From NCBI GenBank assembly GCA_016935315.1, contig JAFGRD010000046.1, positions 1 through 64,000 on the forward strand: a DNA stretch of 64,000 nt. Reading direction: 5' to 3'. The position numbers and the translations under genes are program-made. Below are positions 1 to 64,000 of this stretch, piece by piece. Each line of letters begins with the position of its first letter. The first letter of the stretch is position 1. The notes below the pieces were generated by a model. It saw nothing but the letters and a program-made list of their open reading frames with translations. It searched no databases and had not been told where the DNA came from. Source of the DNA: Pirellulales bacterium. GTDB lineage: Bacteria; Planctomycetota; Planctomycetia; Pirellulales; Thermoguttaceae.

Positions 1-150
1 AAGCAAGCTGAACCGCCGTGGTACGGACCCGTATGCCCGGTGGTGTGGGAGGGGAGCGGCCGCGAGGCCGCCCCCTATCCCGATTGGACCCCCATGGCTT
101 TCCGCTTTTTGCAGCCGTGTCCATCGGTTACAGTGAGTTTGGAGGTGCTC

Positions 151-1326
151 GTGCAACTGCTCTGCCGAAGATACGATAGCGGCGAACCCGTACGGCTGGG
201 GATCGCCGACGGGCGGATCGACGCCGTGACGGCCTGCGAACCGGAGGATCGAGGATCGCGGAGTTTGCCCTGGATAGCCCCGGGGCTGATGGACATTCAG
301 TTCAATGGGTACGGCGGTCAGGAGTTCAGCTCAGCCGATCTGACGCCCGAGAAGTTCGTCCGGATTGTGCGGAACACCAACGCTTTCGGAGTTACCCGGT
401 TCTGCCCTACCTTGACGACCGAGCGTTTCGAGGTGCTGGCACACGCCTTGCGAACCATCGCCGAAGCGTGCGAATCGTCGGCCGAGGTATCGCAGCGCGT
501 CGCCGGAATCCACCTCGAAGGTCCCTACCTCTCGACGGAGGACGGCGCCCGCGGTGCCCACCCTCAGGAGTATTGTCGGCTGCCCGATCTCGATGAGTTT
601 CAGCGATTGCAGGAGGCAGCCGGCGGGCGGATCCGCATTCTCACCATGGCAGTCGAGTTCGACCGTTCCCCGGCGTTTGTCCAACGAGTCGCCCAAAGCG
701 GCGTCGTCGTGGCGATCGGGCATACGGCCGCCAATTCCACGCAGATCCGCGCCGCCGTCGACGCGGGCGCTCGCATGAGCACCCACCTGGGCAACGGCTC
801 GCACGCGGTGCTCCCCAGACACGACAACTACCTCTGGGACCAACTGGCCGAGGACCGGCTCGTGGCGGGACTGATCGCCGACGGCCACCACCTGCCGCCT
901 CCGGTGCTGAAGACCTTCGTTCGTGCCAAGACGCCCCATCGCTGCATCCTCGTTAGCGACATCGCGGGCCAGGCCGGGCTGCCCCCCGGACGCTATCCCG
1001 GGGATCTCTGCGACGTGGAGATTCTCCCCGGCGGGCGGCTGGTCGTTGCCGGGCAGACGGAGATGATGGCCGGGGCCTCGCTGCCGATCGGAACCGGCGT
1101 GGCCAACGTGATGCACTTCGCCGGGGTCTCTTTGCGCCAGGCAGTCGAGATGGCGGTGCACCACCCGGCCGTTCTGTTGGGAATCGAGCCGGGCTGCCTC
1201 GCGCCGGGCCACCGAGCCGATCTGGTTCTGTTCGACCTGATCCGATCTTCCGAGCCGCAACAGCCGCCGGGATTCGAAGTCCGGGCCACGCTCATTGCCG
1301 GCGAGGTTGTCTTCGGTGCGGTGTGA
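151..1326 (+). CDS. nagA: N-acetylglucosamine-6-phosphate deacetylase
   Basis: Removes the acetyl group of GlcNAc-6-phosphate in cytoplasmic amino-sugar and cell-wall recycling. The 391-residue protein shows the amidohydrolase pattern of NagA: PGLMDIQFNG (about residues 44-53), HLEGP with the metal-binding Glu near 123, GHTAA (His near 191), STHLG (His near 212) and VSDIAG with the catalytic Asp near 270. Length fits the family (about 380-400). The GTG at 151 is preferred because GGAGGT lies four bases upstream; the frame is open further upstream but without a ribosome-binding site or family sequence. No nagB or sugar transporter gene is adjacent. A palindromic repeat separates it from the convergent TPR gene. 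The family call is secure, the exact start slightly less so. Confidence 0.9.
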   Translation: MQLLCRRYDSGEPVRLGIADGRIDAVTACEPEDRGSRSLPWIAPGLMDIQFNGYGGQEFSSADLTPEKFVRIVRNTNAFGVTRFCPTLTTERFEVLAHALRTIAEACESSAEVSQRVAGIHLEGPYLSTEDGARGAHPQEYCRLPDLDEFQRLQEAAGGRIRILTMAVEFDRSPAFVQRVAQSGVVVAIGHTAANSTQIRAAVDAGARMSTHLGNGSHAVLPRHDNYLWDQLAEDRLVAGLIADGHHLPPPVLKTFVRAKTPHRCILVSDIAGQAGLPPGRYPGDLCDVEILPGGRLVVAGQTEMMAGASLPIGTGVANVMHFAGVSLRQAVEMAVHHPAVLLGIEPGCLAPGHRADLVLFDLIRSSEPQQPPGFEVRATLIAGEVVFGAV

Positions 1327-1360
1327 AACCACGTGCTGAGACGGCAGGTCCTCCTACCAG

Positions 1361-1507
1361 CGTCTCATTGACCTTTGCACAGCCCATACGCGAGGGCGAC
1401 CAACAGGCCATACGCGAGGGCGACCAACGGGCCATACGCGAGGGTGATCAACGGGAGCCCGGTTTTTCCGGCATCCCGTTGGTCGGCTTTGATCATTGGC
1501 AGTGCAG
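1361..1507 (-). repeat. Family A palindromic element, copy 1, with internal triplication
   Basis: Read on the minus strand, this matches the other family A copies. It has a left end CTGCACTGCC, a central inverted repeat built on GACCAACGGGA and TCCCGTTGATC, and a right end GTGCAAAGGTCAATGAGAC. The right half is present as three 24-bp tandem units on the plus strand (1384-1407, 1408-1431, 1432-1455). The element lies between the convergent nagA and TPR genes, directly after both stop codons, and could act as a two-way terminator or 3'-end stabiliser (inference). Confidence 0.75.
1384..1455 (+). repeat. Three 24-bp tandem repeats
   Basis: Three consecutive units beginning CCATACGCGAGGG; the first two are near identical and the third has two substitutions in its second half. 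The unit equals the right arm of the family A element, so this is a local triplication of half an element. With only three units and no spacers it is not a CRISPR array. Confidence 0.85.
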
Positions 1508-1510
1508 AGA

Positions 1511-1876
1511 TCAACCGCTGCGGTGCGGGCGGGCCGTTCGGGAGTATGCTCCCCGGGCAAACGCCAGCGTCTCAATCGCCTGGATCGTGTTCCCGGTCTG
1601 GCGATGATAGGCGCTGAGAGCCAGCCAGATTGGTTTATTGGCGGGTGCCGGTAACATGCGGGCTGCGTTCTCGAAGCAAAGGGCCGCATCCTCGTAGCGC
1701 TGTTCCCGCCGCAAGGCCTCCGCCCGGAGCATCTCGGCCATGGCCGAGAAGTGGCCCGGATTCCCGATGCGATCCAGGCAGGCAATCGCCTGTTGCGTCA
1801 GTCCCAGTTCGAGGTATCCGGTGGCCTCGGAAAGGCATCGGACGGTGCGGACCATTTGTGTTCGATCGAAACGCAT
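1511..1876 (-). CDS. Small TPR-type protein
   Basis: A 121-residue, probably cytoplasmic protein without signal peptide or membrane segment. Residues about 10-110 form three helix pairs typical of tetratricopeptide repeats (LELGLTQQAIACLDRIG, RAEALRREQRYEDAALCFENA, LSAYHRQTGNTIQAIETLAFAR). Such proteins are protein-protein scaffolds; no partner can be named. The ATG at 1876 is chosen over upstream in-frame starts because GAGGTC lies six bases before it and the TPR homology begins just after. It is followed by the family A palindrome and is convergent with nagA. The next gene on this strand starts far upstream, so it is probably transcribed alone. Confidence 0.72.
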   Translation of the reverse strand: MRFDRTQMVRTVRCLSEATGYLELGLTQQAIACLDRIGNPGHFSAMAEMLRAEALRREQRYEDAALCFENAARMLPAPANKPIWLALSAYHRQTGNTIQAIETLAFARGAYSRTARPHRSG

Positions 1877-2107
1877 CGGCTGACCTCTTCCAGACGCTTC
1901 GCCCCGCGGCAACCGCGCCAACGTGCACGCACGAGATGGGGATTCGTACGCCGAACGCCCTGACACTGGAAGTATTGGAGCAAACAGCGTGCCGGGGAAG
2001 CGGCGAAGGCCGAGAATCGCCGTATTCCCATATTTGGCAGCGAGTTACGACATGCAGCGGCCACTGCCGCCTCGAGCCGGACTTGCCTGTTTTGGCAGGA
2101 AATCGCT

Positions 2108-3928
2108 TCAGAGATTCTGATATCCCGGCAACGCCAGGATCCGCTGGTGCAGCGCCGTCCGTTGGCGGTGGAATCGCGCGTCCTGCGCCGACGTGAAGTG
2201 CTTGAGAAACTCCTCCCAAGGGATGCCTTCCGCCAGCCCATTTGCCTCGAGCAGATAATCCTCCACGGAGAACGATGTAGCCAGCGACGCCAGCGAGATC
2301 TTCTGATCCAGCACGTGCGTGGCAAACGTAATGCCTGCCACGTCGGCCGACAAGTCGGCGAAGCTGAAGCCGGTCCGCCCGCGCGCGTCCAGCAGTTCCT
2401 TGCCCACCCCGACCGATTCGGTGACCGAGGGGCCGAGCAGGACGGTCAAGGCGCAGGAGGCCACGAAGTGTTGGGCCAGATCCCGCCGTCCGCGCATCGT
2501 GGGCGCGCCCAAGGTCGCCAACCGCTGGCGCCGCTGCTGCGGTGTCTCGATTTGCCGGCAAAGGTCGCCGGCAATCGGGTTGCGACGCAACACGACCGAA
2601 TCGTCCATGGCGACGCCCAGCGCCAGCAGAAAGGCCTTGGCGGCTACGTCGTCGGGCAGCTCCGCGGCGGCCGCGGCCGCCGCGCGCACGTAATAGTCGC
2701 TCAGGCGGTCCCCGCTGAGCCGGGCCTCGCCGCCTTCGGCACCGTTGGGACCGGTCGGCGGCTGGTTCCGCCGCGAGGCCTCGCCGATCGCCGCGACCAC
2801 CCGGCGCGTCGCCTCCACCAGCGGTCTCGGCTGCTCGACCGGCTTGTGCCGCACGTACACCCGGTGATCCAGCAAGCTCATGTAGTTCTCGGCCGACTTG
2901 TCGCCGGGAACGTACTTCGACAACACCGTGTACGCACTGCGGAGCAGGGCCTTCTGCTCGGGCCGAAGCCGATTGATCCCGGCAAAGCGGCCCGCCCGAA
3001 GCTCCTCACCCAGCGTGTACATCACCAGCGTGTTCAGCGGGTCGAAGCCGATGCGAAAGTCGCGGGCGTGCGAGCGGTGATCGCCGATGGTCGGCCGCAT
3101 CACCGAACTGGCCTCGATGCTGTGGACCGCGCCCAGGTAATGCCCCAGCTCGTGGACCAGCACTTCGAGCCGCTCCGTGTGGGAAATGTGCTGCGACCAC
3201 TCACGGATCAGGATGTGCGAGTGCAGCGGTCCCCGCGTCCCCCCCAGGTGAGCACGCCCTCGAACCGACCGGTATTGGCTGGTGAAGCCGATGGCCACCT
3301 TGGCCGGCGCCGGTTTGACGGTCATCTCGAACTCACGCAACGATTCCTCGAAGTCGAAGACCCGGTCGTCCGACTCCCATGTACCCACCGCCACCACCTC
3401 AAAGCCAACCCGGCAATGCTGCTCGAAGATCTCCGAAGCCGCGGCCAACCGGTCTCGCAGCCGTTTCTCCCACAACCGCTGAACGGCCGGCTCGTCGTCG
3501 TCGACCAGAAGCATCACGGGTATCTTGTACACTGGCAGAAGCGGCTTCCGCTCGGCCGCCGGCTTCGGCGCCGGTCGGGCAGGTGGCTGTGAAGGCAGCG
3601 GGAACTGCTTCAAATCGAACGTCTCCCCGCTGGGCAGAAAGTAGTGGACCGTGTTGGCCTCCAGCGTGTACCGCCGGGCTACCCCCCTGGCGTTGAACGC
3701 CACCAGAAGCTTCTCTTCGACCGGAATCGGCACCTGTTGATAGGGCTCCAAGCGGTGGCGTCCCGACTCGCCGCCGGGCTGGGCCACGACGAATTCGACC
3801 GGGCTCTTGATACGACTGGCAAGGATGACGACGCCCGCCTCGGCCGCGGCAGGCCCCATCCATGCCGCCGCAACAGTCCAGGCGACGGCCACAGCCGGCA
3901 GTAGGCGGAGTCGCTTTCCAAGCTGCAT
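2108..3928 (-). CDS. Exported metzincin-type metalloprotease candidate
   Basis: A 606-residue protein with a signal peptide (residues 1-31, Ala-rich cleavage region AAAEA), so exported. Residues 259-269 read HELGHYLGAVH, an exact HExGHxxGxxH zinc site as in matrixins, and SVMRP follows at 275-279 with a Met in the Met-turn position. Residues about 112-130 are Pro/Lys-rich. The C-terminal half (about 330-606) is helical and not recognised. The ATG at 3928 is preferred to a TTG 18 bases upstream because it gives a clean signal peptide; no strong ribosome-binding site is seen. Zinc-protease activity is likely, the substrate is unknown. An off-centre possibility is a structural homologue without proteolysis. 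Confidence 0.7.
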   Translation of the reverse strand: MQLGKRLRLLPAVAVAWTVAAAWMGPAAAEAGVVILASRIKSPVEFVVAQPGGESGRHRLEPYQQVPIPVEEKLLVAFNARGVARRYTLEANTVHYFLPSGETFDLKQFPLPSQPPARPAPKPAAERKPLLPVYKIPVMLLVDDDEPAVQRLWEKRLRDRLAAASEIFEQHCRVGFEVVAVGTWESDDRVFDFEESLREFEMTVKPAPAKVAIGFTSQYRSVRGRAHLGGTRGPLHSHILIREWSQHISHTERLEVLVHELGHYLGAVHSIEASSVMRPTIGDHRSHARDFRIGFDPLNTLVMYTLGEELRAGRFAGINRLRPEQKALLRSAYTVLSKYVPGDKSAENYMSLLDHRVYVRHKPVEQPRPLVEATRRVVAAIGEASRRNQPPTGPNGAEGGEARLSGDRLSDYYVRAAAAAAAELPDDVAAKAFLLALGVAMDDSVVLRRNPIAGDLCRQIETPQQRRQRLATLGAPTMRGRRDLAQHFVASCALTVLLGPSVTESVGVGKELLDARGRTGFSFADLSADVAGITFATHVLDQKISLASLATSFSVEDYLLEANGLAEGIPWEEFLKHFTSAQDARFHRQRTALHQRILALPGYQNL

Positions 3929-4277
3929 GACACAGGTCCAAGGCAAGAATCCGGGGGCCTATGGAGGTTCGCCGCGTCAAAGCGCGGGGACGACCAGCGG
4001 GAGCCCGATTCTACCGGCCTCCCGTCGGTAGGGCCTGATCCTTCGCGCGGCGAACATCAAGAACACTCTATTCTATACGAGATCTACGCAGCTCGCCGCT
4101 GCTAAGTTCCCCCTATCTGTAGCACCGTGTCAGTCCAAGACTCTGTCGGCACAGGAAACCCGGCCCGCGGGACGGGGGAGTTCCTCCCCAATTGTGGCTT
4201 GCACGGTGAAGGGCACGCAGAGAACTCCTAACTCGACGGCCCTTGATAGCTGGCTGCCACCGGGCGGCAGCGCGGTG
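3929..4277. other. Intergenic region with family A element
   Basis: Apart from the palindromic element at 3967-4055 I see an AT-richer patch at 4070-4077 that reads TATAGAAT on the minus strand. It could be the -10 region of the protease gene, but no matching -35 is evident. Nothing else is recognisable. Confidence 0.4.
3967..4055 (-). repeat. Family A palindromic element, copy 2
   Basis: Bounded by a perfect 10-bp inverted repeat, GTTCGCCGCG at 3967-3976 and CGCGGCGAAC at 4046-4055. Inside is the family A core with GACCAGCGGGAGCCCG paired to CGGCCTCCCGTCGG. The outer arms differ from those of the other copies yet pair perfectly, so pairing is kept while sequence changes. It lies downstream of the CAP-domain gene and upstream of the protease gene. 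Confidence 0.8.
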
Positions 4278-6011
4278 CTACGCCTGAGCGAAGTACTGGT
4301 CGATCTCCGCCGTTGCCGGCTCGCGTCGCCGACCATCCGGCAGCAGACCGCTCGTCAGACGCCCGGCCGGATCGCTGAGGGCCTCGGCAACGATCGGCAG
4401 GTCCTCCCCGGCCAGCACAGCCGCGACGTGAGCGGCTTCCGGGGCGCGGCCGACTGCGGGCGCAGCGGCTGCGGCGGCCGCGCCGTTCCAGTCGCCGACC
4501 AGCGGCAGCCACCCGGCACCAGCCGGGCCGTAGGCAAAGTTCAACTCGGCAAAGCCGGCAGTGTTGGAGTTGCGCAGCAGAAACGCGGAGGTGTCGGGAT
4601 TGTAGAGGCCCACCGTGTCCGTGCCGTCGCCGTCGAAGTCGCCGACGATCGGCAGCCATCCGGCCCCGGCGGCGCCGTAGGTGAAATAGACGTCGGCCAC
4701 GCCGGCGTTGTTCGAGTTGCGCAACAGGAAGACAGACGTGTCGGGGCAGTAGAGTCCGATCGTGTCGGTGCCGTCGCCGTCGAAGTCGCCGGCGACGGGT
4801 AGCCAATTGGAGCCCGGCGCACCGTAAGCAAAGTACAGTTCGGCAAAGCCGGAGCTGTTTGCGTTGCGCAACAGGAACAGGGCCGATTCGGGGGCGTACA
4901 GCCCGACGGTTTCCGTGCCGTCGCCGTTGAAATCGCCGGTAATCGGTTTCCATCCGGCGGCTGGGGCGCCGTAGGCGAAGGCGAGATTCGCCGTGCCGGA
5001 ATCGTTGGAGTTTCTCAGCAGGAACGTGGACACCGTCGGATTGTACAGGCCGATCGTGGCGGCGGCGGCCGGGGAGTCGGCCTCGAAGTCGACGTAGCCG
5101 GTGGTCCGTCCGGAAATGAAATCGACTTCGACGTTTTCGCCGCCAATGGTGGCGTGGGCGGTGGCCGTACCGCTGAACCCGCCGCCGGAAACGCTCACGG
5201 TGTAGGTGCCGCCAGCCGCCTGGATCGACCAGCCCCCTTGGGCATTGGTGGTGGCCGTCAGCCCGGCGCCGGCATCGACGGTCGCTCCGGCAATGCCTTC
5301 GTGGAGGTCGTAGCGTTGATTGCCGTTGGCATCGCTGAAGACCACGCCGGTGAGGAAAGTGTCGGCCGTGTCGCTGTAGGTGGCGTGGATGGCCCAATAG
5401 TGCTGGTAGTACGAGGCGGCGTTGTAGCCGTATCCCACGCCGATCTCGCGGTTCTGGGCATTGAAACTGTCGATGCCCAGCAAGTGGTTGCGGTGCCCGA
5501 GGCTGGGAACGCCGGCGTCGACGATCAAGGCGTTCAGCGGCGAGGTCGGCAGCGCATAGGACGCGAAACCACCGGCCGCGATCGATTCGATATAGTTGTT
5601 GTTGTCCGTCCACCACGACGGCAGCGCGTAACCGTAGTCGCGTGCCATCTTGTTGGGCCAGTCACCCGTCACCTGGCTCTGGTGGCCGAAATAGTCGTAG
5701 GTGGCCATCTCTTCGGCGTGGAACCCCGACGAGCCGAACAAGGAGTCGTTGACGGCCAAGGGCCCCCGTGCCGTGACGTAGGAGAGATCGACCGAGAGGC
5801 TTTGTTCCTGTTGATAGGCCACCGGATCGTGGCGGGCACGATTCAACATGTAGACGAACAATTGCTCCTCGGCACCGACCGACAGCAGCACGCGAGGTTC
5901 GAGACGTTCGACGGCGCCGCGGCGCGGGCTGCAGGTCGGTGAAGCGCGGCGAGCCGCGCCGACAACGCGTTGCACCCACCCGTTCAGCCGGCCGGGAATA
6001 CTGGGGAACAT
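4278..6011 (-). CDS. LEPR-type exported CAP-domain protein with 49-residue repeats
   Basis: A 577-residue surface or secreted protein. Residues 37-44 are LEPRVLLS, the planctomycete LEPR motif that follows a basic N-terminus and marks exported giant proteins. Residues about 48-205 form a CAP/SCP-like domain (MLNRARHDP, FHAEEMATYDYFGHQ, SLGHRNHLLG). A short carboxypeptidase-regulatory or SdrD-B-like domain follows (VFSDANGNQRYDLHEG). Then come four repeats of 49 residues (GLYNP...FLLRNSN...GDFNGDGT), each with an acidic Ca-binding-like DxNxDG loop. The C-terminus is Ala-rich and ends without a known sorting signal. The ATG at 6011 has GAGAGA upstream; a TTG lies six bases before. Exact role unknown; adhesion or matrix function is inference. 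Confidence 0.8.
   Translation of the reverse strand: MFPSIPGRLNGWVQRVVGAARRASPTCSPRRGAVERLEPRVLLSVGAEEQLFVYMLNRARHDPVAYQQEQSLSVDLSYVTARGPLAVNDSLFGSSGFHAEEMATYDYFGHQSQVTGDWPNKMARDYGYALPSWWTDNNNYIESIAAGGFASYALPTSPLNALIVDAGVPSLGHRNHLLGIDSFNAQNREIGVGYGYNAASYYQHYWAIHATYSDTADTFLTGVVFSDANGNQRYDLHEGIAGATVDAGAGLTATTNAQGGWSIQAAGGTYTVSVSGGGFSGTATAHATIGGENVEVDFISGRTTGYVDFEADSPAAAATIGLYNPTVSTFLLRNSNDSGTANLAFAYGAPAAGWKPITGDFNGDGTETVGLYAPESALFLLRNANSSGFAELYFAYGAPGSNWLPVAGDFDGDGTDTIGLYCPDTSVFLLRNSNNAGVADVYFTYGAAGAGWLPIVGDFDGDGTDTVGLYNPDTSAFLLRNSNTAGFAELNFAYGPAGAGWLPLVGDWNGAAAAAAAPAVGRAPEAAHVAAVLAGEDLPIVAEALSDPAGRLTSGLLPDGRRREPATAEIDQYFAQA
4485..5052 (-). repeat. Four 147-bp coding repeats
   Basis: Four tandem units of about 147 bp encoding 49-residue modules with a GLYxP start, an LLRNSN centre and a GDxxGDGT end. 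The same module occurs in the gene at 62266-64000. Confidence 0.8.
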
Positions 6012-6404
6012 GTTCAATCTCTCAAAGGCAATGGGCTTCTGCGATCAGCGCGATCAGTATACACGATCGTCCCGCCGTCAACACCCGCCTCGGCGGACAC
6101 GAAACGATCCGTGTCGCGACGAATACGAGAGGCAACGCATACGGGGGACCTCAACGGAATCTCGGCAGCGCAACAGACAAGTCGTCCGATCTGGGCCGCA
6201 AAGCGGCTCGGGAAATCCATCGCGGAAACGATGGGCGCCTTGATTATCCCTCCGAAAGGTAATATACGTCATCTTTCGCCGACGCTCGCGCTCGAACGAT
6301 TCAGAAGCGAGCGGCAAACCCCCGCGGCAAGGCCGCAACCCCTTGCGCTGAAAAGACTTGCACATGCGCATTGCAGACAGGAAGCCGCGTGGACCGCGAG
6401 GACG
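6012..6404. other. Intergenic gap, little recognised
   Basis: Upstream of the CAP-domain gene the minus strand reads TTGACG at about 6080 and TATACT at about 6057. The 14-base spacing is too short for a standard promoter. No RNA gene, repeat or convincing open frame is visible in the remainder. Confidence 0.35.
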
Positions 6405-9400
6405 CTAATTCAAATCGGTCCACTCGCCCGCCAGCGAGAGAACGAAATCCACGGCTCCCACGGCCTTGGTGTTCCGGCCAGTGCTGGGAATCGCTTCCAC
6501 GAAGTTGAAGGCGGCCACCTCGCGGATGGACGATTGACTGTCGCCGCAGAGTCGGGCCCAATCGGCCTCGGCCTCCAAGTGGTCGGCCTCCGGCGAGTCG
6601 AGCAAATAGGCCCGATCATTGCCACTGAGGCTTCCCCGGGCACGGACCTGCTCGAAGTACTTGGCCCGGTTGTAGAAGCCTTCGCCGAACAGAGCAGCCT
6701 GGACGGGATCGGAGCGGTAGACGTCGTCTCCGCCGGAATCGACCAGATTGGCCCGGTCGACGCCGCCGGCGATGGCATAGGCGTGAACCCCCTCGAAGAA
6801 CTTGGCGCGATTGTAGAAGCCCGGCCCCCAAAGGGCGCCCTGCTGGGGATCGGCGAGGAACGTGTCTTCGCCGGGCGAGTCGTAGAGCTTGGCCACGTCG
6901 ATGCCGCCGGCGGTGGCGTAGGCGTGAACGCCCTCGAAGAACTTGGCGCGGTTGTAGAAGCCGTTGCCGAACAGCGCGCCGCCGCTCTGGTTGGCGGAGA
7001 ACAGGTCGCCCTCGGGCGAGTCGTAGAGTCGGGCGACGTCGGTACCGCCGGCCGTGCCGAAGACGTGGACGGCGTCGAAGCCCTGCGCGCGCTTCAGGAA
7101 CCCATCGCCGGAAAGCAGGGCCATGGTGGGCGTGGCGACCAACTCGTCGTCGCCGGGCGAGTCGTACATCTTGGCCACGTCGAAGCCATCGGAGGCATAG
7201 GCGTAGACGGTCGCGAAGCCGTCGACCCGATTGCGGTAGCCCGGTCCGCTGAGCAGCGCGCCGCTGGGCCACTGCACCAATTCGTCGTCGCCGCCGGAGT
7301 CATAGAGGCGAGCTTCGTCGCCACCGCTGACCGTGATGGAACCGACGTTCTGCAACTCCAGGGAGAACGTCCGCGGCGTGCCGCCTTCGTTGGATCCGAA
7401 GACGGGCCCCGTCTGGGTGATCGTGCCCGAATGGGGATGCAACTCGGCGAGGATATGCCCCTGGTCGGCGGGCGGAAGCATGTCGGCCATGTGCGTGATA
7501 TCGATGGTCACCGTGTCGTAGCCGCCGATGCCGTCGATTGTCACGTCAGCGCTGACCAGCCGGGAGAAATCGTATCGCACGCCGTTGATCGTGGTGGCTT
7601 GCCGCTGCGTGAAGGCCTGCGTCCACACCTCGCCCACCCAGGAATCGCCGCCGTGCGATTGCCAGTAGGATTCAAACTCGAACGTGTCGCTGCCCTCGGT
7701 GCCGAAGAACCGCGCGCTCCGGCCGTCTTCGCTGTTGGTCAATTGCACGAGGTTGGCCAGGCGCAGGCGGCTGATTGTTCCCGTCCCGGAGACCTTCAGA
7801 TAATACTCGCTGCCGGCGAGAGTATCCCAGTCGAGCCGGCACGCACTGCCGGGGTAGCTGCCGATCGACGAGGTGATCTCGTTGTGGTCGGCGTCGTACA
7901 GCGTGATCCACGCATCGCCGCCCGAGATCTCACCCAGCCACACGTCCGCCGTGAGCATGCCGTCGCGCATGCTCCTGAAATGGTACCAGTGGTCGTAGTC
8001 GGCCAGGTTCAAGTTCCTCAACTCGGCGAAATCGACGGTCCCCAGCGACGTGCCGAACTCCACCGAGGCCACTTGCGTTTCCGGGTGGAGCAGCTCATGG
8101 ACCATCACGGCGTCTTCGGAGATCGAGTAGAGCAGATTGCCGATGCGCACGCTGCGGACTACCGACGTGTTGTGCTCGATCTGCCCCAACGGCTCGATCG
8201 ATCCGCGGCGCGCCCCCGTTTCCGAGTCGGGGCTGGTGTCGATCCGAAACACCCAGAGGTCCGCCCGCGGCGGGACATACCTGCTGCTGCCGTCTCCGCC
8301 GACCAGCCAGGTCGACTCCGAAGTCACCGGCACCGCCAATACCTGGTACTCGGGGAAGTAGGAGACGGCGTGGTGCTCGCTGAAGACCTGCAGGCCCCCG
8401 GCACGGCCGACGGGGATGGTGAACCGACCGAGCATCGCCGGGTTGCCAAGGTCTTCCACGTCGAACAGCGAGATTTGCGGATCTTCGTAGTACCCGGAGC
8501 TGATGTCGGCTTCGCGCCCCAGTCCCAACAGGAAACCGTCATCAACCGGGTGCAGGTAGTTTGAGAACCCGGAGATCTTCAGCTCGCCTTCTACCTGCGG
8601 CGCCAGCGGGTCGCTCAGGTCGATGGCAAACAGCGGGTCAACCTGGCGAAAGGTGACCACGAAGGCGCGGTCCCCCAGGAAGCGGACCGAATAGATCCTC
8701 TCGCCGGGGGCCAGGTTCTCCAGGCGGCTGACGATCTCCAGCGACTGGCCGGTCTGTTGCAGGACATAGACGCTGTTTCCCGATGTGCCGCCCCAAACGC
8801 TGCCCTGTTGCGTGGCTACCCGCAGGTAGCCGTCGTGTTCATCGATGGAAAACTGGTTGAGCACCGAGCCGGGAACCGCACCGGTCGCTCCGAGATCGAC
8901 GCTCCCGAGGGCCGGGTCGACATCGAATTTCAGGATCGCGGTTTCCCGAGCGCTGTCAAACCAGCCGTACCGACCGGTGCCAAGCAGATACAGGCTTTCG
9001 GCCGACATGTAGACTTCGGACGTGTAGGTGGTTGGCACGCTCGTCGAGGAGACCGGGCCCGGGGCGTCGCTTCCGGCGTCGAACACGACCACCGAGATCA
9101 GGTTCGAGTCGTCGGGAGAAAGGGGCCGGTAGACATCGGTCGCTTCGCTCAGCAGACCCAACTCGACCTCGTTTCCTTCGGCATCGAAGCTGGAAAAACC
9201 GGGCAGGCCCAACTCCAGAATCTGCCCTTCGATCCGCTCCAGATACTGCTCCTGGGTCTCGTAGACGTATTGGGGCTCCGTCGGCCAGTAGTACGGCATG
9301 TCTGCGGCAATCATGGCGTCCGACGAGGGTGACACCGGCTTGGCAACGTCGCTCCCCCAATCCACTTCCCCCTCGTGGGAGATCGGGAGCATCTGTGGAC

Positions 9401-10256
9401 CCGGCAGGAAGAAGTTGTTGCTGAGCACGAGGTAGACGGAGTCGCCGATCGCCCGCGAGTCGACGCACGTGCCGTCCAACTCGGTCTGTTGTACCAGCAC
9501 GGGCGCCTCGCGATCGGCGACGTCGAGCACGGTGAGCGTCATCGTCGGCGGGGCGGAGTAGTAGTACGGCCCCCAGTCCGCCGCCAAGAGTCTGGGCTCC
9601 CACGCATGGTACACGTGCCCTTGCTGCCCCGAGAGGATGGTCAGACGGTCGCCCGAAAGATACTGCGCAAACGGCCGGCCGGCGAGTTCTACTCGCGAGG
9701 CGACGTGCAGCTCTTCCGCTGGCCAGGCGTCGACGATGACCAACTCCTCGCCGGAGAGCACATAGAGATACTCGCCGTCGGTCTCTACCAGATCGCCCTC
9801 GTCGACCCCGTCCACTTGCGTGTTGGTCTCGGAATGGCCGGCTGACGCGGTCTCCGAAGCTGTTCTCAGGGCGATCGCGTCGGCAGAGGTGAATTCCAAG
9901 TAATAGTAGGGGTACACCGACTGGCCGAACATGCCTTCGTAGCGCTGCAGCGCATCCTCGAGCAGATGCGCCTCCAACTGCTCGGCGGAGTCGAAGCGAT
10001 CGAGTTGCGCAAGGGCGTCTTCGGCGCCCGGATAGGTCGGCGCCGCCCCGACGACATAGGGCACACCGTCGGCCTCGCCGAGGAAAGTCGTTTTTCCGTC
10101 GTCCGGGGCCGCGTTGAGCAAGAGCCGATGTTCCAGCGGCTCATATTTCAGCCGTGTGGGCCGCCGGGTCGAATGCCTTGCGGAAGCGGAGCGTGCCGCC
10201 GCGTGCCCTCGCAGGCGGCGTGTGAGCGTGGGGAGCGAAAACATGGAGCTTGTCAT
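6405..10256 (-). CDS. LEPR-type exported beta-propeller protein
   Basis: A 1283-residue exported protein. A basic N-terminus is followed by LEHRLLLN (41-48), a LEPR-type motif. Residues about 130-640 match the secreted beta-propeller domain distantly related to WD40 repeats: the signature TNTQVDGVDEGDLVETDGEY is followed by repeated blade segments such as ISVVVFDA and GYLRVATQQG. Residues about 640-960 form a less clear beta-rich stretch with a pre-peptidase-like segment. Residues about 980-1260 are six repeats of about 47 residues with LYDSPGDD and GFYNRAKFFEGV. The ATG at 10256 is used; a second ATG at 10244 is possible. Function unknown, probably cell-envelope or extracellular structure. 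A very long open frame on the other strand is a composition shadow. Confidence 0.82.
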   Translation of the reverse strand: MTSSMFSLPTLTRRLRGHAAARSASARHSTRRPTRLKYEPLEHRLLLNAAPDDGKTTFLGEADGVPYVVGAAPTYPGAEDALAQLDRFDSAEQLEAHLLEDALQRYEGMFGQSVYPYYYLEFTSADAIALRTASETASAGHSETNTQVDGVDEGDLVETDGEYLYVLSGEELVIVDAWPAEELHVASRVELAGRPFAQYLSGDRLTILSGQQGHVYHAWEPRLLAADWGPYYYSAPPTMTLTVLDVADREAPVLVQQTELDGTCVDSRAIGDSVYLVLSNNFFLPGPQMLPISHEGEVDWGSDVAKPVSPSSDAMIAADMPYYWPTEPQYVYETQEQYLERIEGQILELGLPGFSSFDAEGNEVELGLLSEATDVYRPLSPDDSNLISVVVFDAGSDAPGPVSSTSVPTTYTSEVYMSAESLYLLGTGRYGWFDSARETAILKFDVDPALGSVDLGATGAVPGSVLNQFSIDEHDGYLRVATQQGSVWGGTSGNSVYVLQQTGQSLEIVSRLENLAPGERIYSVRFLGDRAFVVTFRQVDPLFAIDLSDPLAPQVEGELKISGFSNYLHPVDDGFLLGLGREADISSGYYEDPQISLFDVEDLGNPAMLGRFTIPVGRAGGLQVFSEHHAVSYFPEYQVLAVPVTSESTWLVGGDGSSRYVPPRADLWVFRIDTSPDSETGARRGSIEPLGQIEHNTSVVRSVRIGNLLYSISEDAVMVHELLHPETQVASVEFGTSLGTVDFAELRNLNLADYDHWYHFRSMRDGMLTADVWLGEISGGDAWITLYDADHNEITSSIGSYPGSACRLDWDTLAGSEYYLKVSGTGTISRLRLANLVQLTNSEDGRSARFFGTEGSDTFEFESYWQSHGGDSWVGEVWTQAFTQRQATTINGVRYDFSRLVSADVTIDGIGGYDTVTIDITHMADMLPPADQGHILAELHPHSGTITQTGPVFGSNEGGTPRTFSLELQNVGSITVSGGDEARLYDSGGDDELVQWPSGALLSGPGYRNRVDGFATVYAYASDGFDVAKMYDSPGDDELVATPTMALLSGDGFLKRAQGFDAVHVFGTAGGTDVARLYDSPEGDLFSANQSGGALFGNGFYNRAKFFEGVHAYATAGGIDVAKLYDSPGEDTFLADPQQGALWGPGFYNRAKFFEGVHAYAIAGGVDRANLVDSGGDDVYRSDPVQAALFGEGFYNRAKYFEQVRARGSLSGNDRAYLLDSPEADHLEAEADWARLCGDSQSSIREVAAFNFVEAIPSTGRNTKAVGAVDFVLSLAGEWTDLN
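6540..7317 (-). repeat. Six coding repeats of about 141 bp
   Basis: Six tandem units encode modules of about 47 residues: xDVAKLYDSPGDD, then ALxGxGFYNRAKFFEGVHAYA. Copies 3 and 4 are the most alike; the first and last are degenerate. This is an internal protein repeat array. Confidence 0.8.
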
Positions 10257-10324
10257 CCTTGCTCAGGGGAAACTGAGCCAATTGGTGCTGCAACGCAAAA
10301 CGAGGTCTAGTGCCGAGGAGAAGA

Positions 10325-11665
10325 TCATCGGCGTGCCTCTCTATCTTCTAAGGCCGCCTGATCGGCCTGGTTGTCACGCGGCCGGGTGCCGTTGTGGACG
10401 GAATGTCGCAAGTTCTTGGGGGAAGGCGTCTTGCGCGCCGTGGCTGGCGGCATCAGATACGTCGAGCCGTTGTGGACTGCCGTCTGCATTCGCCGTCGGG
10501 TGATCTCCCGGCCGGCGACGGCGACCGCCAACACGGCCACCACGTCGTGCTGGCGGTCGAGGTTGACGTAGTAGGCCCAGAGGCGGACCTCACCGGTCGT
10601 CTCATCCATTTCGGCAACCGCGGCGTCGGTGGCGGCCGGTCTTGCCAACGCGGCGTCGTTCGCCGAGCGTCCTTCGGTCGTATTCGATCCGGCCGGATCC
10701 ACACTCGCGCGCCTGGTCCCTGGGGCCGGCAGAACGAGCCTGCCCAGGCTGTCTCGCGAGGGTTTCCCGGTGGTTTGGGCCGTGCCGCCTGATTGCCCCG
10801 CCCCGATGGCTCCCGCGCCGGATTCGGCGGCCCGCGTTGCCCGGCCGTATTCACGCAGGACCGTCGTGTCGTGATCCCCTGGCGACAGAGGAGCCGGCAG
10901 CGACCACTCTTGCGACGGTGCCTCTGACGGGCCGGCGATCGAAGCGGCCTTCGATCCTTCGAGCAACGGACGGAGCCCGCCGTACTCTCCGAGTGGGTTC
11001 GATCTCAGCGCATGGTCGTCCCGGACGGCCAGGTCGAACGCCCATGATCTGCCGAGCAGGCCCTCCCGCCGGACCCTGCCGGCCAACAGATCGGCCGGTC
11101 CCGAATCGTTGCCGACGGCGAGCGTGCCCGCCAGCCAGTCCACGGCGCGCCCAGGCAACTCGACCGGCGTCGCCGGTAGTTTCACGGGGGCGTCCGGCAA
11201 TTTCAGTGTCGGCGGAGCGGGCAAGTTCACGATGGGGGTGACGTCGACCATGCCGCCGTCCAGGTCCGACGGCTGGGAAGGCCCCGGGCCGATGATCCGA
11301 ACGGTCTGCTCGGAGGTAGATGCGTCATAGCCGGCGTCCAGGCCGGAACCGTTCGTGCGCACGGAGCCCTGTGAATGCGCATTCGTGCTGCCGCTGATCA
11401 TCCCTGCATGGGATCGGCCGTCGTCTAGCGCTTCGGACGTTGCCCCACTCAAGATGCCGTCAAGCGAGCAGTAGCCACCTTCGACCTTGCCGGCCGCTGG
11501 CGCGGGTGATGGGAGGGTGAGACTGAAGCTGGCGGAGAGCAACTCGCGGTCCTCGACCCGTTCCAGACCAAGGCGCCGACCGCGGGTCCACGCGGATTTC
11601 GACCGTCTCGCACCGCAACGTCGACGACGAGGCCCGATCACCAAACGGCATACTCTGTAGATCAT
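10325..11665 (-). CDS. LEPR-like exported protein, last gene of the sigma/kinase operon
   Basis: A 446-residue protein with a strongly basic N-terminus (GPRRRRCGARRSK) followed by LERVEDRELLSASFSL at about residues 33-48, a variant of the LEPR export motif. The rest is low-complexity, rich in Pro, Gly, Ala and Ser (for example LPAPPTLKLPDAPVKLP near 155), with a short ordered segment near 375-415 (TGEVRLWAYYVNLDRQHDVV). No enzyme domain is recognised. The ATG at 11665 has GGAGGG nine bases upstream. It starts 28 bases after the kinase gene stops, on the same strand, so it is probably co-transcribed and may be a surface sensor or output of that pathway (inference). Confidence 0.65.
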   Translation of the reverse strand: MIYRVCRLVIGPRRRRCGARRSKSAWTRGRRLGLERVEDRELLSASFSLTLPSPAPAAGKVEGGYCSLDGILSGATSEALDDGRSHAGMISGSTNAHSQGSVRTNGSGLDAGYDASTSEQTVRIIGPGPSQPSDLDGGMVDVTPIVNLPAPPTLKLPDAPVKLPATPVELPGRAVDWLAGTLAVGNDSGPADLLAGRVRREGLLGRSWAFDLAVRDDHALRSNPLGEYGGLRPLLEGSKAASIAGPSEAPSQEWSLPAPLSPGDHDTTVLREYGRATRAAESGAGAIGAGQSGGTAQTTGKPSRDSLGRLVLPAPGTRRASVDPAGSNTTEGRSANDAALARPAATDAAVAEMDETTGEVRLWAYYVNLDRQHDVVAVLAVAVAGREITRRRMQTAVHNGSTYLMPPATARKTPSPKNLRHSVHNGTRPRDNQADQAALEDREARR

Positions 11666-11693
11666 GGGACACAGCCCTCCGGTCGAAGACCGA

Positions 11694-14657
11694 TCACGTT
11701 CCGCGGGACGGGACACGGGTGCCGGCCAGCTCATCGAGCAAGGCAGCGAACTCGGGACAGTTCTGGACGGCCTGCAAATCGGCGTCGTTGGCGATTTGCT
11801 CCGGCCGGTCGAATCCGGCTGCAATCGCTTCGCGCAACGTGCTCAGCGTCAGATCGCTTAGCCGCTGCCGCAAGGCCGCCGCCCCGGGCGAGCCCTTCTC
11901 CACGGCTACACTAACCGCCTTGGCGGTCCGCGCCAACTCCGTGGCGACGCTGAACAGCCGCTGGGGGTCCACGGCCCACAATTCCTTACGGGCCAAGGCG
12001 ATCCGCGTAGCCTCATCGAAATCGCCTGTTGCCCGGAGCACGCGGGCGTAGTTGACGTAGTGTTTGCTGAGGAACTCGCGGAACTCACGCACTTCCGGGG
12101 CGTGTTCCAGCGCGAAACGCTGGTGCTCGATCGCCTGGCGATAGACGTCCATCGCGTCGTCGGGCTGGTTGAGCTGCTCACGGGCCATGCCCTGGTTGTT
12201 CAGCACGCCACCCAGGATGCTGCGATAGTCCAGGCGATTGGGATAGTCGCCGGCGAGCTGTTCGAGGATGGTCCGGGCACGGCCGAAGGACGCAACGGCC
12301 TCGTCCGACCGTGACGAGCTGCTGTAGACCTGCCCAAGGTTGTTGTGGCTGACCGCCAGGTCACGGCGATACTGGACCATGGTGGGCGATTTGCGCACGA
12401 GCTGCTCTTGAATGGCGACCGCCCGGCCGTAGGCAGCCACGGCTTCATCGGTTTGTCCAAGGCGGCGTTGCAAGGCACCGAGATTGTTCAGGAACAGGGC
12501 CAGATCGCCAAGGCGGGTCACCTCGCCGGGCTCCGCATCGACCAGTTTCTGCTGGATGGCAAGCGCCTCCCGACACCACCGCTGCGCCTTGGCCGGATTG
12601 TTCTTGCCGTGCAGCAGGCTGAGGTTGTTGTAGGTAACCGCCAGATCGCTCAGATACTTCGGCTCGTGGGGATGCCGCTGGGCAACGGCTTGGAGGATTC
12701 CGGCAGACTTGGCGTACATCCGATCGGCCTCGGCCGCCTGATCCGCCTCGGCCAGCAACTGGCCGAGGTTTCCGTAGGACTGCGCCAGATCGCTTTGGAA
12801 TTCGGCGTTTTCCGGGTGCTTCTCGACCAGCTTCTCCTGAATCGAGATGGCTGTTTGCAGTGCGGTTTTCGCTGGGATCGCTTGGTGCAACCGGCCGCGC
12901 AGCAGACCCATGTTGTTGTGGCAGATTGCCAGATCGGCACGGTACTGATCGTTTTCCGGCACCTTCTCGGCAAGCCCTCCGAGGATGTTGCCCGCCCGTT
13001 GGTAGGCGGCCAGAGCCGCTTCCGTATCGCCGAGCAACTCGTTGATCCTTCCTGCCTTCAGCTCGGTCAGCGCAACGCGGTCCCGCAGGCCGGCCTCATC
13101 GCCGACCAGCGTGATGAACCCTTCATAGTAGTCGAGCGTTTCGCCGAGCAGTTGCCGGCGAAGTGGCTCGGCCCCGGGGATCTTTCCGAGCTGTTGGGCA
13201 TACAGCAAGCCCAGGTGGTCGACGACCTCCAGTGCCTGGTCGAAATGCTCTTCGGCGCGTTTTCGGTCGTTCTCCGATTGCACCAGCGCCCGCTCGGTCT
13301 TGGCCTGCTCGGTGGCGATCATCAGCGTGCTGACGATCAGGCCGACCAGGGCGACTGCCATCACGGCCGCAGCCGCCCGGACGGCTGTCTTGTGCCGTCG
13401 AGCCCATTTGCCGACGCGGTCGATCAAGGTCGGGCGGCGTGCCAGCGTCGGCTTCCCCTCCAAAAACCGCCGGAGATCGTCGGCCAACTCGCGCGCCGTG
13501 GCAAAGCGATGCACGGGCGACTTGGAAACGGCCTTCAGGACGACTGTCTCCAGATCGAGCGGGATGGCCGGATTGAGCCGCCGCGGGGGGCGAGGTTCCT
13601 GATGTTCAATCAGCCGGACGAACTCTTGCCGGTCCTCACAAGGCACCGCCGGTTCCAGCGTCAATAATTCGTAAAGCGTGATCCCCAGCGAATACACGTC
13701 GGCTCGCTGATCCACGACGCCCAGGCGGCCGGCGGCCTGTTCCGGGCTCATGTAGCGAATCGTTCCCACCAGGTCGCCGGTCCGGGTGAGCTTGGAATCA
13801 CCCTGAAACATGGCCAGTCCGAAGTCGGCCACCCAGAGTTTGCCCTCTTTGTCGAGCAGGAGATTCGACGGCTTGACGTCGCGATGCACAATGCCGCAAT
13901 CGTGCGCATGTTGCAGGGCATCGGCGGCTTGGACGCCCAGTTCGGCGACCGCGCGGACGTAGTCGCAGCTCTGGATCGAGGGCGATGTCAAGAACACGTC
14001 GTTCGTGCAGGACGCCTTCGCGCTGGCGGGCCGTTGCCGGCCGCCGGAGACGGCTTTCGTCTGCGATCCACGGCCCGTCCGGGTCTCCGCCGACTGGCGG
14101 AACTGATGGATCGTGCGGTCCAACGACTGGCCCTCGATGTATTGCATGGCGTAATAATGGACGCCCTGGTGGCAGCCGACCGCGAAGACGGGCACGATGT
14201 TCGGGTGCTGAAGCCTGGCCGCAGCACGGGCCTCGTTCTCGAAACGCGTGATCTGCTTGCTGTCCAACACGGCGGCAAACGGGAGCACCTTCAGCGCCAC
14301 CCGGCGGTCGAGCGACGTCTGCCGAGCCTCGTAGACGATTCCCATACCCCCGCGGCCGATCTCCCGCAAGATCGTGAAGTCGCCGAGTCGTCCATCCGGC
14401 AGGCCGGCGGGCGTCAAGGAGCCCCCTTCTGGCGAGTCGAACCCGGCGGCTGCCCGGCGGAGGTAGTCGAGGCTCTGCAAATAGGCCCTCAGCGGCTCCG
14501 CCAGGTCGGGATGCTCCCGGATCAACGATTCGGCGTCGGGGACCGTGCCCTGCTCCAACTCGACAAGGTAGTCTTCGAGGATTTGCGCCAACCGCTCCTG
14601 CAGATGCGGCGCGAGCGACTCGACCAGGGACGTTTCTCGTGGGCGGTCGCCACTCAT
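11694..14657 (-). CDS. Membrane Ser/Thr protein kinase with TPR sensor region
   Basis: A 987-residue Hanks-type kinase. Residues about 93-390 hold the kinase domain: GRGGMG loop (101-106), VALK with Lys123, HRDVKPSN with catalytic Asp260, DFG at 278-280 and SPEQ in the activation segment. A Ser/Thr/Arg-rich insert of about 45 residues lies before the HRD helix. One transmembrane helix is at about 426-448. The remaining 540 residues are TPR-like repeats (for example LAICHNNMGLLRGRL, LAVTYNNLSLLHGK), probably outside the membrane. The ATG at 14657 overlaps the sigma-factor stop (ATGA), so translation is coupled. Planctomycetes commonly pair such kinases with ECF sigma factors; phosphorylation of that sigma factor is inference. 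Confidence 0.92.
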   Translation of the reverse strand: MSGDRPRETSLVESLAPHLQERLAQILEDYLVELEQGTVPDAESLIREHPDLAEPLRAYLQSLDYLRRAAAGFDSPEGGSLTPAGLPDGRLGDFTILREIGRGGMGIVYEARQTSLDRRVALKVLPFAAVLDSKQITRFENEARAAARLQHPNIVPVFAVGCHQGVHYYAMQYIEGQSLDRTIHQFRQSAETRTGRGSQTKAVSGGRQRPASAKASCTNDVFLTSPSIQSCDYVRAVAELGVQAADALQHAHDCGIVHRDVKPSNLLLDKEGKLWVADFGLAMFQGDSKLTRTGDLVGTIRYMSPEQAAGRLGVVDQRADVYSLGITLYELLTLEPAVPCEDRQEFVRLIEHQEPRPPRRLNPAIPLDLETVVLKAVSKSPVHRFATARELADDLRRFLEGKPTLARRPTLIDRVGKWARRHKTAVRAAAAVMAVALVGLIVSTLMIATEQAKTERALVQSENDRKRAEEHFDQALEVVDHLGLLYAQQLGKIPGAEPLRRQLLGETLDYYEGFITLVGDEAGLRDRVALTELKAGRINELLGDTEAALAAYQRAGNILGGLAEKVPENDQYRADLAICHNNMGLLRGRLHQAIPAKTALQTAISIQEKLVEKHPENAEFQSDLAQSYGNLGQLLAEADQAAEADRMYAKSAGILQAVAQRHPHEPKYLSDLAVTYNNLSLLHGKNNPAKAQRWCREALAIQQKLVDAEPGEVTRLGDLALFLNNLGALQRRLGQTDEAVAAYGRAVAIQEQLVRKSPTMVQYRRDLAVSHNNLGQVYSSSSRSDEAVASFGRARTILEQLAGDYPNRLDYRSILGGVLNNQGMAREQLNQPDDAMDVYRQAIEHQRFALEHAPEVREFREFLSKHYVNYARVLRATGDFDEATRIALARKELWAVDPQRLFSVATELARTAKAVSVAVEKGSPGAAALRQRLSDLTLSTLREAIAAGFDRPEQIANDADLQAVQNCPEFAALLDELAGTRVPSRGT

Positions 14658-15286
14658 ATCAGGTCCTTCTCTTGCAGCCGCTGGCGCAACGAGCCGATGG
14701 CCCTCAGCCACAACATGCGGACCGCTCCGTGCGACCGATCCATGCGCCGTGCCACCTCCTTAAACGGCAGCCCCTGCAAATGGCGCAGGACCAGCACCTC
14801 GCGATGGTCGGCCGGCATCTCGGCCAGTTGGTCGGCCAGCAGGATCGCGTGTTCCCGGTCTTGGACGCTCGCGCTGGGCGACGCGCCTTGGTCGGCCAAT
14901 ACGGCCTCCAATCGGGCCGTCGATAGCTCCACGGCGTTGCGCATCCTCTCCAGGGAGACTTCCCGCCGCACGTCTCGTTTTGCGGCCAGCACGTGTCGCT
15001 CGACCAGACGGGACAGATTGTTGACCAGGATTTGCCGCAGCCAAGCCATGAATTCCTGCTCCGTGTGGCCGCGAAACTGATGGAAGTCGCGCTGGGCCTC
15101 GTAGAACGTCTCCTGGACCACGTCCGAGGGACCAAGCCGGGCCCGAAGCTTGGGATCCATCTGCGTCACCGCCAGCAGATTCAGGTAGTTCGTGTAAGTC
15201 TGGAGCAGCCTGCCTATATCCTCGGAAACTCCTCTCTTGGCTCGCACCAAAAGCTCTCTCGGGCTGCAAACCGGCTGGCTACCCAT
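14654..15286 (-). CDS. ECF-type RNA polymerase sigma factor
   Basis: A 210-residue sigma-70-family protein. Region 2 lies at about residues 45-110 (LGPSDVVQETFYEAQRDFHQF, FMAWLRQILVNNL). Region 4 lies at about 145-200 with its helix-turn-helix (MPADHREVLVLRHLQGL, FKEVARRMDRSHGAVRMLWLRAI). The sequence fits the planctomycete-specific ECF subfamily. The ATG at 15286 has AAGGGAG five bases upstream. No anti-sigma gene is present; the next gene, overlapping by four bases, is a transmembrane Ser/Thr kinase, which suggests control by phosphorylation (inference from known ECF-kinase pairs). A candidate promoter lies about 300 bases upstream. Confidence 0.9.
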   Translation of the reverse strand: MGSQPVCSPRELLVRAKRGVSEDIGRLLQTYTNYLNLLAVTQMDPKLRARLGPSDVVQETFYEAQRDFHQFRGHTEQEFMAWLRQILVNNLSRLVERHVLAAKRDVRREVSLERMRNAVELSTARLEAVLADQGASPSASVQDREHAILLADQLAEMPADHREVLVLRHLQGLPFKEVARRMDRSHGAVRMLWLRAIGSLRQRLQEKDLI

Positions 15287-15588
15287 GATACTCCCTTGTT
15301 CTTGGCCGAATTCCGACCGCTCTGTCACGCCAACTCGGGAGATATCCCAAGGGGAAGAGCCCGCTGTGTCCCGATCGACCCGAGTGAGGGTGTCGGAGTT
15401 TTTGTCAGTCTTTGGCGCAGAGGACATGGTGGTAGCAGGCCGTGGGCCTACCGGTGTTGCAGCCATTTGCGACCAGGGAGACAGCTCCAGTGGCGAAGGA
15501 CAGCTTGGCGATCGGCCAGCGCTCCGCGGTGCGCAGGATGCTGCACCGGCGAAAAAAGGTCAGACTCCGTCTCCGACATCTGCCCCTC

Positions 15589-15616
15589 ATTATATCAAGG
15601 GCGCCGACTGACACAA
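15589..15616 (-). promoter_or_regulatory. Candidate promoter of the sigma/kinase operon
   Basis: Minus strand TATAAT (15594-15589) with TTGTGT 16 bases upstream (15616-15611). The -10 is perfect, the -35 weak. It lies about 300 bases before the sigma-factor ATG. Confidence 0.35.
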
Positions 15617-15836
15617 AAGATCTGTCCACCATGCGCGACCGGTTGCAGAGGATCCCCCGGCAGTTTGGCGGGGGACGCTTGCGGCAGCTCCCAAGGCCCC
15701 CCAGACAGCCCGTTCCTGCCCGAGAGGAGGTGGAAAAAATGTGCTCAGCCTGAGCCGGCGATTCCCCTAGATTGGCTCTAGGCGTGTACTTCTCTCGGCC
15801 GTTTCGCCCTAGCGGAAAGCGGGTGTCTATTGGTAT

Positions 15837-15937
15837 CTGCATGGCGAGTCATTAAGGTCGACCGACCAGCGGCCGAAAAAACGGGCTTCCGTGGGTCGGC
15901 GTCGCGCATCGACCGCGCAGGCCCTAATAATGAGACT
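15837..15937 (+). repeat. Family A palindromic element, copy 3
   Basis: Left end CTGCATGGCGAGTCATTAAGG, centre with GACCAGCGGCCG facing CGGGCTTCCGTGGGTC, right end CGCGCAGG then CCCTAATAATGAGACT. CTGC and GCAG at the ends are complementary. More diverged than copies 1 and 4. Unlike the other copies it sits in a divergent promoter region. Confidence 0.7.
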
Positions 15938-15997
15938 TCCAGCAAAGCCGGGGGAGAACTGTCCACGGGCTTCAGCAGGGCGTTTTATCACTCGCCT

Positions 15998-16025
15998 TTG
16001 CCCCGTTTTCCCCAAGTGCTATCAT
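15998..16025 (+). promoter_or_regulatory. Promoter of the ACT-domain gene
   Basis: TTGCCC at 15998-16003 and TATCAT at 16020-16025 with a 16-base spacer, a reasonable sigma-70 promoter about 80 bases before the ATG. Confidence 0.5.
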
Positions 16026-16106
16026 CATGGTAGAGACCTTTCTGATTTCCGCCGTTCTGGCGGAATAGTTTGGCAATTTCACAACTTGCGAGAGAGGACG
16101 AGCGCA

Positions 16107-16556
16107 ATGCAAACGGCCAAGCAACTCTCAGTCACGTTGGTCAACAAGCCCGGGCGGCTGGTTGATCTGCTGACGGCATTGAGCAAGGAGAAGGTCGAGC
16201 TTCGGGTGTTGGCGGTGATGGACTCCGGTGAACGGGGAACGCTCCGTTTCGTGCCCGACGATCTGGAGACCGCCAAGTCGGCCCTGGAAAAGGCCAGTCT
16301 CCGATTCGAAGCGACGGACGTTTTGTTGGTCGAGGTTCCCAATCAGCCGGGAGGGTTTCGCAAGATCTGTGAGCGGTTGGCCGCCGATCATTTGAACATC
16401 GACTACGCCTACAGCTCGTTCAACGGCGGCAAGGGCAAAGGCGGGGTCCTGGCCGTGATCAAAGTGAACGATCTGGCCAAGGCCCAGCGTGTGCTCACCG
16501 AGAACGGGACGACCTCGCGCCGCAAGCCCGGCCGTCGCCCCGTTCACGCCAGATAG
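16107..16556 (+). CDS. Double ACT-domain protein
   Basis: A 149-residue cytoplasmic protein made of two ACT domains (about residues 5-65 and 72-135). Each starts with the typical beta strand and glycine turn: LSVTLVNKPGRLVDLLTALS and VLLVEVPNQPGGFRKICERLA. ACT domains bind small ligands, usually amino acids, and regulate enzymes; no catalytic domain is attached, so this is probably a free-standing regulator. The ATG at 16107 has AGAGGA about nine bases upstream and a promoter at 15998-16025. It is followed by a strong hairpin at 16594-16626. The C-terminus (RRKPGRRPVHAR) is basic. The ligand cannot be named from the sequence. Confidence 0.85.
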   Translation: MQTAKQLSVTLVNKPGRLVDLLTALSKEKVELRVLAVMDSGERGTLRFVPDDLETAKSALEKASLRFEATDVLLVEVPNQPGGFRKICERLAADHLNIDYAYSSFNGGKGKGGVLAVIKVNDLAKAQRVLTENGTTSRRKPGRRPVHAR

Positions 16557-16593
16557 CGCCAGACGGTCGCCAGGATATGCAGAGGCGCCGGAG

Positions 16594-16626
16594 CGTTCTC
16601 CCCGCACGTGGGGAGAGGGGAGAACG
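16594..16626 (+). terminator. Hairpin after the ACT-domain gene
   Basis: Perfect 10-bp arms CGTTCTCCCC (16594-16603) and GGGGAGAACG (16617-16626) with a 13-base interior, 38 bases after the stop. No T-run follows, so termination is not certain. Confidence 0.45.
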
Positions 16627-16638
16627 TGCCAGGATAAG

Positions 16639-16644
16639 TATAAT
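16639..16644 (+). promoter_or_regulatory. Candidate -10 of the lipoprotein gene
   Basis: A perfect TATAAT 83 bases before the ATG at 16727. No clear -35 at standard spacing. Confidence 0.35.
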
Positions 16645-16726
16645 CTGATCTTGCCCCCTCGGCCGGTTCCTGAGAGACTACCGGCCCAAAAATCCCGGCC
16701 GACTCATCTCCCGCGGCGAGATCGCC

Positions 16727-17362
16727 ATGCGCCATTGGATTGCGACCGGCGTCCTGTTGATTGCCCTGGGAGGGTGCGCGCCGAGTCCCTACTGGAGCCA
16801 CCCCCCCGCACAGCCGTTGCCGGTCGCCTATGACAACCCGACCGTGCTGCCGATTACCGACCACCGGTATGCCTGGGAGACGGTCGTCGACGTCGTCGAC
16901 GACTACTTCAGAATCAAGCAGGAGGAGCCGGTCCGCTTGATCGGCGAAACACTGACGGCCGGGCGGCTCGACACGTTCCCGACCGTGGCGGCAACCGTTC
17001 TGGAGCCATGGCACGGAGACTCCGTCGGCGTCTACGAGAGGACCGAGAGCACTCTGCAATCGAGGCGCCGCCGTGCCGAAGTCCAGGTTGTGCCGACCGC
17101 AGGCGGCTACCAGGTCGAGGTGGCCGTGTTCAAGGAGCTAGAGGACGTCCTCCGGCCTGAGCACGCCACCGCCGGGGCCGCCACGTTCCGCTACGACGAC
17201 ACGCTGACTCGGGTGGTCGGTTCGGTGGGAGAACAGGCGATCAACCGGGATTGGATTCCCCAAGGCCGCGACACGGCGCTGGAACAGCGGATCCTCGGCC
17301 AACTGCACGAGCGTTGCGGTCGTCTGGGCGTCCGCATGCTCCCGCCCGTACCACCCTATTGA
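16727..17362 (+). CDS. Predicted lipoprotein of unknown function
   Basis: A 211-residue protein with a lipoprotein signal peptide: charged start MRHW, hydrophobic stretch IATGVLLIAL and lipobox LGGC with Cys17. It is therefore anchored to a membrane facing the periplasm. The mature part has a YAWETVVDVVDDYFRIKQEEPV segment and alternating beta strands (RAEVQVVPTAGGYQVEVAVF), resembling uncharacterised planctomycete lipoproteins, but I do not recognise a named domain. A perfect -10 box is 83 bases upstream. The ribosome-binding site is weak (GCGAG). The gene is followed directly by a family A palindrome and is convergent with the histidine kinase gene. Confidence 0.78.
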   Translation: MRHWIATGVLLIALGGCAPSPYWSHPPAQPLPVAYDNPTVLPITDHRYAWETVVDVVDDYFRIKQEEPVRLIGETLTAGRLDTFPTVAATVLEPWHGDSVGVYERTESTLQSRRRRAEVQVVPTAGGYQVEVAVFKELEDVLRPEHATAGAATFRYDDTLTRVVGSVGEQAINRDWIPQGRDTALEQRILGQLHERCGRLGVRMLPPVPPY

Positions 17363-17365
17363 TGT

Positions 17366-17465
17366 TTGCATTGTGAGTGATTTAGGCCGACCAACGGGAG
17401 GCCGGACAAGTCGGGCTTCCGTTGGTCGCCCTCGCGCATTGAGTGTGCAAGCGTCAATAAGACTC
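17366..17465 (+). repeat. Family A palindromic element, copy 4 (best copy)
   Basis: Starts TTGCATTGTGAGTGATTTAGG four bases after the lipoprotein stop and ends GTGTGCAA then GCGTCAATAAGACTC. The core GACCAACGGGAGGCCGG pairs with CGGGCTTCCGTTGGTC across a six-base loop. TTGCA and TGCAA at the ends are complementary. It sits between convergent genes and could serve as a shared 3'-end hairpin (inference). Confidence 0.85.
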
Positions 17466-17548
17466 ACCGGAGTGCAGGTTGGGCGTATTCGCAAGCGCGA
17501 CCACGTGCAGTCCTCGCCTGTCGAAGGTTGGCTGCCATTCTCGGCCCG

Positions 17549-18388
17549 TTACTGGTGCATCGTCGGCTGATCCATCACGCTCGGCGGCGTCGGGAGGGGT
17601 GCGATGACTGCCGGTCGTTTCTGAGTGGCCTTGCTGACGGTGGGCAGTTTCAGCGTGAAGGCGGTGCCTCTTCCGACGGTGCTGTCGACACGGATCCGAC
17701 CCTGGTGGGCCTCGATGATCTCGCGACACATCGACAACCCCAGCCCTGTGCCACCCTTGCCGCTCTCGTCGGGACCGCTCTTCGAGGTGTAGAACGAGTC
17801 GAAGATTCGGGGAAGCTTGTCCGGTGGAATTCCGCAACCGTAGTCGCGGACCAGCAGGTCGATCATGTCGTTCTCGACGTCGTGCGTCAGCTTGATCAGG
17901 AGACGGCCACCTCGGGGCATGGCCTGTCGGGCGTTGATCAGCAGATTCAGCAACACTTGCTGGATCTGATTCCCGTTGACATGCGCCTCGGGAATCGGCT
18001 GGAACTTCTTCTCGACCGTCACGCGATACTTGTTCATCTCGCGTTCCAGCAGAATCAACGTGTTCCCCACAAGCTGCGTGAGATCGGTTGGCTCCTGGCC
18101 GGCCGAACGATTGCGGGCCATCCCCAACACCGTGTTGGTGATTTTCGCCGCCCGGCTGCCGGCAGCGAAGATCTTGTCGAAGCACTTGTCCCGGGTAGCC
18201 GTGTCCTTGTGTCGCATGCCCATCTTGGCGTAGTTGATGATGGTCATCAACACGTTGTTGAACTCGTGCGTTGTGGTGCTGACCAACTCTCCCAAAGCGG
18301 TCAATCGCTGGGCCTGGGCAAGCTGCTGCTTGAGGATTTCGACTTGTTGCTGCAGGGTGGGATTGTCGGCATTGCCGCTGGTACTCAC
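17549..18388 (-). CDS. Soluble sensor histidine kinase
   Basis: A 279-residue kinase with no transmembrane segment. A short coiled coil (TLQQQVEILKQQLAQAQRL) leads to the dimerisation and phosphorylation helix with H-box HEFNN (His near 40). The ATPase domain follows with N-box NLLINARQAM, G1 DYGCGIP, F-box FDSFYTSK and G2 GGTGLGLSM. The protein ends in a Pro-rich tail. The input domain is missing, so a partner must supply the signal. The GTG at 18388 is chosen because GGGAGC lies upstream and the protein begins just before the coiled coil; a TTG at 18457 would add 23 residues. No response regulator is adjacent, so it is an orphan kinase. Confidence 0.85.
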   Translation of the reverse strand: MSTSGNADNPTLQQQVEILKQQLAQAQRLTALGELVSTTTHEFNNVLMTIINYAKMGMRHKDTATRDKCFDKIFAAGSRAAKITNTVLGMARNRSAGQEPTDLTQLVGNTLILLEREMNKYRVTVEKKFQPIPEAHVNGNQIQQVLLNLLINARQAMPRGGRLLIKLTHDVENDMIDLLVRDYGCGIPPDKLPRIFDSFYTSKSGPDESGKGGTGLGLSMCREIIEAHQGRIRVDSTVGRGTAFTLKLPTVSKATQKRPAVIAPLPTPPSVMDQPTMHQ

Positions 18389-18581
18389 GGGTTGCTCCCA
18401 GGTTGCGTAGAAGGTCCTGACCGGTAGATTCCCGCGCAGGACACCAGACTCACTCAATTGCCCCGTCGCTGGTGTTCTCGCTGTTTTTCCGGGCCACCTT
18501 GTCTTAACTCGTTGCGAGAAAACGATTTAGCCCTGTTGTCCCTATCGTCGAAGTCGCCTGGGCAACTGTAATCCAAGCCGC

Positions 18582-18587
18582 TATAAT
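18582..18587 (+). promoter_or_regulatory. Candidate -10 of the small conserved gene
   Basis: TATAAT 50 bases before the ATG at 18638, with a weak TGGGCA 17 bases upstream. Confidence 0.4.
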
Positions 18588-18637
18588 TCGCCTCAGTCGC
18601 TGCCGGCTATGGATGCCGGCGACTTGGAGAAGCTAGG

Positions 18638-18898
18638 ATGCACACAGTTGAGTTGCTTCAACAGGCGCTCGAACTGGCCGGGCGGCTGGGGTATGTCGTT
18701 CGGCAGGAATGGCTTGGCGGCTGCGGCGGGGGCGGCTGCGAGCTTCGTGGGCGGAAAACGGTCTTCCTCGATTTGGCGCTGAGCCCGATCGATCAACTCG
18801 ACCAGGTGCTTGATGCGCTGCGGGGCGATCCGGATGTCAGAAACCTGCCCATGCCGCATGAACTGCGGGAGATACTGAAGCTGCGCAAGAGTGCCTGA
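18638..18898 (+). CDS. Small conserved-looking hypothetical protein
   Basis: An 86-residue protein, probably cytoplasmic. It has an N-terminal helix (VELLQQALELAGRLGY), a glycine-rich turn (GGCGGGGCELRGRKTVFLDLALS) and a C-terminal helical part (IDQLDQVLDALRGD, PHELREILKLRK). Planctomycete genomes encode similar short proteins, but the function is unknown. The ribosome-binding site GGAGAAGCTAGG lies immediately upstream and a TATAAT lies 50 bases before the start, both supporting expression. It is convergent with nadD. Two cysteines lie in the glycine-rich turn, too few to argue for a metal site. Confidence 0.72.
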   Translation: MHTVELLQQALELAGRLGYVVRQEWLGGCGGGGCELRGRKTVFLDLALSPIDQLDQVLDALRGDPDVRNLPMPHELREILKLRKSA

Positions 18899-18936
18899 CC
18901 GTTGTCTGCAAAAACTCGAAGCGATGCGCGGATCGA

Positions 18937-19581
18937 TCAACGCGATCCGTCGAGGGGAGCGGGCTGACAGGTAGCAGCGCAGTACAGCCCGTGCGTCTCG
19001 ATGTACTTCTGCACGGCACGGGGGGTCTGGTAGCGCAGGCTCTCTCCGACGGCTGCCCGGCGGCGGAGTTCGGTGCCGCTGATACCGATCTCGGGCATTG
19101 CGACCTGATGGAGGCGAACTCTCTCGATCTGTCCCGCCGTGGCAATTCGGGCCAGGCAGTCGAAGTCCAACTCGCCTGTCCCCGGCCGGCAAACCACGAT
19201 CGGCGTCGCCAGCTCGCACACGCGGGCCGCTTCCCGCCATGTAGGCAGGTCGTGCAGCATGTCGGCCCCCAAGAGGAAGAACAAGTCGTCCTCGGGGCAC
19301 TCCTCCCGAAAATGGGAGAGCGTGTCGACCGTGAAGTTCACGCCGCCACGATCCGCCTCATACCGGCAGACCGAAAACGCCGCGTGTCCGGCAATCGCCA
19401 GATCGAGCATCTCGATTCGCACTTCGGCCGAAGTCAGCTCTTGCCCCTGCTTGTGGGGTGGTACCGCGGTGGGCAGAAACCAAACCTCGTCCAACCTCGC
19501 CTGTTCTCGGCAACACTCGGCCAGCAGCAGGTGCCCATAGTGGATCGGATCGAACGTTCCGCCGAACAGTCCCAGTCGCAT
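18937..19581 (-). CDS. nadD: Nicotinate-nucleotide adenylyltransferase
   Basis: Adenylates nicotinate mononucleotide to deamido-NAD in NAD synthesis. The 214-residue protein begins with MRLGLFGGTFDPIHYGHL, the nucleotidyltransferase motif with its HxGH-type site (IHYGH). It also has FLPTAVPPHK (substrate binding), LLGADMLHDLPTW and the C-terminal ISGTELRRR, matching the ISSTxIR motif of NadD. Length is normal. The ATG at 19581 is preceded by GCGAGAG. The gene is divergent from priA with about 70 bases between the starts, so the two probably share a regulatory region. Confidence 0.93.
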   Translation of the reverse strand: MRLGLFGGTFDPIHYGHLLLAECCREQARLDEVWFLPTAVPPHKQGQELTSAEVRIEMLDLAIAGHAAFSVCRYEADRGGVNFTVDTLSHFREECPEDDLFFLLGADMLHDLPTWREAARVCELATPIVVCRPGTGELDFDCLARIATAGQIERVRLHQVAMPEIGISGTELRRRAAVGESLRYQTPRAVQKYIETHGLYCAATCQPAPLDGSR

Positions 19582-19650
19582 TGTGCGCTCTCGCCTTGAT
19601 ACAGGGGGGGCCAGGTGGGATATTGCCTCTATCGTACCAGCAGGATCAGA

Positions 19651-21939
19651 ATGTCGCAAAAGCAACACACGCTGTTCGACACCCAACCCGAACCCTGGGA
19701 GCAGGACGACCAGTCCGAGCAACCGGTGGCGTCGGTCGTTCTGCTCCAGGGCCCGTCCCAACAGTTCGACTATCGGGTGCCCGATGCCTTGTGTGGTCGG
19801 GTCGAACCGGGATGTCGGCTGCGCGTGCCTCTGGGCAAGGGGAACCGGCTGGTGACCGGCTATTGCGTGCGGGTGGAATACCGGCCGGCCGGTTCCCGGC
19901 GTCTGAAGCCGATCTCTGAACTGATCGACCACCGCAGCCTGCTCTCGCCGGCCATGCTGCGGCTGACCGAGTGGATTGCCGATCGCTATCTCTGCGATTG
20001 GGCCCGGGTGCTCGAAACCGTCGTGCCGGCGGGCGTCCGCGGCAAGGCCGGGTCGCGGTTGACCACCCTGCTGAGCATCGCTCCAGAAAAGGCCGATCGG
20101 TGGCCGACGATGAAACTGCCCGCAAAGCAGGCTGCCGTGATGAAGGCACTGGCCCGCTCTGCGCAGCCGCCGACCCCGGCCGAGCTGGCCCGCAGGGCCC
20201 ATTGCACGCAAGCACCGGTCACCAGTCTGCGGCGCAAGGGCCTGATCCGCTCGCAAACCGTCCGGCAGCAACAGCAGCAGTCGGTCGAGCCGGCCACCGT
20301 CTGCCAGCCCCACCTCGTGCTCAACGCCGATCAGCGGCGGGCGCTGGACGCCATTCTGGCCACGCTAAACTCCCGCCAGCACAAGACAGTGCTGATCCAC
20401 GGCGTCACCGGCAGCGGTAAGACCGAGGTCTACATCCAGGCAATCCAAGAGGTGATTCACTTCGGCCGCCAGGCGATTGTGCTGGTGCCCGAAATCAGCC
20501 TGACGCCGCAGACGGTCGAGCGGTTCCGGTCCCGTTTTGGCCGGGTGGCCGTGTTGCACAGCCACCTCAGCGACGTCGAGCGCCACGGGCACTGGCAGCA
20601 GATCGCCGCCGGCGAGGTCCCGGTGGTGGTGGGCGCTCGCAGCGCGATCTTCGCTCCCACGCCCCGGTTGGGCCTGATCGTGCTGGACGAGGAGCACGAA
20701 TCCTCCTTCAAGCAAGAGACGGCTCCCCGCTACCACGCCCGCGAGGTGGCCATCGCCCGCGCGGCGGCCGAAGAGGTCCCGTTAATTCTCGGCTCCGCCA
20801 CGCCGTCGCTGGAAAGCTGGAATCGGGCGCAGACGGGACACTATGCGCTGGTCGAGATGCCGCGTCGCGTGCTGGGCCGCGCGCTGCCGATGGTGGGAAC
20901 CATCGATTTGCGCGCCGACCAGCGCCGAAGCTCGCGTCCACCGGGAGCCGTCAGCCGACAAATGCACGGGGCGATGCGCGCGGCCTTGGACGAGGGGGGA
21001 CAGGTCATCCTGTTGTTGAACCGGCGGGGCTTCTCGACGCACATCCAGTGCCCCGCGTGCGGCCACGTGTTGCGCTGCCCCGATTGCGACATCGCGCTGA
21101 CCCACCACCGCACCCGGCAGATCGCCCTGTGCCACTACTGCGACCACGAGGTGCCCGCCCCAACCGCCTGCCCGCTGTGCGACTTCGCCGGCATTCGCTA
21201 CTCGGGCCTGGGCACTCAGCGGCTGGAGGCCGAGATCCGCACGCGGTTCCCCGGCGTGCCGTGTCTGCGGATGGACACCGACACTATGCAGGGACGCGGC
21301 AGCCACGAGCGAGCCCTGGCCGCGTTTCGTTCGGGCAAGGTCCGCATCCTGCTGGGGACCCAGATGATCGCCAAAGGGCTCGATTTTCCCGACGTGACGC
21401 TGGTCGGCGTGGTCAATGCCGATACGGCGCTGCACCTGCCCGACTTTCGGGCGGCCGAACGGACCTTCCACCTGGTCACTCAGGTCGCGGGGCGAACCGG
21501 TCGCGGCGACAAGGGCGGCCGTGTGCTGGTCCAGACGTTCGATCCGGACCATCCGGCCATCCAAGCGGCCGTGCGCCACGACTACGCGGCCTTCGCCGCC
21601 GGCGAGTTGCCCATTCGCCAAATGCTCCGCTACCCGCCGTTTACCGCCATGGTTCGGCTGGTGGTCCGCGGTCCCCGGGAGCAAGTGGCCGGTGAGTTTG
21701 CCGCCGAGATGGCCGAGCGACTGAGGGCGGCCCTCGCCGATCCGGAACTGGCCGCCCGTGTGCTCGGGCCCGCGCCCGCGCCGTTCGCCCGACTGCGAGG
21801 CAAATACCGCTTCCAAATCCAGGCGCAGGCCCCCGACGACGAGCAGCTTCGCCGCTGCGTCCGCCAAGCAACGACCGGGCTGTCCGCCCCGGATGACGTG
21901 CAATGGATTGTCGACGTCGATCCGCTCGACATGCTCTGA
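19651..21939 (+). CDS. priA: Primosomal replication-restart helicase PriA
   Basis: Loads the replicative helicase at stalled forks. The 762-residue protein has the N-terminal 3'-binding domain (about 25-130), a winged-helix region, Walker A GVTGSGKTE at about residues 251-259, a DEEH box near 346 and a zinc-binding region (about 466-515) with CPACGH, CPDC, CHYC and CPLC pairs. Helicase motifs GTQMIAKGLDFPDV and QVAGRTGRGDKGG follow. The ATG at 19651 has AGGA five bases upstream; an earlier in-frame GTG/ATG-type start would add 12 residues without a ribosome-binding site. It is convergent with nnrE, eight bases apart. Confidence 0.95.
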   Translation: MSQKQHTLFDTQPEPWEQDDQSEQPVASVVLLQGPSQQFDYRVPDALCGRVEPGCRLRVPLGKGNRLVTGYCVRVEYRPAGSRRLKPISELIDHRSLLSPAMLRLTEWIADRYLCDWARVLETVVPAGVRGKAGSRLTTLLSIAPEKADRWPTMKLPAKQAAVMKALARSAQPPTPAELARRAHCTQAPVTSLRRKGLIRSQTVRQQQQQSVEPATVCQPHLVLNADQRRALDAILATLNSRQHKTVLIHGVTGSGKTEVYIQAIQEVIHFGRQAIVLVPEISLTPQTVERFRSRFGRVAVLHSHLSDVERHGHWQQIAAGEVPVVVGARSAIFAPTPRLGLIVLDEEHESSFKQETAPRYHAREVAIARAAAEEVPLILGSATPSLESWNRAQTGHYALVEMPRRVLGRALPMVGTIDLRADQRRSSRPPGAVSRQMHGAMRAALDEGGQVILLLNRRGFSTHIQCPACGHVLRCPDCDIALTHHRTRQIALCHYCDHEVPAPTACPLCDFAGIRYSGLGTQRLEAEIRTRFPGVPCLRMDTDTMQGRGSHERALAAFRSGKVRILLGTQMIAKGLDFPDVTLVGVVNADTALHLPDFRAAERTFHLVTQVAGRTGRGDKGGRVLVQTFDPDHPAIQAAVRHDYAAFAAGELPIRQMLRYPPFTAMVRLVVRGPREQVAGEFAAEMAERLRAALADPELAARVLGPAPAPFARLRGKYRFQIQAQAPDDEQLRRCVRQATTGLSAPDDVQWIVDVDPLDML

Positions 21940-21947
21940 ATCAGTCC

Positions 21948-22622
21948 TCAGTCCAAAACCTCCTCGACCAGTCTCCGCGGGGCCCCAATGTCGAGCACGT
22001 GCAGCCGGCCCGTGAATCGCTCGGCGCCGGCGGCATAAAACCCCGGCTTGGCGGCCACGAAAGTGCAGGTCGCCGCGGCGCGGATCGTGTGGTGCGACGG
22101 CCGCCCCGTGTCGCAATCCAGCCCGCTGGGCAAATCGACCGCCAGCTTCCGTGCCGCGGCCGCGTTGAGTTGATCGATCACCGCGTCGAGCGGCGGTCGC
22201 GGCTCGCCTCGGGCGCCGGTCCCCAGCAGGGCGTCGACGATCCATGCGGCGTCGGCCAATTGGCTCGCCAGCCGCGCCGGGTCGTGTTCCGCGCCGAAGA
22301 CCTCGATCGGCACCTCGGTCTTTTCGAGGATCCGGAAGTTGACCTCGGCGTCGCCGGACAACTCGCCGGGCACGGCCCAGAGCAGCACCCGCACCTCGAA
22401 TCCCCGCAGATCGAGATGCCTCGCAATGACGAACCCGTCGCCGGCGTTGTTGCCCTTGCCGCAACAGATCACCACCGGCCCGTCGATCCCGGCTTCGCAG
22501 AGCCGATCGGCCACGCCCCGGCCGGCGTTTTCCATCAACACCAGTCCGCAGAGGCCATAGTGCTCCATCGCCCGCCGGTCGACCAGGCGGGATTGGGCTC
22601 GGGTGAGGGTCGTGGGGGGCAT
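21948..22622 (-). CDS. nnrE: NAD(P)H-hydrate epimerase
   Basis: Interconverts the R and S epimers of damaged NAD(P)H hydrate for repair. The 224-residue protein corresponds to a stand-alone YjeF N-terminal domain: MENAGRGVAD, the nucleotide loop GKGNNAGDGFVIARHL (about 57-72), ALLGTGARGEP and AVDLPSGLDCDTG. The C-terminal strand TCTFVAAKPGF is also typical. The ADP-dependent dehydratase half often fused to it is absent here and must be encoded elsewhere. The ATG at 22622 has CAGGAC six bases upstream; a GTG 18 bases earlier is possible. It is divergent from the zinc-ribbon gene. Confidence 0.92.
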   Translation of the reverse strand: MPPTTLTRAQSRLVDRRAMEHYGLCGLVLMENAGRGVADRLCEAGIDGPVVICCGKGNNAGDGFVIARHLDLRGFEVRVLLWAVPGELSGDAEVNFRILEKTEVPIEVFGAEHDPARLASQLADAAWIVDALLGTGARGEPRPPLDAVIDQLNAAAARKLAVDLPSGLDCDTGRPSHHTIRAAATCTFVAAKPGFYAAGAERFTGRLHVLDIGAPRRLVEEVLD

Positions 22623-22718
22623 GGGTATGTCCTGTTGCACCGGGCCCTCGAAGCCCGGCCGGCTGCCAGGGCGCCTTTTTTCTCGCTGGATGTATCCTAC
22701 GGTACAGTTCGCGCATCC

Positions 22719-22724
22719 TATAAT
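22719..22724 (+). promoter_or_regulatory. Candidate -10 of the zinc-ribbon gene
   Basis: Perfect TATAAT about 57 bases before the ATG at 22781; the -35 region is weak. Confidence 0.45.
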
Positions 22725-22780
22725 ACAGAGCGTTGGGTGTCACCCGTGCGGACAGCCGCACTGCCTTCGCGAGACAGCCC

Positions 22781-23017
22781 ATGCCGATCTACGAATACAC
22801 CTGCAAGGCCTGTGGCCACGAGTTCGAGCAGCTAATCCGGGGCGACCAGGAGGCCGCCTGTCCCTCTTGCGGCAAGGTGCGGCTGGACAAGCGGTTTAGC
22901 GTGCCGGCGGCCCACACGCCCGGTTCCAGCGGGTCGGCCTGCCCGGCCAAGGGAAGCGGGGCCTGCGACATCTCCGGCTGCTGCGGCCAAGGCTGCGACT
23001 TCGGCAACCCGACCTAG
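22781..23017 (+). CDS. FmdB-family zinc-ribbon protein
   Basis: A 78-residue protein starting [18 protein letters not shown], the characteristic FmdB/putative regulatory protein start. A CxxCG pair (CKACG, residues 8-12) and a CPSCG pair (about 30-34) build a zinc ribbon. The C-terminus is a Cys/Gly/Ser-rich tail ([14 protein letters not shown]) that could bind more metal. The family is often annotated as a transcriptional regulator without experimental proof. The start is set by the conserved N-terminus. It is divergent from nnrE. Confidence 0.85.
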
Positions 23018-23096
23018 GGCCTCACCAACCGGCCGTGGAAGTAATCCCTTTCAGGGAAGTGCTTTACGCAATCAGCCCGAGCCGGTTCCCATGGGG

Positions 23097-23165
23097 CACG
23101 GCCGGCCGCGATAGCTCGGCTATCGGGGCTGCCCTGCTGAGGTTCGACATGTCGAGAATCACGGG
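23097..23165 (+). repeat. Family B repeat, copy 1
   Basis: Core CGGCCGGCCGCGATAGCTCG followed by GCTATCGGGGCTGCCCTGCTG; CGATAGC and GCTATCG form a small hairpin. Nearly the same sequence and orientation occur at 24443-24505. On the minus strand it encodes the peptide GSPDSRAIAAGRA. Confidence 0.7.
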
Positions 23166-23214
23166 TGTACTTTCCAGTGGTCACGTGGTTGACGAGGAAC
23201 GGCCGGGATGGTCG

Positions 23215-23634
23215 ATGCAAAGCCCGATCTGTGAGACAGCCTTTCGCTACACTATCCTCAACATAAGGGGCGGCTTCGAGCCGTTCTTGTACTCGGACGC
23301 GACTTCCGATTTCGTTCTCAGAAATGAGGATGCCGAAGCCATCGCTCTGATGCTCAGGCAGGAAGGCATGCCCACGACAGCCCTACTGCGAGGTGTCTAC
23401 CAGCAACTGGAAGCTATCCTGGAGTCTTGCCCAAACGGCGGGAAGTTCTCGCGTTGGACGAACTTCAAGTGTCCTCGCTGCAACTACGAGTTCCCCTACA
23501 ATCGAAATATCGCTTTTGAGGAAACCCGCTACTACGAACCGAAGATCATCTGGATTGAGGGCGCAACTGCTTATCGGGGGGAAACAGCCCCAAGTAACCG
23601 GCTGGCTCGCGTGGTCCTACAGCCCCGACGCTAA
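23215..23634 (+). CDS. Hypothetical protein with a half zinc ribbon, possibly 5'-damaged
   Basis: A 139-residue protein if the ATG at 23215 is used (GGGATGG lies upstream). It includes YTILNIRGGFEPFLYSDATSDFVLR, a helix-rich middle (DAEAIALMLRQEG) and FKCPRCNYEFPYN, one CxxC pair of a zinc ribbon. I do not recognise a named family. The expected partner CxxC near the start is reduced to CET (SPICETAF), so the site may be incomplete. The frame is open upstream through a family B repeat to 23035, and an ATG at 23149 is an alternative; the original N-terminus may have been replaced. By eye the base composition is less GC-rich than neighbouring genes. It may be a transferred or decaying gene. Confidence 0.5.
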   Translation: MQSPICETAFRYTILNIRGGFEPFLYSDATSDFVLRNEDAEAIALMLRQEGMPTTALLRGVYQQLEAILESCPNGGKFSRWTNFKCPRCNYEFPYNRNIAFEETRYYEPKIIWIEGATAYRGETAPSNRLARVVLQPRR

Positions 23635-23650
23635 GCAGGGCGCGGTGGCT

Positions 23651-23673
23651 CAGACAACCGTACAGGTTGTCTG
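23651..23673 (+). terminator. Perfect 9-bp hairpin after the hypothetical gene
   Basis: CAGACAACC (23651-23659) and GGTTGTCTG (23665-23673) with a five-base loop, 17 bases after the stop. No T-run, so it may terminate weakly or stabilise the mRNA. Confidence 0.4.
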
Positions 23674-23880
23674 ACTGCCGTCAGGCACACGAGGCTCACA
23701 GGGGAAACACATGATTGCTCTTGTGGCTGTGCCGCCCAGACGAAGAAGTCGTCAGCCACCCCCAATTGCATCGAGTTTTGAAATGAGATACTCGTAAAGA
23801 AGTACGCTGTCTATCCGGAATTAGCGAGTAACCGCTACCGCTTTTGGCAGTGAACCAACTGATCGAGACAGGAGATGCCG

Positions 23881-24363
23881 ATGAATCGGCGGAGGCTTGC
23901 ACGATGGATGTGCGTTCTCGTCGCCCTGGCTGCGGCTTCGCTGCTCCTTCTGTCTCCTATCGTTGGCACCGATGGCCTGGGTGCCTTTGTGAAGAGCTGT
24001 AGGATCATGGCAAAGGGCGGGCATTTATTGGTCAGACATGATCCCGAGACCTGGAGATCCGCGTGGTTCGAGGGGCCGCAGTCACGCGCGTTTATCGGGT
24101 TTCTACATGGGGCGACAATCGACGAATCCACCTTGCACCTTCTCACAGAGTATCGGTTCACTCGGCTTTCACTGGCTGAATCAACGTTCTCCCCGGAAGC
24201 GATGCGCAGTCTCGCGGAGTCGCAGGCGGGGTCTCTCGTGCTGGATGGGACGAATGCTGACGACGCGGCGATCTCCTATCTCCGCCAGTCAACCACGCTC
24301 CACGATCTCTCCCTGGGCCGCACCGCGGTGACCGACGCGAGAAAGAGCATCCCAACCTTGTGA
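23881..24363 (+). CDS. Membrane-anchored leucine-rich-repeat-like protein, probably truncated
   Basis: A 160-residue protein with an N-terminal membrane or signal segment (RWMCVLVALAAASLLLLSPIV, about 8-28). The C-terminal half resembles planctomycete leucine-rich repeats: LVLDGTNADDAAISYLRQSTTLHDLSLGRTAVTDA, close to the LxLxxTxVTDxGL pattern. The next repeat is cut off after TAVTDA and the frame ends in RKSIPTL, so the gene has probably lost its 3' part. The ATG at 23881 is chosen because GGAG then lies six bases upstream; the ATG at 23875 touches it. Its last 75 bases overlap the 3' end of the convergent gene. Confidence 0.55.
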   Translation: MNRRRLARWMCVLVALAAASLLLLSPIVGTDGLGAFVKSCRIMAKGGHLLVRHDPETWRSAWFEGPQSRAFIGFLHGATIDESTLHLLTEYRFTRLSLAESTFSPEAMRSLAESQAGSLVLDGTNADDAAISYLRQSTTLHDLSLGRTAVTDARKSIPTL

Positions 24364-25431
24364 TCCAGTGCGATGAGGAACTCTGAGAAGAGGACGGGAC
24401 AGTTGCAGGCGTAGCGGTGCAACACAAATCGACACCCAAGAGCGGCCGACCGCGATAGCTCGGTTGTCGGGGCTACCGTGCTGGGTTCCGGCGATACTCG
24501 AGTCGACGGACTTAACGGCGCGGAAGGCGAAATAGGTTGGGGCGATTGTTTTCTTTCGCTCCCGCACGCGACCGTCGTAAACGATCATGTAGGCCTTCTC
24601 CGCGTCGATTTCGTCTGCCGTCCACCAATATATGAGCTGAGCGTGGATGTCCCAAAGTGGCGACTCTTTGTCGGGCTTCACGTCGTAGACTGTACGTCCC
24701 GATTGCGCGTCCCACCGACCGCCGCAGTGTTTGCCGTGACGATGCATGGAGCGGACCGCCTCATCGACCGTGGGCAGGCGCCAGATGTCCTGAGGTTCGT
24801 CCGCCAGCTTCGTGCCGTCCGCGGTCAGATGGCGACATCGTTGCACAGCCTCATCCCAGTCCACCCCTTCGCGCGGCCAACCGGGGCCTACAGGAGCCCA
24901 CACCAGGGTCACACCATTGCCTTGAACCACCCGTGCTCCCAGGTCGCCATCTTCCAACCGACCCGCAACTCGCACGGCCGGCTCCACGCCGCATGCGATC
25001 AGGGTGATCAGCGTAGCCCCCACGAGAAACGCGGCTGCCGTCCGGCGCCGTTTTATGCGGCCGAACCAATAGGCAGCGGCGAGCAATAGCAGCGGCCCGG
25101 CGATCAGCAAGACGATGGTGTCGGTGAATCCTCCGAAGAGCCACGTAAGAAACACGGCAAAACCGACGTGAAGCAGGCTGCCGATACGCGGCCATCGGAT
25201 CGCAACCAGTCCTACCGCCAAGAAGACCAGCATGGGGCTGAGATACTGGGCGAACATCAGTGCGATGTTCGCCCAGAGCGACTCGTAGTGCCATCCTTCA
25301 TGGAAGTTCTCGATGATCCCCCAGAATGCCCAAAAACAGGTAATCGCTGCCGAGCACACGACGGCCATCCAACCGACGATGCTGGGCCACTTGCTGCCGT
25401 CTGACTCTTTGCCGTCTGACTGCGTGGTCAC
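24289..25431 (-). CDS. Four-helix membrane protein with DUF1566-like domain and repeat-derived tail
   Basis: A 380-residue protein with four membrane segments in the first 165 residues (for example MAVVCSAAITCFWAFWGII and TIVLLIAGPLLLLAAAYWF). A domain resembling DUF1566/Lcl follows: TLVWAPVGPGWP, IWRLPTVDEAVRSM, YWWTADEIDAEKAYMIVYDGRV and YFAFRAVK. That family normally ends at the last motif. Here the frame continues about 75 residues through a family B repeat (GSPDNRAIAVGRSW) into the 3' end of the neighbouring gene, so the natural stop seems lost. The GTG at 25431 is preferred because AGGGGGGA lies seven bases upstream; an ATG at 25449 is inside that site. Confidence 0.62.
   Translation of the reverse strand: MTTQSDGKESDGSKWPSIVGWMAVVCSAAITCFWAFWGIIENFHEGWHYESLWANIALMFAQYLSPMLVFLAVGLVAIRWPRIGSLLHVGFAVFLTWLFGGFTDTIVLLIAGPLLLLAAAYWFGRIKRRRTAAAFLVGATLITLIACGVEPAVRVAGRLEDGDLGARVVQGNGVTLVWAPVGPGWPREGVDWDEAVQRCRHLTADGTKLADEPQDIWRLPTVDEAVRSMHRHGKHCGGRWDAQSGRTVYDVKPDKESPLWDIHAQLIYWWTADEIDAEKAYMIVYDGRVRERKKTIAPTYFAFRAVKSVDSSIAGTQHGSPDNRAIAVGRSWVSICVAPLRLQLSRPLLRVPHRTGSQGWDALSRVGHRGAAQGEIVERG
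24443..24505 (+). repeat. Family B repeat, copy 2
   Basis: Core CGGCCGACCGCGATAGCTCG followed by GTTGTCGGGGCTACCGTGCTG, same orientation as the copy at 23097-23165. On the minus strand it is read through in frame by the membrane-protein gene, giving GSPDNRAIAVGRSW. Confidence 0.75.
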
Positions 25432-25611
25432 AGACAAATCCCCCCTCATACGTATTGTCCAACAGCGAACCTGGCTGACTGTAACCAAGGGGGCAGGTGC
25501 GGTCAACATCCTGAGGAACTCCGCGGCTACCCGCTGGGTAGGTCGCGACAGCGGCACTTTCTGGGGGCATTGCCCGGCCGCCGCAATCTCCGCTGCCGGG
25601 CCGCATCGGTA

Positions 25612-25640
25612 TTGCCCCAGGGCGGGCACATGCCTATACT
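25612..25640 (+). promoter_or_regulatory. Promoter of the exported-protein gene
   Basis: TTGCCC at 25612-25617 and TATACT at 25635-25640 with a 17-base spacer, about 60 bases before the ATG at 25701. Confidence 0.6.
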
Positions 25641-25700
25641 GCTTGCCCGCGTTTCTCAAAAACCCCCAATTTCTGGCCACTTCGGCAGGGAGGCTGAAGC

Positions 25701-26924
25701 ATGTTGGCAAGATTTGCGCTAGCGGCCACGGTTGTTCTGGCAGCGGCAAGCCAAGTATTGGGCCAGGCCGCCACGCCCCAGCCGGAGAGCACGACCGACT
25801 CGAATTGGCGCCGCGCAGGCGATGCGGTCGGCACCGCAACGACAACCCCCGAAGGCGATTCCGCAAGCGCGCCGACTCCCAAGGCCGCCGGCACCCCCGC
25901 CGGCCGGGGCGTTAGCCCGGTGGGCGCCACGGCCACCTTGCCCAACAAGCACGGCCAGGTCTGGCGGGAGTACGACATCAGCCCCTACACCCTCCGGGTC
26001 ACCACGACCAGTCGCCCGGAACAGGCGATCATCGACTGGGTCCTGCGCGAGACGGGCTACGAGGCCTGGCATTCCGAGCCGCTGGGAATCCTCAGTGCCA
26101 CCGCCCGCACCCTACGCGTCTACCATACGCCCGAGATGCAGGCCGTCGTGGCCGATCTGGTCGATCGGTTCGTTTCCACCGAAGCGGAGAGCTCGACGTT
26201 CAGTCTGCGGGTGGTGACGGTCAATCATCCCAACTGGCGTGCGCGGGCCCAGCAACTACTGCGTCCGGTCATGGTGCAGACGCCGGGCATCGGGGCCTGG
26301 CTGGTTCAGAAGGAGGACGCCGCGGTGCTGCTGGCCGACTTGCGCCGTCGTAGCGACTACCGCGAACACAGCTCGCCGCACCTGATGGTCAACAACGGCC
26401 AGTCGACGGTCGTTTCGACGTTGCGTTCGCGCAATTACATCAAGGACGTGACGCTGCGGCCGGAAGTGTGGCCGGGCTACGAGGTCCAGCCGGGCCAGAT
26501 CGACGAGGGTTTTTCGATGGAGTTCAGCCCGTTGCTCTCGGCCGACCAGCGGACGATCGACGCCACGATCAAGTGCAACATCGACCAAGTGGAGAAGATG
26601 GTTCCGGTGATGATCGACGTGCCCGTGCCGTCGGCGCCGCGTCAGCGCGCCCAGATCGATGTGCCGCAAATCACGCAATTCCGCTTCCACGAGCGGTTCC
26701 GGTGGCCGGTGGACCACGTGCTGTTGGTGGGTATGGGCATGGTGGCCTTGCCGGTTCCGGCCGACGCGAAACCCCTGGTGCCCGGCATCCCGTTGCCCAT
26801 CGGTTCGACACCGCCGCGGGCCGACCTGCTGGTGTTCGTCGAAAGCCAGGGCAAGTCGGTTGTGCCCGCCCAGGTAAGCCGCAGCCCGTTGAGCCAGCCG
26901 AAGACGTACCGCGGGCGTTATTGA
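25701..26924 (+). CDS. Exported protein of unknown function with secretin-like module
   Basis: A 407-residue protein with a signal peptide (about residues 1-21, ending VLGQA). A low-complexity Thr/Ala/Pro region leads to ISPYTLRVTTTSRPEQAIIDWVLRETG and LRVYHTPEMQAVVADLVDRFV. These resemble the short beta-alpha modules at secretin N-termini, and related planctomycete proteins exist, but no secretin pore domain is present. The rest is beta-rich (QSTVVSTLRSRNYIKDV, FSMEFSPLLSADQRTIDATIKCNIDQVEKM), close in style to a secretin core fragment. The ATG has GGGAGG seven bases upstream and a good promoter. It may assist a secretion system or bind the envelope; both are inference. Confidence 0.68.
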   Translation: MLARFALAATVVLAAASQVLGQAATPQPESTTDSNWRRAGDAVGTATTTPEGDSASAPTPKAAGTPAGRGVSPVGATATLPNKHGQVWREYDISPYTLRVTTTSRPEQAIIDWVLRETGYEAWHSEPLGILSATARTLRVYHTPEMQAVVADLVDRFVSTEAESSTFSLRVVTVNHPNWRARAQQLLRPVMVQTPGIGAWLVQKEDAAVLLADLRRRSDYREHSSPHLMVNNGQSTVVSTLRSRNYIKDVTLRPEVWPGYEVQPGQIDEGFSMEFSPLLSADQRTIDATIKCNIDQVEKMVPVMIDVPVPSAPRQRAQIDVPQITQFRFHERFRWPVDHVLLVGMGMVALPVPADAKPLVPGIPLPIGSTPPRADLLVFVESQGKSVVPAQVSRSPLSQPKTYRGRY

Positions 26925-27082
26925 GCTTCTCCCCGGGCACCACGGCGGCGGCCGGCGGCTGGCTCGCCGCCCGAAGGCCGCCGACGCCAATCGCTGCACC
27001 TCCGCAGGGGGCAGCTACGCCACCTGCGCCCTCTCTCGACGCTCCGACCGCCGGGGGCTAGAATAGGGGTTTTTGGATGACG

Positions 27083-27102
27083 CTTCAGCCGAATGGCTGA
27101 AG
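27083..27102 (+). other. Hairpin in the leader of the ketoacyl-synthase-like gene
   Basis: Arms CTTCAGCC and GGCTGAAG around the loop GAAT form a perfect 8-bp stem, 28 bases before the ATG. It could terminate transcription from upstream or affect translation; no T-run follows. Confidence 0.4.
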
Positions 27103-27130
27103 GCCATTGACGAAAGCGAACGGTAGGTTG

Positions 27131-28450
27131 ATGAGTTCCACGCAGCGACGGGTCGTCATCACGGGCATCGGCGTTGTCAGCCCCTTGGGAAGCACGAAAG
27201 AGTCTCTCTGGGAGGCCCTTTCGGGGGCGCAGAGCGGCGTGACCCTTCTGACAGCCTATCCGGCCGGCGCCCTACCGGTGCGGTTCGCTGCGGAAGCGGG
27301 CCAATTCCAGGGGAAAATCGACGATTTCGGCCCGCTGGAGAAGGAACGCAAGAAGGCGCTTCGCAAGGGGCTGAAGGTAATGTGCCGCGAGTGCCAAATG
27401 GGGGTTGCCGCGGCCCAGTTGGCCCTGGCCGATGCGGGGCTTGTCTCGGGAGGGACCGACCCGACGCGATCCGGCATCACCTTCGGCGCCGACTACATGC
27501 TCACCGTGCCCGAGGAATTCACCGAGGGAATCCTCGAATGTCTTGACGAACAGCAGCAGTTTCAGTTTTCGCGCTGGGCGACACAAGGGATGCCCAAGAT
27601 GTCGCCGCTGTGGCTGCTGAAGTATCTGCCCAACATGGCGGCCAGCCACCTGGCAATCTACAACGATCTGCGCGGTCCGAACAACTCGCTGACCCTGCGG
27701 GAAGCGGCGTCCAACGCGGCCGTGGGCGAGGCCTTCCAGACGGTTCTCCGCGGCAGCGCCGACGCTATGTTGGCCGGCGCCACCGGCACGCGACTGCACC
27801 CGATGAAAATGGTCCACGCTATCCAGCAGGAAGAGTTGGCCACCGGCAACGGCGACCCGGCCCGGGCCAGCCGTCCCTTCGATCGCGACCGGACCGGGAT
27901 GGTGCTCGGCGAAGGGGCGGGTGCCCTTTTCCTGGAGGAGCTTTGCCAGGCTCAAGCCCGCGGCGCGACCATTTACGGCGAAGTCGTCGGCAGTGCCATC
28001 AGCTCCGCGGTCGACCGCAACCTGGTGGCCAATCGCCGGCAGGCCATGGCCAACGTGCTTCGGGCCGTGTTGCGAAATGCCGGGGCAAGCGCCGACGAAA
28101 TCGGACACCTCCACGCCCACGGCCTGAGCACCCGCAGCGGCGACATCCAAGAGGCTCAGGCGATGAGAGAACTCTTCGGCGACCGGGCCCAGCCGATACC
28201 GGTCGTGGCGGCCAAGGCCAATTTCGGCAACCTGGGCGCCGGCAGCGGCATGGTCGAGCTGACGGCCAGCCTGCTGGCCATGCAGCACGATCGGCTGTTT
28301 CCGCTGTTGAACTACGAGACACCGGACCCGGAGTGTCCCGTGGCGGCCGTGGCCGACGATCAGACGAGCCCGGGCGAGAGCTTCATCACGTTCAACGTGA
28401 CGCCTCAAGGCCAGGCCAGCGCGGTGATGGTCCGGCGATTCCAGGGATAG
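27131..28450 (+). CDS. Ketoacyl-synthase-family protein lacking the active-site cysteine
   Basis: A 439-residue thiolase-fold protein of the KAS/FabF family: RRVVITGIGVVSPLG at the start, GPNNSLTLREAASNAAVGEA where the nucleophile elbow should be, RPFDRDRTGMVLGEGAGAL and HAHGLSTRSGD. The catalytic Cys aligns with Glu191. The first His (H330) is kept; the second is Asn367 (KANFGNLGAG instead of KxxxGH). Condensation is therefore not expected; a chain-length-factor, decarboxylase or structural partner role is inferred. The ATG at 27131 has a near TAGGTTG ribosome-binding site. No other fatty-acid or polyketide genes flank it. Confidence 0.88.
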   Translation: MSSTQRRVVITGIGVVSPLGSTKESLWEALSGAQSGVTLLTAYPAGALPVRFAAEAGQFQGKIDDFGPLEKERKKALRKGLKVMCRECQMGVAAAQLALADAGLVSGGTDPTRSGITFGADYMLTVPEEFTEGILECLDEQQQFQFSRWATQGMPKMSPLWLLKYLPNMAASHLAIYNDLRGPNNSLTLREAASNAAVGEAFQTVLRGSADAMLAGATGTRLHPMKMVHAIQQEELATGNGDPARASRPFDRDRTGMVLGEGAGALFLEELCQAQARGATIYGEVVGSAISSAVDRNLVANRRQAMANVLRAVLRNAGASADEIGHLHAHGLSTRSGDIQEAQAMRELFGDRAQPIPVVAAKANFGNLGAGSGMVELTASLLAMQHDRLFPLLNYETPDPECPVAAVADDQTSPGESFITFNVTPQGQASAVMVRRFQG

Positions 28451-28921
28451 CGGCTTGCCGCTCGTCCCGCGGGAGTCTCGTGCATTTCACGCACAGCCCC
28501 TATTTCCCTCACGTTGCCTGTTATCGCTGAAGCTCGGGTTTCCGGGTGTGGGAATCCGCCCACAAAGTGCGGTAGTATGGTATCTATTATAAGGGTTTGC
28601 GGGCTGAGACGAAGGCACGCGGGGAGATCGTAGGCAGTAACGACTTTCTGGAAGCAGGCCAGCCATGGGCCGACTTGACACCCTGCGCCGCGGCCGGTAT
28701 GCTTACCAGATTACCGAACCCACTAAGTTCTGCTCTGACAAGATTTTGGAGCATCTCGGCCTGACCGGTGGTCGAGAGGAGTGGGGGATGTATTGAAATA
28801 AATGGACCACAACCGGTAGTTCCGGCGTGGCCTATTGTGTTGCGCGGAGGGCCCGGTTGGGTCGTAGTGCCAGGATCCCAAGGACGGCTAGCGCCCCACC
28901 CACGGGGAAAGTGAAAAACCG
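28451..28921. other. 471-bp region upstream of nusA
   Basis: Contains a 43-codon open frame at 28665-28796 and an AT-rich patch near 28583-28592 (TATTATAA) that could be a -10 box, without a clear -35. rimP, which usually precedes nusA, is absent. Confidence 0.4.
28665..28796 (+). CDS. Possible 43-residue small protein
   Basis: An open frame of 43 codons encoding a charged peptide that starts MGRLDTLRRGRYAYQ, has KFCSDKILEHLGL in the middle and ends GGREEWGMY. There is no signal peptide or membrane segment. Codon third positions are about two-thirds G or C, only mildly coding-like. The upstream GCAGGCC is a weak ribosome-binding site. It is placed 125 bases before nusA and could be real, a leader peptide or chance. 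I do not recognise it. Confidence 0.35.
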   Translation: MGRLDTLRRGRYAYQITEPTKFCSDKILEHLGLTGGREEWGMY

Positions 28922-30475
28922 ATGGACGCCAGCGAAGTGCTCCGGATCGTCGACGCGATCCACCGCGACAAGAACATCGACAAGGAAATCGTCTTCGAGG
29001 GGATCGAAGCGGCCTTGGTTTCGGCCGCCAAGAAACACTTTGGCGAGGAAGAGGAGATCGTTATCCACATCGATCGCGAGGATGGATCGATTTCGGGCAC
29101 GCACAACGGCGTTCCCTTGTCGCCGGAGGCCATGGCTGAACGGATCGGCGCCCAGACGGCCAAGCAGGTGATGATCCAGAAGATCCGCGAGGCCGAGCGG
29201 GACGCGCTGTTCGACGAGTACGAGGAACTCAAGGGGCAGTTGGTTACCGGGGTGATCCAACGCTATGAAGGGGGTGCCGCGACGGTGTCGCTGAGCAACG
29301 TGGAGGCTATCCTGCCGCGAGGCGAGCAGATTCCGGGTGAAACGCATCACGCCAACGAACGGGTGCGTGCCACCGTGTACGAAGTCCGCAAGGCGGGAAG
29401 CCGTGTCAAGGTGATCCTCAGCCGCACCAAGCCGCAATTGGTTCAACGCCTGTTCGAGCAGGAGATCCCCGAGATCGCCGAAGGCGTGATCGAGGCCAGG
29501 GCCATCGCTCGGGAGCCCGGCTACCGGACCAAAATCGCCGTCAGCAGCACCGACCAGCGCGTCGACTGCGTGGGGGCCTGCGTGGGTGTGCGCGGCAACC
29601 GGATTAAGAACATCGTCGACGAGCTCGGCGGCGAGCGGATCGATATTGTCCGCTACAGCGACGACATGCAGACGCTGATTCCCAACGCCCTGCAGCCGGC
29701 GGAAGTCGAGGAGGTCATTCTTTGTCAAATGCTGGGCCGGGCAATCGTGTTGGTCCGCGAGGACCAGCTTTCGCTGGCCATCGGGCGGCGAGGCCAGAAT
29801 GTCCGATTGGCCAGCAAACTGTGCGGCTGGGACATTGAGATCATGACGCGCGAGGAACTCGACGAACAGATCGAACAAGCGGTCGTCGGCTACTCCTCCT
29901 TGGAGGGGGTCGAGGATGAGCTTGCCGAGAAGCTGGTGGGCGAGGGATTTCTGTCTTATGATGATTTGTCGGTCATCGAACCCGACGCCCTGATGGAGAT
30001 GGGCGGGCTAACCGCCGCGGAGGGCGATGGAATCGTTCAACAAGCGGAGATCAAGGCAGAAGAGGCTGAGCGGGCGGCTGCCGAACAGCGACGGCTCCAG
30101 CGGGAACAAGACCACCGAGAGGCAGCCGAAGCGGCCATGGCCGAGCAGGCGGCCGAGGCGGCCGCAGCCGAAGAGCCCGTGGAAGGGGACGCCGATCAAC
30201 AAGTCGCAACGGCCGCAGCCGATCAGCCGCCGGAGGAACCGGTCGATACACCGGTCGATACACCGGCCGATACACCGACCGACGAGCCAACCGACGAGCC
30301 GACCGACGAGCCAACCGACGAGCCGACCGACGAGCCAACCGACGAGCCGACCGACGAACGAGCGATGGACGATGGCTCCTCGGCCGACGCGCGGTCGCCG
30401 GGTGAGTATGCCGAGGACGAATCGGTTTCGACGCCGGTGGCGGAGGAGGAACGCCAGCCTGAGGAGGCCGGATAG
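28922..30475 (+). CDS. nusA: Transcription termination/antitermination factor NusA
   Basis: Binds RNA polymerase and controls pausing, termination and antitermination. The 517-residue protein has the N-terminal domain (about 1-125, [20 protein letters not shown]), S1 domain (about 130-200, [18 protein letters not shown]) and two KH domains ([20 protein letters not shown] and [16 protein letters not shown]). Part of a C-terminal HhH region follows (about 325-365). The last 130 residues are an Ala/Glu-rich coil and an acidic tail made of VDTP and PTDE four-residue repeats, unusual for NusA. The ATG is set by the family N-terminus. It heads the nusA-infB-rbfA operon. Confidence 0.96.
30238..30357 (+). 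repeat. 12-bp coding repeat array in nusA
   Basis: About ten consecutive 12-bp units, first GTCGATACACCG-like, then ACCGACGAGCCA/G, encoding VDTP and PTDE. Typical of slippage-prone tandem DNA. Confidence 0.85.
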
Positions 30476-30564
30476 TTCACAGGAGAAGGTAATGCATTGA
30501 CTTGACTCGAATGAGCGGCGGAGCCGGAGACTGCCGGCTCGCGGGATCTGAAGGGAGCGGCCTA

Positions 30565-33186
30565 GTGGCTGTCCGCATCTACGCATTAGCGAAACAACTG
30601 AATCTCGACAGCAAGGTGCTGGTGGATTTCTGCACCAAGGCGGGCATCACGGGTAAAGGGTCTGCGCTGGCCAGCCTGTCGGACGACGAGGTGGCCAAGC
30701 TCAACACCTACATGAGCGGCGCGAAGGGGAAGAAACCGGCGGCGGGTTCCAGGGTGGCCAAAGCGGGTGTTGCTCCCGAAACTCCCCGGGAGTTTCGGCG
30801 GGAGGACTATATTGGGCCAACAGGCGCGGTAACGGGCAAGGTCCCGGTGCTGGCCCCCAAGGCGAAGAAGCCGGAACAGGAACCGCCGAAAACGAGTCCG
30901 CCGGAGGCGGAACCGCCCGAGTTGAAACCCGCCGAGAAGGCCCCTCCGGCGATTAAGCTGGCCCCCATGCCCGTCGCTGCCAAGCCGCCCGAAAAGCCCG
31001 AGGCGGCTGAGCCGGCTCCCCAAAAGCCCGACATCAAGCTCCCCCTGGACGTGATTCGGGCCGGCAAAGTGGGAACCAAACCGCTCTCGGAACACATCCG
31101 CAAACACGAGAAGAAGAAGGCAGCCGCCGCTGCCAGAAAGACGAAGCCCTCCCCCCGCGGCGCGGCGCCGAGCGAACCGACCGCGCCGACCGAGCCGGCG
31201 CTGCCCGGCCGAGATCGCCCGCGACGCACACCTCGGGTGGCTGCCGCCAAGGGCGAAGGAGGGCCGGCGCTGGGGGGACGCGAAGCGCGGCAACTGAAAC
31301 GCAAACGAACGGCCACTGTCCGACGGCGCCGCCCCGAGGACACCGAGGAGGGCACCCCCGCGACCCGGCGACGCACGCGTATCCGGCGGACCGGGACGAA
31401 TACGGCGGCCCCGCGCAAGACGAACGTCGTGATCGATTTGCCCTGTACGGTCCGCAGCTTCTCCGAAGCCTTGGGCATTCCGGCGTCCTCGGTGGTGGCC
31501 GAGCTGTTCAAGCTGGGCACGGCCAGCAACATCAACGCGAACCTCGAGCCCGAAATGGCCGAGCTCTTGTCCGTGGAACTGGGTGTGGAAGTCGATTTCC
31601 GGCAGCAAGTTGCCCTGGAAGACGAGGTGCTCGATAAGTTGCAGCGGGAAGACGACCCGGCGGCGCTGAAGCCGCGCCCGCCCATCGTGACCTTCCTGGG
31701 CCACGTCGACCACGGCAAGACGTCGCTGCTGGACCGCATCATCGGGATCGACGTCGTCTCGGGAGAGAAGGGCGGGATCACGCAGCACATCCGGGCGTAT
31801 CGGGTCAAGAAGGGTGACCGGGCCATCGCCTTCGTCGATACGCCGGGGCACGAGGCGTTTACGGAAATGCGGGCCCGGGGGGCCAACGTCACCGACATCG
31901 CCGTGCTGGTCGTGGCCGCCGACGACGGAGTGATGCCGCAGACCGAGGAGGCAATCAGCCACGGCCGGGCCGCAGAGGTCCCCATGGTGGTAGCCCTGAA
32001 CAAGATCGACTTGCCGGGCGTCAATCCACAACGGGCGTTCGAGCAATTGGCCGCCAACGAATTGCTGCCCACCGAGTGGGGCGGCGATACGGAAGTGATC
32101 AAGACCAGCGCGACGACCGGCGAGGGCGTCGACGATCTGCTGGAGACGCTGCTAACCGTTGCCGAGCTGCACGAATACTCGGCCAATCCCGATCGGCCCG
32201 GCTTGGGCACCTGCCTGGAGGCCGAGTTGCACGAGGGCCGCGGGGTGGTGGCCAAGCTGCTGATCCAAAACGGGACGCTCCGCGTGGGCGACGTGATCGT
32301 CTGCGGCGCGGCGTACGGCCGGGTCAAGGCGATGTACGACACGCTCGATGGTCGCAAGAGGCACAAAGAGGCCGGCCCCTCGATGCCGGTCAACGTGACG
32401 GGGCTGCACATCGCCCCAGGCGCCGGCGACCGCTTTTACGTGCTCGAGGATATCTCGCAGGCCCGACACCTTGCCGAGCGACGGGCCGCCGAAGCCCGCC
32501 AGAAGGAGCTCGGCGGTGGCCGACCGCACGTGACGCTGGAAACCCTCTTCGATCGGCTGGACGAAGAAGAGGTGCGGATGCTGAACATCATCCTTCGGGC
32601 CGACGTTCGGGGTTCGATCGAGGCGATCCGCAAGGAATTGACCAAGCTGGAGCACCCCGAGGTGCAAATCAAGATCCTCCAGGCCACCGTCGGCGGGATT
32701 ACCGAAGCCGACGTCCACCTGGCCGACGCGTCGGACGCGGTGATCATCGGCTTCAACGTGGTTCCCGACGAAGGAGCCCGCGTGCTGGCCGACCGCCTCG
32801 GTGTGCAAGTCCGACGATACGACATCATCTACCAGGTGACCGAGGATCTCAGGGCGGCCCTGGAAGGCATGCTCAAACCGGAACAGCACGAACGGCAGTT
32901 GGGTCGCGCGCTGGTGCAGCAAACCTACCACATCAGCCGGCTGGGTACCGTGGCGGGATGCCGTGTGTTGATGGGGAACATCCAGCGCGACGCGCGGGTC
33001 CGCGTCGTCCGCGAAAGCCGCATCATCGGCGACTACCCGCTCGACTCGCTCAAACGCGAGAAGGACGATGCCCGAGAGGTTCGTGAAGGCTTCGAGTGCG
33101 GTATGAAGCTGGCGGGGTTCAATGACTTGAAGCAGGGGGACATTCTCGAGGCCTACAAGATCGAAGAGGTCGCCCGAACGTTCTAG
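30565..33186 (+). CDS. infB: Translation initiation factor IF-2
   Basis: GTPase that brings initiator tRNA to the 30S subunit. The 873-residue protein has an N-terminal IF2N module (VRIYALAKQLNLDSKVLVDF), a long Pro/Lys/Ala-rich linker (about 60-285) and a second IF2N module (VRSFSEALGIPASSVVAELF). The GTPase domain shows GHVDHGKT at 379-386, DTPGHEAF and NKID; C-terminal beta-barrel and IF2C domains follow. The GTG at 30565 is preferred because AGGGAG lies eight bases upstream and the family N-terminus begins there. It lies 89 bases after nusA and nine bases before rbfA. Confidence 0.97.
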   Translation: MAVRIYALAKQLNLDSKVLVDFCTKAGITGKGSALASLSDDEVAKLNTYMSGAKGKKPAAGSRVAKAGVAPETPREFRREDYIGPTGAVTGKVPVLAPKAKKPEQEPPKTSPPEAEPPELKPAEKAPPAIKLAPMPVAAKPPEKPEAAEPAPQKPDIKLPLDVIRAGKVGTKPLSEHIRKHEKKKAAAAARKTKPSPRGAAPSEPTAPTEPALPGRDRPRRTPRVAAAKGEGGPALGGREARQLKRKRTATVRRRRPEDTEEGTPATRRRTRIRRTGTNTAAPRKTNVVIDLPCTVRSFSEALGIPASSVVAELFKLGTASNINANLEPEMAELLSVELGVEVDFRQQVALEDEVLDKLQREDDPAALKPRPPIVTFLGHVDHGKTSLLDRIIGIDVVSGEKGGITQHIRAYRVKKGDRAIAFVDTPGHEAFTEMRARGANVTDIAVLVVAADDGVMPQTEEAISHGRAAEVPMVVALNKIDLPGVNPQRAFEQLAANELLPTEWGGDTEVIKTSATTGEGVDDLLETLLTVAELHEYSANPDRPGLGTCLEAELHEGRGVVAKLLIQNGTLRVGDVIVCGAAYGRVKAMYDTLDGRKRHKEAGPSMPVNVTGLHIAPGAGDRFYVLEDISQARHLAERRAAEARQKELGGGRPHVTLETLFDRLDEEEVRMLNIILRADVRGSIEAIRKELTKLEHPEVQIKILQATVGGITEADVHLADASDAVIIGFNVVPDEGARVLADRLGVQVRRYDIIYQVTEDLRAALEGMLKPEQHERQLGRALVQQTYHISRLGTVAGCRVLMGNIQRDARVRVVRESRIIGDYPLDSLKREKDDAREVREGFECGMKLAGFNDLKQGDILEAYKIEEVARTF

Positions 33187-33195
33187 GCCAGCACC

Positions 33196-33675
33196 ATGTC
33201 CAACCGACGCGCTCAAAAAGCGGCCCAAGCCATCCGCGAGGTGGTCAGCATGGCGATCCTCGCCGAGTTGAAGGACCCTCGTATCCGGGATGTGACGGTC
33301 ACCTACGTCGAAGTCTCCGGCGACTTGCGCCACGCCAAGGTCCACGTCTCGGTGATGGGTGACGAAACCCACCAGAGCTTGAGCCTGCGGGGATTGCAGA
33401 GCGCCGCCGGCTACCTGCAGTCGAAGATCTCCGAACGGATCGACCTGCGGTATACCCCCCGGCTGAACTTCATGCTGGACCAGGGAGTGAAGCGATCGAT
33501 CGAGGTGGCCCGAATCCTCAACGAGGTCCTACCACAGAATGTGGATCACGAGGCCTCGGACGACCAGGAGATCCCGGGTGACCAGGAGATCCCGGGCAAG
33601 GAGGAGATCCCGGAGGAGCAGGAGGCCCCAGCCGACGAGGAGGGTTCGCCGGACGAGGAGGACCTGGCCTCGTAA
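33196..33675 (+). CDS. rbfA: Ribosome-binding factor A
   Basis: Assists late maturation of the 30S subunit. The 159-residue protein has the KH-like RbfA core: RAQKAAQAIREVVSMAIL, ELKDPRIRDVTVTYVEVSGDLRHAKVHVSV, GLQSAAGYLQSKISERIDLRYTPRL and FMLDQGVKRSIEVARIL. The last 45 residues are an acidic extension with repeated EIPG/EIPE units, longer than in most RbfA. It starts nine bases after infB on the same strand and is surely co-transcribed. Confidence 0.95.
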   Translation: MSNRRAQKAAQAIREVVSMAILAELKDPRIRDVTVTYVEVSGDLRHAKVHVSVMGDETHQSLSLRGLQSAAGYLQSKISERIDLRYTPRLNFMLDQGVKRSIEVARILNEVLPQNVDHEASDDQEIPGDQEIPGKEEIPEEQEAPADEEGSPDEEDLAS

Positions 33676-33740
33676 TCATCCCCATGGTATCCGATCGGTG
33701 TTACGCCGATCGCCCCCCAACGACTCTAAGAGCGAAATTC

Positions 33741-34709
33741 ATGGCAGCGGTCAGTCGCACGGCACAGTTCGCCAAGGTCCACAAGGTCCTCAAGAAACAC
33801 TACCATCCGGTGGCCTCCGATCTGCAGCGGCCGGTGCTGGAGCAGTTGCTCTTGGCCTGTTGCCTGGAAGACGCTCACTACGATGCGGCGGAGGAGGCGT
33901 ATGCGGGGCTGGTCCACACGTTCTTCGACTGGAATGAAGTCCGCGTGACCTCGATTGTGGAACTCTCGGAGGTGATGGCGCGGCTGCCCGACCCCCGCGC
34001 CGCGGCCAACCGGATCAAACGCGTGTTGCAGAGCGTGTTCGAGGCCACCTACGCTTTCGACCTGGAGGAATGGCGAAAGAAGAACCTGGGGCCGACCATC
34101 AAGTGGCTGAAGAAGCTCGATGGCACGAGCAACTTCAGCATCGCCTACGTCGTGCAGTCGGCACTGGGCGGCCACGCGATTCCGATCGATTCCGGCACGG
34201 TAAGGGCCTTGCACATCGTCGAACTGGCATCCGACGAAGACATCGAGGCACGGGTGGTGCCCGGCCTGGAACGTGCAATCGCCAAGTCCAAAGGCGTTGA
34301 GTTCGGCTCGCTGCTGCATCAGCTCGGCGCCGATTTCACCGCGAACCCCTATGCGCCGACCATCCGGACCATCCTTCTGGAGATCAACCCGGACGTCAAG
34401 GACAACCTCCCCAAACGGCGCACCCGAAAAGCGGTCGAAGCCGCGGAGAAGCCGGCGTCACAGGCCGGGGCAAAGCGGGCCGCCGGGGCCACCGAGAAGA
34501 AGACCGGCGGCGGCAAGAAGAAGGCGGGAGGCGAGGCCGGTGCGGCCGGTCGCAGCCCAAAGGCCGCCAAGAAAAAGACCCCTTCGGCTGCCGCAAGAAA
34601 GGCGGCCGCAACACGCAAGAAGGGTGATTCAGCCAAGGCAGAAGCGTCCGGGGCCAAGTCGAAGAAGAAATCGGCCACGGAGGGACTATCCAAGCGGAAA
34701 CCGCGCTAG
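33741..34709 (+). CDS. HhH-GPD-like DNA glycosylase-fold protein with histone-like tail
   Basis: A 322-residue protein. Residues about 20-205 resemble endonuclease III/HhH-GPD proteins: LEQLLLACCLEDAHYDAAEEAYAGL, LPDPRAAANRIKRVLQSVF and SNFSIAYVVQSALGGHAIPIDSGTVRAL. The Asp of PIDSG sits where the catalytic Asp (VDTHVxR) lies in the family. The canonical Lys of the hairpin (LPGVGxKTA) and the C-terminal Fe-S cysteines are not seen, so glycosylase activity is doubtful. Residues about 225-322 are a Lys/Ala-rich histone H1-like tail (AAKKKTPSAAARKAAATRKK). The ATG at 33741 is inferred from where homology starts; the ribosome-binding site is weak. Confidence 0.7.
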   Translation: MAAVSRTAQFAKVHKVLKKHYHPVASDLQRPVLEQLLLACCLEDAHYDAAEEAYAGLVHTFFDWNEVRVTSIVELSEVMARLPDPRAAANRIKRVLQSVFEATYAFDLEEWRKKNLGPTIKWLKKLDGTSNFSIAYVVQSALGGHAIPIDSGTVRALHIVELASDEDIEARVVPGLERAIAKSKGVEFGSLLHQLGADFTANPYAPTIRTILLEINPDVKDNLPKRRTRKAVEAAEKPASQAGAKRAAGATEKKTGGGKKKAGGEAGAAGRSPKAAKKKTPSAAARKAAATRKKGDSAKAEASGAKSKKKSATEGLSKRKPR

Positions 34710-34733
34710 GTTCGTAGGGGGAGAGGATCTGCC

Positions 34734-37112
34734 GTGTACGTTCGCTTGCCGCCGCTTGCACAGGGCTCGTCGATCTTCTGGACGGTTGTCGCCTGGGTCG
34801 CCTTCCAGGCAGCGACCGCGCCGGCCGTCGCGTGGAAACGGGAATCGGCCGCCGTCGCCGACTCGCCTGCCCGCCCGGAACGGTTGATCTTGGAAGACGA
34901 TCTTCAGCCGCTCGTTCCCAGGCAACCCCGGACCGAGGCGGAGACCGATCGTCTGGAAGCCCTGGCCCTGTTCGCGGCCGGGCGGATGCACGAGCGGCGG
35001 TACCAGTACGCCGAGGCCTTGCGGCTTTACCAACGGGCCTTGCGTTGCGATCCCCAGGCGACGACGGTCGCCCAGGCGATCGTTCCGCTGGCGTTTCGCC
35101 TGAAGCGACACGCCGAGGCCGTGCGCTACGCGCTGAAGGCGGCCGAAGCCGAGGACGCCGATCCCTTGCTGTTGCAGCGGCTCGGCGCCCACTTGATCGA
35201 GATGCGAGACTTTGCGGGAGCCGCCCGGCTCTACGACAAGGCCGCTGCCGCCGCCGAAACGCCTCCCACGCTGCTGGGCGCGCGACTCTGGATGGACGCG
35301 GGCCGGCTGCTGCACGTCGTCCAGCAGTACGACCAGGCCGCCGGCTACTTCGCTCGGGTCCGCGATGCACTGGAGAATCCCCAGCAGTCCGGCTTCGACG
35401 AGGAGCAGAGGAAGCGGTTATTGGGCGATCCGGGCGAGACGTACAACCTGTTCGGCGAGTGCTTTTTGCGTGCCAACCGCCGGGAGGAGGCCGCCGCGGC
35501 GTTCCGCAAAGCCGACGAACTGGCCCCGAACAAGGCCCTGAGGGAATACAACCTGGCCCGGGTCCTTGCGGAGGACGCCCAACCGCAGAAGGCCCTGGCC
35601 GGATTGCAGGCGGCCTTCGAGGCGAAACTTGCCGACCAGGGCGTTGCCCCCTATGAACTGTTTGCCAAGGTGCTCGACCAGCTCGGCCGGAAGGACGAGT
35701 TGGTCCAGCGGCTGGAGAAGCTCCGCGAGCAGCAGCCGGAGAACGTGCCGCTGGCGTACTTTCTGGCAGAGCAGTATCGCAAGGCGGAGCAGTTCGAGAA
35801 GGCCGACTCGTTCTACCGCAAGCTGATCGCCGAGACGCCCACGCTGACCGGCTACCGGAGCCTGGTGTCGATTCGGCGAAAGACCAACCGGCCCGACGCG
35901 CTGCTCGACGTGCTCGGCGAAGTGGTGGCCAAGACCGGCTCGTTGGAGACGTTGGGGACGGAAGCCGAGGGGATTGCCGGCGATGCCGATCTGGTGCGTA
36001 CGCTCACGGAGGCCGCACGGACCCGATACCGCGGCGATCCCGAAAAGCTCGACTACGGGACGCGTCTCGCCGTGGCTTCGCTGGCGCTGCAAGCCAAGCA
36101 GTTCGAGGCCGCCGGCGAGTTCTTCGAGCTGGCGCTGGAGGCCGAACCGGACCGGGCGACCGAGTTGCTGCTGATGTGGGGCCTGGGACTGTTGTTCGAA
36201 GAACGGCCGGCCGAAGCGGCCGCCGTCTTTCAGCGGGCCATCGACCGGCTCGACGAAGAGGAGTTGGCCAAGACGGGCCCGGCGCTGCACCACTACCTTG
36301 CCGGCGCGCTGACGATGGCCGAGCGGACCGACGAAGCGCTCGCTGCCGCGCGCAAGGCGGTCGAGATGGGGCGCACCGCCGAGCGGCGTGCCCTGGAAGA
36401 GGCCGTCCGCGCCGAGACGGCCCGCACCGGCGCCCGAAACGCCGACGAGAAGATGGAGGCCGCCGAGAAGACGCTGGCGGCCGCTGCCACGGCTGCCCAG
36501 AAGAAGGACGACCTGGTGCGGTTCCGGAGCCGCGTGGCCTGGATTCTCTACCGTGCCAAGCGTCACGACGAGGCAACCAGCGAGTATCTCCGCCTGGTGC
36601 GGGGTTTCGATTCCGAGTACGGGTCTTCCGAGATCCGCGAGGTGTTGCGGGAGGCGCGCCTCGTGCTGTCGAACCTGTACGTCATCAAGGAGGATCTGGC
36701 CGAGGCCGAAGAGTGGCTCGAACAGGTGCTCGACGAGTTTCCCGATGACGTGGGAGCCTCGAACGACTTGGGCTATCTCTGGGCCGACCAGGGCCGACAC
36801 CTTCAGCGCGCATGGGCAATGATCCGGCACGCTACCGACGCCCAACCCGACAACGCGGCGTACCGCGACAGCCTCGGCTGGGTGCTCTACCGGCTGGGAC
36901 GCTACCCGGAAGCCGTCGCGGAGCTCGAGGCAGCCGCGGCTGCCGACCCGCAGCCCGACGCCCTGATCCTCGACCACCTTGGCGACGCCTATCTCAAGGC
37001 CGGCCAGGGCGAGCAGGCCGAGCAAGCCTGGCGCCGGGCCGTGGAAGCGTTTCGGAAACAGGATGAACCGGAAAAGGCCAAACAGGTGGAAGAGAAGATG
37101 GAGGGGACGTGA
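34734..37112 (+). CDS. Large exported TPR-repeat protein
   Basis: A 792-residue protein. An N-terminal hydrophobic stretch (SIFWTVVAWVAFQAATAPAVA, about 13-33) is a signal peptide or anchor. From about residue 75 to the end it is tetratricopeptide repeats (LFAAGRMHERRYQYAEALRLYQRALRCDP at the front; DSLGWVLYRLGRYPEAVAELEAAAAADP and HLGDAYLKAGQGEQAEQAWRRAVEAF at the back). It probably scaffolds an envelope complex. The GTG at 34734 has GAGAGGA about eight bases upstream and follows the HhH-GPD gene by 24 bases, so both may be co-transcribed. No catalytic motif. Confidence 0.83.
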   Translation: MYVRLPPLAQGSSIFWTVVAWVAFQAATAPAVAWKRESAAVADSPARPERLILEDDLQPLVPRQPRTEAETDRLEALALFAAGRMHERRYQYAEALRLYQRALRCDPQATTVAQAIVPLAFRLKRHAEAVRYALKAAEAEDADPLLLQRLGAHLIEMRDFAGAARLYDKAAAAAETPPTLLGARLWMDAGRLLHVVQQYDQAAGYFARVRDALENPQQSGFDEEQRKRLLGDPGETYNLFGECFLRANRREEAAAAFRKADELAPNKALREYNLARVLAEDAQPQKALAGLQAAFEAKLADQGVAPYELFAKVLDQLGRKDELVQRLEKLREQQPENVPLAYFLAEQYRKAEQFEKADSFYRKLIAETPTLTGYRSLVSIRRKTNRPDALLDVLGEVVAKTGSLETLGTEAEGIAGDADLVRTLTEAARTRYRGDPEKLDYGTRLAVASLALQAKQFEAAGEFFELALEAEPDRATELLLMWGLGLLFEERPAEAAAVFQRAIDRLDEEELAKTGPALHHYLAGALTMAERTDEALAAARKAVEMGRTAERRALEEAVRAETARTGARNADEKMEAAEKTLAAAATAAQKKDDLVRFRSRVAWILYRAKRHDEATSEYLRLVRGFDSEYGSSEIREVLREARLVLSNLYVIKEDLAEAEEWLEQVLDEFPDDVGASNDLGYLWADQGRHLQRAWAMIRHATDAQPDNAAYRDSLGWVLYRLGRYPEAVAELEAAAAADPQPDALILDHLGDAYLKAGQGEQAEQAWRRAVEAFRKQDEPEKAKQVEEKMEGT

Positions 37113-37195
37113 TGTTTCCCTCCCGTTCTGCTTTGCTCATCCGTGGTACATCATCCACGGCACACGATTCTTAGCCAGACACAGGAATTCGACCC

Positions 37196-37948
37196 ATGGC
37201 AGGCCATTCGCACTGGGCAGGCATCAAGCACAAGAAAGCACTCGTCGACGCCAAACGCGGCAAGCTCTGGAGCAAACTCTCCAAGGCGATCATCGTCGCG
37301 GCCCGCACCGGCGGCGGCGACCCCGACATGAACCTGCGGCTCCGCTACGCCATCGACGACGCCAAGGCCGTCAGCATGCCCAAGGACAACATCCAGCGGG
37401 CGGTCAAGAAGGGGGCCGGCGAGTTGGACGGCGGCAACCTCGAAGAGATCGTCTACGAGGGCTACGGAGCCGGCGGCGTGGCCGTGCTCTGCGAAGTGCT
37501 GACCGACAACCGCAACCGCACCGCCCCGGAAATCCGCAAGATCTTCGAGATGGCCGACGGGAAGCTCGGCAGCACCGGTTGCGTGGCCTGGATGTTCGAC
37601 AGCAAAGGGCTGTTTCTGGTGCCCACCGACAAGACCGAGGAAGAGAAGCTGATGGAGATCGCCCTGGAAGCCGGTGCCGACGACGTCCGGCTCGACGCCG
37701 GCAACTTCGAGGTCACCTGCGACCCGGCCGTCTACCAGCAGGTCTCCGAGGCGCTGAACAGCGCAGGGATCGAGCCCGAGGTGAGCCAGATCACGCGCGT
37801 GCCGCAGAATACGGTCGATCTCGACGCCGCCACCGCCCGCAAGGTGCTCAAGCTGATGGAACGCCTCGACGATCACGACGACGTGCAGAACATGTCGGCC
37901 AATTTCAACATCCCCGACGAGGTGATGGCGGAGATCGGGGAGGAGTAG
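37196..37948 (+). CDS. yebC: YebC/PmpR-family protein
   Basis: A 250-residue cytoplasmic protein starting MAGHSHWAGIKHKKALVDAKRGKLWSKL (family start MAGHSKWxNIxHRK), with AKAVSMPKDNIQRAVKKGAG, YEGYGAGGVAVLCEVLTDNRNRT and GKLGSTGCVAWMF. Family members were long described as DNA-binding regulators; recent work on bacterial and mitochondrial homologues points to easing ribosome stalling at proline stretches, which would fit the Pro-rich proteins nearby (inference). The ATG has AGGA about nine bases upstream. It is convergent with the cytochrome gene, three bases apart. Confidence 0.95.
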   Translation: MAGHSHWAGIKHKKALVDAKRGKLWSKLSKAIIVAARTGGGDPDMNLRLRYAIDDAKAVSMPKDNIQRAVKKGAGELDGGNLEEIVYEGYGAGGVAVLCEVLTDNRNRTAPEIRKIFEMADGKLGSTGCVAWMFDSKGLFLVPTDKTEEEKLMEIALEAGADDVRLDAGNFEVTCDPAVYQQVSEALNSAGIEPEVSQITRVPQNTVDLDAATARKVLKLMERLDDHDDVQNMSANFNIPDEVMAEIGEE

Positions 37949-37951
37949 CCC

Positions 37952-39832
37952 CTACTCGTCCACGTCTTCGTAGTGCTCGACCTGCGGCCAGTAGGTCTCG
38001 AAATCGAAGTCGGGGCTGTTGTCCAGATCGTGGCACGAGTGGCAATGGTTCTGCTGCGCTTCGGCCTTGGTGACCACCATGGCCGCTTGCAGCTTCTTCT
38101 TCAGCGCTTCGTCGCCGCCCAGTTCGGCGGCCGTGTGGGCGCCGCCGGGGCCGTGGCAGCTTTCGCAGCCGACGTCGACCAACTCCGGCGTCTGCTGCTG
38201 CGTGACGAATCCGGCCAGATAGGGGAAATACTCCTGCGGATGCCAGCCGATTACGTGGCAACTGACGCATTCGGGATCGAATGTCCTCACCGGCTTCAAC
38301 TGAGCCAAGGTGTCGAACGCCTTGGCGTGCCCGCTCTTCTTCCAGATCTGGTACGAAATCTCGTGGCACGACTCGCACTGTTTCGACCCGACGAACTTGC
38401 CGTTGAGCTCCGCCTGCTCGTGCGGGATCTTCGGCAAGGCGAATGTGGTCAGCCACTCCCGCTGAAGCTGGTCTTCGTAGACCGTCAGCAGCAGCTCCAT
38501 CTCGGGCGAGGCGGGAAACCGCGAGTCGAGCGGAACCCGCTGATAGCGCACCGGCTGCTGCGGGTCGTCGAACATCGCCAGCACCACGGCGTCCATCCCT
38601 TTTTCACCCACCTCGATCAGCAAGGTCCGGCCCCCGTTGAGCTGCTGCGGCGCGCCGGGAGGCGTGGGGGCGCCGCCGGCCGTGACCACCAGATCGAAAT
38701 CGGGAAACTTCTCGCCCAGGGCGACCGATTCCTCCTTAGTGGCGTGGGCCAACAGGATCAGGTAATCGGCCTGCTGCTTGAGTTGGGGGACGGTCGCGGC
38801 CAAGGCGGTTTCGGGATCGGTCAGCTCAATCGTGTCTCGGTCTTGGACGAGCTTCTGGAACTGTTTCCCCAACACGGCGGTGATTCCCAGCTTCCTGCCG
38901 CCGGTCTCGACGATCCGCGTCTTGGCCGTCATGTTTGTGGCGAAGCCGAACATGGCGGCGTTGGCCGAGAGGAACCGGCTCGGCTGCCCTTCGACGCTGG
39001 CGGCGTCGGCGGCCAACTCACCGGTGGGAAGCTGCAACTCGCTGGTGCCCAGGGCGATCGCTTCATAGCCCATCTTCCGCATGCCTTCGACCATCGTGTG
39101 GAACTTCAACACGGCCTGGCGGCCGAATCCCTTGGCCAGTCCGCCCACGTCGATCCCGACCACCGGCCAACCTCGCTGGCGGAGTTGACTGAAGAGCGTA
39201 TAGCGGCGACTCATCCCGCCCTTCATCCGGTCCAGTCCGGCGCACCCGCACGGCTCGATGTAGCCCCACTGCCGCCCGGTAATGACCAGGGCCAACTGGG
39301 CCTCGGCGGGCCAGCCGACAAAGATGGCACCGTTTTCCTTAATCGGATCGAACGGCGCCCGCCCGGCCTTGCCCATGGGAGATTTTGGAGAGGTGCTCTC
39401 CGCAGGCACCGTGTCGGAAGGCACCGTGTCGGAAGGCGCGGGGTCGGAAGGCGCGGGGTCGGAAGGCGTGCGCTGCGGAGACACCGGGGCCGACGCCCCC
39501 TCGACGGGCGCGGTCACCGGTGGTTGTGTGTCGTCGCGTAGCGGGTTCGACGACTTATCGGGAGCGTCGGGCGCCGCGATCGGCTCGACGGTCGGTCTTG
39601 GCGACGGGTCAACCGTTGGTTCCGCCGGCTCGCTGGCGGGCGGGCTGGCCCTGCCGGAAAGTGCGGCCCCGCCGGAAGGTGGGGTCGCGAAATCGTCGGG
39701 CGGGATCCCCGCGACCGGCTTCTCGGGCGGAGCGGAGCCGTCGGGATCCCCGCTGGACGAGGAGCAGCCTGCCAGGCAGAGCGTCAGCAGGCAGGTTCCC
39801 GCAAGACGAATCAGCACGGAGGCGTGCGACAT
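37952..39832 (-). CDS. Lipoprotein: 5'-nucleotidase-like region fused to tetrahaem cytochrome c
   Basis: A 626-residue protein with a lipoprotein signal (LCLAGC, Cys about 22) and a Pro/Ser/Thr/Asp-rich spacer (about 25-165). A UshA/5'-nucleotidase-like part follows (about 170-460): YIEPCGCAGLDRMKGGMSRR, DVGGL, GYEAIALGTSEL and LILLAHAT. The C-terminal part has four CxxCH haem sites: CESCH, CVSCH, CESCH and CHSCH. Classic metallophosphatase metal motifs (GNHE, DxH) are not obvious. It probably acts in periplasmic electron transfer. The ATG at 39832 has AAGGAG ten bases upstream. DUF1573 and regulator genes precede it on the same strand. Confidence 0.85.
   Translation of the reverse strand: MSHASVLIRLAGTCLLTLCLAGCSSSSGDPDGSAPPEKPVAGIPPDDFATPPSGGAALSGRASPPASEPAEPTVDPSPRPTVEPIAAPDAPDKSSNPLRDDTQPPVTAPVEGASAPVSPQRTPSDPAPSDPAPSDTVPSDTVPAESTSPKSPMGKAGRAPFDPIKENGAIFVGWPAEAQLALVITGRQWGYIEPCGCAGLDRMKGGMSRRYTLFSQLRQRGWPVVGIDVGGLAKGFGRQAVLKFHTMVEGMRKMGYEAIALGTSELQLPTGELAADAASVEGQPSRFLSANAAMFGFATNMTAKTRIVETGGRKLGITAVLGKQFQKLVQDRDTIELTDPETALAATVPQLKQQADYLILLAHATKEESVALGEKFPDFDLVVTAGGAPTPPGAPQQLNGGRTLLIEVGEKGMDAVVLAMFDDPQQPVRYQRVPLDSRFPASPEMELLLTVYEDQLQREWLTTFALPKIPHEQAELNGKFVGSKQCESCHEISYQIWKKSGHAKAFDTLAQLKPVRTFDPECVSCHVIGWHPQEYFPYLAGFVTQQQTPELVDVGCESCHGPGGAHTAAELGGDEALKKKLQAAMVVTKAEAQQNHCHSCHDLDNSPDFDFETYWPQVEHYEDVDE
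39405..39464 (-). repeat. Four 15-bp coding repeats
   Basis: Two units GGCACCGTGTCGGAA and two units GGCGCGGGGTCGGAA on the plus strand, encoding PSDTV and PSDPA in the linker of the cytochrome fusion. Confidence 0.85.
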
Positions 39833-39951
39833 GGACAACAAACTCCTTCGAGAACAAGCGGTAGGTGCCCCATAAGGAGAACTCCGTTTCGCGTCCAGGG
39901 GAGGATTCACTCCGTCCGCCGCTCTCCGCAGAAAAGCAGAGGCGACAACGG

Positions 39952-41154
39952 TCAATCGGCAATTGCAAAACTGACGAGGATGCGCAGTTCAGGGGATTCG
40001 GGGTAAGTGGTCTGGATGACAATCTGGCCAATCTGACCTTGCTCGGAGCCGAACAGGTAGTTGCCGCGAGGGCTCTCTTTCGGGATCGTGATCAGCACGG
40101 GAGTTTGGGTAGCCTTGCCATTGGGCAATTCGCTGCTCTGGCCCAACTCCACTTGGAGCAGGTCGGGAGAAGCGGTGCCCGGCTTAAACGCGATTTCCTT
40201 GTGGTGGGGGCCTCGGGCGATCAGAAACAGCTTCCACTGGGCCCCTTCGCCGCTGCGCACCGAACCGATCGTCAGCATGCCGCGGTCCTGGTCCCATCCC
40301 CGGCCCACAATCGTGACGTCTCGGCCCACGGTTCCCTCGATGGGAACGGCCAGTGCCGAGGCGGATTCCACGTTCGTCCGCAGCAGGATTGTCTGCCGAA
40401 TTGCCCCTAAGGGCAATCCCGGTTTGACGGTCAGCTCAAGCAGGCATCCGCTCTTGGCATCCGGTTCCTCCTGTAATTGATCGGAAGGGAGCGGGAGAAA
40501 ACTGACCTCGAAGTGGTCGGCGATGCCCTTGCGAGACCATGTATGGCCCAGAATCTCCAGCGACGGCGTGTCGAGGTAGCAGTAGACCGGGACCTGCCGA
40601 GTCACCGTCTCCGTCGTGGAGATCTCTCCCAGCCCCACGACGGGAGGGATTGCCTTCAGTGCTTCGGTAATCTCGCCGACGATAACCAACTCGACTTTCC
40701 GGTGCTTCGGATCGTTGGTGTGGATCGTGGCCGTTTGGTAATAGGGCCCCACCTTTCCATCGGCCCGCCATCGGACCGTAATGGTGGTCGACCGCTCAGG
40801 CAGGACCGAGACCTCGTCGGCCAGGGATCCGGGGGTGCCGAACTCCGCGACCGTACAATTACAGGATGTCACTCCCCGCGAAAGCACCAGCCTGCCGGCA
40901 CCTTCGTTGTTGAACACGAACTGGTGGCTTCCCTCGTCGTCGACATCCATGTAGCCGAAGTCGTGCTTTGGCTGCTCGACGACCAGTTTCGGCAAGGGAT
41001 CTCCGGAGGCGGGCAGGTCGGGCAGGGGCGGCTCGGTTGCCGAACCCTCGGGACTGCCGTTCCAGGGTGGGTTCTGCACCCTGAGCAAGGCGGTCCCCAT
41101 GCCCGTGGCCACACCAAAAGCCACTGCCAGGAGTATTGCCAGGATAGTCTTCAC
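39952..41154 (-). CDS. DUF1573-domain exported protein
   Basis: A 400-residue protein with an N-terminal membrane or signal segment (VKTILAILLAVAFGVATGMGTALL). Residues about 55-165 are a DUF1573 immunoglobulin-like domain: HDFGYMDVDDEGSHQFVFNNEG, TSCNCTVAEF, TVRWRADGKVGPYYQTATIHTNDP. Two further beta-rich domains follow, the last ending LRILVSFAIAD. DUF1573 domains are common in planctomycete envelope proteins. The GTG at 41154 is chosen because a promoter (TTGATG, TATAAT at 41232-41203) lies just upstream; the in-frame ATG at 41229 is inside its -35 box and would not be transcribed from it. Confidence 0.78.
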   Translation of the reverse strand: MKTILAILLAVAFGVATGMGTALLRVQNPPWNGSPEGSATEPPLPDLPASGDPLPKLVVEQPKHDFGYMDVDDEGSHQFVFNNEGAGRLVLSRGVTSCNCTVAEFGTPGSLADEVSVLPERSTTITVRWRADGKVGPYYQTATIHTNDPKHRKVELVIVGEITEALKAIPPVVGLGEISTTETVTRQVPVYCYLDTPSLEILGHTWSRKGIADHFEVSFLPLPSDQLQEEPDAKSGCLLELTVKPGLPLGAIRQTILLRTNVESASALAVPIEGTVGRDVTIVGRGWDQDRGMLTIGSVRSGEGAQWKLFLIARGPHHKEIAFKPGTASPDLLQVELGQSSELPNGKATQTPVLITIPKESPRGNYLFGSEQGQIGQIVIQTTYPESPELRILVSFAIAD

Positions 41155-41202
41155 GGAATTGGTTGCCCAGGCTGGCCGAAATGCTCGAGTCTCTAGCAGA
41201 CC

Positions 41203-41232
41203 ATTATACGGCCGAAAATCAGTACGCATCAA
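41203..41232 (-). promoter_or_regulatory. Promoter of the DUF1573 gene
   Basis: Minus strand TTGATG (41232-41227) and TATAAT (41208-41203), spacer 18 bases, about 50 bases before the GTG at 41154. It decides between two possible starts. Confidence 0.6.
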
Positions 41233-41351
41233 CCGGCCGCTCGGTTCTGCGGTTTCCAGTCGTCCGGCAACCCGATCCTTCGGCCGCCGTGATACGGAAT
41301 CTGCCCCCAAGGCTGAACTCTTGCGATTCCAGCTAACGGTTGGCCGAAATG

Positions 41352-41930
41352 CTACGAAAGAGGCACGGCGCGCCGCGGCAGATCGGCGGCGGGATTCGGT
41401 ACGGCCTTGGCATCTTGCAGCCGAGCCGAATCCTGCGCAAGGACCCTGCAGAGTCCGCTCAGGCCCCGGTGCATCCGGCCGGAAGTCGGGTAGGTCCTGG
41501 GCACTTCCTCGGCGGCCGGAGGGCTGGCGGGCACGGGACGCTGGTCCTGGTCCGACGAGGGCAATCCGAGCAACTCGCGAATGATCGGCTCCAGGCGATT
41601 CCAGACGTTGCTCGATTTGAGCACGTAGTACACGCACATCTCGTGACAGCGACGGATGGTTTGCTCGTCGGCCCGACCGGTGAGCATAATGACCGCCGTG
41701 GACGAGAGCTCCTTGTCGGCGTGAAGCATCTCGCAAACACTGAGACCGTCTCCGGCCGGCATACCCACGTCGAGACAAACCAGGTCCGGCCGTTCCTGGT
41801 GGATCAGCGTCAGTGCGGTCATTGAATCGTAGGCGGTAACGACCCGGGTGCCCAACCGGCAACAGCGCATCTTGAGGACTTCCACCAGGTCACGATCGTC
41901 GTCGGCAATCAGGATGGTCTTGGATGTCAC
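41352..41930 (-). CDS. Single-domain response regulator with tail
   Basis: A 192-residue protein. Residues 5-120 are a complete receiver domain: acidic pair at 10-11, phosphoacceptor Asp54 (VCLDVGMP), Thr of MLTG and Lys105 (YYVLKSS). The remaining 70 residues are Pro/Arg-rich and hold no output domain. The GTG at 41930 has AGGAG upstream and lies 16 bases after the hybrid-kinase stop on the same strand. It is therefore very likely co-transcribed and probably exchanges phosphate with that kinase. Confidence 0.85.
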   Translation of the reverse strand: MTSKTILIADDDRDLVEVLKMRCCRLGTRVVTAYDSMTALTLIHQERPDLVCLDVGMPAGDGLSVCEMLHADKELSSTAVIMLTGRADEQTIRRCHEMCVYYVLKSSNVWNRLEPIIRELLGLPSSDQDQRPVPASPPAAEEVPRTYPTSGRMHRGLSGLCRVLAQDSARLQDAKAVPNPAADLPRRAVPLS

Positions 41931-41946
41931 GGCTGGCTGGCTCCTG

Positions 41947-43962
41947 CTAGGGCAATCTGCATTGCGAGTGATCGAGGCCGACCAACGGGAGGCCGGAATA
42001 GTCGGGGTTCTGCTCGTCGTGCTGGTGCGTTGACTGCGCGGGCGTCAACAGCGCAGGTTCCTCGATGACCTTGCGCAGCGCACCGACAATCGTGCTGATG
42101 TGGCACGGCTTTTGGAGGAAGAAGCGAGCCCCGTGCTCCAGGGCTTGCCGCCGACCCCGGACACTCGCCGAGATCATCACGACGGGAATGTCTTTGGTGC
42201 GAGGCTGCTCGGCGAGCCAGATCATGGCGTCCAGGCCGTCCATGCCCGGCATGTAGTTGTCCATCAGAATCACGTCGGGTTGGCACTCGCTGGCCCGGCG
42301 AATGGCGGACCGACCGTCCAGGGCCGTGAGCACCTCGAACCCGGCCGCCGTCAGGCGGATCTCCAATCCGCGCACCATTTCCGCGTCGTCGTCGACCACC
42401 AGCACCCGGGAGCGCCGAGGTCCGTCTTCCGCCGGCGACGCGGGGCGTTGGACCTGCCGGAGGATTTGGTCGCGCTGCGTATCGACGCGCCACGTGCCCA
42501 GGGCTTGCAGATCCAGGTCGGGCAACAACCCGCCGGGGCGATTTCGCTTCGATTCGTCCCACGCCTTCCGCACGCGTCTTCGCCTCCCCTCCACTTCCTG
42601 CTCGCGGCAGGCCGTGATGACGAGCCAGCGGTGCGGCAGGACGCGCAGCACCAGGTCGTTTCCGCGAAATGTGTGCTGCAGGAACTCGTCGACCACGTTC
42701 GACACGGCCGGCTCCAAGGGTGGGGCGGCCGCGGCAACCATCAACGTGGCCCACGGCGGCCCCTCGGAAAGCTGCTCAATCCGCCGCAGGCACCGGGCCA
42801 ACAACTCGTCCTGATCGCACGCGGGCACGCTGAACCGGAACGTGCTGCCTCGGCCCGGTTCGCTCTCCACATCGATCTGCCCGAAGTTCAAGCTCACCAA
42901 CTCCTTGGCGATGCTCAACCCCAATCCAAACCCTTTGGTGCTGCTGCGGGTGGCGGCCTCTAATTGGTGGAAGCGTTTGAAGACCAGTTCGAGGTTCTCC
43001 GGGGCGATTCCGGGCCCGTCGTCGGTGACTCCGATCACGACTTCGGGCGCGCTGTCGCAGTGCCGGGCCCAAAGCCTGACCTGCCCCTCATTGCCGCAGA
43101 ACTTGATCGCGTTGACGACCAGATTGACGATCACCCGGCCGATCTTGTCCGGATCGCAGAAGACGACGGGCAAGTCGTCTTCCAGCGAGACGTCCAGCGA
43201 AACGCTCTTGATGGCGGCCTTGCGTTGCAGGGTGGAGCGAACGTGCTCGAAGACGTCGGCGATCCTGCATTCCTGCCGCCAGACGCTCAGCACGCCGGCT
43301 TCCAGCTTGCTGACGTCGAGCATGTCGTCGACAATGATCGCCAGATCGTCGGCCCGATCGTTGACGATATCCAAGAACTCGCGCTGTTTCTCACTGATCT
43401 GGCCCGCCAGACCGTCCCGCATGATGCTGCTGAACTCCTTGATGACCGTCAGCGGCGTGCGGAACTCGTGCGAGACGTGATCCACGAATTGGTGGGCCGC
43501 CTCGTAGAGTTGGGCCAGGTGCTTGTTCTTCTGGTCCAACAGCTCGTTGGCCGTTTGCAGTTGGACGAGCATCTGCTGACGCCTTACGGCGTAGCGCAGC
43601 ACGCGCTGCAGGCTGCTGGGCGTGATCTCTCCTTTGTGCAGGTAATCCTGGGCTCCCTTGGCAATCGCCTCCATGGCCGTCGCGTCGTCGTCGCCGTCGG
43701 TCAAGAGCACCACGGGTGTGGTCGAGTCGGCCTGGCGAATGCCGCAGAGCAACTCCAAGCCGCAGCCGTCCGGCACGCCCAAATCCAGCAGAATCGCGTC
43801 GAACTCACCGGCAGTCAGAGACTCGCGGGCCGCGGCAAACGAGTCGGCGCGCTTCAACTCGAAGTCGGTGAGAGAGGCTTGCCCCAGGGCCGACTGGACC
43901 AGCCGCACGTCGTCCGGATCGTCCTCGACAAACAGCACGCTCAGATGCGTCTTCGTCATCAT
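41947..43962 (-). CDS. REC-histidine kinase-REC hybrid protein
   Basis: A 671-residue cytoplasmic phosphorelay protein. The N-terminal receiver (6-125) has Asp60 and Lys110. A coiled linker (QLQTANELLDQKNKHLAQLYEA) leads to the kinase domain with H-box HEFRTP (His165), N-box NLVVNAIKFC, G1 DDGPGI, F-box FKRFHQLE and G2 GFGLGLSI (to about 400). A linker of about 110 residues follows, then a second receiver (about 520-640) with Asp568 (ILMDNYMPGMDG). No sensor domain is present. The last 30 residues (NPDYSGLPLVGLDHSQCRLP) are read from a family A repeat and are probably not ancestral. The ATG at 43962 is followed by a second ATG; the ribosome-binding site is weak. Confidence 0.88.
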   Translation of the reverse strand: MMTKTHLSVLFVEDDPDDVRLVQSALGQASLTDFELKRADSFAAARESLTAGEFDAILLDLGVPDGCGLELLCGIRQADSTTPVVLLTDGDDDATAMEAIAKGAQDYLHKGEITPSSLQRVLRYAVRRQQMLVQLQTANELLDQKNKHLAQLYEAAHQFVDHVSHEFRTPLTVIKEFSSIMRDGLAGQISEKQREFLDIVNDRADDLAIIVDDMLDVSKLEAGVLSVWRQECRIADVFEHVRSTLQRKAAIKSVSLDVSLEDDLPVVFCDPDKIGRVIVNLVVNAIKFCGNEGQVRLWARHCDSAPEVVIGVTDDGPGIAPENLELVFKRFHQLEAATRSSTKGFGLGLSIAKELVSLNFGQIDVESEPGRGSTFRFSVPACDQDELLARCLRRIEQLSEGPPWATLMVAAAAPPLEPAVSNVVDEFLQHTFRGNDLVLRVLPHRWLVITACREQEVEGRRRRVRKAWDESKRNRPGGLLPDLDLQALGTWRVDTQRDQILRQVQRPASPAEDGPRRSRVLVVDDDAEMVRGLEIRLTAAGFEVLTALDGRSAIRRASECQPDVILMDNYMPGMDGLDAMIWLAEQPRTKDIPVVMISASVRGRRQALEHGARFFLQKPCHISTIVGALRKVIEEPALLTPAQSTHQHDEQNPDYSGLPLVGLDHSQCRLP
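41957..42051 (+). repeat. Family A palindromic element, copy 5, inside a coding 3' end
   Basis: Left end CTGCATTGCGAGTGATCGAGG, core GACCAACGGGAGGCCGG, right end GACTGCGC then GGCGTCAACA. The right arm is more diverged than in copy 4. It overlaps the last codons of the hybrid kinase on the opposite strand. Confidence 0.75.
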
Positions 43963-44291
43963 CGCCGCTCGGCAACGGAGTCTTTCAAGGTTGGGGCAAT
44001 CTTGGCGAACGGAACACCCGACAAGCGACAAAGGCGTCCGGCTGTCGGCATCCGAGGGGAGGAAGCACGGAGCCGTTCGGACACCCGGCGGCCGCGAATT
44101 CGGTGTCTCGTTCCGCAGCCCCAACACCAAGATCCTCGCCGACCGCCAATCCAACCAAGCCTACGTCACGCAATGGGTCTCGGCAAATCTTCCCGCGGGT
44201 CGGTTATGCCCGTCGTTCGGAATCGGCCGACTCCGCCGGGCGAGGCCGGCTGCTCTTGGGGGGCCCCGCCGGAAATGCCGGGGTTCTCGGG
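43963..44291. other. Intergenic gap, nothing recognised
   Basis: Separates the 5' end of the hybrid-kinase gene from the 3' end of the DUF4416 gene. I see no clear promoter, terminator or open frame with a ribosome-binding site. Confidence 0.4.
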
Positions 44292-44840
44292 CTACCCCGA
44301 GCGATCCGCTCGACCTCTCGCGTGGAGGTGCTCCCGGCAGAGCGAAAAGAACTGTTGATAGTCCTCCCGACGATAGTCGGCAAAGGTCCATTCATGCGAC
44401 TGCCAGCGACCGTGCCGGTAGTACAGCGTGATCTCGGCGAAGATGCCGCGGGCCAAATAGATCCGATGGGCGTAGTCCTTGGTCGAGGCCAGCACCAGCT
44501 TGCCCAACGTGAGATAGCCCGGGTCGAGGTTCAGCGGCCGCGCTTCCTCGTGGCGGCCCAGGGCGGCGTACTCCTGTTCCCAGCGGTTGCTTTGCAGCTT
44601 GACTTCGGCCAACCGCCGCGGATCGAAGGGCCGGGCGAAGGCGTAGAAGGTCTTCTTCAGCCCCGCCCCCATGGTCGGCTCGTAATAGTCGGTCTGGACG
44701 AACTCGAACACCTGGCTCTGCAGGGCCACCGGCCCCCAGGCCGCGACAGCCCGATCTCGCGCCCAGGCCAACGCGGCGTCGTGGCGACTGAAGGCGGCCA
44801 TCAGCATCAGTGCAGGAGCAGGGAGGGTCGGTTGGCCCAT
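44292..44840 (-). CDS. DUF4416 family protein
   Basis: A 182-residue cytoplasmic protein of unknown function. It starts MGQPTLPAPALMLMAAFSRHD, as DUF4416 proteins do, and has FEFVQTDYYEPTMGAGLKKTFYAF, LAEVKLQSNRWEQEY, RPLNLDPGYLTLGKLVLAST and KDYAHRIYLARGIFAEITLYYRHG. All are family signatures. The ATG at 44840 is chosen by this conserved start; an upstream ATG at 44906 would add 22 unlike residues. Neither has a good ribosome-binding site. It is divergent from the sulfatase gene. Confidence 0.88.
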   Translation of the reverse strand: MGQPTLPAPALMLMAAFSRHDAALAWARDRAVAAWGPVALQSQVFEFVQTDYYEPTMGAGLKKTFYAFARPFDPRRLAEVKLQSNRWEQEYAALGRHEEARPLNLDPGYLTLGKLVLASTKDYAHRIYLARGIFAEITLYYRHGRWQSHEWTFADYRREDYQQFFSLCREHLHARGRADRSG

Positions 44841-44973
44841 GGCTCGGGGAGCGATCGGTAGTTGCAGGAAGTGTTGCGATTCCTTCCGGCCGTTTGACAC
44901 GGTCATCGCACCATTCTACCATGGAGCTAGATTCCTGCCAGCGTGCTGCCAGTTCCAGTCCGGGAGATCCATT

Positions 44974-46380
44974 GTGCGACTCGATTCGACCATTGTTGCG
45001 TGGACTCTTTCCGTGCTGTCTGTCTCCGTGTTGTCCTTCGCGGCCGCGGCCGGCGAGAGCGCCCCACCCAGGCCCAACGTCCTGCTGATCCTCGTCGACG
45101 ATCTCGGCTATGGCGATCTGAGCAGCTACGGGGCGACCGATCTGCAGACGCCGCACATCGATCGGCTGGTCAGCCGCGGCATGCGGTTCTCGGCCTTCTA
45201 TGCCAACTGCACCGTCTGCTCGCCAACCCGGGCGGCGCTGCTCTCCGGGCGGTATCCCGACACGGTCGGCGTGCCGGGGGTGATTCGCACGTATCCCCAC
45301 AACTCCTGGGGGCTGCTCAGTCGCGACGCCGTTCTGCTGCCGGCCGCGTTGAAGACCGTTGGTTACCGCACGGCCATGTTCGGCAAATGGCATTTGGGCC
45401 TCGGCGAGCCGAACTTGCCGAACCTTCGCGGCTTCGACTTCTTCCACGGCTTTTTGGGCGACATGATGGACGATTACTGGCGCCACCGCCGCGAGGGGCA
45501 GAACTACATGCGGCAAAACGACCAGGCCATCGATCCCGAGGGTCACGCCACCGACCTGTTCACGGATGGGACCTGCCGATACCTGAGAGAACGCGGGGAT
45601 ACGAAACCGTTCTTCATCTACCTGGCCTACAATGCCCCGCACTTCCCCATTCAGCCGCCCGAGGACTGGCTCGACCGCTATCGGGCCAGGCATCCCGACG
45701 TCGCGGAGAAGCGGGCGAGGAATTGTGCGTTCATCGAACACCTCGACGACGGCGTGGGCAAGGTGCTTCGGGCGCTGGAGGAGGCCGGTCACGCGGGCCG
45801 TACGCTGGTGCTGTTTACCAGCGACAACGGCGGCTCGCTGCCGCATGCCCAGAGCAACGGTTGGCTCAACGGCGGCAAGCAGGACATGCTCGAAGGGGGC
45901 ATCCGCGTGCCGATGTGTGCGGTTTGGCCCGGCCAAATCCAGCCCGGCTCCCGCACGGATCGGGTTGCCTTGACGATGGACCTGTACGCGACGATTTGCG
46001 ACGCGGCGGGAGCCGGCTACGACCAGTCGATCGACGGCCGCTCGATCTTGCCGACCTTGTTGGGCCGCCCGCAACCGCCCGAAGATCGCTATCTGGTGTG
46101 GGTCCGCCTGGAAGGCGGCCGGCGCTATCACGGCACGCCCTACTACTGCGTCCGCCACGGCGACTGGAAGCTGCTGCAAAACGACCCGGACGAGCCGATG
46201 CGGATGTATAACCTCAAGGACGACCCGAAGGAGACGATCGACGTTTCCCAGGAGCATCCCCAGATCCGCGCGGAGCTCGTCGAGGCCCTCGAGGCCCACA
46301 TCGAACGCTACCGCGAGGTTCCTTACCGCCTTCCCGACGGCACGGGGCCTGGAGAGATCGGACAGCCCCGCGCGCAGTGA
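44974..46380 (+). CDS. Exported arylsulfatase-type sulfatase
   Basis: A 468-residue type I sulfatase that hydrolyses sulfate esters outside the cytoplasm after Cys-to-formylglycine conversion. A signal peptide spans about residues 1-27 (TLSVLSVSVLSFAAAAG). Residues 36-48 (VLLILVDDLGYGD) bind metal. Cys82 in CSPTRAALLSGRYP is the modification site (CxPxR). GKWHLG and FTSDNGG are further family motifs, and the C-terminal WKLLQNDPDEPMRMYNLKDDPKE is typical. The GTG at 44974 has GGGAG eight bases upstream. Planctomycetes carry many sulfatases for algal sulfated polysaccharides; the substrate here is unknown. Convergent with the FGE-like gene. Confidence 0.93.
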   Translation: MRLDSTIVAWTLSVLSVSVLSFAAAAGESAPPRPNVLLILVDDLGYGDLSSYGATDLQTPHIDRLVSRGMRFSAFYANCTVCSPTRAALLSGRYPDTVGVPGVIRTYPHNSWGLLSRDAVLLPAALKTVGYRTAMFGKWHLGLGEPNLPNLRGFDFFHGFLGDMMDDYWRHRREGQNYMRQNDQAIDPEGHATDLFTDGTCRYLRERGDTKPFFIYLAYNAPHFPIQPPEDWLDRYRARHPDVAEKRARNCAFIEHLDDGVGKVLRALEEAGHAGRTLVLFTSDNGGSLPHAQSNGWLNGGKQDMLEGGIRVPMCAVWPGQIQPGSRTDRVALTMDLYATICDAAGAGYDQSIDGRSILPTLLGRPQPPEDRYLVWVRLEGGRRYHGTPYYCVRHGDWKLLQNDPDEPMRMYNLKDDPKETIDVSQEHPQIRAELVEALEAHIERYREVPYRLPDGTGPGEIGQPRAQ

Positions 46381-46480
46381 TTCAACGGCCGACGGAAGAG
46401 TCGTTCGCAGCCGGCTGGAAGGGACCAAAGCCCGGAATATGTGCGCGGCCTGTGCGGAACTCGTGACGTGAGACGCCGTT

Positions 46481-47395
46481 CTATTCCGCCGGCTTGACGC
46501 AACGGAAGCCGATGTGCTGTGAGGTTTCTTCAGGCAGGCGTTTGCCCCGGGCGGAAACGTGGTGGCCGAGACGGAAGTTCTCCGGCGAAAGCCACGACCC
46601 GCCCCGCTGAACCTTGAGCTGTCCCTTTTCCGGTCCGGGCGGATTCTCCCGACGGCTGTCTCGATAGTAGTCTTCGCCGTACCAGTCGGCACACCACTCC
46701 CAAACATTGCCCGCGACGTCGTACAAGCCGAATCGGTTGGGCGGATACGACCGGACGGGAGCAAGCCAGGCATATCCGTCGGCGGCCGGTTTGTCGTCGT
46801 GCTGCCAGTAGTTGGCTTGGTAGCGGCCGTCGATCAACTCCTCCCGTCCCCAAGGATAATCGGCGTCGCGCAGCCCGGCCCGGGCGCCATATTCCCACTG
46901 GGCCTCGGTCGGCAATTGCTTGCCGGCCCATTTGGCATAGGCCTCGGCGTCGTACCACGAGACGTGGACGACCGGATAGTTTTCGCGGCCGTCGGTCGAC
47001 GTGTGCGGCCCGGCCGGATGACGCCAATCCGCCCCCTCGCACTTCAGCCATCTCTTCTGCTTCTGATCGTAAACGTTCGACCAGCCGCGTTGTTCGGCCG
47101 TGGTGATGCAGCCGGTCTCGGCCACGAATCGGGCGAACTGGCCGTTGGTCACTTCGTGCTCGTCCATGGCGAACGGTCGCAGGCAGACCTCGTGGACGGG
47201 CTGCCGGTCGGCGTAGAGCCGGTTGCCCATCCGAAACGTCCCGCCGGCCAAACGCACCATCCGGCCGATGGGACGCGGCGCTGGGGGCGAGTCGTCTGCC
47301 GGGCCGTCGCGACGGAATATGCCCAATGCCCACGCCGCCGAGACGCCGGCAGCTACCAGCAGGGCACCCGCAACGGTTTTTCTGACTTTGGCCAT
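46481..47395 (-). CDS. Membrane-anchored FGE-like protein without the cysteine pair
   Basis: A 304-residue protein with one N-terminal membrane segment (about 8-27) and a formylglycine-generating-enzyme/sulfatase-modifying-factor fold: RLAGGTFRMGN, MDEHEVTNGQFARFV, YPVVHVSWYDAEAYAKWAG, LPTEAQWEYGARAG, FGLYDVAGNVWEWCADWY and the C-terminal GFRCV. True FGEs have two catalytic cysteines after GGSY; here the segment reads GGSWLSPENFRLGHH with none. It is therefore unlikely to activate the sulfatase and may be a binding or structural relative. The ATG has GGAGG seven bases upstream. It starts 35 bases after the rhomboid stop, probably the same operon. Confidence 0.85.
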   Translation of the reverse strand: MAKVRKTVAGALLVAAGVSAAWALGIFRRDGPADDSPPAPRPIGRMVRLAGGTFRMGNRLYADRQPVHEVCLRPFAMDEHEVTNGQFARFVAETGCITTAEQRGWSNVYDQKQKRWLKCEGADWRHPAGPHTSTDGRENYPVVHVSWYDAEAYAKWAGKQLPTEAQWEYGARAGLRDADYPWGREELIDGRYQANYWQHDDKPAADGYAWLAPVRSYPPNRFGLYDVAGNVWEWCADWYGEDYYRDSRRENPPGPEKGQLKVQRGGSWLSPENFRLGHHVSARGKRLPEETSQHIGFRCVKPAE

Positions 47396-47430
47396 GGGCA
47401 AACCTCCATGCCTGCGCGGTGCCGATCGGC

Positions 47431-48324
47431 TCATTCCCGCCGTCGCTTCTGATACTCCCGGCTGGCCGTCTCCAGGACGCGGCGTTCTTTGCGGCTGAGG
47501 CTGCTTTCGCCCTGGTTGTGGATTTTCTCCAGGATCCGATCCACCTCTCTGGCCAAATCGGTTTCTTCTCGTCGCGGATTGTGGACGCGCAACCGGGGAC
47601 GCCGCTTGAAGCCCGACCAACGGAACCGCCCTTCGGTCAGCCGGCTGAGCTTCCAGCCGAACTGAAAGTAGGCAAAGGCAAACGCGGCGCCGGCCAGATG
47701 GACGCCGTAGGCGACGTGGCCCGGGCCGGTCGAGCCGGTGGCGCCCAGCACGTCGCCGACGACCACCATTACGCCGACCACCCAGGCGGGCACGGGCAAC
47801 ACGAAGAACAGCAGCAGCATCCGCCGGGGGAAGTTCAGCGCAAAGAGAACCACGATTCCGGCCACGGCCCCGGAGGCCCCCAGCATGCGGATCTCGGGAC
47901 TGGCCGGCGCGCCGGTGAGCTTGTTGACGATGGCCCAACTCACCGAGCCGACGACCAGCAGGACCAGATAGAGCTGCAAGAACTCCTTGCGACCCAGCAG
48001 ATCCTCGACGTCGCGTCCCAGGAACCAGAGGGCCAGCATGTTGAACAGGACGTGGCCGGGCGAAGCGGCGTGGGCAAATCCGTAGGTGAGAAACTGCCAC
48101 CAGTACAGCGGATGCGTCAAGGTGGCCGCCGAAACGGCCAGATGGTCCGTAAGCCAATAGCCGACGATGTTGCCCCCAAGGGGGGCCTTTTGCGCCGGCG
48201 TGAAGGCGGAAACGAGATAGACCGCCACGTTGATCAGGATCAGAATACCGACCATGCTCCGCGGCGCGCGGATCGAGAATGCCGGTTGTTCGGGGCGGTA
48301 GTAGTCTCGGTCGTGGATGCCCAT
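47431..48324 (-). CDS. Rhomboid-family intramembrane serine protease
   Basis: A 297-residue protein with about six membrane helices. Rhomboid features: FAHAASPGHVLFNMLALWFLG (HxxxN region), catalytic Ser in GASGAVAGIV and catalytic His in YGVHLAGAAFAF. After the last helix comes a cytoplasmic basic tail of about 70 residues (FKRRPRLRVHNPRREE, SLSRKERRVLETASREYQKRRRE). It cleaves membrane-spanning substrates, identity unknown. The ATG at 48324 is placed just before YYRPEQPAF; an upstream start would add 26 charged residues. It is followed by the FGE-like gene. Confidence 0.9.
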   Translation of the reverse strand: MGIHDRDYYRPEQPAFSIRAPRSMVGILILINVAVYLVSAFTPAQKAPLGGNIVGYWLTDHLAVSAATLTHPLYWWQFLTYGFAHAASPGHVLFNMLALWFLGRDVEDLLGRKEFLQLYLVLLVVGSVSWAIVNKLTGAPASPEIRMLGASGAVAGIVVLFALNFPRRMLLLFFVLPVPAWVVGVMVVVGDVLGATGSTGPGHVAYGVHLAGAAFAFAYFQFGWKLSRLTEGRFRWSGFKRRPRLRVHNPRREETDLAREVDRILEKIHNQGESSLSRKERRVLETASREYQKRRRE

Positions 48325-48565
48325 AGTCGTCTTCGCACGGCGGCGGAAGGGCCGCTGGTCACGATCGTTTTCGGCAAAACCGTGCCGGATTGCTGAGCCC
48401 AAATCAGCTTCCGATGGAGGCTCGGCCGCGCCCCCTGGTGCGGCTGCCGCCCTGCTCGGATGGGAGGCTCGTGTGGTCTACGTGGACGGACACCCCCGCC
48501 GCAGGAACCTCTGTACCGTAAGAACCTTCCTATTCCCGCTCGGCTGCCCCCGCCCATCCATTACG

Positions 48566-49819
48566 TCAGTTGGGTGCGGCGCCGCCCTGGGCCATCCCGC
48601 GGGTGCGCTGATCGATCTGCCGCGCGGCGTCCAACTGGATACGAGCGATTTCCCCGGCAACGGCCTTGTTGTAGGCAATCGTCTGGGCGATCAAGTCCTG
48701 GCGTGCCTTCAACTCGGCCTCCAGCGTGCGCTGGTGGCGAACGGCTGTGTCCCGCTCGTAGATCGCCTCGGTCAACTCGCGGTCTACCCGGTCCTTTTCG
48801 TCCATGCGGGCCTTCAGATGGGCCTGGGCGTTGTCGCGTGCGTTGACCATATACTCGCGGTCTCGGGTGGCCGAGGCGATGCGGTCGACCATATCCGTGC
48901 GCTGCATGTGGAAATCCTTGAACAGGACTTCGTAATCGTGCAGCGGCCGCATGTATCGGCCCTCGCCGTTTACCACTTCCTGCTCGTGGATCTCCGCCAC
49001 GACGACTTCATTGCCGGCTTGGTCTTCGTAGACGATCTCTCCCTTGTCGTTGACCGATTTCACCCGCACCACGTGCCCTTGCTCATCCTCGTAGACGACC
49101 TTCCCGTTCTCGTCCACGACCACCAGGCGGCCGGTCAGTCCCGCGGCGGCCATCTCCTCGGTGGTCATGATCTGGCCGTCGTGGACGTACTCCGTAAGAC
49201 CTTCCTCGGGCAACAAGGCAGCCAACCGGGCTTCCTCCATGCCGGCAAACACGTCGTGGCTGTCGACCGGCATGATCTCGTAAAGCGCCCAAGGTCCCTG
49301 GCTGCCGGTCAAACGCTGTAGCTCCTGATCGTTCATCTTCATCGACGGCGCCAACTGCACCTGCTTGTCGGCCACGTCGGTCACGAGAAACTCCCCGATA
49401 TATTGGCCGCCCTGGCCGAGATTGGCCGGATCGGCTTCGGCCTCTTCAAATACGTACAAGACGGTATTGGCGCCGATGCGATGCGGATCGGGCAAGCCGG
49501 TGGTCACCAGCACTCTGCCGGTCTGTGGGTCTGCCTGTTGTGGCGTGCAGTTCATCCAAACGCGCCCCCGGTCAATGAGCAGCTTGTGCAGTTCCAGGCG
49601 GAGCCGCTTGGTCCCCATCTTGCCACCGGCGCCTTCTTCGTCGCCGTTGGCTTCCTCCAACAAGTAGTTCTCGTTCTCCAGCCGCGCGATCTCCTGCTCG
49701 TGCTTCTGGGCGAGCGTGCACCAGTGCTGGTGGGTCTTCAGCGTTCGCGCCGCCATATAGAAGAAAGGCAGCAGGGCGACGAAGATCAATCCGATCAGGA
49801 TCTTGTTCCAGATGCTCAT
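48566..49819 (-). CDS. Membrane-anchored coiled-coil protein of unknown function
   Basis: A 417-residue protein. It starts MSIWNKILIGLIFVALLPFFYMAARTLK, a membrane anchor, followed by a coiled coil (LAQKHEQEIARLENENYLLEE). The middle is beta-rich, with two similar hairpins (NGKVVYEDEQGHVVRV and KGEIVYEDQAGNEVVV). A second long coiled coil (about 335-400, DNAQAHLKARMDEKDRVDRELTEAIYERD) precedes the end. Similar anchors occur in other planctomycete proteins, but the function is unknown. The ATG at 49819 starts at the anchor; an in-frame ATG at 49924 would add 35 unlike residues. It is divergent from the TolC-like gene. Confidence 0.7.
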   Translation of the reverse strand: MSIWNKILIGLIFVALLPFFYMAARTLKTHQHWCTLAQKHEQEIARLENENYLLEEANGDEEGAGGKMGTKRLRLELHKLLIDRGRVWMNCTPQQADPQTGRVLVTTGLPDPHRIGANTVLYVFEEAEADPANLGQGGQYIGEFLVTDVADKQVQLAPSMKMNDQELQRLTGSQGPWALYEIMPVDSHDVFAGMEEARLAALLPEEGLTEYVHDGQIMTTEEMAAAGLTGRLVVVDENGKVVYEDEQGHVVRVKSVNDKGEIVYEDQAGNEVVVAEIHEQEVVNGEGRYMRPLHDYEVLFKDFHMQRTDMVDRIASATRDREYMVNARDNAQAHLKARMDEKDRVDRELTEAIYERDTAVRHQRTLEAELKARQDLIAQTIAYNKAVAGEIARIQLDAARQIDQRTRGMAQGGAAPN

Positions 49820-50277
49820 GCGACTCAGACCGTCTGCTTCGACTCGGTTCCGGGGCCCGGATGCGGCGGAGGTCTTCTCCGCCGGCGCAGGGTGCCATTT
49901 TGCGCGCAAACCCTTAATCTCCATGATATTCGGGCCTTGGGCGGGTGTCAAGATCCTGCCGAACGTTCGCAACCTGTGCCCCCGGCCTGCACAGGACCGC
50001 CGGCCGCGCGTGGCTTTGCGAGGCCGGTGAAAGGGCCTTTCCAAATCCCCCCAGGGCCTCGCCTCGCCCGCACGATCGCTGCAATCGTTAAAGTCTGAGT
50101 GTTTTGCGGCCGAAAGGTTAATTGACTCGTATCTCCCATTTTCCGTGTTTTCGCGGTTCGCCCGCCGCCCGGGCGGGGAGCAAGGCGGCAGGCCAACCAT
50201 AAACCGCCTTTTTCCAACAGGTTGCGCCTCTCCGAGCGAAAACGCCCGACGGTGATCTCGAAGGGGCAGGCCACCGC
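49820..50277. other. Divergent intergenic region with GC hairpins
   Basis: Contains CCCGCC and GGCGGG arms at 50161-50177 and a terminator-like AAGGCGG (50182-50188) paired to CCGCCTT (50204-50210) followed by three more T. These lie 70-120 bases before the TolC-like gene and could be an attenuator. An in-frame extension of the coiled-coil gene may use 49820-49924. Confidence 0.35.
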
Positions 50278-52953
50278 GTGTCCGGCAACCATCCACAAGC
50301 CTTGTCACAGCCCACAACCAACCCCCGCAGCCGAGGACCATACGGCCCGGCGGCCCGCCGAATCCGGCCGGTCGACCGGCACCGCGCGACATGGCTGCTG
50401 ATCCTGGGATTGTCGCTGGCAGCCATCTCCGGCTGTAGTCGGTCGTTTTACCGGCGTCAGGCCGATCGGCAGGTGCAGTCACTGGTCGAGTGTGCGGCCG
50501 GCGACCCCCGATGGCCGCTGGAGGACTTCTCGATCCGGCCCGATCCCGCCTCGCGGATGTTCGACCCGGACGACCCCGATTGCCCTCCCATGCCGCCGGA
50601 CGATCCCACCTCGCACCAACTGATGCACTGCGTTGACTGCAAGCCCGGTTGGCCGTGCTGGCGCCACTGTGGCATGACGCCGTTTGTGGAGAACCCCAAT
50701 TGGCGAGACTGCTTGCCGCGAGACGAGAACGGTCTGGTGGTGCTGGACCGGGAAGGGGCCGTCGAGATGGCGCTGCTGCATTCCCGGGCGTACCGGAAGG
50801 CTTTGGAGGATCTCTATCTCTCGGCCCTGGACGTCACACTGGAGCGGTTCCGCTTCGACGTGCAGTTCTTCGGCGGCAACTCGACGTATTTCACGGCCGA
50901 CGGTCCGGACCGCGCCGGCGGTCGCCAGAGCACCTTGCAGACGGATACGGATCTGCGGATGGAGAAGCTGTTTGCCGGCGGCGGCGAGCTGGTGGCGGGC
51001 ATGGCCAACTCGCTGGTTTGGACGTTTGCCGGGCCGGATAACTATGGTGCGAACACCCTGCTGGATTTCTCGCTCGTGCAGCCGCTGCTTCGCGGAGGCG
51101 GCCGGGCCGTGGTGCTCGAATCACTCACCTCCGCCGAGCGCGACTTGCTGGCTAACATCCGCCAAATGGAACGCTTCCGCAGGGGATTCTACACGCAAAT
51201 TGTTGCCGGCCGGAATGCCCTCCCGGGACCCAATCCCGGCGGGCTTCGGTTCACCGGAGTCTCCACCGACACGATCCGCTCGGCCGGCGGCTTCCTGGGA
51301 CTTCTGCGCCAACAGGTCGAGATCCGCAACCAGCGATCCAACGTGGCCGGGCTGCGCAGCAGTCTCGACCGGCTGCAGGCCTTTTACGAAGGTGGGCTGG
51401 TCAGCAGCCAACAAGTGGGGCTGACACGGCAGGGACTCTACGACGCCCAGAGCCGCCTCTTGCAGATCACCGCCAATCACGAGCAGGAACTCGACGCCTA
51501 CAAGATCCTGCTGGGGTTGCCTCCGGAGCTGTCCCTGAAGATCGACGACTCGCTGCTGGCAAGCTTCGACTTGATCGCTCCCAGCCTGACGGCGACCCAG
51601 GATGCCGTGGCCGGAGTGTTGGGGCGCATGGGCGAGATGGCCGACGCCGAGGAAATCGGTCCGCAGGAAGACCTCTTGGCCGACGTGGAGACCATCTGCC
51701 GGGAAGTCGCCGAGCAGTTGGCCCTGGTGCGGGCCGACGTCGAGCGACTGATCGACTCGTTGCCCGCTCGCGAGCAGAGCCTGCAACGGCTGACCACGCG
51801 CGAGGAGTTCAAACGCGGTGAAGTCGATCCGCGGATCTTCTCCATCGAGGGAATGCGAAGCCGCAGCGTCGAGCTGGTCGGGGAACTGGAGGGAATCGAG
51901 CGCGCCCGACAACTGGCCGGCCGATTGGGGGTTGCCATGCCGGAGGAAGCGGACCAGGGCGAGGAGGCCTTGGTTCCGAAGACAGCACTGGGGGCGGCGG
52001 ACCAGCGCGGGCCGATTGCCGAGCGGCTGAAATCCACGCTGGCCGGGTTGGAGCAGTTCTCCGAAGGCAAGGGGCTGCCCGGCGCCGACGCGGCCGCCTC
52101 CGGCGAGGAGTTGAAGGAACTCGTCCGTCGTCTGTCCGACGAGCTGTTGGACCTCTCGCTGATCCAGGCCGGGGCGCGGCTCGACACGGTCACGCTGAAA
52201 CCGGTCGAGATCGATTCCCAAGAGGCGTTCGAGATCGCGCGGATTCATCGCCGCGACTGGATGAACGCCCGGGCGGCGCTGGTCGATAGCTGGCGGCAGG
52301 TCGAGGTGACGGCCAACGACCTGCAGAGCGAGTTGGACGTGGTGTTCCGCGGGGATCTCAGCACCACGGACAACAACCCGGTGCGTTTCCGCGGCTCCAC
52401 CGGACGGCTGCAAGCGGGACTGGAATTCGACGGACCGTTGACGCGGCTGGCCGAGCGGAACCAGTACCGCAGCGCGCTGATCGACTACCAGCAGGCCCGA
52501 CGCGAGTACTATTCGATCGAAGACCGTATTCACGCCAGTCTGCGCGACACAATTCGGACGATCCGGCTGAACCAACTGAATTTCGAGCTGCAACGGGCGG
52601 CCGTCTTCGTGGCCATTGCCCGGGTGGATGAGGCCGGCGAGCGACTGACCCAGCCGGGCGGGGCCCAACTGGGAGTGACCATGGCTCGAGACCTCGTCGA
52701 GGCACTCCAGGCGCTTCTGCGGGCGCAGAACAGCTTCGTGGGAATTTGGACCGATCAAGAGGCCCTGCGGATGAACCTGGACCTCGATCTGGGCACCATG
52801 GGGCTGGACGCCCGGGGGATGTGGATCGACCCGGGGCCGGTGGGGGCCGTCCATCGGTCTGACGACGGCCTGCCGGCCGCCCCGTTTCCGGATCAAGGAA
52901 TCGAGGTGATCCCCCTTCCAGATGGGGTTCCTGTCGAGTTGGATGCGGGGTAG
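50278..52953 (+). CDS. TolC-like outer-membrane lipoprotein
   Basis: An 891-residue outer-membrane factor of an efflux or secretion system. A long N-terminus precedes a hydrophobic stretch and lipobox ISGC (Cys about 53). Residues about 155-860 carry TolC-type helices and strands: REGAVEMALLHSRAYRKALEDLYLSALDV, FSLVQPLLRGGG, SLDRLQAFYEGGLVSSQQVGLTRQGLYDAQSRLL and DYQQARREYYSIEDRIHASLRDTIR. It is about twice the usual length because of an acidic helical insert (about 430-640). The GTG is the only in-frame start before the lipobox, but its ribosome-binding site is weak. The adaptor and ABC genes follow on the same strand. Confidence 0.83.
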   Translation: MSGNHPQALSQPTTNPRSRGPYGPAARRIRPVDRHRATWLLILGLSLAAISGCSRSFYRRQADRQVQSLVECAAGDPRWPLEDFSIRPDPASRMFDPDDPDCPPMPPDDPTSHQLMHCVDCKPGWPCWRHCGMTPFVENPNWRDCLPRDENGLVVLDREGAVEMALLHSRAYRKALEDLYLSALDVTLERFRFDVQFFGGNSTYFTADGPDRAGGRQSTLQTDTDLRMEKLFAGGGELVAGMANSLVWTFAGPDNYGANTLLDFSLVQPLLRGGGRAVVLESLTSAERDLLANIRQMERFRRGFYTQIVAGRNALPGPNPGGLRFTGVSTDTIRSAGGFLGLLRQQVEIRNQRSNVAGLRSSLDRLQAFYEGGLVSSQQVGLTRQGLYDAQSRLLQITANHEQELDAYKILLGLPPELSLKIDDSLLASFDLIAPSLTATQDAVAGVLGRMGEMADAEEIGPQEDLLADVETICREVAEQLALVRADVERLIDSLPAREQSLQRLTTREEFKRGEVDPRIFSIEGMRSRSVELVGELEGIERARQLAGRLGVAMPEEADQGEEALVPKTALGAADQRGPIAERLKSTLAGLEQFSEGKGLPGADAAASGEELKELVRRLSDELLDLSLIQAGARLDTVTLKPVEIDSQEAFEIARIHRRDWMNARAALVDSWRQVEVTANDLQSELDVVFRGDLSTTDNNPVRFRGSTGRLQAGLEFDGPLTRLAERNQYRSALIDYQQARREYYSIEDRIHASLRDTIRTIRLNQLNFELQRAAVFVAIARVDEAGERLTQPGGAQLGVTMARDLVEALQALLRAQNSFVGIWTDQEALRMNLDLDLGTMGLDARGMWIDPGPVGAVHRSDDGLPAAPFPDQGIEVIPLPDGVPVELDAG

Positions 52954-53034
52954 ACCTCACCGCAACGCTTCATTTTTCCGGCGGTCGCCCGCTGCAGATT
53001 CTCCTCCGGACGCATCTGCGCGCGTCCGGCTCTC

Positions 53035-53063
53035 GTGACACGGTGGCGGATCCGCATTATAAT
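53035..53063 (+). promoter_or_regulatory. Promoter of the adaptor-ABC operon
   Basis: GTGACA at 53035-53040 and TATAAT at 53058-53063 with a 17-base spacer; a strong consensus match about 95 bases before the adaptor ATG. Confidence 0.7.
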
Positions 53064-53156
53064 TGGTGTTGAGTCGCGCAACCGATTTTCCCACCTAGCG
53101 TTCCGGCGTGCCGAGTGCCTGTAGATCGCCGTCCGGAACCCAGCCAGGCGCACCCT

Positions 53157-55322
53157 ATGCGTCGATCCTGCCCAGTCCGCTGCCGATACCACCGGGGGTC
53201 CCACCGGGGCGGCTTGGCCTATCGCGGGCCGCTGGTGGCGATTGTGGTGCTTCTGGTCGGGAGCGCCTTCGTTTGGTCGCTTTTGCCGAAGAGTTGGTCT
53301 TGGTCGTCGCCGGACGGCCGCGGACCGAGGATGCACAAGGTCGAGCGGGGTGAGTTCATCCACGACGTTACCGAGCGGGGCAACGTGGAGAGTGCCAGCA
53401 ACGTCGAGATCGTGTCGAAGGTGAAATCGGTTGCCGGGCGCAGCTACTCGGGCACGACCATTTTGGAGATTGTCGCGGAAGGAACGCTGATCACGCCGGA
53501 AGACTGTCTGCCCGAGGAAACCGTGGTCACCTATCAGGATCTGCAGCGGTTGAAGGCCTACCGGGAGCGGCCGGCGGCGTCGGAGACCGCGGACAAGGCC
53601 CTCGATGGTGTCTCTCCGGCCACCGAGCTCGACTCGGGCACGGGGACGGCCGGGGAAACGGGCGACCCGACGGGGGCCCAAGCGAGCGATTCGTCGGTCA
53701 CGACGCCGCAGGACACGGGAACCGAAGAAAGCGGCATTGAGCCGGAAGTGCTCGACGCCAAGCTGGTGCTGGTCAAGCTCGACTCGTCGTCGCTGGAGAC
53801 CGACCTGATTCAGCAGCAGATCGTTTGCGAGAACAGCCGGGCGGCCGTGATTCAGGCTCGAAACGCCGTCGACGTCGCGGAGATCTCCCGTGCCGAGTAT
53901 CTCGAAGGAACCCACCAGGAAAGCCTGCTGGACATGGAGATCAAGATCAAGGAAGCGAAGATGGAGCTGAGCCAGGCCCAGCAGTACCTGGCCTTCAGCG
54001 AGCGTCTGGAACGCAAGGGTTATATCACGAAGCAGCAGTTGCAGGATGACAGGACCCGCGTGTTGAAGGCCCAGAACGCCCTGGCGCTGGCGATCAAGCA
54101 GAAGGAGGTCCTGGAGCGGTACAATCTCGAGAAGATGGACAAGCAACTCGAAGCCGACATCCTCACGGCCAAGGCCAGGCTCAAAGCCGAGGAGTCCAGC
54201 CATCAACTCGATCAGGAAAGGCTCAAGCTCATCGAGGAGCAGATCGCCCATTGCACGATCTACTCGACATCGCCGGGCCAGGTCGTCTATGCCAACGAAG
54301 AGGGGCACCGGGGACAAAATGAAGTCGTGATCGAGCCGGGTGCCGTGATCCGCGAGAACCAGGTGATCATCCGCTTGCCCGATCCGACCAAGATGCAGGT
54401 AACGGCCAAAATCAACGAGGCTCGCATCGCCTGGATCAAGCCCAAGATGGAGGCTACGATCCAGTTGGACGCCTTTCCCGATGTGGCGCTGACCGGGGTG
54501 GTCGAGGAGGTTAGCGACTATCCGGCCCCCACCTCCTGGTTTCGCTCCGATGTGAAAGAGTACGAAACGATCGTGAAGATCCACGACCCGCAGGGCGCCT
54601 TGCCCAAGGGCAACAACCTTCGGCCGGGCATGACGGCTCAAGTGCAGATCCGGGTGCGACATCTTCAGGACGTGGTGCGGGTGCCGGTCCAAACCGTCAT
54701 CGAGCACGGCGACAAACACTATTGCGCCTTCTTCGACGGCGAGCGGCTCCTCGCCCACGAAGTGACCATCGGCCCGACCAACGACAAGTTCGTGGTGATC
54801 GAACAGGGGCTCGAGCCGGGCCAGGAGATCGTGCTCAACGTGGCGGCCCATCGCGAGAAGCTGGGGCTGCCCGAACTGCCGCCCGACTTCCAACGGCGGG
54901 CCAAGCCGGGCCAACGGCCGCCGGACGAAGGACCGCCGCGACAAGGGCCACTGGATCAGGGACCGCCGGGACAGGGATCAATGGGCCAAAGACCGCCAGG
55001 ACAGGGACCGCCGGGACAGGGATCAATGGGCCAAAGACCGCCAGGACAGGGGCCGCCGGGACAGGGATCAATGGGCCAAGGACCGCCGGGACAGGGGCCG
55101 CCGGGGCAGGGATCAATGGGCCAAAGACCGCCGGGACAGGGGCCGCCGGGACAGGGGCCGCCGGGGCAAAGGCCGCCGGGACAAGGACCGCAGCAAGAAG
55201 GCGACGGCCCGCGGCAGACGGGGCCTCCGAATCGGGAGCAGCCGGGTCAGGAAACGGAGAACAGAAACCAGGGACGTGTATCGCCCCCTGCCGGCGCCCC
55301 CAAGTCGGGAGGCCGTCCATGA
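53157..55322 (+). CDS. MacA/HlyD-type periplasmic adaptor with collagen-like tail
   Basis: A 721-residue membrane-fusion protein linking an ABC transporter to an outer-membrane factor. One N-terminal membrane segment (PLVAIVVLLVGSAFVWSLLP) is followed by a beta strand (VERGEFIHDVTERGNVES). An acidic insert (about 125-200), a long hairpin coiled coil (about 220-370), a lipoyl-like half (QIAHCTIYSTSPGQVVYANE) and the beta-barrel (NNLRPGMTAQVQIRVRHLQDVVRVPVQTV) follow. The last 140 residues are collagen-like repeats of GPPGQG, GSMGQR and PPGQ. The ATG at 53157 is preferred over a GTG at 53115. Its stop overlaps the ATPase start (ATGA). Confidence 0.85.
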   Translation: MRRSCPVRCRYHRGSHRGGLAYRGPLVAIVVLLVGSAFVWSLLPKSWSWSSPDGRGPRMHKVERGEFIHDVTERGNVESASNVEIVSKVKSVAGRSYSGTTILEIVAEGTLITPEDCLPEETVVTYQDLQRLKAYRERPAASETADKALDGVSPATELDSGTGTAGETGDPTGAQASDSSVTTPQDTGTEESGIEPEVLDAKLVLVKLDSSSLETDLIQQQIVCENSRAAVIQARNAVDVAEISRAEYLEGTHQESLLDMEIKIKEAKMELSQAQQYLAFSERLERKGYITKQQLQDDRTRVLKAQNALALAIKQKEVLERYNLEKMDKQLEADILTAKARLKAEESSHQLDQERLKLIEEQIAHCTIYSTSPGQVVYANEEGHRGQNEVVIEPGAVIRENQVIIRLPDPTKMQVTAKINEARIAWIKPKMEATIQLDAFPDVALTGVVEEVSDYPAPTSWFRSDVKEYETIVKIHDPQGALPKGNNLRPGMTAQVQIRVRHLQDVVRVPVQTVIEHGDKHYCAFFDGERLLAHEVTIGPTNDKFVVIEQGLEPGQEIVLNVAAHREKLGLPELPPDFQRRAKPGQRPPDEGPPRQGPLDQGPPGQGSMGQRPPGQGPPGQGSMGQRPPGQGPPGQGSMGQGPPGQGPPGQGSMGQRPPGQGPPGQGPPGQRPPGQGPQQEGDGPRQTGPPNREQPGQETENRNQGRVSPPAGAPKSGGRP
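54958..55192 (+). repeat. 45-bp coding repeats, collagen-like
   Basis: About four units of 45 bp encoding QGPPGQGSMGQRPPG, then a shorter PPGQ-rich run. Neighbouring units differ by only a few bases, so the array is recent or homogenised. Confidence 0.9.
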
Positions 55323-56014
55323 TGTTCGCCGCCTCGATCCAGCAGGTCACCAAGGAATACGCCATGGACGGCGAAGTGGTCCGTGCGCTGCGCGGCGTCA
55401 GCCTCGACATCCCCGAAGGCGACTACTTGGCCATTATGGGAGCCTCCGGATCGGGCAAGAGCACGCTGCTGAACCTTTTGGGGTGTCTCGATCGTCCCTC
55501 CGCGGGCACGATTCTCTTGGGCACGGACGACGTCAGCCGATTGACCGACGACGAGCTTTCCGAGATCCGGGCGTCGCGAATCGGGTTCGTCTTCCAGTCG
55601 TACAACCTCATCCCGCAGTTGACCGTGCTGGAGAACATCGAGGTCCCGCTCTACTACCAGAAACGCCTGAGCTCCAGCGACCGCCACCGCAGCCAGGAAT
55701 TGGCCGACATGGTCGGATTGGGCGACCGTTTGAAGCACCGGCCGACGCAACTCTCCGGCGGGCAGCAGCAGCGGGTGGCCATCGCCCGCAGCCTGGTCAA
55801 CGACCCCTATTTCATCCTGGCCGATGAGCCGACCGGCAACCTCGATTCGGTGACCACCGAAGAGATTCTCTCGCTATTGGGTGAGTTGAACCGGCAGGGC
55901 AAGACGATCATCATGGTCACCCACGAGCCCGACGTCGGCCAACGGGCCAAGCGGATCGTCCGGCTCAAGGACGGAATGGTTCTTTCGGACAAGCGTTTGA
56001 ATGGGGAACGGTAG
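55319..56014 (+). CDS. ABC transporter ATP-binding protein, MacB/LolD type
   Basis: A 231-residue ATPase driving the adjacent permease. It has Walker [10 protein letters not shown] (about 40-48), Q-loop [18 protein letters not shown], signature [15 protein letters not shown], Walker [14 protein letters not shown] and the H-loop His (VTHEPD). The N-terminal [25 protein letters not shown] is typical of LolD/MacB ATPases. The first ATG at 55319 overlaps the adaptor stop by four bases, so the two are translationally coupled. The permease follows after 75 bases. Confidence 0.95.
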
Positions 56015-56089
56015 TTCGCATGGGCACCTTTCGACCCATGAGAATGCCCAACATGTTTTCTTGACAGGCCCTGATTGGTCGCCCGCCGT

Positions 56090-57415
56090 ATGTCCTTCTT
56101 TTTGCTACGTACCTGGCAGTTGGGAGCCAAGAGCTTGCTGCTGCACCCGATGCGGTCGCTCTTGACGGTGCTGGGGATCTTTATCGGCGTGGCCAGCGTG
56201 ATCTGGTTATTGGCCATCGGCGAGGGCATCGGCCGCGAGGCCCGAAAACAGATCGAAGATCTGGGGGCCACGAACATCATCGTCCGGTCGATCAAGCCAC
56301 CCAGCGAGGTCCTGGAAGGCGCCACCGGCCTGGTTCCCTACGGCATCACGCGGGCCGACTTCGAACGGCTCACGGCCACAGTCCCCACGCTTGAACAGAT
56401 CTTGCCGATCCGCGAGCTGCGGCGCCGCTTCGGCTACGCCGACCGCATGGTCGACGGCCGGCTGGTCGGCTGCACGCCGGAATACGCCGCAGTCACGCGG
56501 CTAGTCGTGGATCGCGGCCGGTTCCTTACCGATGCCGACGTCGGCGAGAAGCAGAATTGCTGCGTGCTGGCCGCCGAAACGGCCGCCCGGCTGTTTCCGC
56601 TGGAGAACCCGATCGGCCGGGCGATCCACGTCGAGGAGAGCTACTACGTCGTGGTCGGCGTGATGAAGCCGAAAAACCCCACGGCGGCGATCGGTGGTTC
56701 GTTTGCCGGCCAGGATTTCAGCAACGACGTCTACATCCCGATCAGCACGTTGTGGAACCGCATCGGCGACTTCGTCATCACCCGCCGCAGCGGCTCCTTT
56801 GAAGGCGAGGTGGTTGAGCTCAGTCAGGTCACCCTGCGCGTCGCAAAAACCGAAGACGTCGTGGAGACGGCCGACTTGGTCAAAGAGACCCTCAACCGAT
56901 ACCATCGCACCAAGGACACGGGTATCACGGTCCCGCTCGAACTGCTGGAACAGGCCCGGACCACCCAGTTGATGTTCATTATCTTCATGGGTCTGATTGC
57001 GGCCATCTCGCTGCTGGTGGGCGGAATCGGCATCATGAACATCATGTTGGCCACGGTAACCGAGCGCACCCGGGAAATCGGCATCCGCCGGGCGTTGGGG
57101 GCCAAGCGGGCTGATATCATTCGGCAGTTCCTGGTGGAGACCGTGGCCCTGTCGATCGTGGGCGGCGTGACGGGCGTGCTGGGTGGGCTGACCTGTTCGC
57201 CGGTCATGCGGCAGATCCGCGACGGCCTGGCCAAGGCCATGCCCAACGTGATGAGTCAACTGCCCGACGTGATCAAAACCATGGAGCCGAACGTCGTGCC
57301 CTGGTCGATCCCCCTGGCGTTCAGCATTTCCGTGACTATCGGCGTGATCTTCGGCATCTACCCGGCGATGCGCGCCGCCGCCATGGACCCGATCGAAGCG
57401 CTGCGGCACGAATAG
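56090..57415 (+). CDS. ABC transporter permease, MacB/FtsX type
   Basis: A 441-residue membrane protein. One transmembrane helix at about 22-44 (LLTVLGIFIGVASVIWLLAIGEGIG) is followed by a large periplasmic domain (about 45-290). Three more helices carry the FtsX signature (FMGLIAAISLLVGGIGIMNIMLATVTERTREIGIRRALGAKRADI). With the ATPase, adaptor and TolC-like protein it forms a MacAB-TolC-like tripartite exporter; the substrate is unknown. The ATG at 56090 is preferred to an in-frame TTG at 56075; neither has a good ribosome-binding site. Confidence 0.93.
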   Translation: MSFFLLRTWQLGAKSLLLHPMRSLLTVLGIFIGVASVIWLLAIGEGIGREARKQIEDLGATNIIVRSIKPPSEVLEGATGLVPYGITRADFERLTATVPTLEQILPIRELRRRFGYADRMVDGRLVGCTPEYAAVTRLVVDRGRFLTDADVGEKQNCCVLAAETAARLFPLENPIGRAIHVEESYYVVVGVMKPKNPTAAIGGSFAGQDFSNDVYIPISTLWNRIGDFVITRRSGSFEGEVVELSQVTLRVAKTEDVVETADLVKETLNRYHRTKDTGITVPLELLEQARTTQLMFIIFMGLIAAISLLVGGIGIMNIMLATVTERTREIGIRRALGAKRADIIRQFLVETVALSIVGGVTGVLGGLTCSPVMRQIRDGLAKAMPNVMSQLPDVIKTMEPNVVPWSIPLAFSISVTIGVIFGIYPAMRAAAMDPIEALRHE

Positions 57416-57454
57416 CTCGTCCGGCAGCGCGACCCCCTTGAGAAGGAGCCTCCC

Positions 57455-58408
57455 GTGTCTCGTCTCGCTGCTGGATTCGTGCTGGCGACACTGGTCGTTC
57501 CGGCCGCCGCCGGGCAGGCCGCCCAGCCGGCCGACGAGTGTCTGATGTTGTCGTACTTCGTGGGCAACGGCGAAGATGGCTTGCACCTGGCCCACAGCCG
57601 CGACGGCCTGCGTTGGAAGGCGCTGGCCGGCGGACGCTCGCTGCTGAGACCGACGGTAGGCCGCGACAGGCTGATGCGCGATCCGAGCATCGCCCGCGGT
57701 CCCGACGGCACGTTCCATATGGTGTGGACCACTTCCTGGAACGAGCGGATCATCGGCTACGCGCGGTCGGAGGACCTGGTCCACTGGTCGCCGCAACGGG
57801 CGATCCCCGTGATGATGCACGAGCCGACCGCGCGAAATTCGTGGGCACCCGAGCTGTTCTACGACCAGCCGAGCGGGCAATTCCTGATCATCTGGTCGAC
57901 GACGATCCCCGGCCGTTTTCCTCAGACGGGCGGCAGCAGCGAAAGCGACTACAACCACCGGGTGTACTGCACCCAAACGGCCGATTTCGAGGCGTTTACC
58001 CCGACAAGACTTCTCTTCGATCCCGGCTACAACGTGATCGACGGCTTCCTGGCCGCCGCCGGCGAAGAGTATCTGCTGTTTTTCAAGGACGAGACGCTCA
58101 AGCCGCAGCCGCGGAAAGTGATCCTGATGGCCACCGCTGAGAAGCTCCTCGGCCCCTACACGCGCCCCACCGAGCCGATCTCGCCGCGCGACTGGATCGA
58201 AGGCCCCAGTGCGATCCGGATCGGCGACAGGTGGTTCGTCTATTTCGACTGCTACCGCCGGCACCGCTACGGCGCGGCGACCTCGACGGACCTGGAGCGC
58301 TGGACCGACGTCACGGACAAGCTCGTCGTTCCCGCCGGCACCCGCCACGGCACGGTCTTTCGGGTCGACCGAGAAACGCGGGAGCGATTGTTGGCCGTGG
58401 GCGGCTAG
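57455..58408 (+). CDS. Exported GH43-like glycosidase candidate
   Basis: A 317-residue protein with a signal peptide (about 1-22). The five-bladed propeller pattern of GH43 and related glycosidases is seen: DPSIARGPDGTFHMVWTTSWNERIIGYARSEDLVHW, RNSWAPELFYDQPSGQFLIIWST, FLAAAGEEYLLFFKDE and WIEGPSAIRIGDRWFVYFD. The Asp of DPSI and the Glu of IEGP fit the catalytic positions. Substrate unknown, probably an arabinose- or xylose-containing glycan. The GTG at 57455 has AAGGAG six bases upstream. It lies 39 bases after the permease gene and may be co-transcribed with it. Confidence 0.8.
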   Translation: MSRLAAGFVLATLVVPAAAGQAAQPADECLMLSYFVGNGEDGLHLAHSRDGLRWKALAGGRSLLRPTVGRDRLMRDPSIARGPDGTFHMVWTTSWNERIIGYARSEDLVHWSPQRAIPVMMHEPTARNSWAPELFYDQPSGQFLIIWSTTIPGRFPQTGGSSESDYNHRVYCTQTADFEAFTPTRLLFDPGYNVIDGFLAAAGEEYLLFFKDETLKPQPRKVILMATAEKLLGPYTRPTEPISPRDWIEGPSAIRIGDRWFVYFDCYRRHRYGAATSTDLERWTDVTDKLVVPAGTRHGTVFRVDRETRERLLAVGG

Positions 58409-58426
58409 GCCCTTACACAAGTCTGC

Positions 58427-59926
58427 TCAGAACCGAAGCTCCAGACCGGCGTTGATTCCCTGTGCCCAGAAATCGGCGTACTGGAAGTCGAAGCTGGGCC
58501 GCGATGCTCCGACCAGTTGGCCCGGCGGAATCTGCGTCGGATTGATCCCCCGATCCATCTGATCGCCGGCTCGGGCGACGTCGGCCCAATAGAGGAAATC
58601 GTAGCCCAAGTACGCCCGCAGATGGCTGTTCAGCTCGTATCCGATCTCCAGCCCGAATTGCGGAATCACCACGAATTCGCTCTGGACGAACGTGTCCATG
58701 TTCGTCGGCTGCGCCATCAGACCGCCGCTGTAGCCCGCCGTGGCGGCGCCGGGCGTGGTGATCGTGCTGGAGCCGCCGATCCGCACGACCCGACGATTGC
58801 TCCCCAGCCCCATCTTGCCCTGCAGATTCATCGTCCAGCGGCCGCGCTGGAACTGGGCAATCAGGCCGAATTCGCCGCCGCTGAACTCATTGGTCGCACG
58901 AAACGTGTCGTCGACCACCGACGTCGTTCCCGTCGTCCCCAGGGCCGAAGTGGTCAACGTGCGGATTTCGCGAAGCGTCAGCCGGTCGGCCAGGCGATAG
59001 TAGCGATAGCCGCTGATCAAGTCCAAGCGAAAACGCAGGCCGTCGTCCAGCGAGCACGGGCCGCCGTAGCACCCCGTCGTGCAGGACATGCAGTCGTCTG
59101 CGCACGAAAACGGTTCGTGGCTCCAAAGGTAACGACGGATGCGAATCCCGGCCGATTCAAAGTAGTCGGACGTGCCGGCCTGGATCTGGCCGACGGCTTG
59201 ATCCGGATAGGCGACGACGCGGGAACTCTCGCGGAGCGTGGTGACGTCGTAGTACGGCCGGGCGAAGACGGGATCGCCGAGGGAGAAACCGCTGAAACCG
59301 CTGGTGTTCTGCCCCAGATCGAAGTAGTCGCCCTCGAGGGCGCAGATGTTGCAGGCGTCCAGCCAGTAGCCCATCGACAGCCTAGCACTGGAACGCCCGC
59401 CCTGGTGAACCGGCGAGTTGCCGAACAAGGTCTCCGTGTTCGTCTCGCCCCAAACGCCCGGCGGATAGCCCACAGGACTGCTGGTCAGCAGGGGCGGCAA
59501 TCGCATCCCCCGAGTCCACCACATCACGTAGTCGGCCCGAATCCAGAACTCGCCCGTTTGGGCGAAGCACGACTGCGTGCAATCGCAGCAGACTTCTTCA
59601 TCACAGCCGTCGTATTCGTCGTACTGGTACTGTGACGCACCGCTGGGGCTGAGCAGATCCAGACAGTCGCTCTGCTCGTGCTCGCTCGCCGAGGACTTCA
59701 ACTGGAACGATTCGAGTTCAGCCGACGGCTTCGGCAGCTCTTCGGGCGTCGCCTCCTCTTCGAGAATCTCCGGCGGCCGCACATCGAACACCGGCTGGTC
59801 CTCGACGATTTCCGGCGGTTGAACGTCGTACAAAGGATCGCCGGCGTCGTCCTGTGCCAACACCACAGTGCCCCAGCAGACCAGCGAGACTGCCAACGTC
59901 AGAACAACAAGAATACGATTGGGCAT
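58427..59926 (-). CDS. BBP7-type outer-membrane beta-barrel protein
   Basis: A 499-residue protein with a signal peptide (residues 1-24, ending VVLAQ), an acidic repeat-like N-terminus (YDVQPPEIVED, FDVRPPEILEE) and a Cys-rich stretch. The barrel follows: GEFWIRADYVMWWTRGMRLPPLLTSSP, SARLSMGYWLDACNICALEGDYF, FRLDLISGYRYYRLADRL, EFGLIAQFQRGRWTMNLQGKMGLG and the C-terminal strand INAGLELRF. These match the planctomycete BBP7 family. The ATG at 59926 has GGAGGGGG nearby. It is convergent with the GH43-like gene. Confidence 0.9.
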   Translation of the reverse strand: MPNRILVVLTLAVSLVCWGTVVLAQDDAGDPLYDVQPPEIVEDQPVFDVRPPEILEEEATPEELPKPSAELESFQLKSSASEHEQSDCLDLLSPSGASQYQYDEYDGCDEEVCCDCTQSCFAQTGEFWIRADYVMWWTRGMRLPPLLTSSPVGYPPGVWGETNTETLFGNSPVHQGGRSSARLSMGYWLDACNICALEGDYFDLGQNTSGFSGFSLGDPVFARPYYDVTTLRESSRVVAYPDQAVGQIQAGTSDYFESAGIRIRRYLWSHEPFSCADDCMSCTTGCYGGPCSLDDGLRFRLDLISGYRYYRLADRLTLREIRTLTTSALGTTGTTSVVDDTFRATNEFSGGEFGLIAQFQRGRWTMNLQGKMGLGSNRRVVRIGGSSTITTPGAATAGYSGGLMAQPTNMDTFVQSEFVVIPQFGLEIGYELNSHLRAYLGYDFLYWADVARAGDQMDRGINPTQIPPGQLVGASRPSFDFQYADFWAQGINAGLELRF

Positions 59927-60361
59927 GGTCCCCCCTCCCCTTTGCGGCTACCGAGCAACTGGCGAGTTTGTCGGTCGCGGAAAATGTAGCGGTTATTCCT
60001 CTTGTATCGGATCGGCTGTTCTTGCAGGCATCATTAGCGCCGATTGGGTTTCTGGACCCTTCTTTTAGGGGGATCTCGCCGCCGACAGCCTCTGCCGCCG
60101 GGAAACGGCCACCCGATCTTCTGTACGCAACATGCTTTCCAGCAAAGAGTTAGAATGAGTGAATCGACGCTCGCAATCGACCAGCTCCCACGGCGGTCAC
60201 CGCCAGTGTTCTCCATTGACAGGCATTACGGAAGCGGACATAATCCGCCGTCTTGTCTCCAGGCAGCCTTCGGCGTTCCCGTTTCACCCCTGTCGAGGCA
60301 CCGAAGGTCTTTCCTACGCTGCTGTTGCGGCGATTTCCCCTTTCAGGCAACCCGGCCCGAC
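59927..60361. other. Divergent intergenic region, little recognised
   Basis: Separates the BBP7 gene from the second barrel gene. I see no convincing promoter or RNA; a TAGAAT at about 60150 is the only -10-like box, without a -35. The open frame upstream of 60362 has no signal-peptide-like start and is left out. Confidence 0.35.
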
Positions 60362-61237
60362 ATGACCCGCGGCAACGTCCTTCCCGTCGCATGGCTCTTG
60401 CTGGCCGCCTCGATCGGCCGGCTGGCCGTACCGGCTTCCGGTCAAGAGCCGATGGCCGGGTTGTACGAGCACGAGACGATCTCGCATGGTCCGCAGAGTG
60501 AAGCCGGCTGCTGCTCACAGTGTGGCATGCCCTACGAGGAGCTCGGCCCGGGCGGGCACCTCGAATGCCTGCACCCGAACTGCTGGCTGCCCGGGTTTGG
60601 CGAGGGCCCCATGCCGCGCCACGGCGACCTCGGACGCCCGTTGCAGCGGGAGAGCTGGCTCTTCCGCCCGTTCAGCGCTGGCTGGTTCATGGGCATGATG
60701 CAGGGCAGCCCGCTGATCGACGACTGGGTCGGCCAACAACAGGGCTATGTGGGTGGATACCGGTTCGGCTGGGACCAGAGCTACTACTGGGGCGGGGAGA
60801 TGCGGTTCGCCTTCGCGTCGGTCGAGTTGTATGACAGTCCTCGGGCGATAGCGGCCGGGCCCTCCGAGCGTTTCAATGTCCGCCGCGATGTCGATTTGAC
60901 CCATTGGGATCTTGATCTGCTGTACTACCCATGGGGCGACACGCAGTGGCGGCCCTATTTCATGGTAGGCCTGGGGACGGCCCGGGTGATCTTCATCGAC
61001 CGACTCTCTCACCGCTACGATTCGGCCGTGTTCGCCATGCCGTTGGCGATGGGCGTGAAGTATCGCTGCAACGACTGGCTGGCGTTGCGATTCGAGTTGA
61101 CCGACAACATGGCCTTCAGTGGCGGCGGGGGCTTCAACACGTTGCACAGTCTTTCCCTTACCGGTGGCGTCGAGGTCCGTTTCGGCGGCGCCCGGAAGGC
61201 CTACTGGCCGTGGAATCCCGGACGCCATTACTGGTAG
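60362..61237 (+). CDS. Predicted outer-membrane beta-barrel protein
   Basis: A 291-residue protein with a signal peptide (about 1-28, ending VPASGQ) and a Cys-rich segment (CCSQCGMPYEELGPGGHLECLHPNC, about 52-76). About eight amphipathic strands follow: GYVGGYRFGWDQSYYWGGEMRFAFASV, LTHWDLDLLYYPWG, WRPYFMVGLGTARVIFI and the final LTGGVEVRFGG. The pattern resembles small porin/OmpA-like barrels. The ATG at 60362 starts the signal peptide; its ribosome-binding site is weak. Function beyond envelope location is not clear. Confidence 0.75.
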   Translation: MTRGNVLPVAWLLLAASIGRLAVPASGQEPMAGLYEHETISHGPQSEAGCCSQCGMPYEELGPGGHLECLHPNCWLPGFGEGPMPRHGDLGRPLQRESWLFRPFSAGWFMGMMQGSPLIDDWVGQQQGYVGGYRFGWDQSYYWGGEMRFAFASVELYDSPRAIAAGPSERFNVRRDVDLTHWDLDLLYYPWGDTQWRPYFMVGLGTARVIFIDRLSHRYDSAVFAMPLAMGVKYRCNDWLALRFELTDNMAFSGGGGFNTLHSLSLTGGVEVRFGGARKAYWPWNPGRHYW

Positions 61238-61460
61238 ACCCTCCCCGCGCCGCAGGTGGCTGAAGTGTTGCGGCAATTCGCAAGGGTCTCCACTCGTCGG
61301 GTTCCTGCCCGGGGGCCGGTGGGCGCTGCCAGCGTAGTTCCTGCTGCCTGGTCCCTTGCGCCAAGCAGGACCGAGACACCTGCACAACTCCCAAGAGGGG
61401 GTATCGTTGGTGGAAGACCCCGGCAGGAGGAAGGAGAATCCGCGACAACCTGGCCGCGGG

Positions 61461-61478
61461 GTGACAACCAGTTGTCAC
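61461..61478 (+). promoter_or_regulatory. Operator-like palindrome upstream of the LuxR-type gene
   Basis: GTGACAACCAGTTGTCAC: perfect 8-bp arms around CA, 26 bases before the ATG at 61504. A TACACT box at 61489-61494 lies directly downstream. Could be an autoregulatory site. Confidence 0.5.
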
Positions 61479-61503
61479 CGTCGATTTGTACACTATCCCC
61501 GCC

Positions 61504-62181
61504 ATGCATGCCCCCCATGTCGAGACACCCGAGCTACGGCTGTTGATCATCGACGACCGGCGTTTGATTCGCGAGGGCCTTCTGGCGCTGTTCGCGGCAT
61601 CCGACGGATTTCTGGCACTGCCCGGCGGGTTTGCGGAAATGGTCTGGCTCTGCAAGCGTTTCACCCCCGATCTGGCTTTGATGGGCATCAGCGTGCCGGA
61701 GCGGATCTCGCTTCAGACGGCCCGGTCGGTTCTGAGCCTCGGCACGCCGCCTCGGGTGGTATTTCTCGACGACGCGGTCCATCCGACCCACGTCTGGGCG
61801 GCGCGGGCGTTGGGTGCCGACGGCTACTGGACGATGTCGGCGTCGTTTCTGCAGCTTGCCGAAGGGGTCCGCACGGCCGTTGCGGGTCGGCCTTCGTTTT
61901 GCCCGGCCGCCCGACGGCATCTGCGCGTGGTGTCCAACGGCCGCGCACTGCCCCCGCCGCCGGTTCGCGCCAGCCGGCTGTCGCAGCTTACCCGGCGAGA
62001 GACCGAGGTGCTGATCTTGTTGGCGCAAGGCCTGCGGGTTCGGGAGTGTGCCCAGCGACTGAATCTGGCCTACAGCACGGTCGACAACCACAAGTCGCGA
62101 TTGATGCGAAAGCTGGGCATCGATCGTGTTGCCGACCTGGTTCGCCTGGCGATTCGCGAGGGGCTCGTCGACGAGCAGTAG
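61504..62181 (+). CDS. LuxR-type regulator with degenerate receiver domain
   Basis: A 225-residue regulator. Residues about 11-130 have the receiver fold (LRLLIIDDRRLIREGLLALF), but the phosphoacceptor position is Gly61 (LALMGISVP instead of LxMDxxMP). The switch Lys is also missing (GADGYWTMSAS instead of GYLLKDA). Residues about 160-220 are a LuxR/NarL helix-turn-helix (LTRRETEVLILLAQGLRVRECAQRLNLAYSTVDNHKSRLMRKLG). DNA binding is expected; control by phosphorylation is not. The ATG at 61504 is preferred over a TTG at 61486; neither has a strong ribosome-binding site. A palindrome lies just upstream. Confidence 0.88.
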   Translation: MHAPHVETPELRLLIIDDRRLIREGLLALFAASDGFLALPGGFAEMVWLCKRFTPDLALMGISVPERISLQTARSVLSLGTPPRVVFLDDAVHPTHVWAARALGADGYWTMSASFLQLAEGVRTAVAGRPSFCPAARRHLRVVSNGRALPPPPVRASRLSQLTRRETEVLILLAQGLRVRECAQRLNLAYSTVDNHKSRLMRKLGIDRVADLVRLAIREGLVDEQ

Positions 62182-62214
62182 CACGGTCGGTTGCCTGGGA
62201 ATCTCACCCAATGC

Positions 62215-62250
62215 AAACGGCACCGACCTTGCGGTCGGTGCCGTTTTGTT
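62215..62250. terminator. Bidirectional intrinsic terminator
   Basis: Perfect 12-bp arms ACGGCACCGACC (62217-62228) and GGTCGGTGCCGT (62233-62244) around the loop TTGC. The right side is followed by T-rich sequence and the left is preceded by A residues. It lies between the convergent LuxR-type gene and the surface-protein gene. Confidence 0.9.
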
Positions 62251-62265
62251 CTCGCGGGCGGCCGT

Positions 62266-64000
62266 CTACAGGATTGCCAGCAGCGCGTCGATTTCCGTCG
62301 CGCCCGGCTGGCGACGAACGCCCGTTTTCAGCGTGGCGCCCATCAGTCCCTCGATGGTAGAGTCCAGGTCGTCCAGGCCGTAGACGTGCCCTAACTCGTG
62401 AGACACGACCGTCAACAGGTCGATCCGATCGACGGCGTCGGACCGGGCCTCGGCCGCGCCGAACTCCTCGTCCGTCCCGGGCGTGGGGTCGACGAACCAG
62501 CCGTGCCCGGCCGCGTCGCGGTCGAGGTAGATCGTATCGGATTCGGCCAGGCCAAGTAGCGCGCCGGGCAGATCGGCAATCACGAAATCGATGGCGCTGA
62601 GCCCCGTATTGATCCCGGCGCGCTGCCAACGGGCAAGGGCTTCGGCAACGGTTACTTGCAGGTCAGCCTGGCTGAGCCCGGCATCTGAACCGCTCGGCGC
62701 CTGGCCCTCGGCGGCCGACAAGGCGGCCACGCCCGGCGCCGTCCAATTACCGAGGATCGGCTGCGTACCGGCCTGGACCGGACCGGAGATGAACTTATAG
62801 TCGGCACGGCCGGTGGTGATCGAGTCTCGGAGGAAGTACTGGGCCGTGGCGGGGTTGTAGAGGGCCACGGTATCGTGGCCGTCCCCGTTCCAGTCGCCTG
62901 CCGTCGGTTTCCAGCCGGCACTTGCCGGGCCGTAGAGGAAGGCATGGTCGGCCCAGCCGCCGCTGTGCGATTCTCTGAGATAGAAGCACGACGTGGCCGG
63001 GTCATAGAAACCCACCGTATCGGTCCCGTCGCCGTTCCAATCGCCGGTGATCGGCTGCCACCCGGAATTAGCCGGTCCGAAAGTGAACGCCTGATTGGCC
63101 CATCCGGCATTGTTGGCGTTCCGCAGGAAGAACACGGAATTGGCGGGATTGTAGAGTCCGATCGTATCCGTGCCGTCTCCGTCCCAATCGCCGACGATCG
63201 GCTGCCATCCGCCGCTGGGCGGCCCGAAGGCGAAGGTGTAATCGGCCCAGCCTTCGCTGTGCGAATTCCGCAGATGGAAGCAGGAGTGGACCGGATCGTA
63301 GAGGCCCGGCGTCTCGGTGCCGTCCCCGTTCCAATCGCCGACGAGAGCCACCCAGGTGTAGTTGGGCGGTCCGTAGCGGTAGGTGGATTCCGCTTCGACG
63401 CCCACGGTAATGGAGTTCTTCACGATGAATTGGCCGCTGCTGGGAGAGTAGCGACCGACCGCTCCCCGCGGGATCACCGTGATCGAGACCTCTTCGGAGA
63501 CCGTCGCCGCCGAGTCGTTGTCATAGGCCTTGGCCGTCAGGACACTGTCGCCGATCTTGGCTTTCGACCAGACGTAGCTGAATCCGTTGCCCGGCGTATC
63601 GTCAACATGCAACAGTTTGCCGTCGCGATAGAAGGCGACCTCGGTCACTTGGCCGTCGGCGTCGCTGGCGCCGGCGGTGATCAGCACGTCGGCCGGGCTG
63701 GCGAAATCCTGGCCCGTCGAAGGACTGCTGAGCACCACGCTCGGCGAAGCATTTTCCACGGTCACGCTAACGGTGGCCTGGTTGGAGGTCGCGCCATCGT
63801 CGTCCTTGACCGTGTACCGGAACGTATCGACGCCGAGATAGCTCCCGTCGGGTGTGTATCGAATCGTGCCGTTAACGTTGACCACCACGCTGCCATGGGC
63901 GGGCCCGGAGGCAATGGCGAGCGTCGAGGCAGCGATCGTGCCGTCCGGGTCGCTGTCGTTGGACACGACGTTGATCGTGACGGACTGGCTTCGTGTCGTG
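62266..64000 (-). CDS. Large surface protein with 49-residue repeats and snapalysin-like zincin domain (5' end missing)
   Basis: The last 577 residues of a protein whose start lies beyond the right edge; the frame is open to 64000. From the N-side: a cadherin/VCBS-like domain (GTIRYTPDGSYLGVDTFRYTVKDDDG), an Ig-like domain (VTEVAFYRDGKLLHVDDTPG), one degenerate and four good 49-residue repeats (GLYDP...GDWDGDGT) as in the gene at 4278-6011. A C-terminal domain common in planctomycete surface proteins follows (FVIADLPGALLGL). It ends in TVVSHELGHVYGLDDLD, HExGHxxGxxD, and LMGATL. The zinc site resembles snapalysin. Probably extracellular; protease activity unproven. Confidence 0.82.
   Translation of the reverse strand, partial: TTRSQSVTINVVSNDSDPDGTIAASTLAIASGPAHGSVVVNVNGTIRYTPDGSYLGVDTFRYTVKDDDGATSNQATVSVTVENASPSVVLSSPSTGQDFASPADVLITAGASDADGQVTEVAFYRDGKLLHVDDTPGNGFSYVWSKAKIGDSVLTAKAYDNDSAATVSEEVSITVIPRGAVGRYSPSSGQFIVKNSITVGVEAESTYRYGPPNYTWVALVGDWNGDGTETPGLYDPVHSCFHLRNSHSEGWADYTFAFGPPSGGWQPIVGDWDGDGTDTIGLYNPANSVFFLRNANNAGWANQAFTFGPANSGWQPITGDWNGDGTDTVGFYDPATSCFYLRESHSGGWADHAFLYGPASAGWKPTAGDWNGDGHDTVALYNPATAQYFLRDSITTGRADYKFISGPVQAGTQPILGNWTAPGVAALSAAEGQAPSGSDAGLSQADLQVTVAEALARWQRAGINTGLSAIDFVIADLPGALLGLAESDTIYLDRDAAGHGWFVDPTPGTDEEFGAAEARSDAVDRIDLLTVVSHELGHVYGLDDLDSTIEGLMGATLKTGVRRQPGATEIDALLAIL
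62740..63455 (-). repeat. 147-bp coding repeats
   Basis: One degenerate and four clear units encoding the same 49-residue module as at 4485-5052, with GLYNP, FFLRNANN and GDWNGDGT landmarks. Confidence 0.8.

Follow-up and report, generated by a model that had tools for sequence, protein, structure and literature searches.

A Cys-less FabF homologue upstream of nusA

The window (the whole stretch of Pirellulales DNA that was analysed, 64,000 nucleotides) carries a gene for a FabF-like ketoacyl-synthase homologue in which the catalytic cysteine is replaced by an acidic residue, followed by nusA, infB and rbfA (Table 1). Its product matches the N- and C-terminal Pfam ketoacyl-synthase domains (3.6e-36 and 3.4e-24, respectively), and the five best-matching sequences of solved structures are all FabF in HMMER alignments. 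These alignments and a MAFFT alignment with Cys synthases agree in placing Glu191 on FabF Cys163, His330 on His303, Lys362 on Lys335 and Asn367 on His340. Both substitutions named in a preliminary description of the locus, Glu191 for the catalytic Cys and Asn367 for the second His, are thereby borne out, and no other Cys takes the nucleophile's place in the alignments. The GFGG gating loop of FabF reads TPQG in the window protein, and FabF Thr305 is Leu.

Table 1. Features of the acidic synthase gene and its neighbours in the window
Feature	Position	Strand	Basis and remarks
Upstream neighbour (C9), ~388 aa, conserved	25758..26924	+	Sub-threshold Pfam match only
Acidic (Cys-less) FabF-like ketoacyl-synthase homologue, 439 aa, ATG start	27131..28450	+	ORF, Pfam, alignment, fold
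RKGLKVMCRE, residues 78-87; basic, equivalents of FabF ACP-docking Lys65/Arg68	27362..27391	+	Alignment
Signature PLWLLKYLPNM, residues 159-169 (FabF 131-141), near-invariant	27605..27637	+	Alignments
Glu191 codon, at FabF catalytic Cys163 position	27701..27703	+	Alignments
His330 codon (FabF His303), kept	28118..28120	+	Alignments
Asn367 codon (FabF His340)	28229..28231	+	Alignments
nusA, downstream	28922..30475	+	TIGR01953 above cut-off
infB, downstream	30565..33186	+	TIGR00487 above cut-off
rbfA, downstream	33196..33675	+	TIGR00082 above cut-off

The fold is that of FabF. The AlphaFold2 monomer model (mean pLDDT 88.5, pTM 0.89) has 1j3n as its top structural match (Z 56.0, rmsd 2.1, 402 aligned, 34% identity), the 50 structural matches listed are mostly FabF (Z 52.8–56.0, 25–34% identity), and Foldseek agrees. 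A profile built from 42 relatives gave its top score, 288 bits, to a B. subtilis FabF entry. Residues 161–167 of the monomer model have pLDDT <50, which may fit a dimer segment; in FabF the counterpart of the surrounding segment (159–169) lies at the acyl pocket and the dimer interface. Against the NCBIfam fabF model, the window protein scores 275.3 bits versus a cut-off of 493.75 and 596.4 bits for a relative's canonical FabF (locus L056), and none of the 20 NCBIfam matches listed for it reaches a curated cut-off. With a 56-residue piece as query, the five alignments listed contain no Glu-bearing solved structure, and the act chain-length factor (CLF) 1tqy_B is listed as a weak match.

The source genome (7.1 Mb, 172 contigs) contains seven synthase matches besides the window gene: two acidic (L002 with Asp, L003 with Glu), four Cys synthases (L004–L007) and one type I PKS domain (L008). 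Pfam matches delineate a FabZ1-FabG-ACP-FabZ2-Cys KS operon on contig C107, which has no acidic gene.

No synthase or ACP gene adjoins 27131–28450 in the window. The recurring gene order in relatives is fabD-fabG-acpP-fabF-(C9)-acidic KS-nusA-infB-rbfA, and the reference genes at L056 reach the fabD, FabG, ACP and fabF cut-offs. Neighbours were counted in a set of named loci, the best 80 of 555 matches, which stem from Pirellulales/Pirellulaceae MAGs, Blastopirellula marina, Roseimaritima, Mariniblastus, Thermogutta and others. C9 lies upstream in 45/67 of these loci with >1.8 kb upstream; where >5.5 kb is available, FabF-type and ACP genes each occur upstream in 19/52 (either strand), and NusA follows in 24/57 loci with >2.5 kb downstream (either strand), all counts that are not independent since the loci share ancestry. 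Most loci of this best-80 set are without fab genes upstream. The early remark that no standard partner is adjacent therefore holds for the window but not for the wider group, as many relatives follow fabD-fabG-acpP-fabF or directly precede a Cys synthase. The missing neighbour at the window looks like a later rearrangement.

Conservation of the acidic position

We sampled 101 genomes of the family and 294 of the phylum. A match at E ≤1e-50 was found in 100/101 same-family genomes, a threshold that also admits Cys synthases. Loci were picked by similarity to the window protein, leaving out matches that cover <300 query residues, and sequences with identical last 250 residues were collapsed (180 to 163), giving 163 distinct aligned synthases, 22 with Cys and 141 Cys-less. 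Two synthase matches (G012:C142:4353-5522 and G041:C348:699-1985) have one in-frame TAG each, which could stem from recoding or gene decay as well as from a sequencing error.

Position 191 is acidic in all 141 Cys-less proteins (Glu 120, Asp 21) and Cys in 22/22 canonical ones. The best 80 of 555 loci and the query make up 81 rows, all of which have both Glu191 and Asn367, with His330 in 74/81, so neither substitution is due to chance or sequencing error. The preliminary description had called Glu at this position unusual; this is apt in that it differs from the Gln of CLFs, but Glu/Asp is the rule in the planctomycete clade, and Glu was already tabulated in 2009 in the part of PMC2649909 consulted. 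The remaining catalytic positions are looser across the 141 proteins: the His330 position holds His in 111 and N, Q, D, Y, A, S, C, F or R in 30, and position 367 holds Asn in 122, while Lys362 (Lys in 132) is the next-best kept classical catalytic position after the acid. Gate and substrate residues are gone (Asn404 in 141/141, Thr305 in 140/141, Phe400 in 134/141). Mapped on a tree of 52 thinned acidic rows, position 191 changes six times, exclusively between Glu and Asp, compared with 13 changes at the FabF His303 position, nine at His340 and four each at Lys362 and Glu376. Among the classical catalytic positions, the acid alone is kept in 141/141 while the His positions drift, which argues that an intact catalytic triad is not required.

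Two other regions are under stricter conservation than in the 22 Cys synthases, namely the docking basics and the 159–169 segment. Judged by the FabF ACP-contact residues given in the part of PMC7138838 consulted, Lys79 (FabF Lys65) is basic in 141/141 acidic proteins and Lys82 (Arg68) in 140/141; among the 22 Cys synthases these positions are basic in 15 and 17, respectively. The FabF Lys69 position is hydrophobic in nearly all acidic proteins, and the Arg206 position is Glu/Asp in 103/141, reversing one ACP contact. Four residues of PLWLLKYLPNM never vary (Pro159, Leu163, Leu166, Asn168), and two more, Trp161 and Met169, are each kept in 140/141. Arg221 is kept in 112/120 Glu-bearing and 9/21 Asp-bearing proteins; we set this Glu191–Arg221 covariation aside as confounded by clade.

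Tandem pairs, phylogeny and probable essentiality

A DNA pattern encoding the signature peptide matched 94 of the 294 phylum genomes (reversed control pattern, 0), 41 of them among 52 same-class genomes and 53 among the other 242. From the latter 53 we read 40 loci outside class Planctomycetia, a set picked by signature and not by similarity. The Cys position holds Glu in 36 of these, Asp in one, Gln in two, Asn in one and Cys in none; His occupies the His303 position in 8 loci and is absent from it in 32, and the His340 position is Asn in 18. The amide variants (Gln in L327 and L348, Asn in L323) recall the Gln of CLFs. A second synthase lies directly downstream on the same strand in 34/40 loci, and 33 of these 34 align with Cys-His-His-Phe, the stretch of L341 ending before those positions. 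Twenty-four of the 34 gaps were measurable, with seven 4-base overlaps, 18 within 103 bases and six of 496–812 bases. FabZ-type dehydratases and ACP precede the pair in 6/40 only, and in 6/40 (L329, L334–L336, L347, L357) no downstream synthase was found within the ~3.6–3.7 kb fetched. At most Planctomycetia loci read, the acidic gene is not beside a Cys synthase; the pair is retained in the Planctomycetia families f7 and f8 (L164, L165).

The acidic proteins form one clade in Planctomycetota (SH-aLRT 98–100) in quick trees without bootstrap, built from subsets thinned by identity or hand-chosen. In these trees all Cys-less members fall in a single clade, one change from Cys, the 'acidic' group of one tree including the Gln and Asn variants. 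Family f19 (INTERMEDIATE; two loci, L166 and L167) has the same operon with two Cys synthases, the first of which has Cys and GFGG as well as PLWLLKHLPNM (first ORFs: L166, 3815-5284, reverse strand; L167, 3875-5287). The first synthase of L166 is sister to the acidic clade (support 98) in the tree with CLFs, and a second tree places both f19 first synthases beside that clade. Family f19 is a candidate for the ancestral Cys-Cys stage. An order of events that would fit these data starts with a tandem pair bearing the motif, followed by Cys loss and then by duplication and dispersal in Planctomycetia.

A TraDIS study of Planctopirus limnophila, in the part of PMC10632474 consulted, gives five synthase paralogues, all essential (ESSENTIALITY). 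Our genome G283 is the TraDIS strain: its second contig (37,010 bases) is identical to NC_014149.1 over the first 15 kb. The ten matches in G283 are accounted for by three large multidomain frames and five synthases that stand alone. Alignment shows Cys-His-His in three of these synthases, while the other two, at C1:3333198-3334475 and C1:2198353-2199606, are acidic, each with Glu. All pairs of these synthases reach the relative BLAST score of 0.1 used in PMC10632474 (weakest ~0.11), where the paralogue cut-off, in the part consulted, also asks for a common COG group. The agreement of gene counts, as distinct from locus tags, strongly suggests that both acidic genes are essential. One acidic gene (A) closes its fab cluster and is followed by a gene on the opposite strand, and the other (B) has opposite-strand flanks; polar effects on downstream genes are thus unlikely, as neither is directly followed by a co-directional gene. 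Elsewhere in the genus, a 12-kb region (G263:C1:4799188-4810862) containing several ketosynthases and a large synthase is absent from the G283 matches and is probably a secondary-metabolite cluster. The P. limnophila plasmid NC_014149.1 (L318) carries annotated terminase, portal, capsid and tape measure phage genes.

A putative silent partner of a Cys synthase and comparison with known systems

We consider it probable, with moderate confidence, that the acidic protein is a non-condensing, CLF-like (KS-beta) subunit of a planctomycete type II fatty-acid/polyketide-like synthase that pairs with a Cys synthase. The ancestor would have been a FabF-like synthase, the first of a tandem pair in the order FabZ1-ACP-FabZ2-KS1-KS2. 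A single replacement of Cys by an acid would then have occurred in KS1, with KS2 retaining Cys-His-His and the GFGG gate. In the proposed complex, the acidic protein would dock ACP through its conserved basic patch and pair with the Cys synthase (C107 or C138 in the source genome) through the PLWLLKYLPNM segment; it would shape its partner's acyl tunnel while carrying no acyl chain itself. Duplication and relocation away from the operon would have taken place in most sampled Planctomycetia, and the copy in the window would have come to lie in the fabD-fabG-acpP-fabF/nusA-infB neighbourhood. The finding is wider than first stated: the gene belongs to a widespread group of planctomycete Cys-less, partner-like synthases that is probably essential.

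This KS-beta reading is favoured by the pairs at 34/40 loci outside the class, with 4-base overlaps like those of known KS/CLF pairs; an acid that is fixed while the His positions drift, the gate is lost and the docking basics are kept; and the single clade, the f19 pair, the C107 operon without an acidic gene and the TraDIS count. Several observations count against it. The window gene and most Planctomycetia genes stand away from a Cys synthase, six of the 40 outside loci are without a downstream synthase, FabZ and ACP accompany the pair in only as many, and Arg206 is reversed. The acidic proteins do not group with three actinomycete CLFs. In the nearest relatives (best 80 of 555), Glu-His-Lys-Asn is near-complete, and Lys362 is kept in 132/141 with four changes, which looks like retained chemistry.

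The separation from a Cys synthase at most Planctomycetia loci read would suit a stand-alone, non-catalytic FabF paralogue that forms homodimers and, needing no Cys partner, binds ACP or acyl-ACP as a scaffold or sensor. Such a role would also fit the retention of ACP-docking residues alongside the loss of catalytic ones, and the near-invariant 159–169 motif. We regard it as unlikely, though the best placed of the alternatives, because outside Planctomycetia a synthase directly follows in 34/40 loci and the clade is continuous.

Less likely still is an active Glu-His-Asn enzyme evolved in Planctomycetia, for instance an acyl- or malonyl-ACP hydrolase or a dehydratase-like enzyme. The invariance of Glu191 and Asn367 and the frequent retention of His330 and Lys362 in the window's group (best 80 of 555) speak for it, as does the Cys-His-Asn triad used by priming KS enzymes in the part of PMC12664062 consulted. 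Against it, His330 is replaced in 30/141 proteins and His is absent from this position in 32/40 loci outside the class, and neither Thr305 nor the GFGG oxyanion loop is retained.

A KSQ-like malonyl-ACP decarboxylase making acetyl-ACP primer would likewise have a polar residue for Cys and mostly keep His330 and Lys362, but we find it very improbable: the window protein has Glu where KSQ has Gln and lacks the second His as well as the gate and Thr305, and the first His is not kept clade-wide. Moreover, FabH-type PF08545 genes occur in 99/101 family genomes, so primer supply should not need the acidic protein; replacement of FabH by the acidic protein as primer source is disfavoured on the same count. 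Two genomes of genus g24 (G063, G075) have no PF08545 match while congeneric G023 has one, an absence that may be due to incomplete assemblies. A functionless, decaying duplicate, suggested by the lost catalytic residues, is barely credible given 52–77% identity to the query and 59 invariant columns in 41 aligned relatives (L223 was left out for a stop within its coordinates), an acidic match in 16/16 same-order genomes of the phylum sample and probable essentiality in P. limnophila.

Beyond the KS-beta reading itself, we tentatively propose, as a possibility somewhat short of even, that an essential type II fatty-acid-like synthase of primary metabolism is built on an obligate live/dead ketosynthase pair, independent of actinomycete KS/CLF, with the Cys-Cys stage surviving in f19 and the carboxylate, not the triad, as the conserved functional element. 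If so, the split into live and silent ketosynthases known from antibiotic polyketide synthases arose a second time, in the seemingly essential lipid synthesis of a bacterial phylum. It would offer a natural test of the function of silent synthase subunits and a candidate cause of unusual planctomycete lipids, and would serve as a warning that several planctomycete FabF-like genes probably cannot condense.

FabF shares with the window protein its fold and the ACP-docking Lys65/Arg68 equivalents; the window protein differs in having no Cys, Asn for the second His and no GFGG gate, and in scoring below the fabF cut-off. In the KSQ domains of loading modules, Gln replaces Cys and both His are kept. 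The window protein resembles them in the polar replacement of Cys, and differs in having Glu, in losing the second His and in standing alone.

Part of the residue set is already known, unexplained, from one paralogue of Rhodopirellula baltica, a member of the same phylum. In the part of PMC2649909 (2009) consulted, Table 2 gives the FabF paralogue NP_866153 (RB 4527) with Glu163 and NP_865682 with Asp163, and both were grouped with anammox paralogues thought to differ in substrate and function. Compared by tabulated residues, NP_866153 equals the window protein at 7/8 (Glu163, His298, Leu300, Lys328, Asn333, Glu342, Pro392), the exception being position 302, Asp versus Thr in the window protein; the part consulted gives no function, cross-genome distribution, partner or essentiality for it. 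The portion of PMC10132072 consulted reports KS-CLF pairs in 14 phyla including Planctomycetes, many of them 'FAS-FAS'; its main text, so far as consulted, mentions Planctomycetes once and does not mention cysteine, glutamine or active site. Titles and abstract starts in the open-licence literature yielded no paper describing the acidic clade, how it pairs or whether it is essential.

An anatomical parallel lies in the actinomycete KS/CLF pairs. In three plasmid-borne pairs (L343–L345), the two genes overlap by 4 bases and lie beside an ACP gene; in place of Cys the CLFs carry Gln (two) or His (one), and Asp and Arg replace the first and second His, respectively. Another locus (L346), meant as a fourth CLF control, proved to hold two adjacent Cys synthases. 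The acidic clade and these three CLFs are separate in a quick tree (support 98 and 100), and membership in the actinomycete CLF family is accordingly rejected for the three compared. Like KS-beta, the acidic proteins are Cys-less KS relatives with losses at both His positions and, outside the class, their genes mostly overlap or adjoin a Cys synthase. Unlike CLFs, which have Gln or His, they carry Glu/Asp; Planctomycetota put the Cys-less gene first, and the window gene stands alone. The planctomycete protein thus shares the anatomy of a CLF without belonging to that family, and it seems to have been derived independently from FabF-like synthases.
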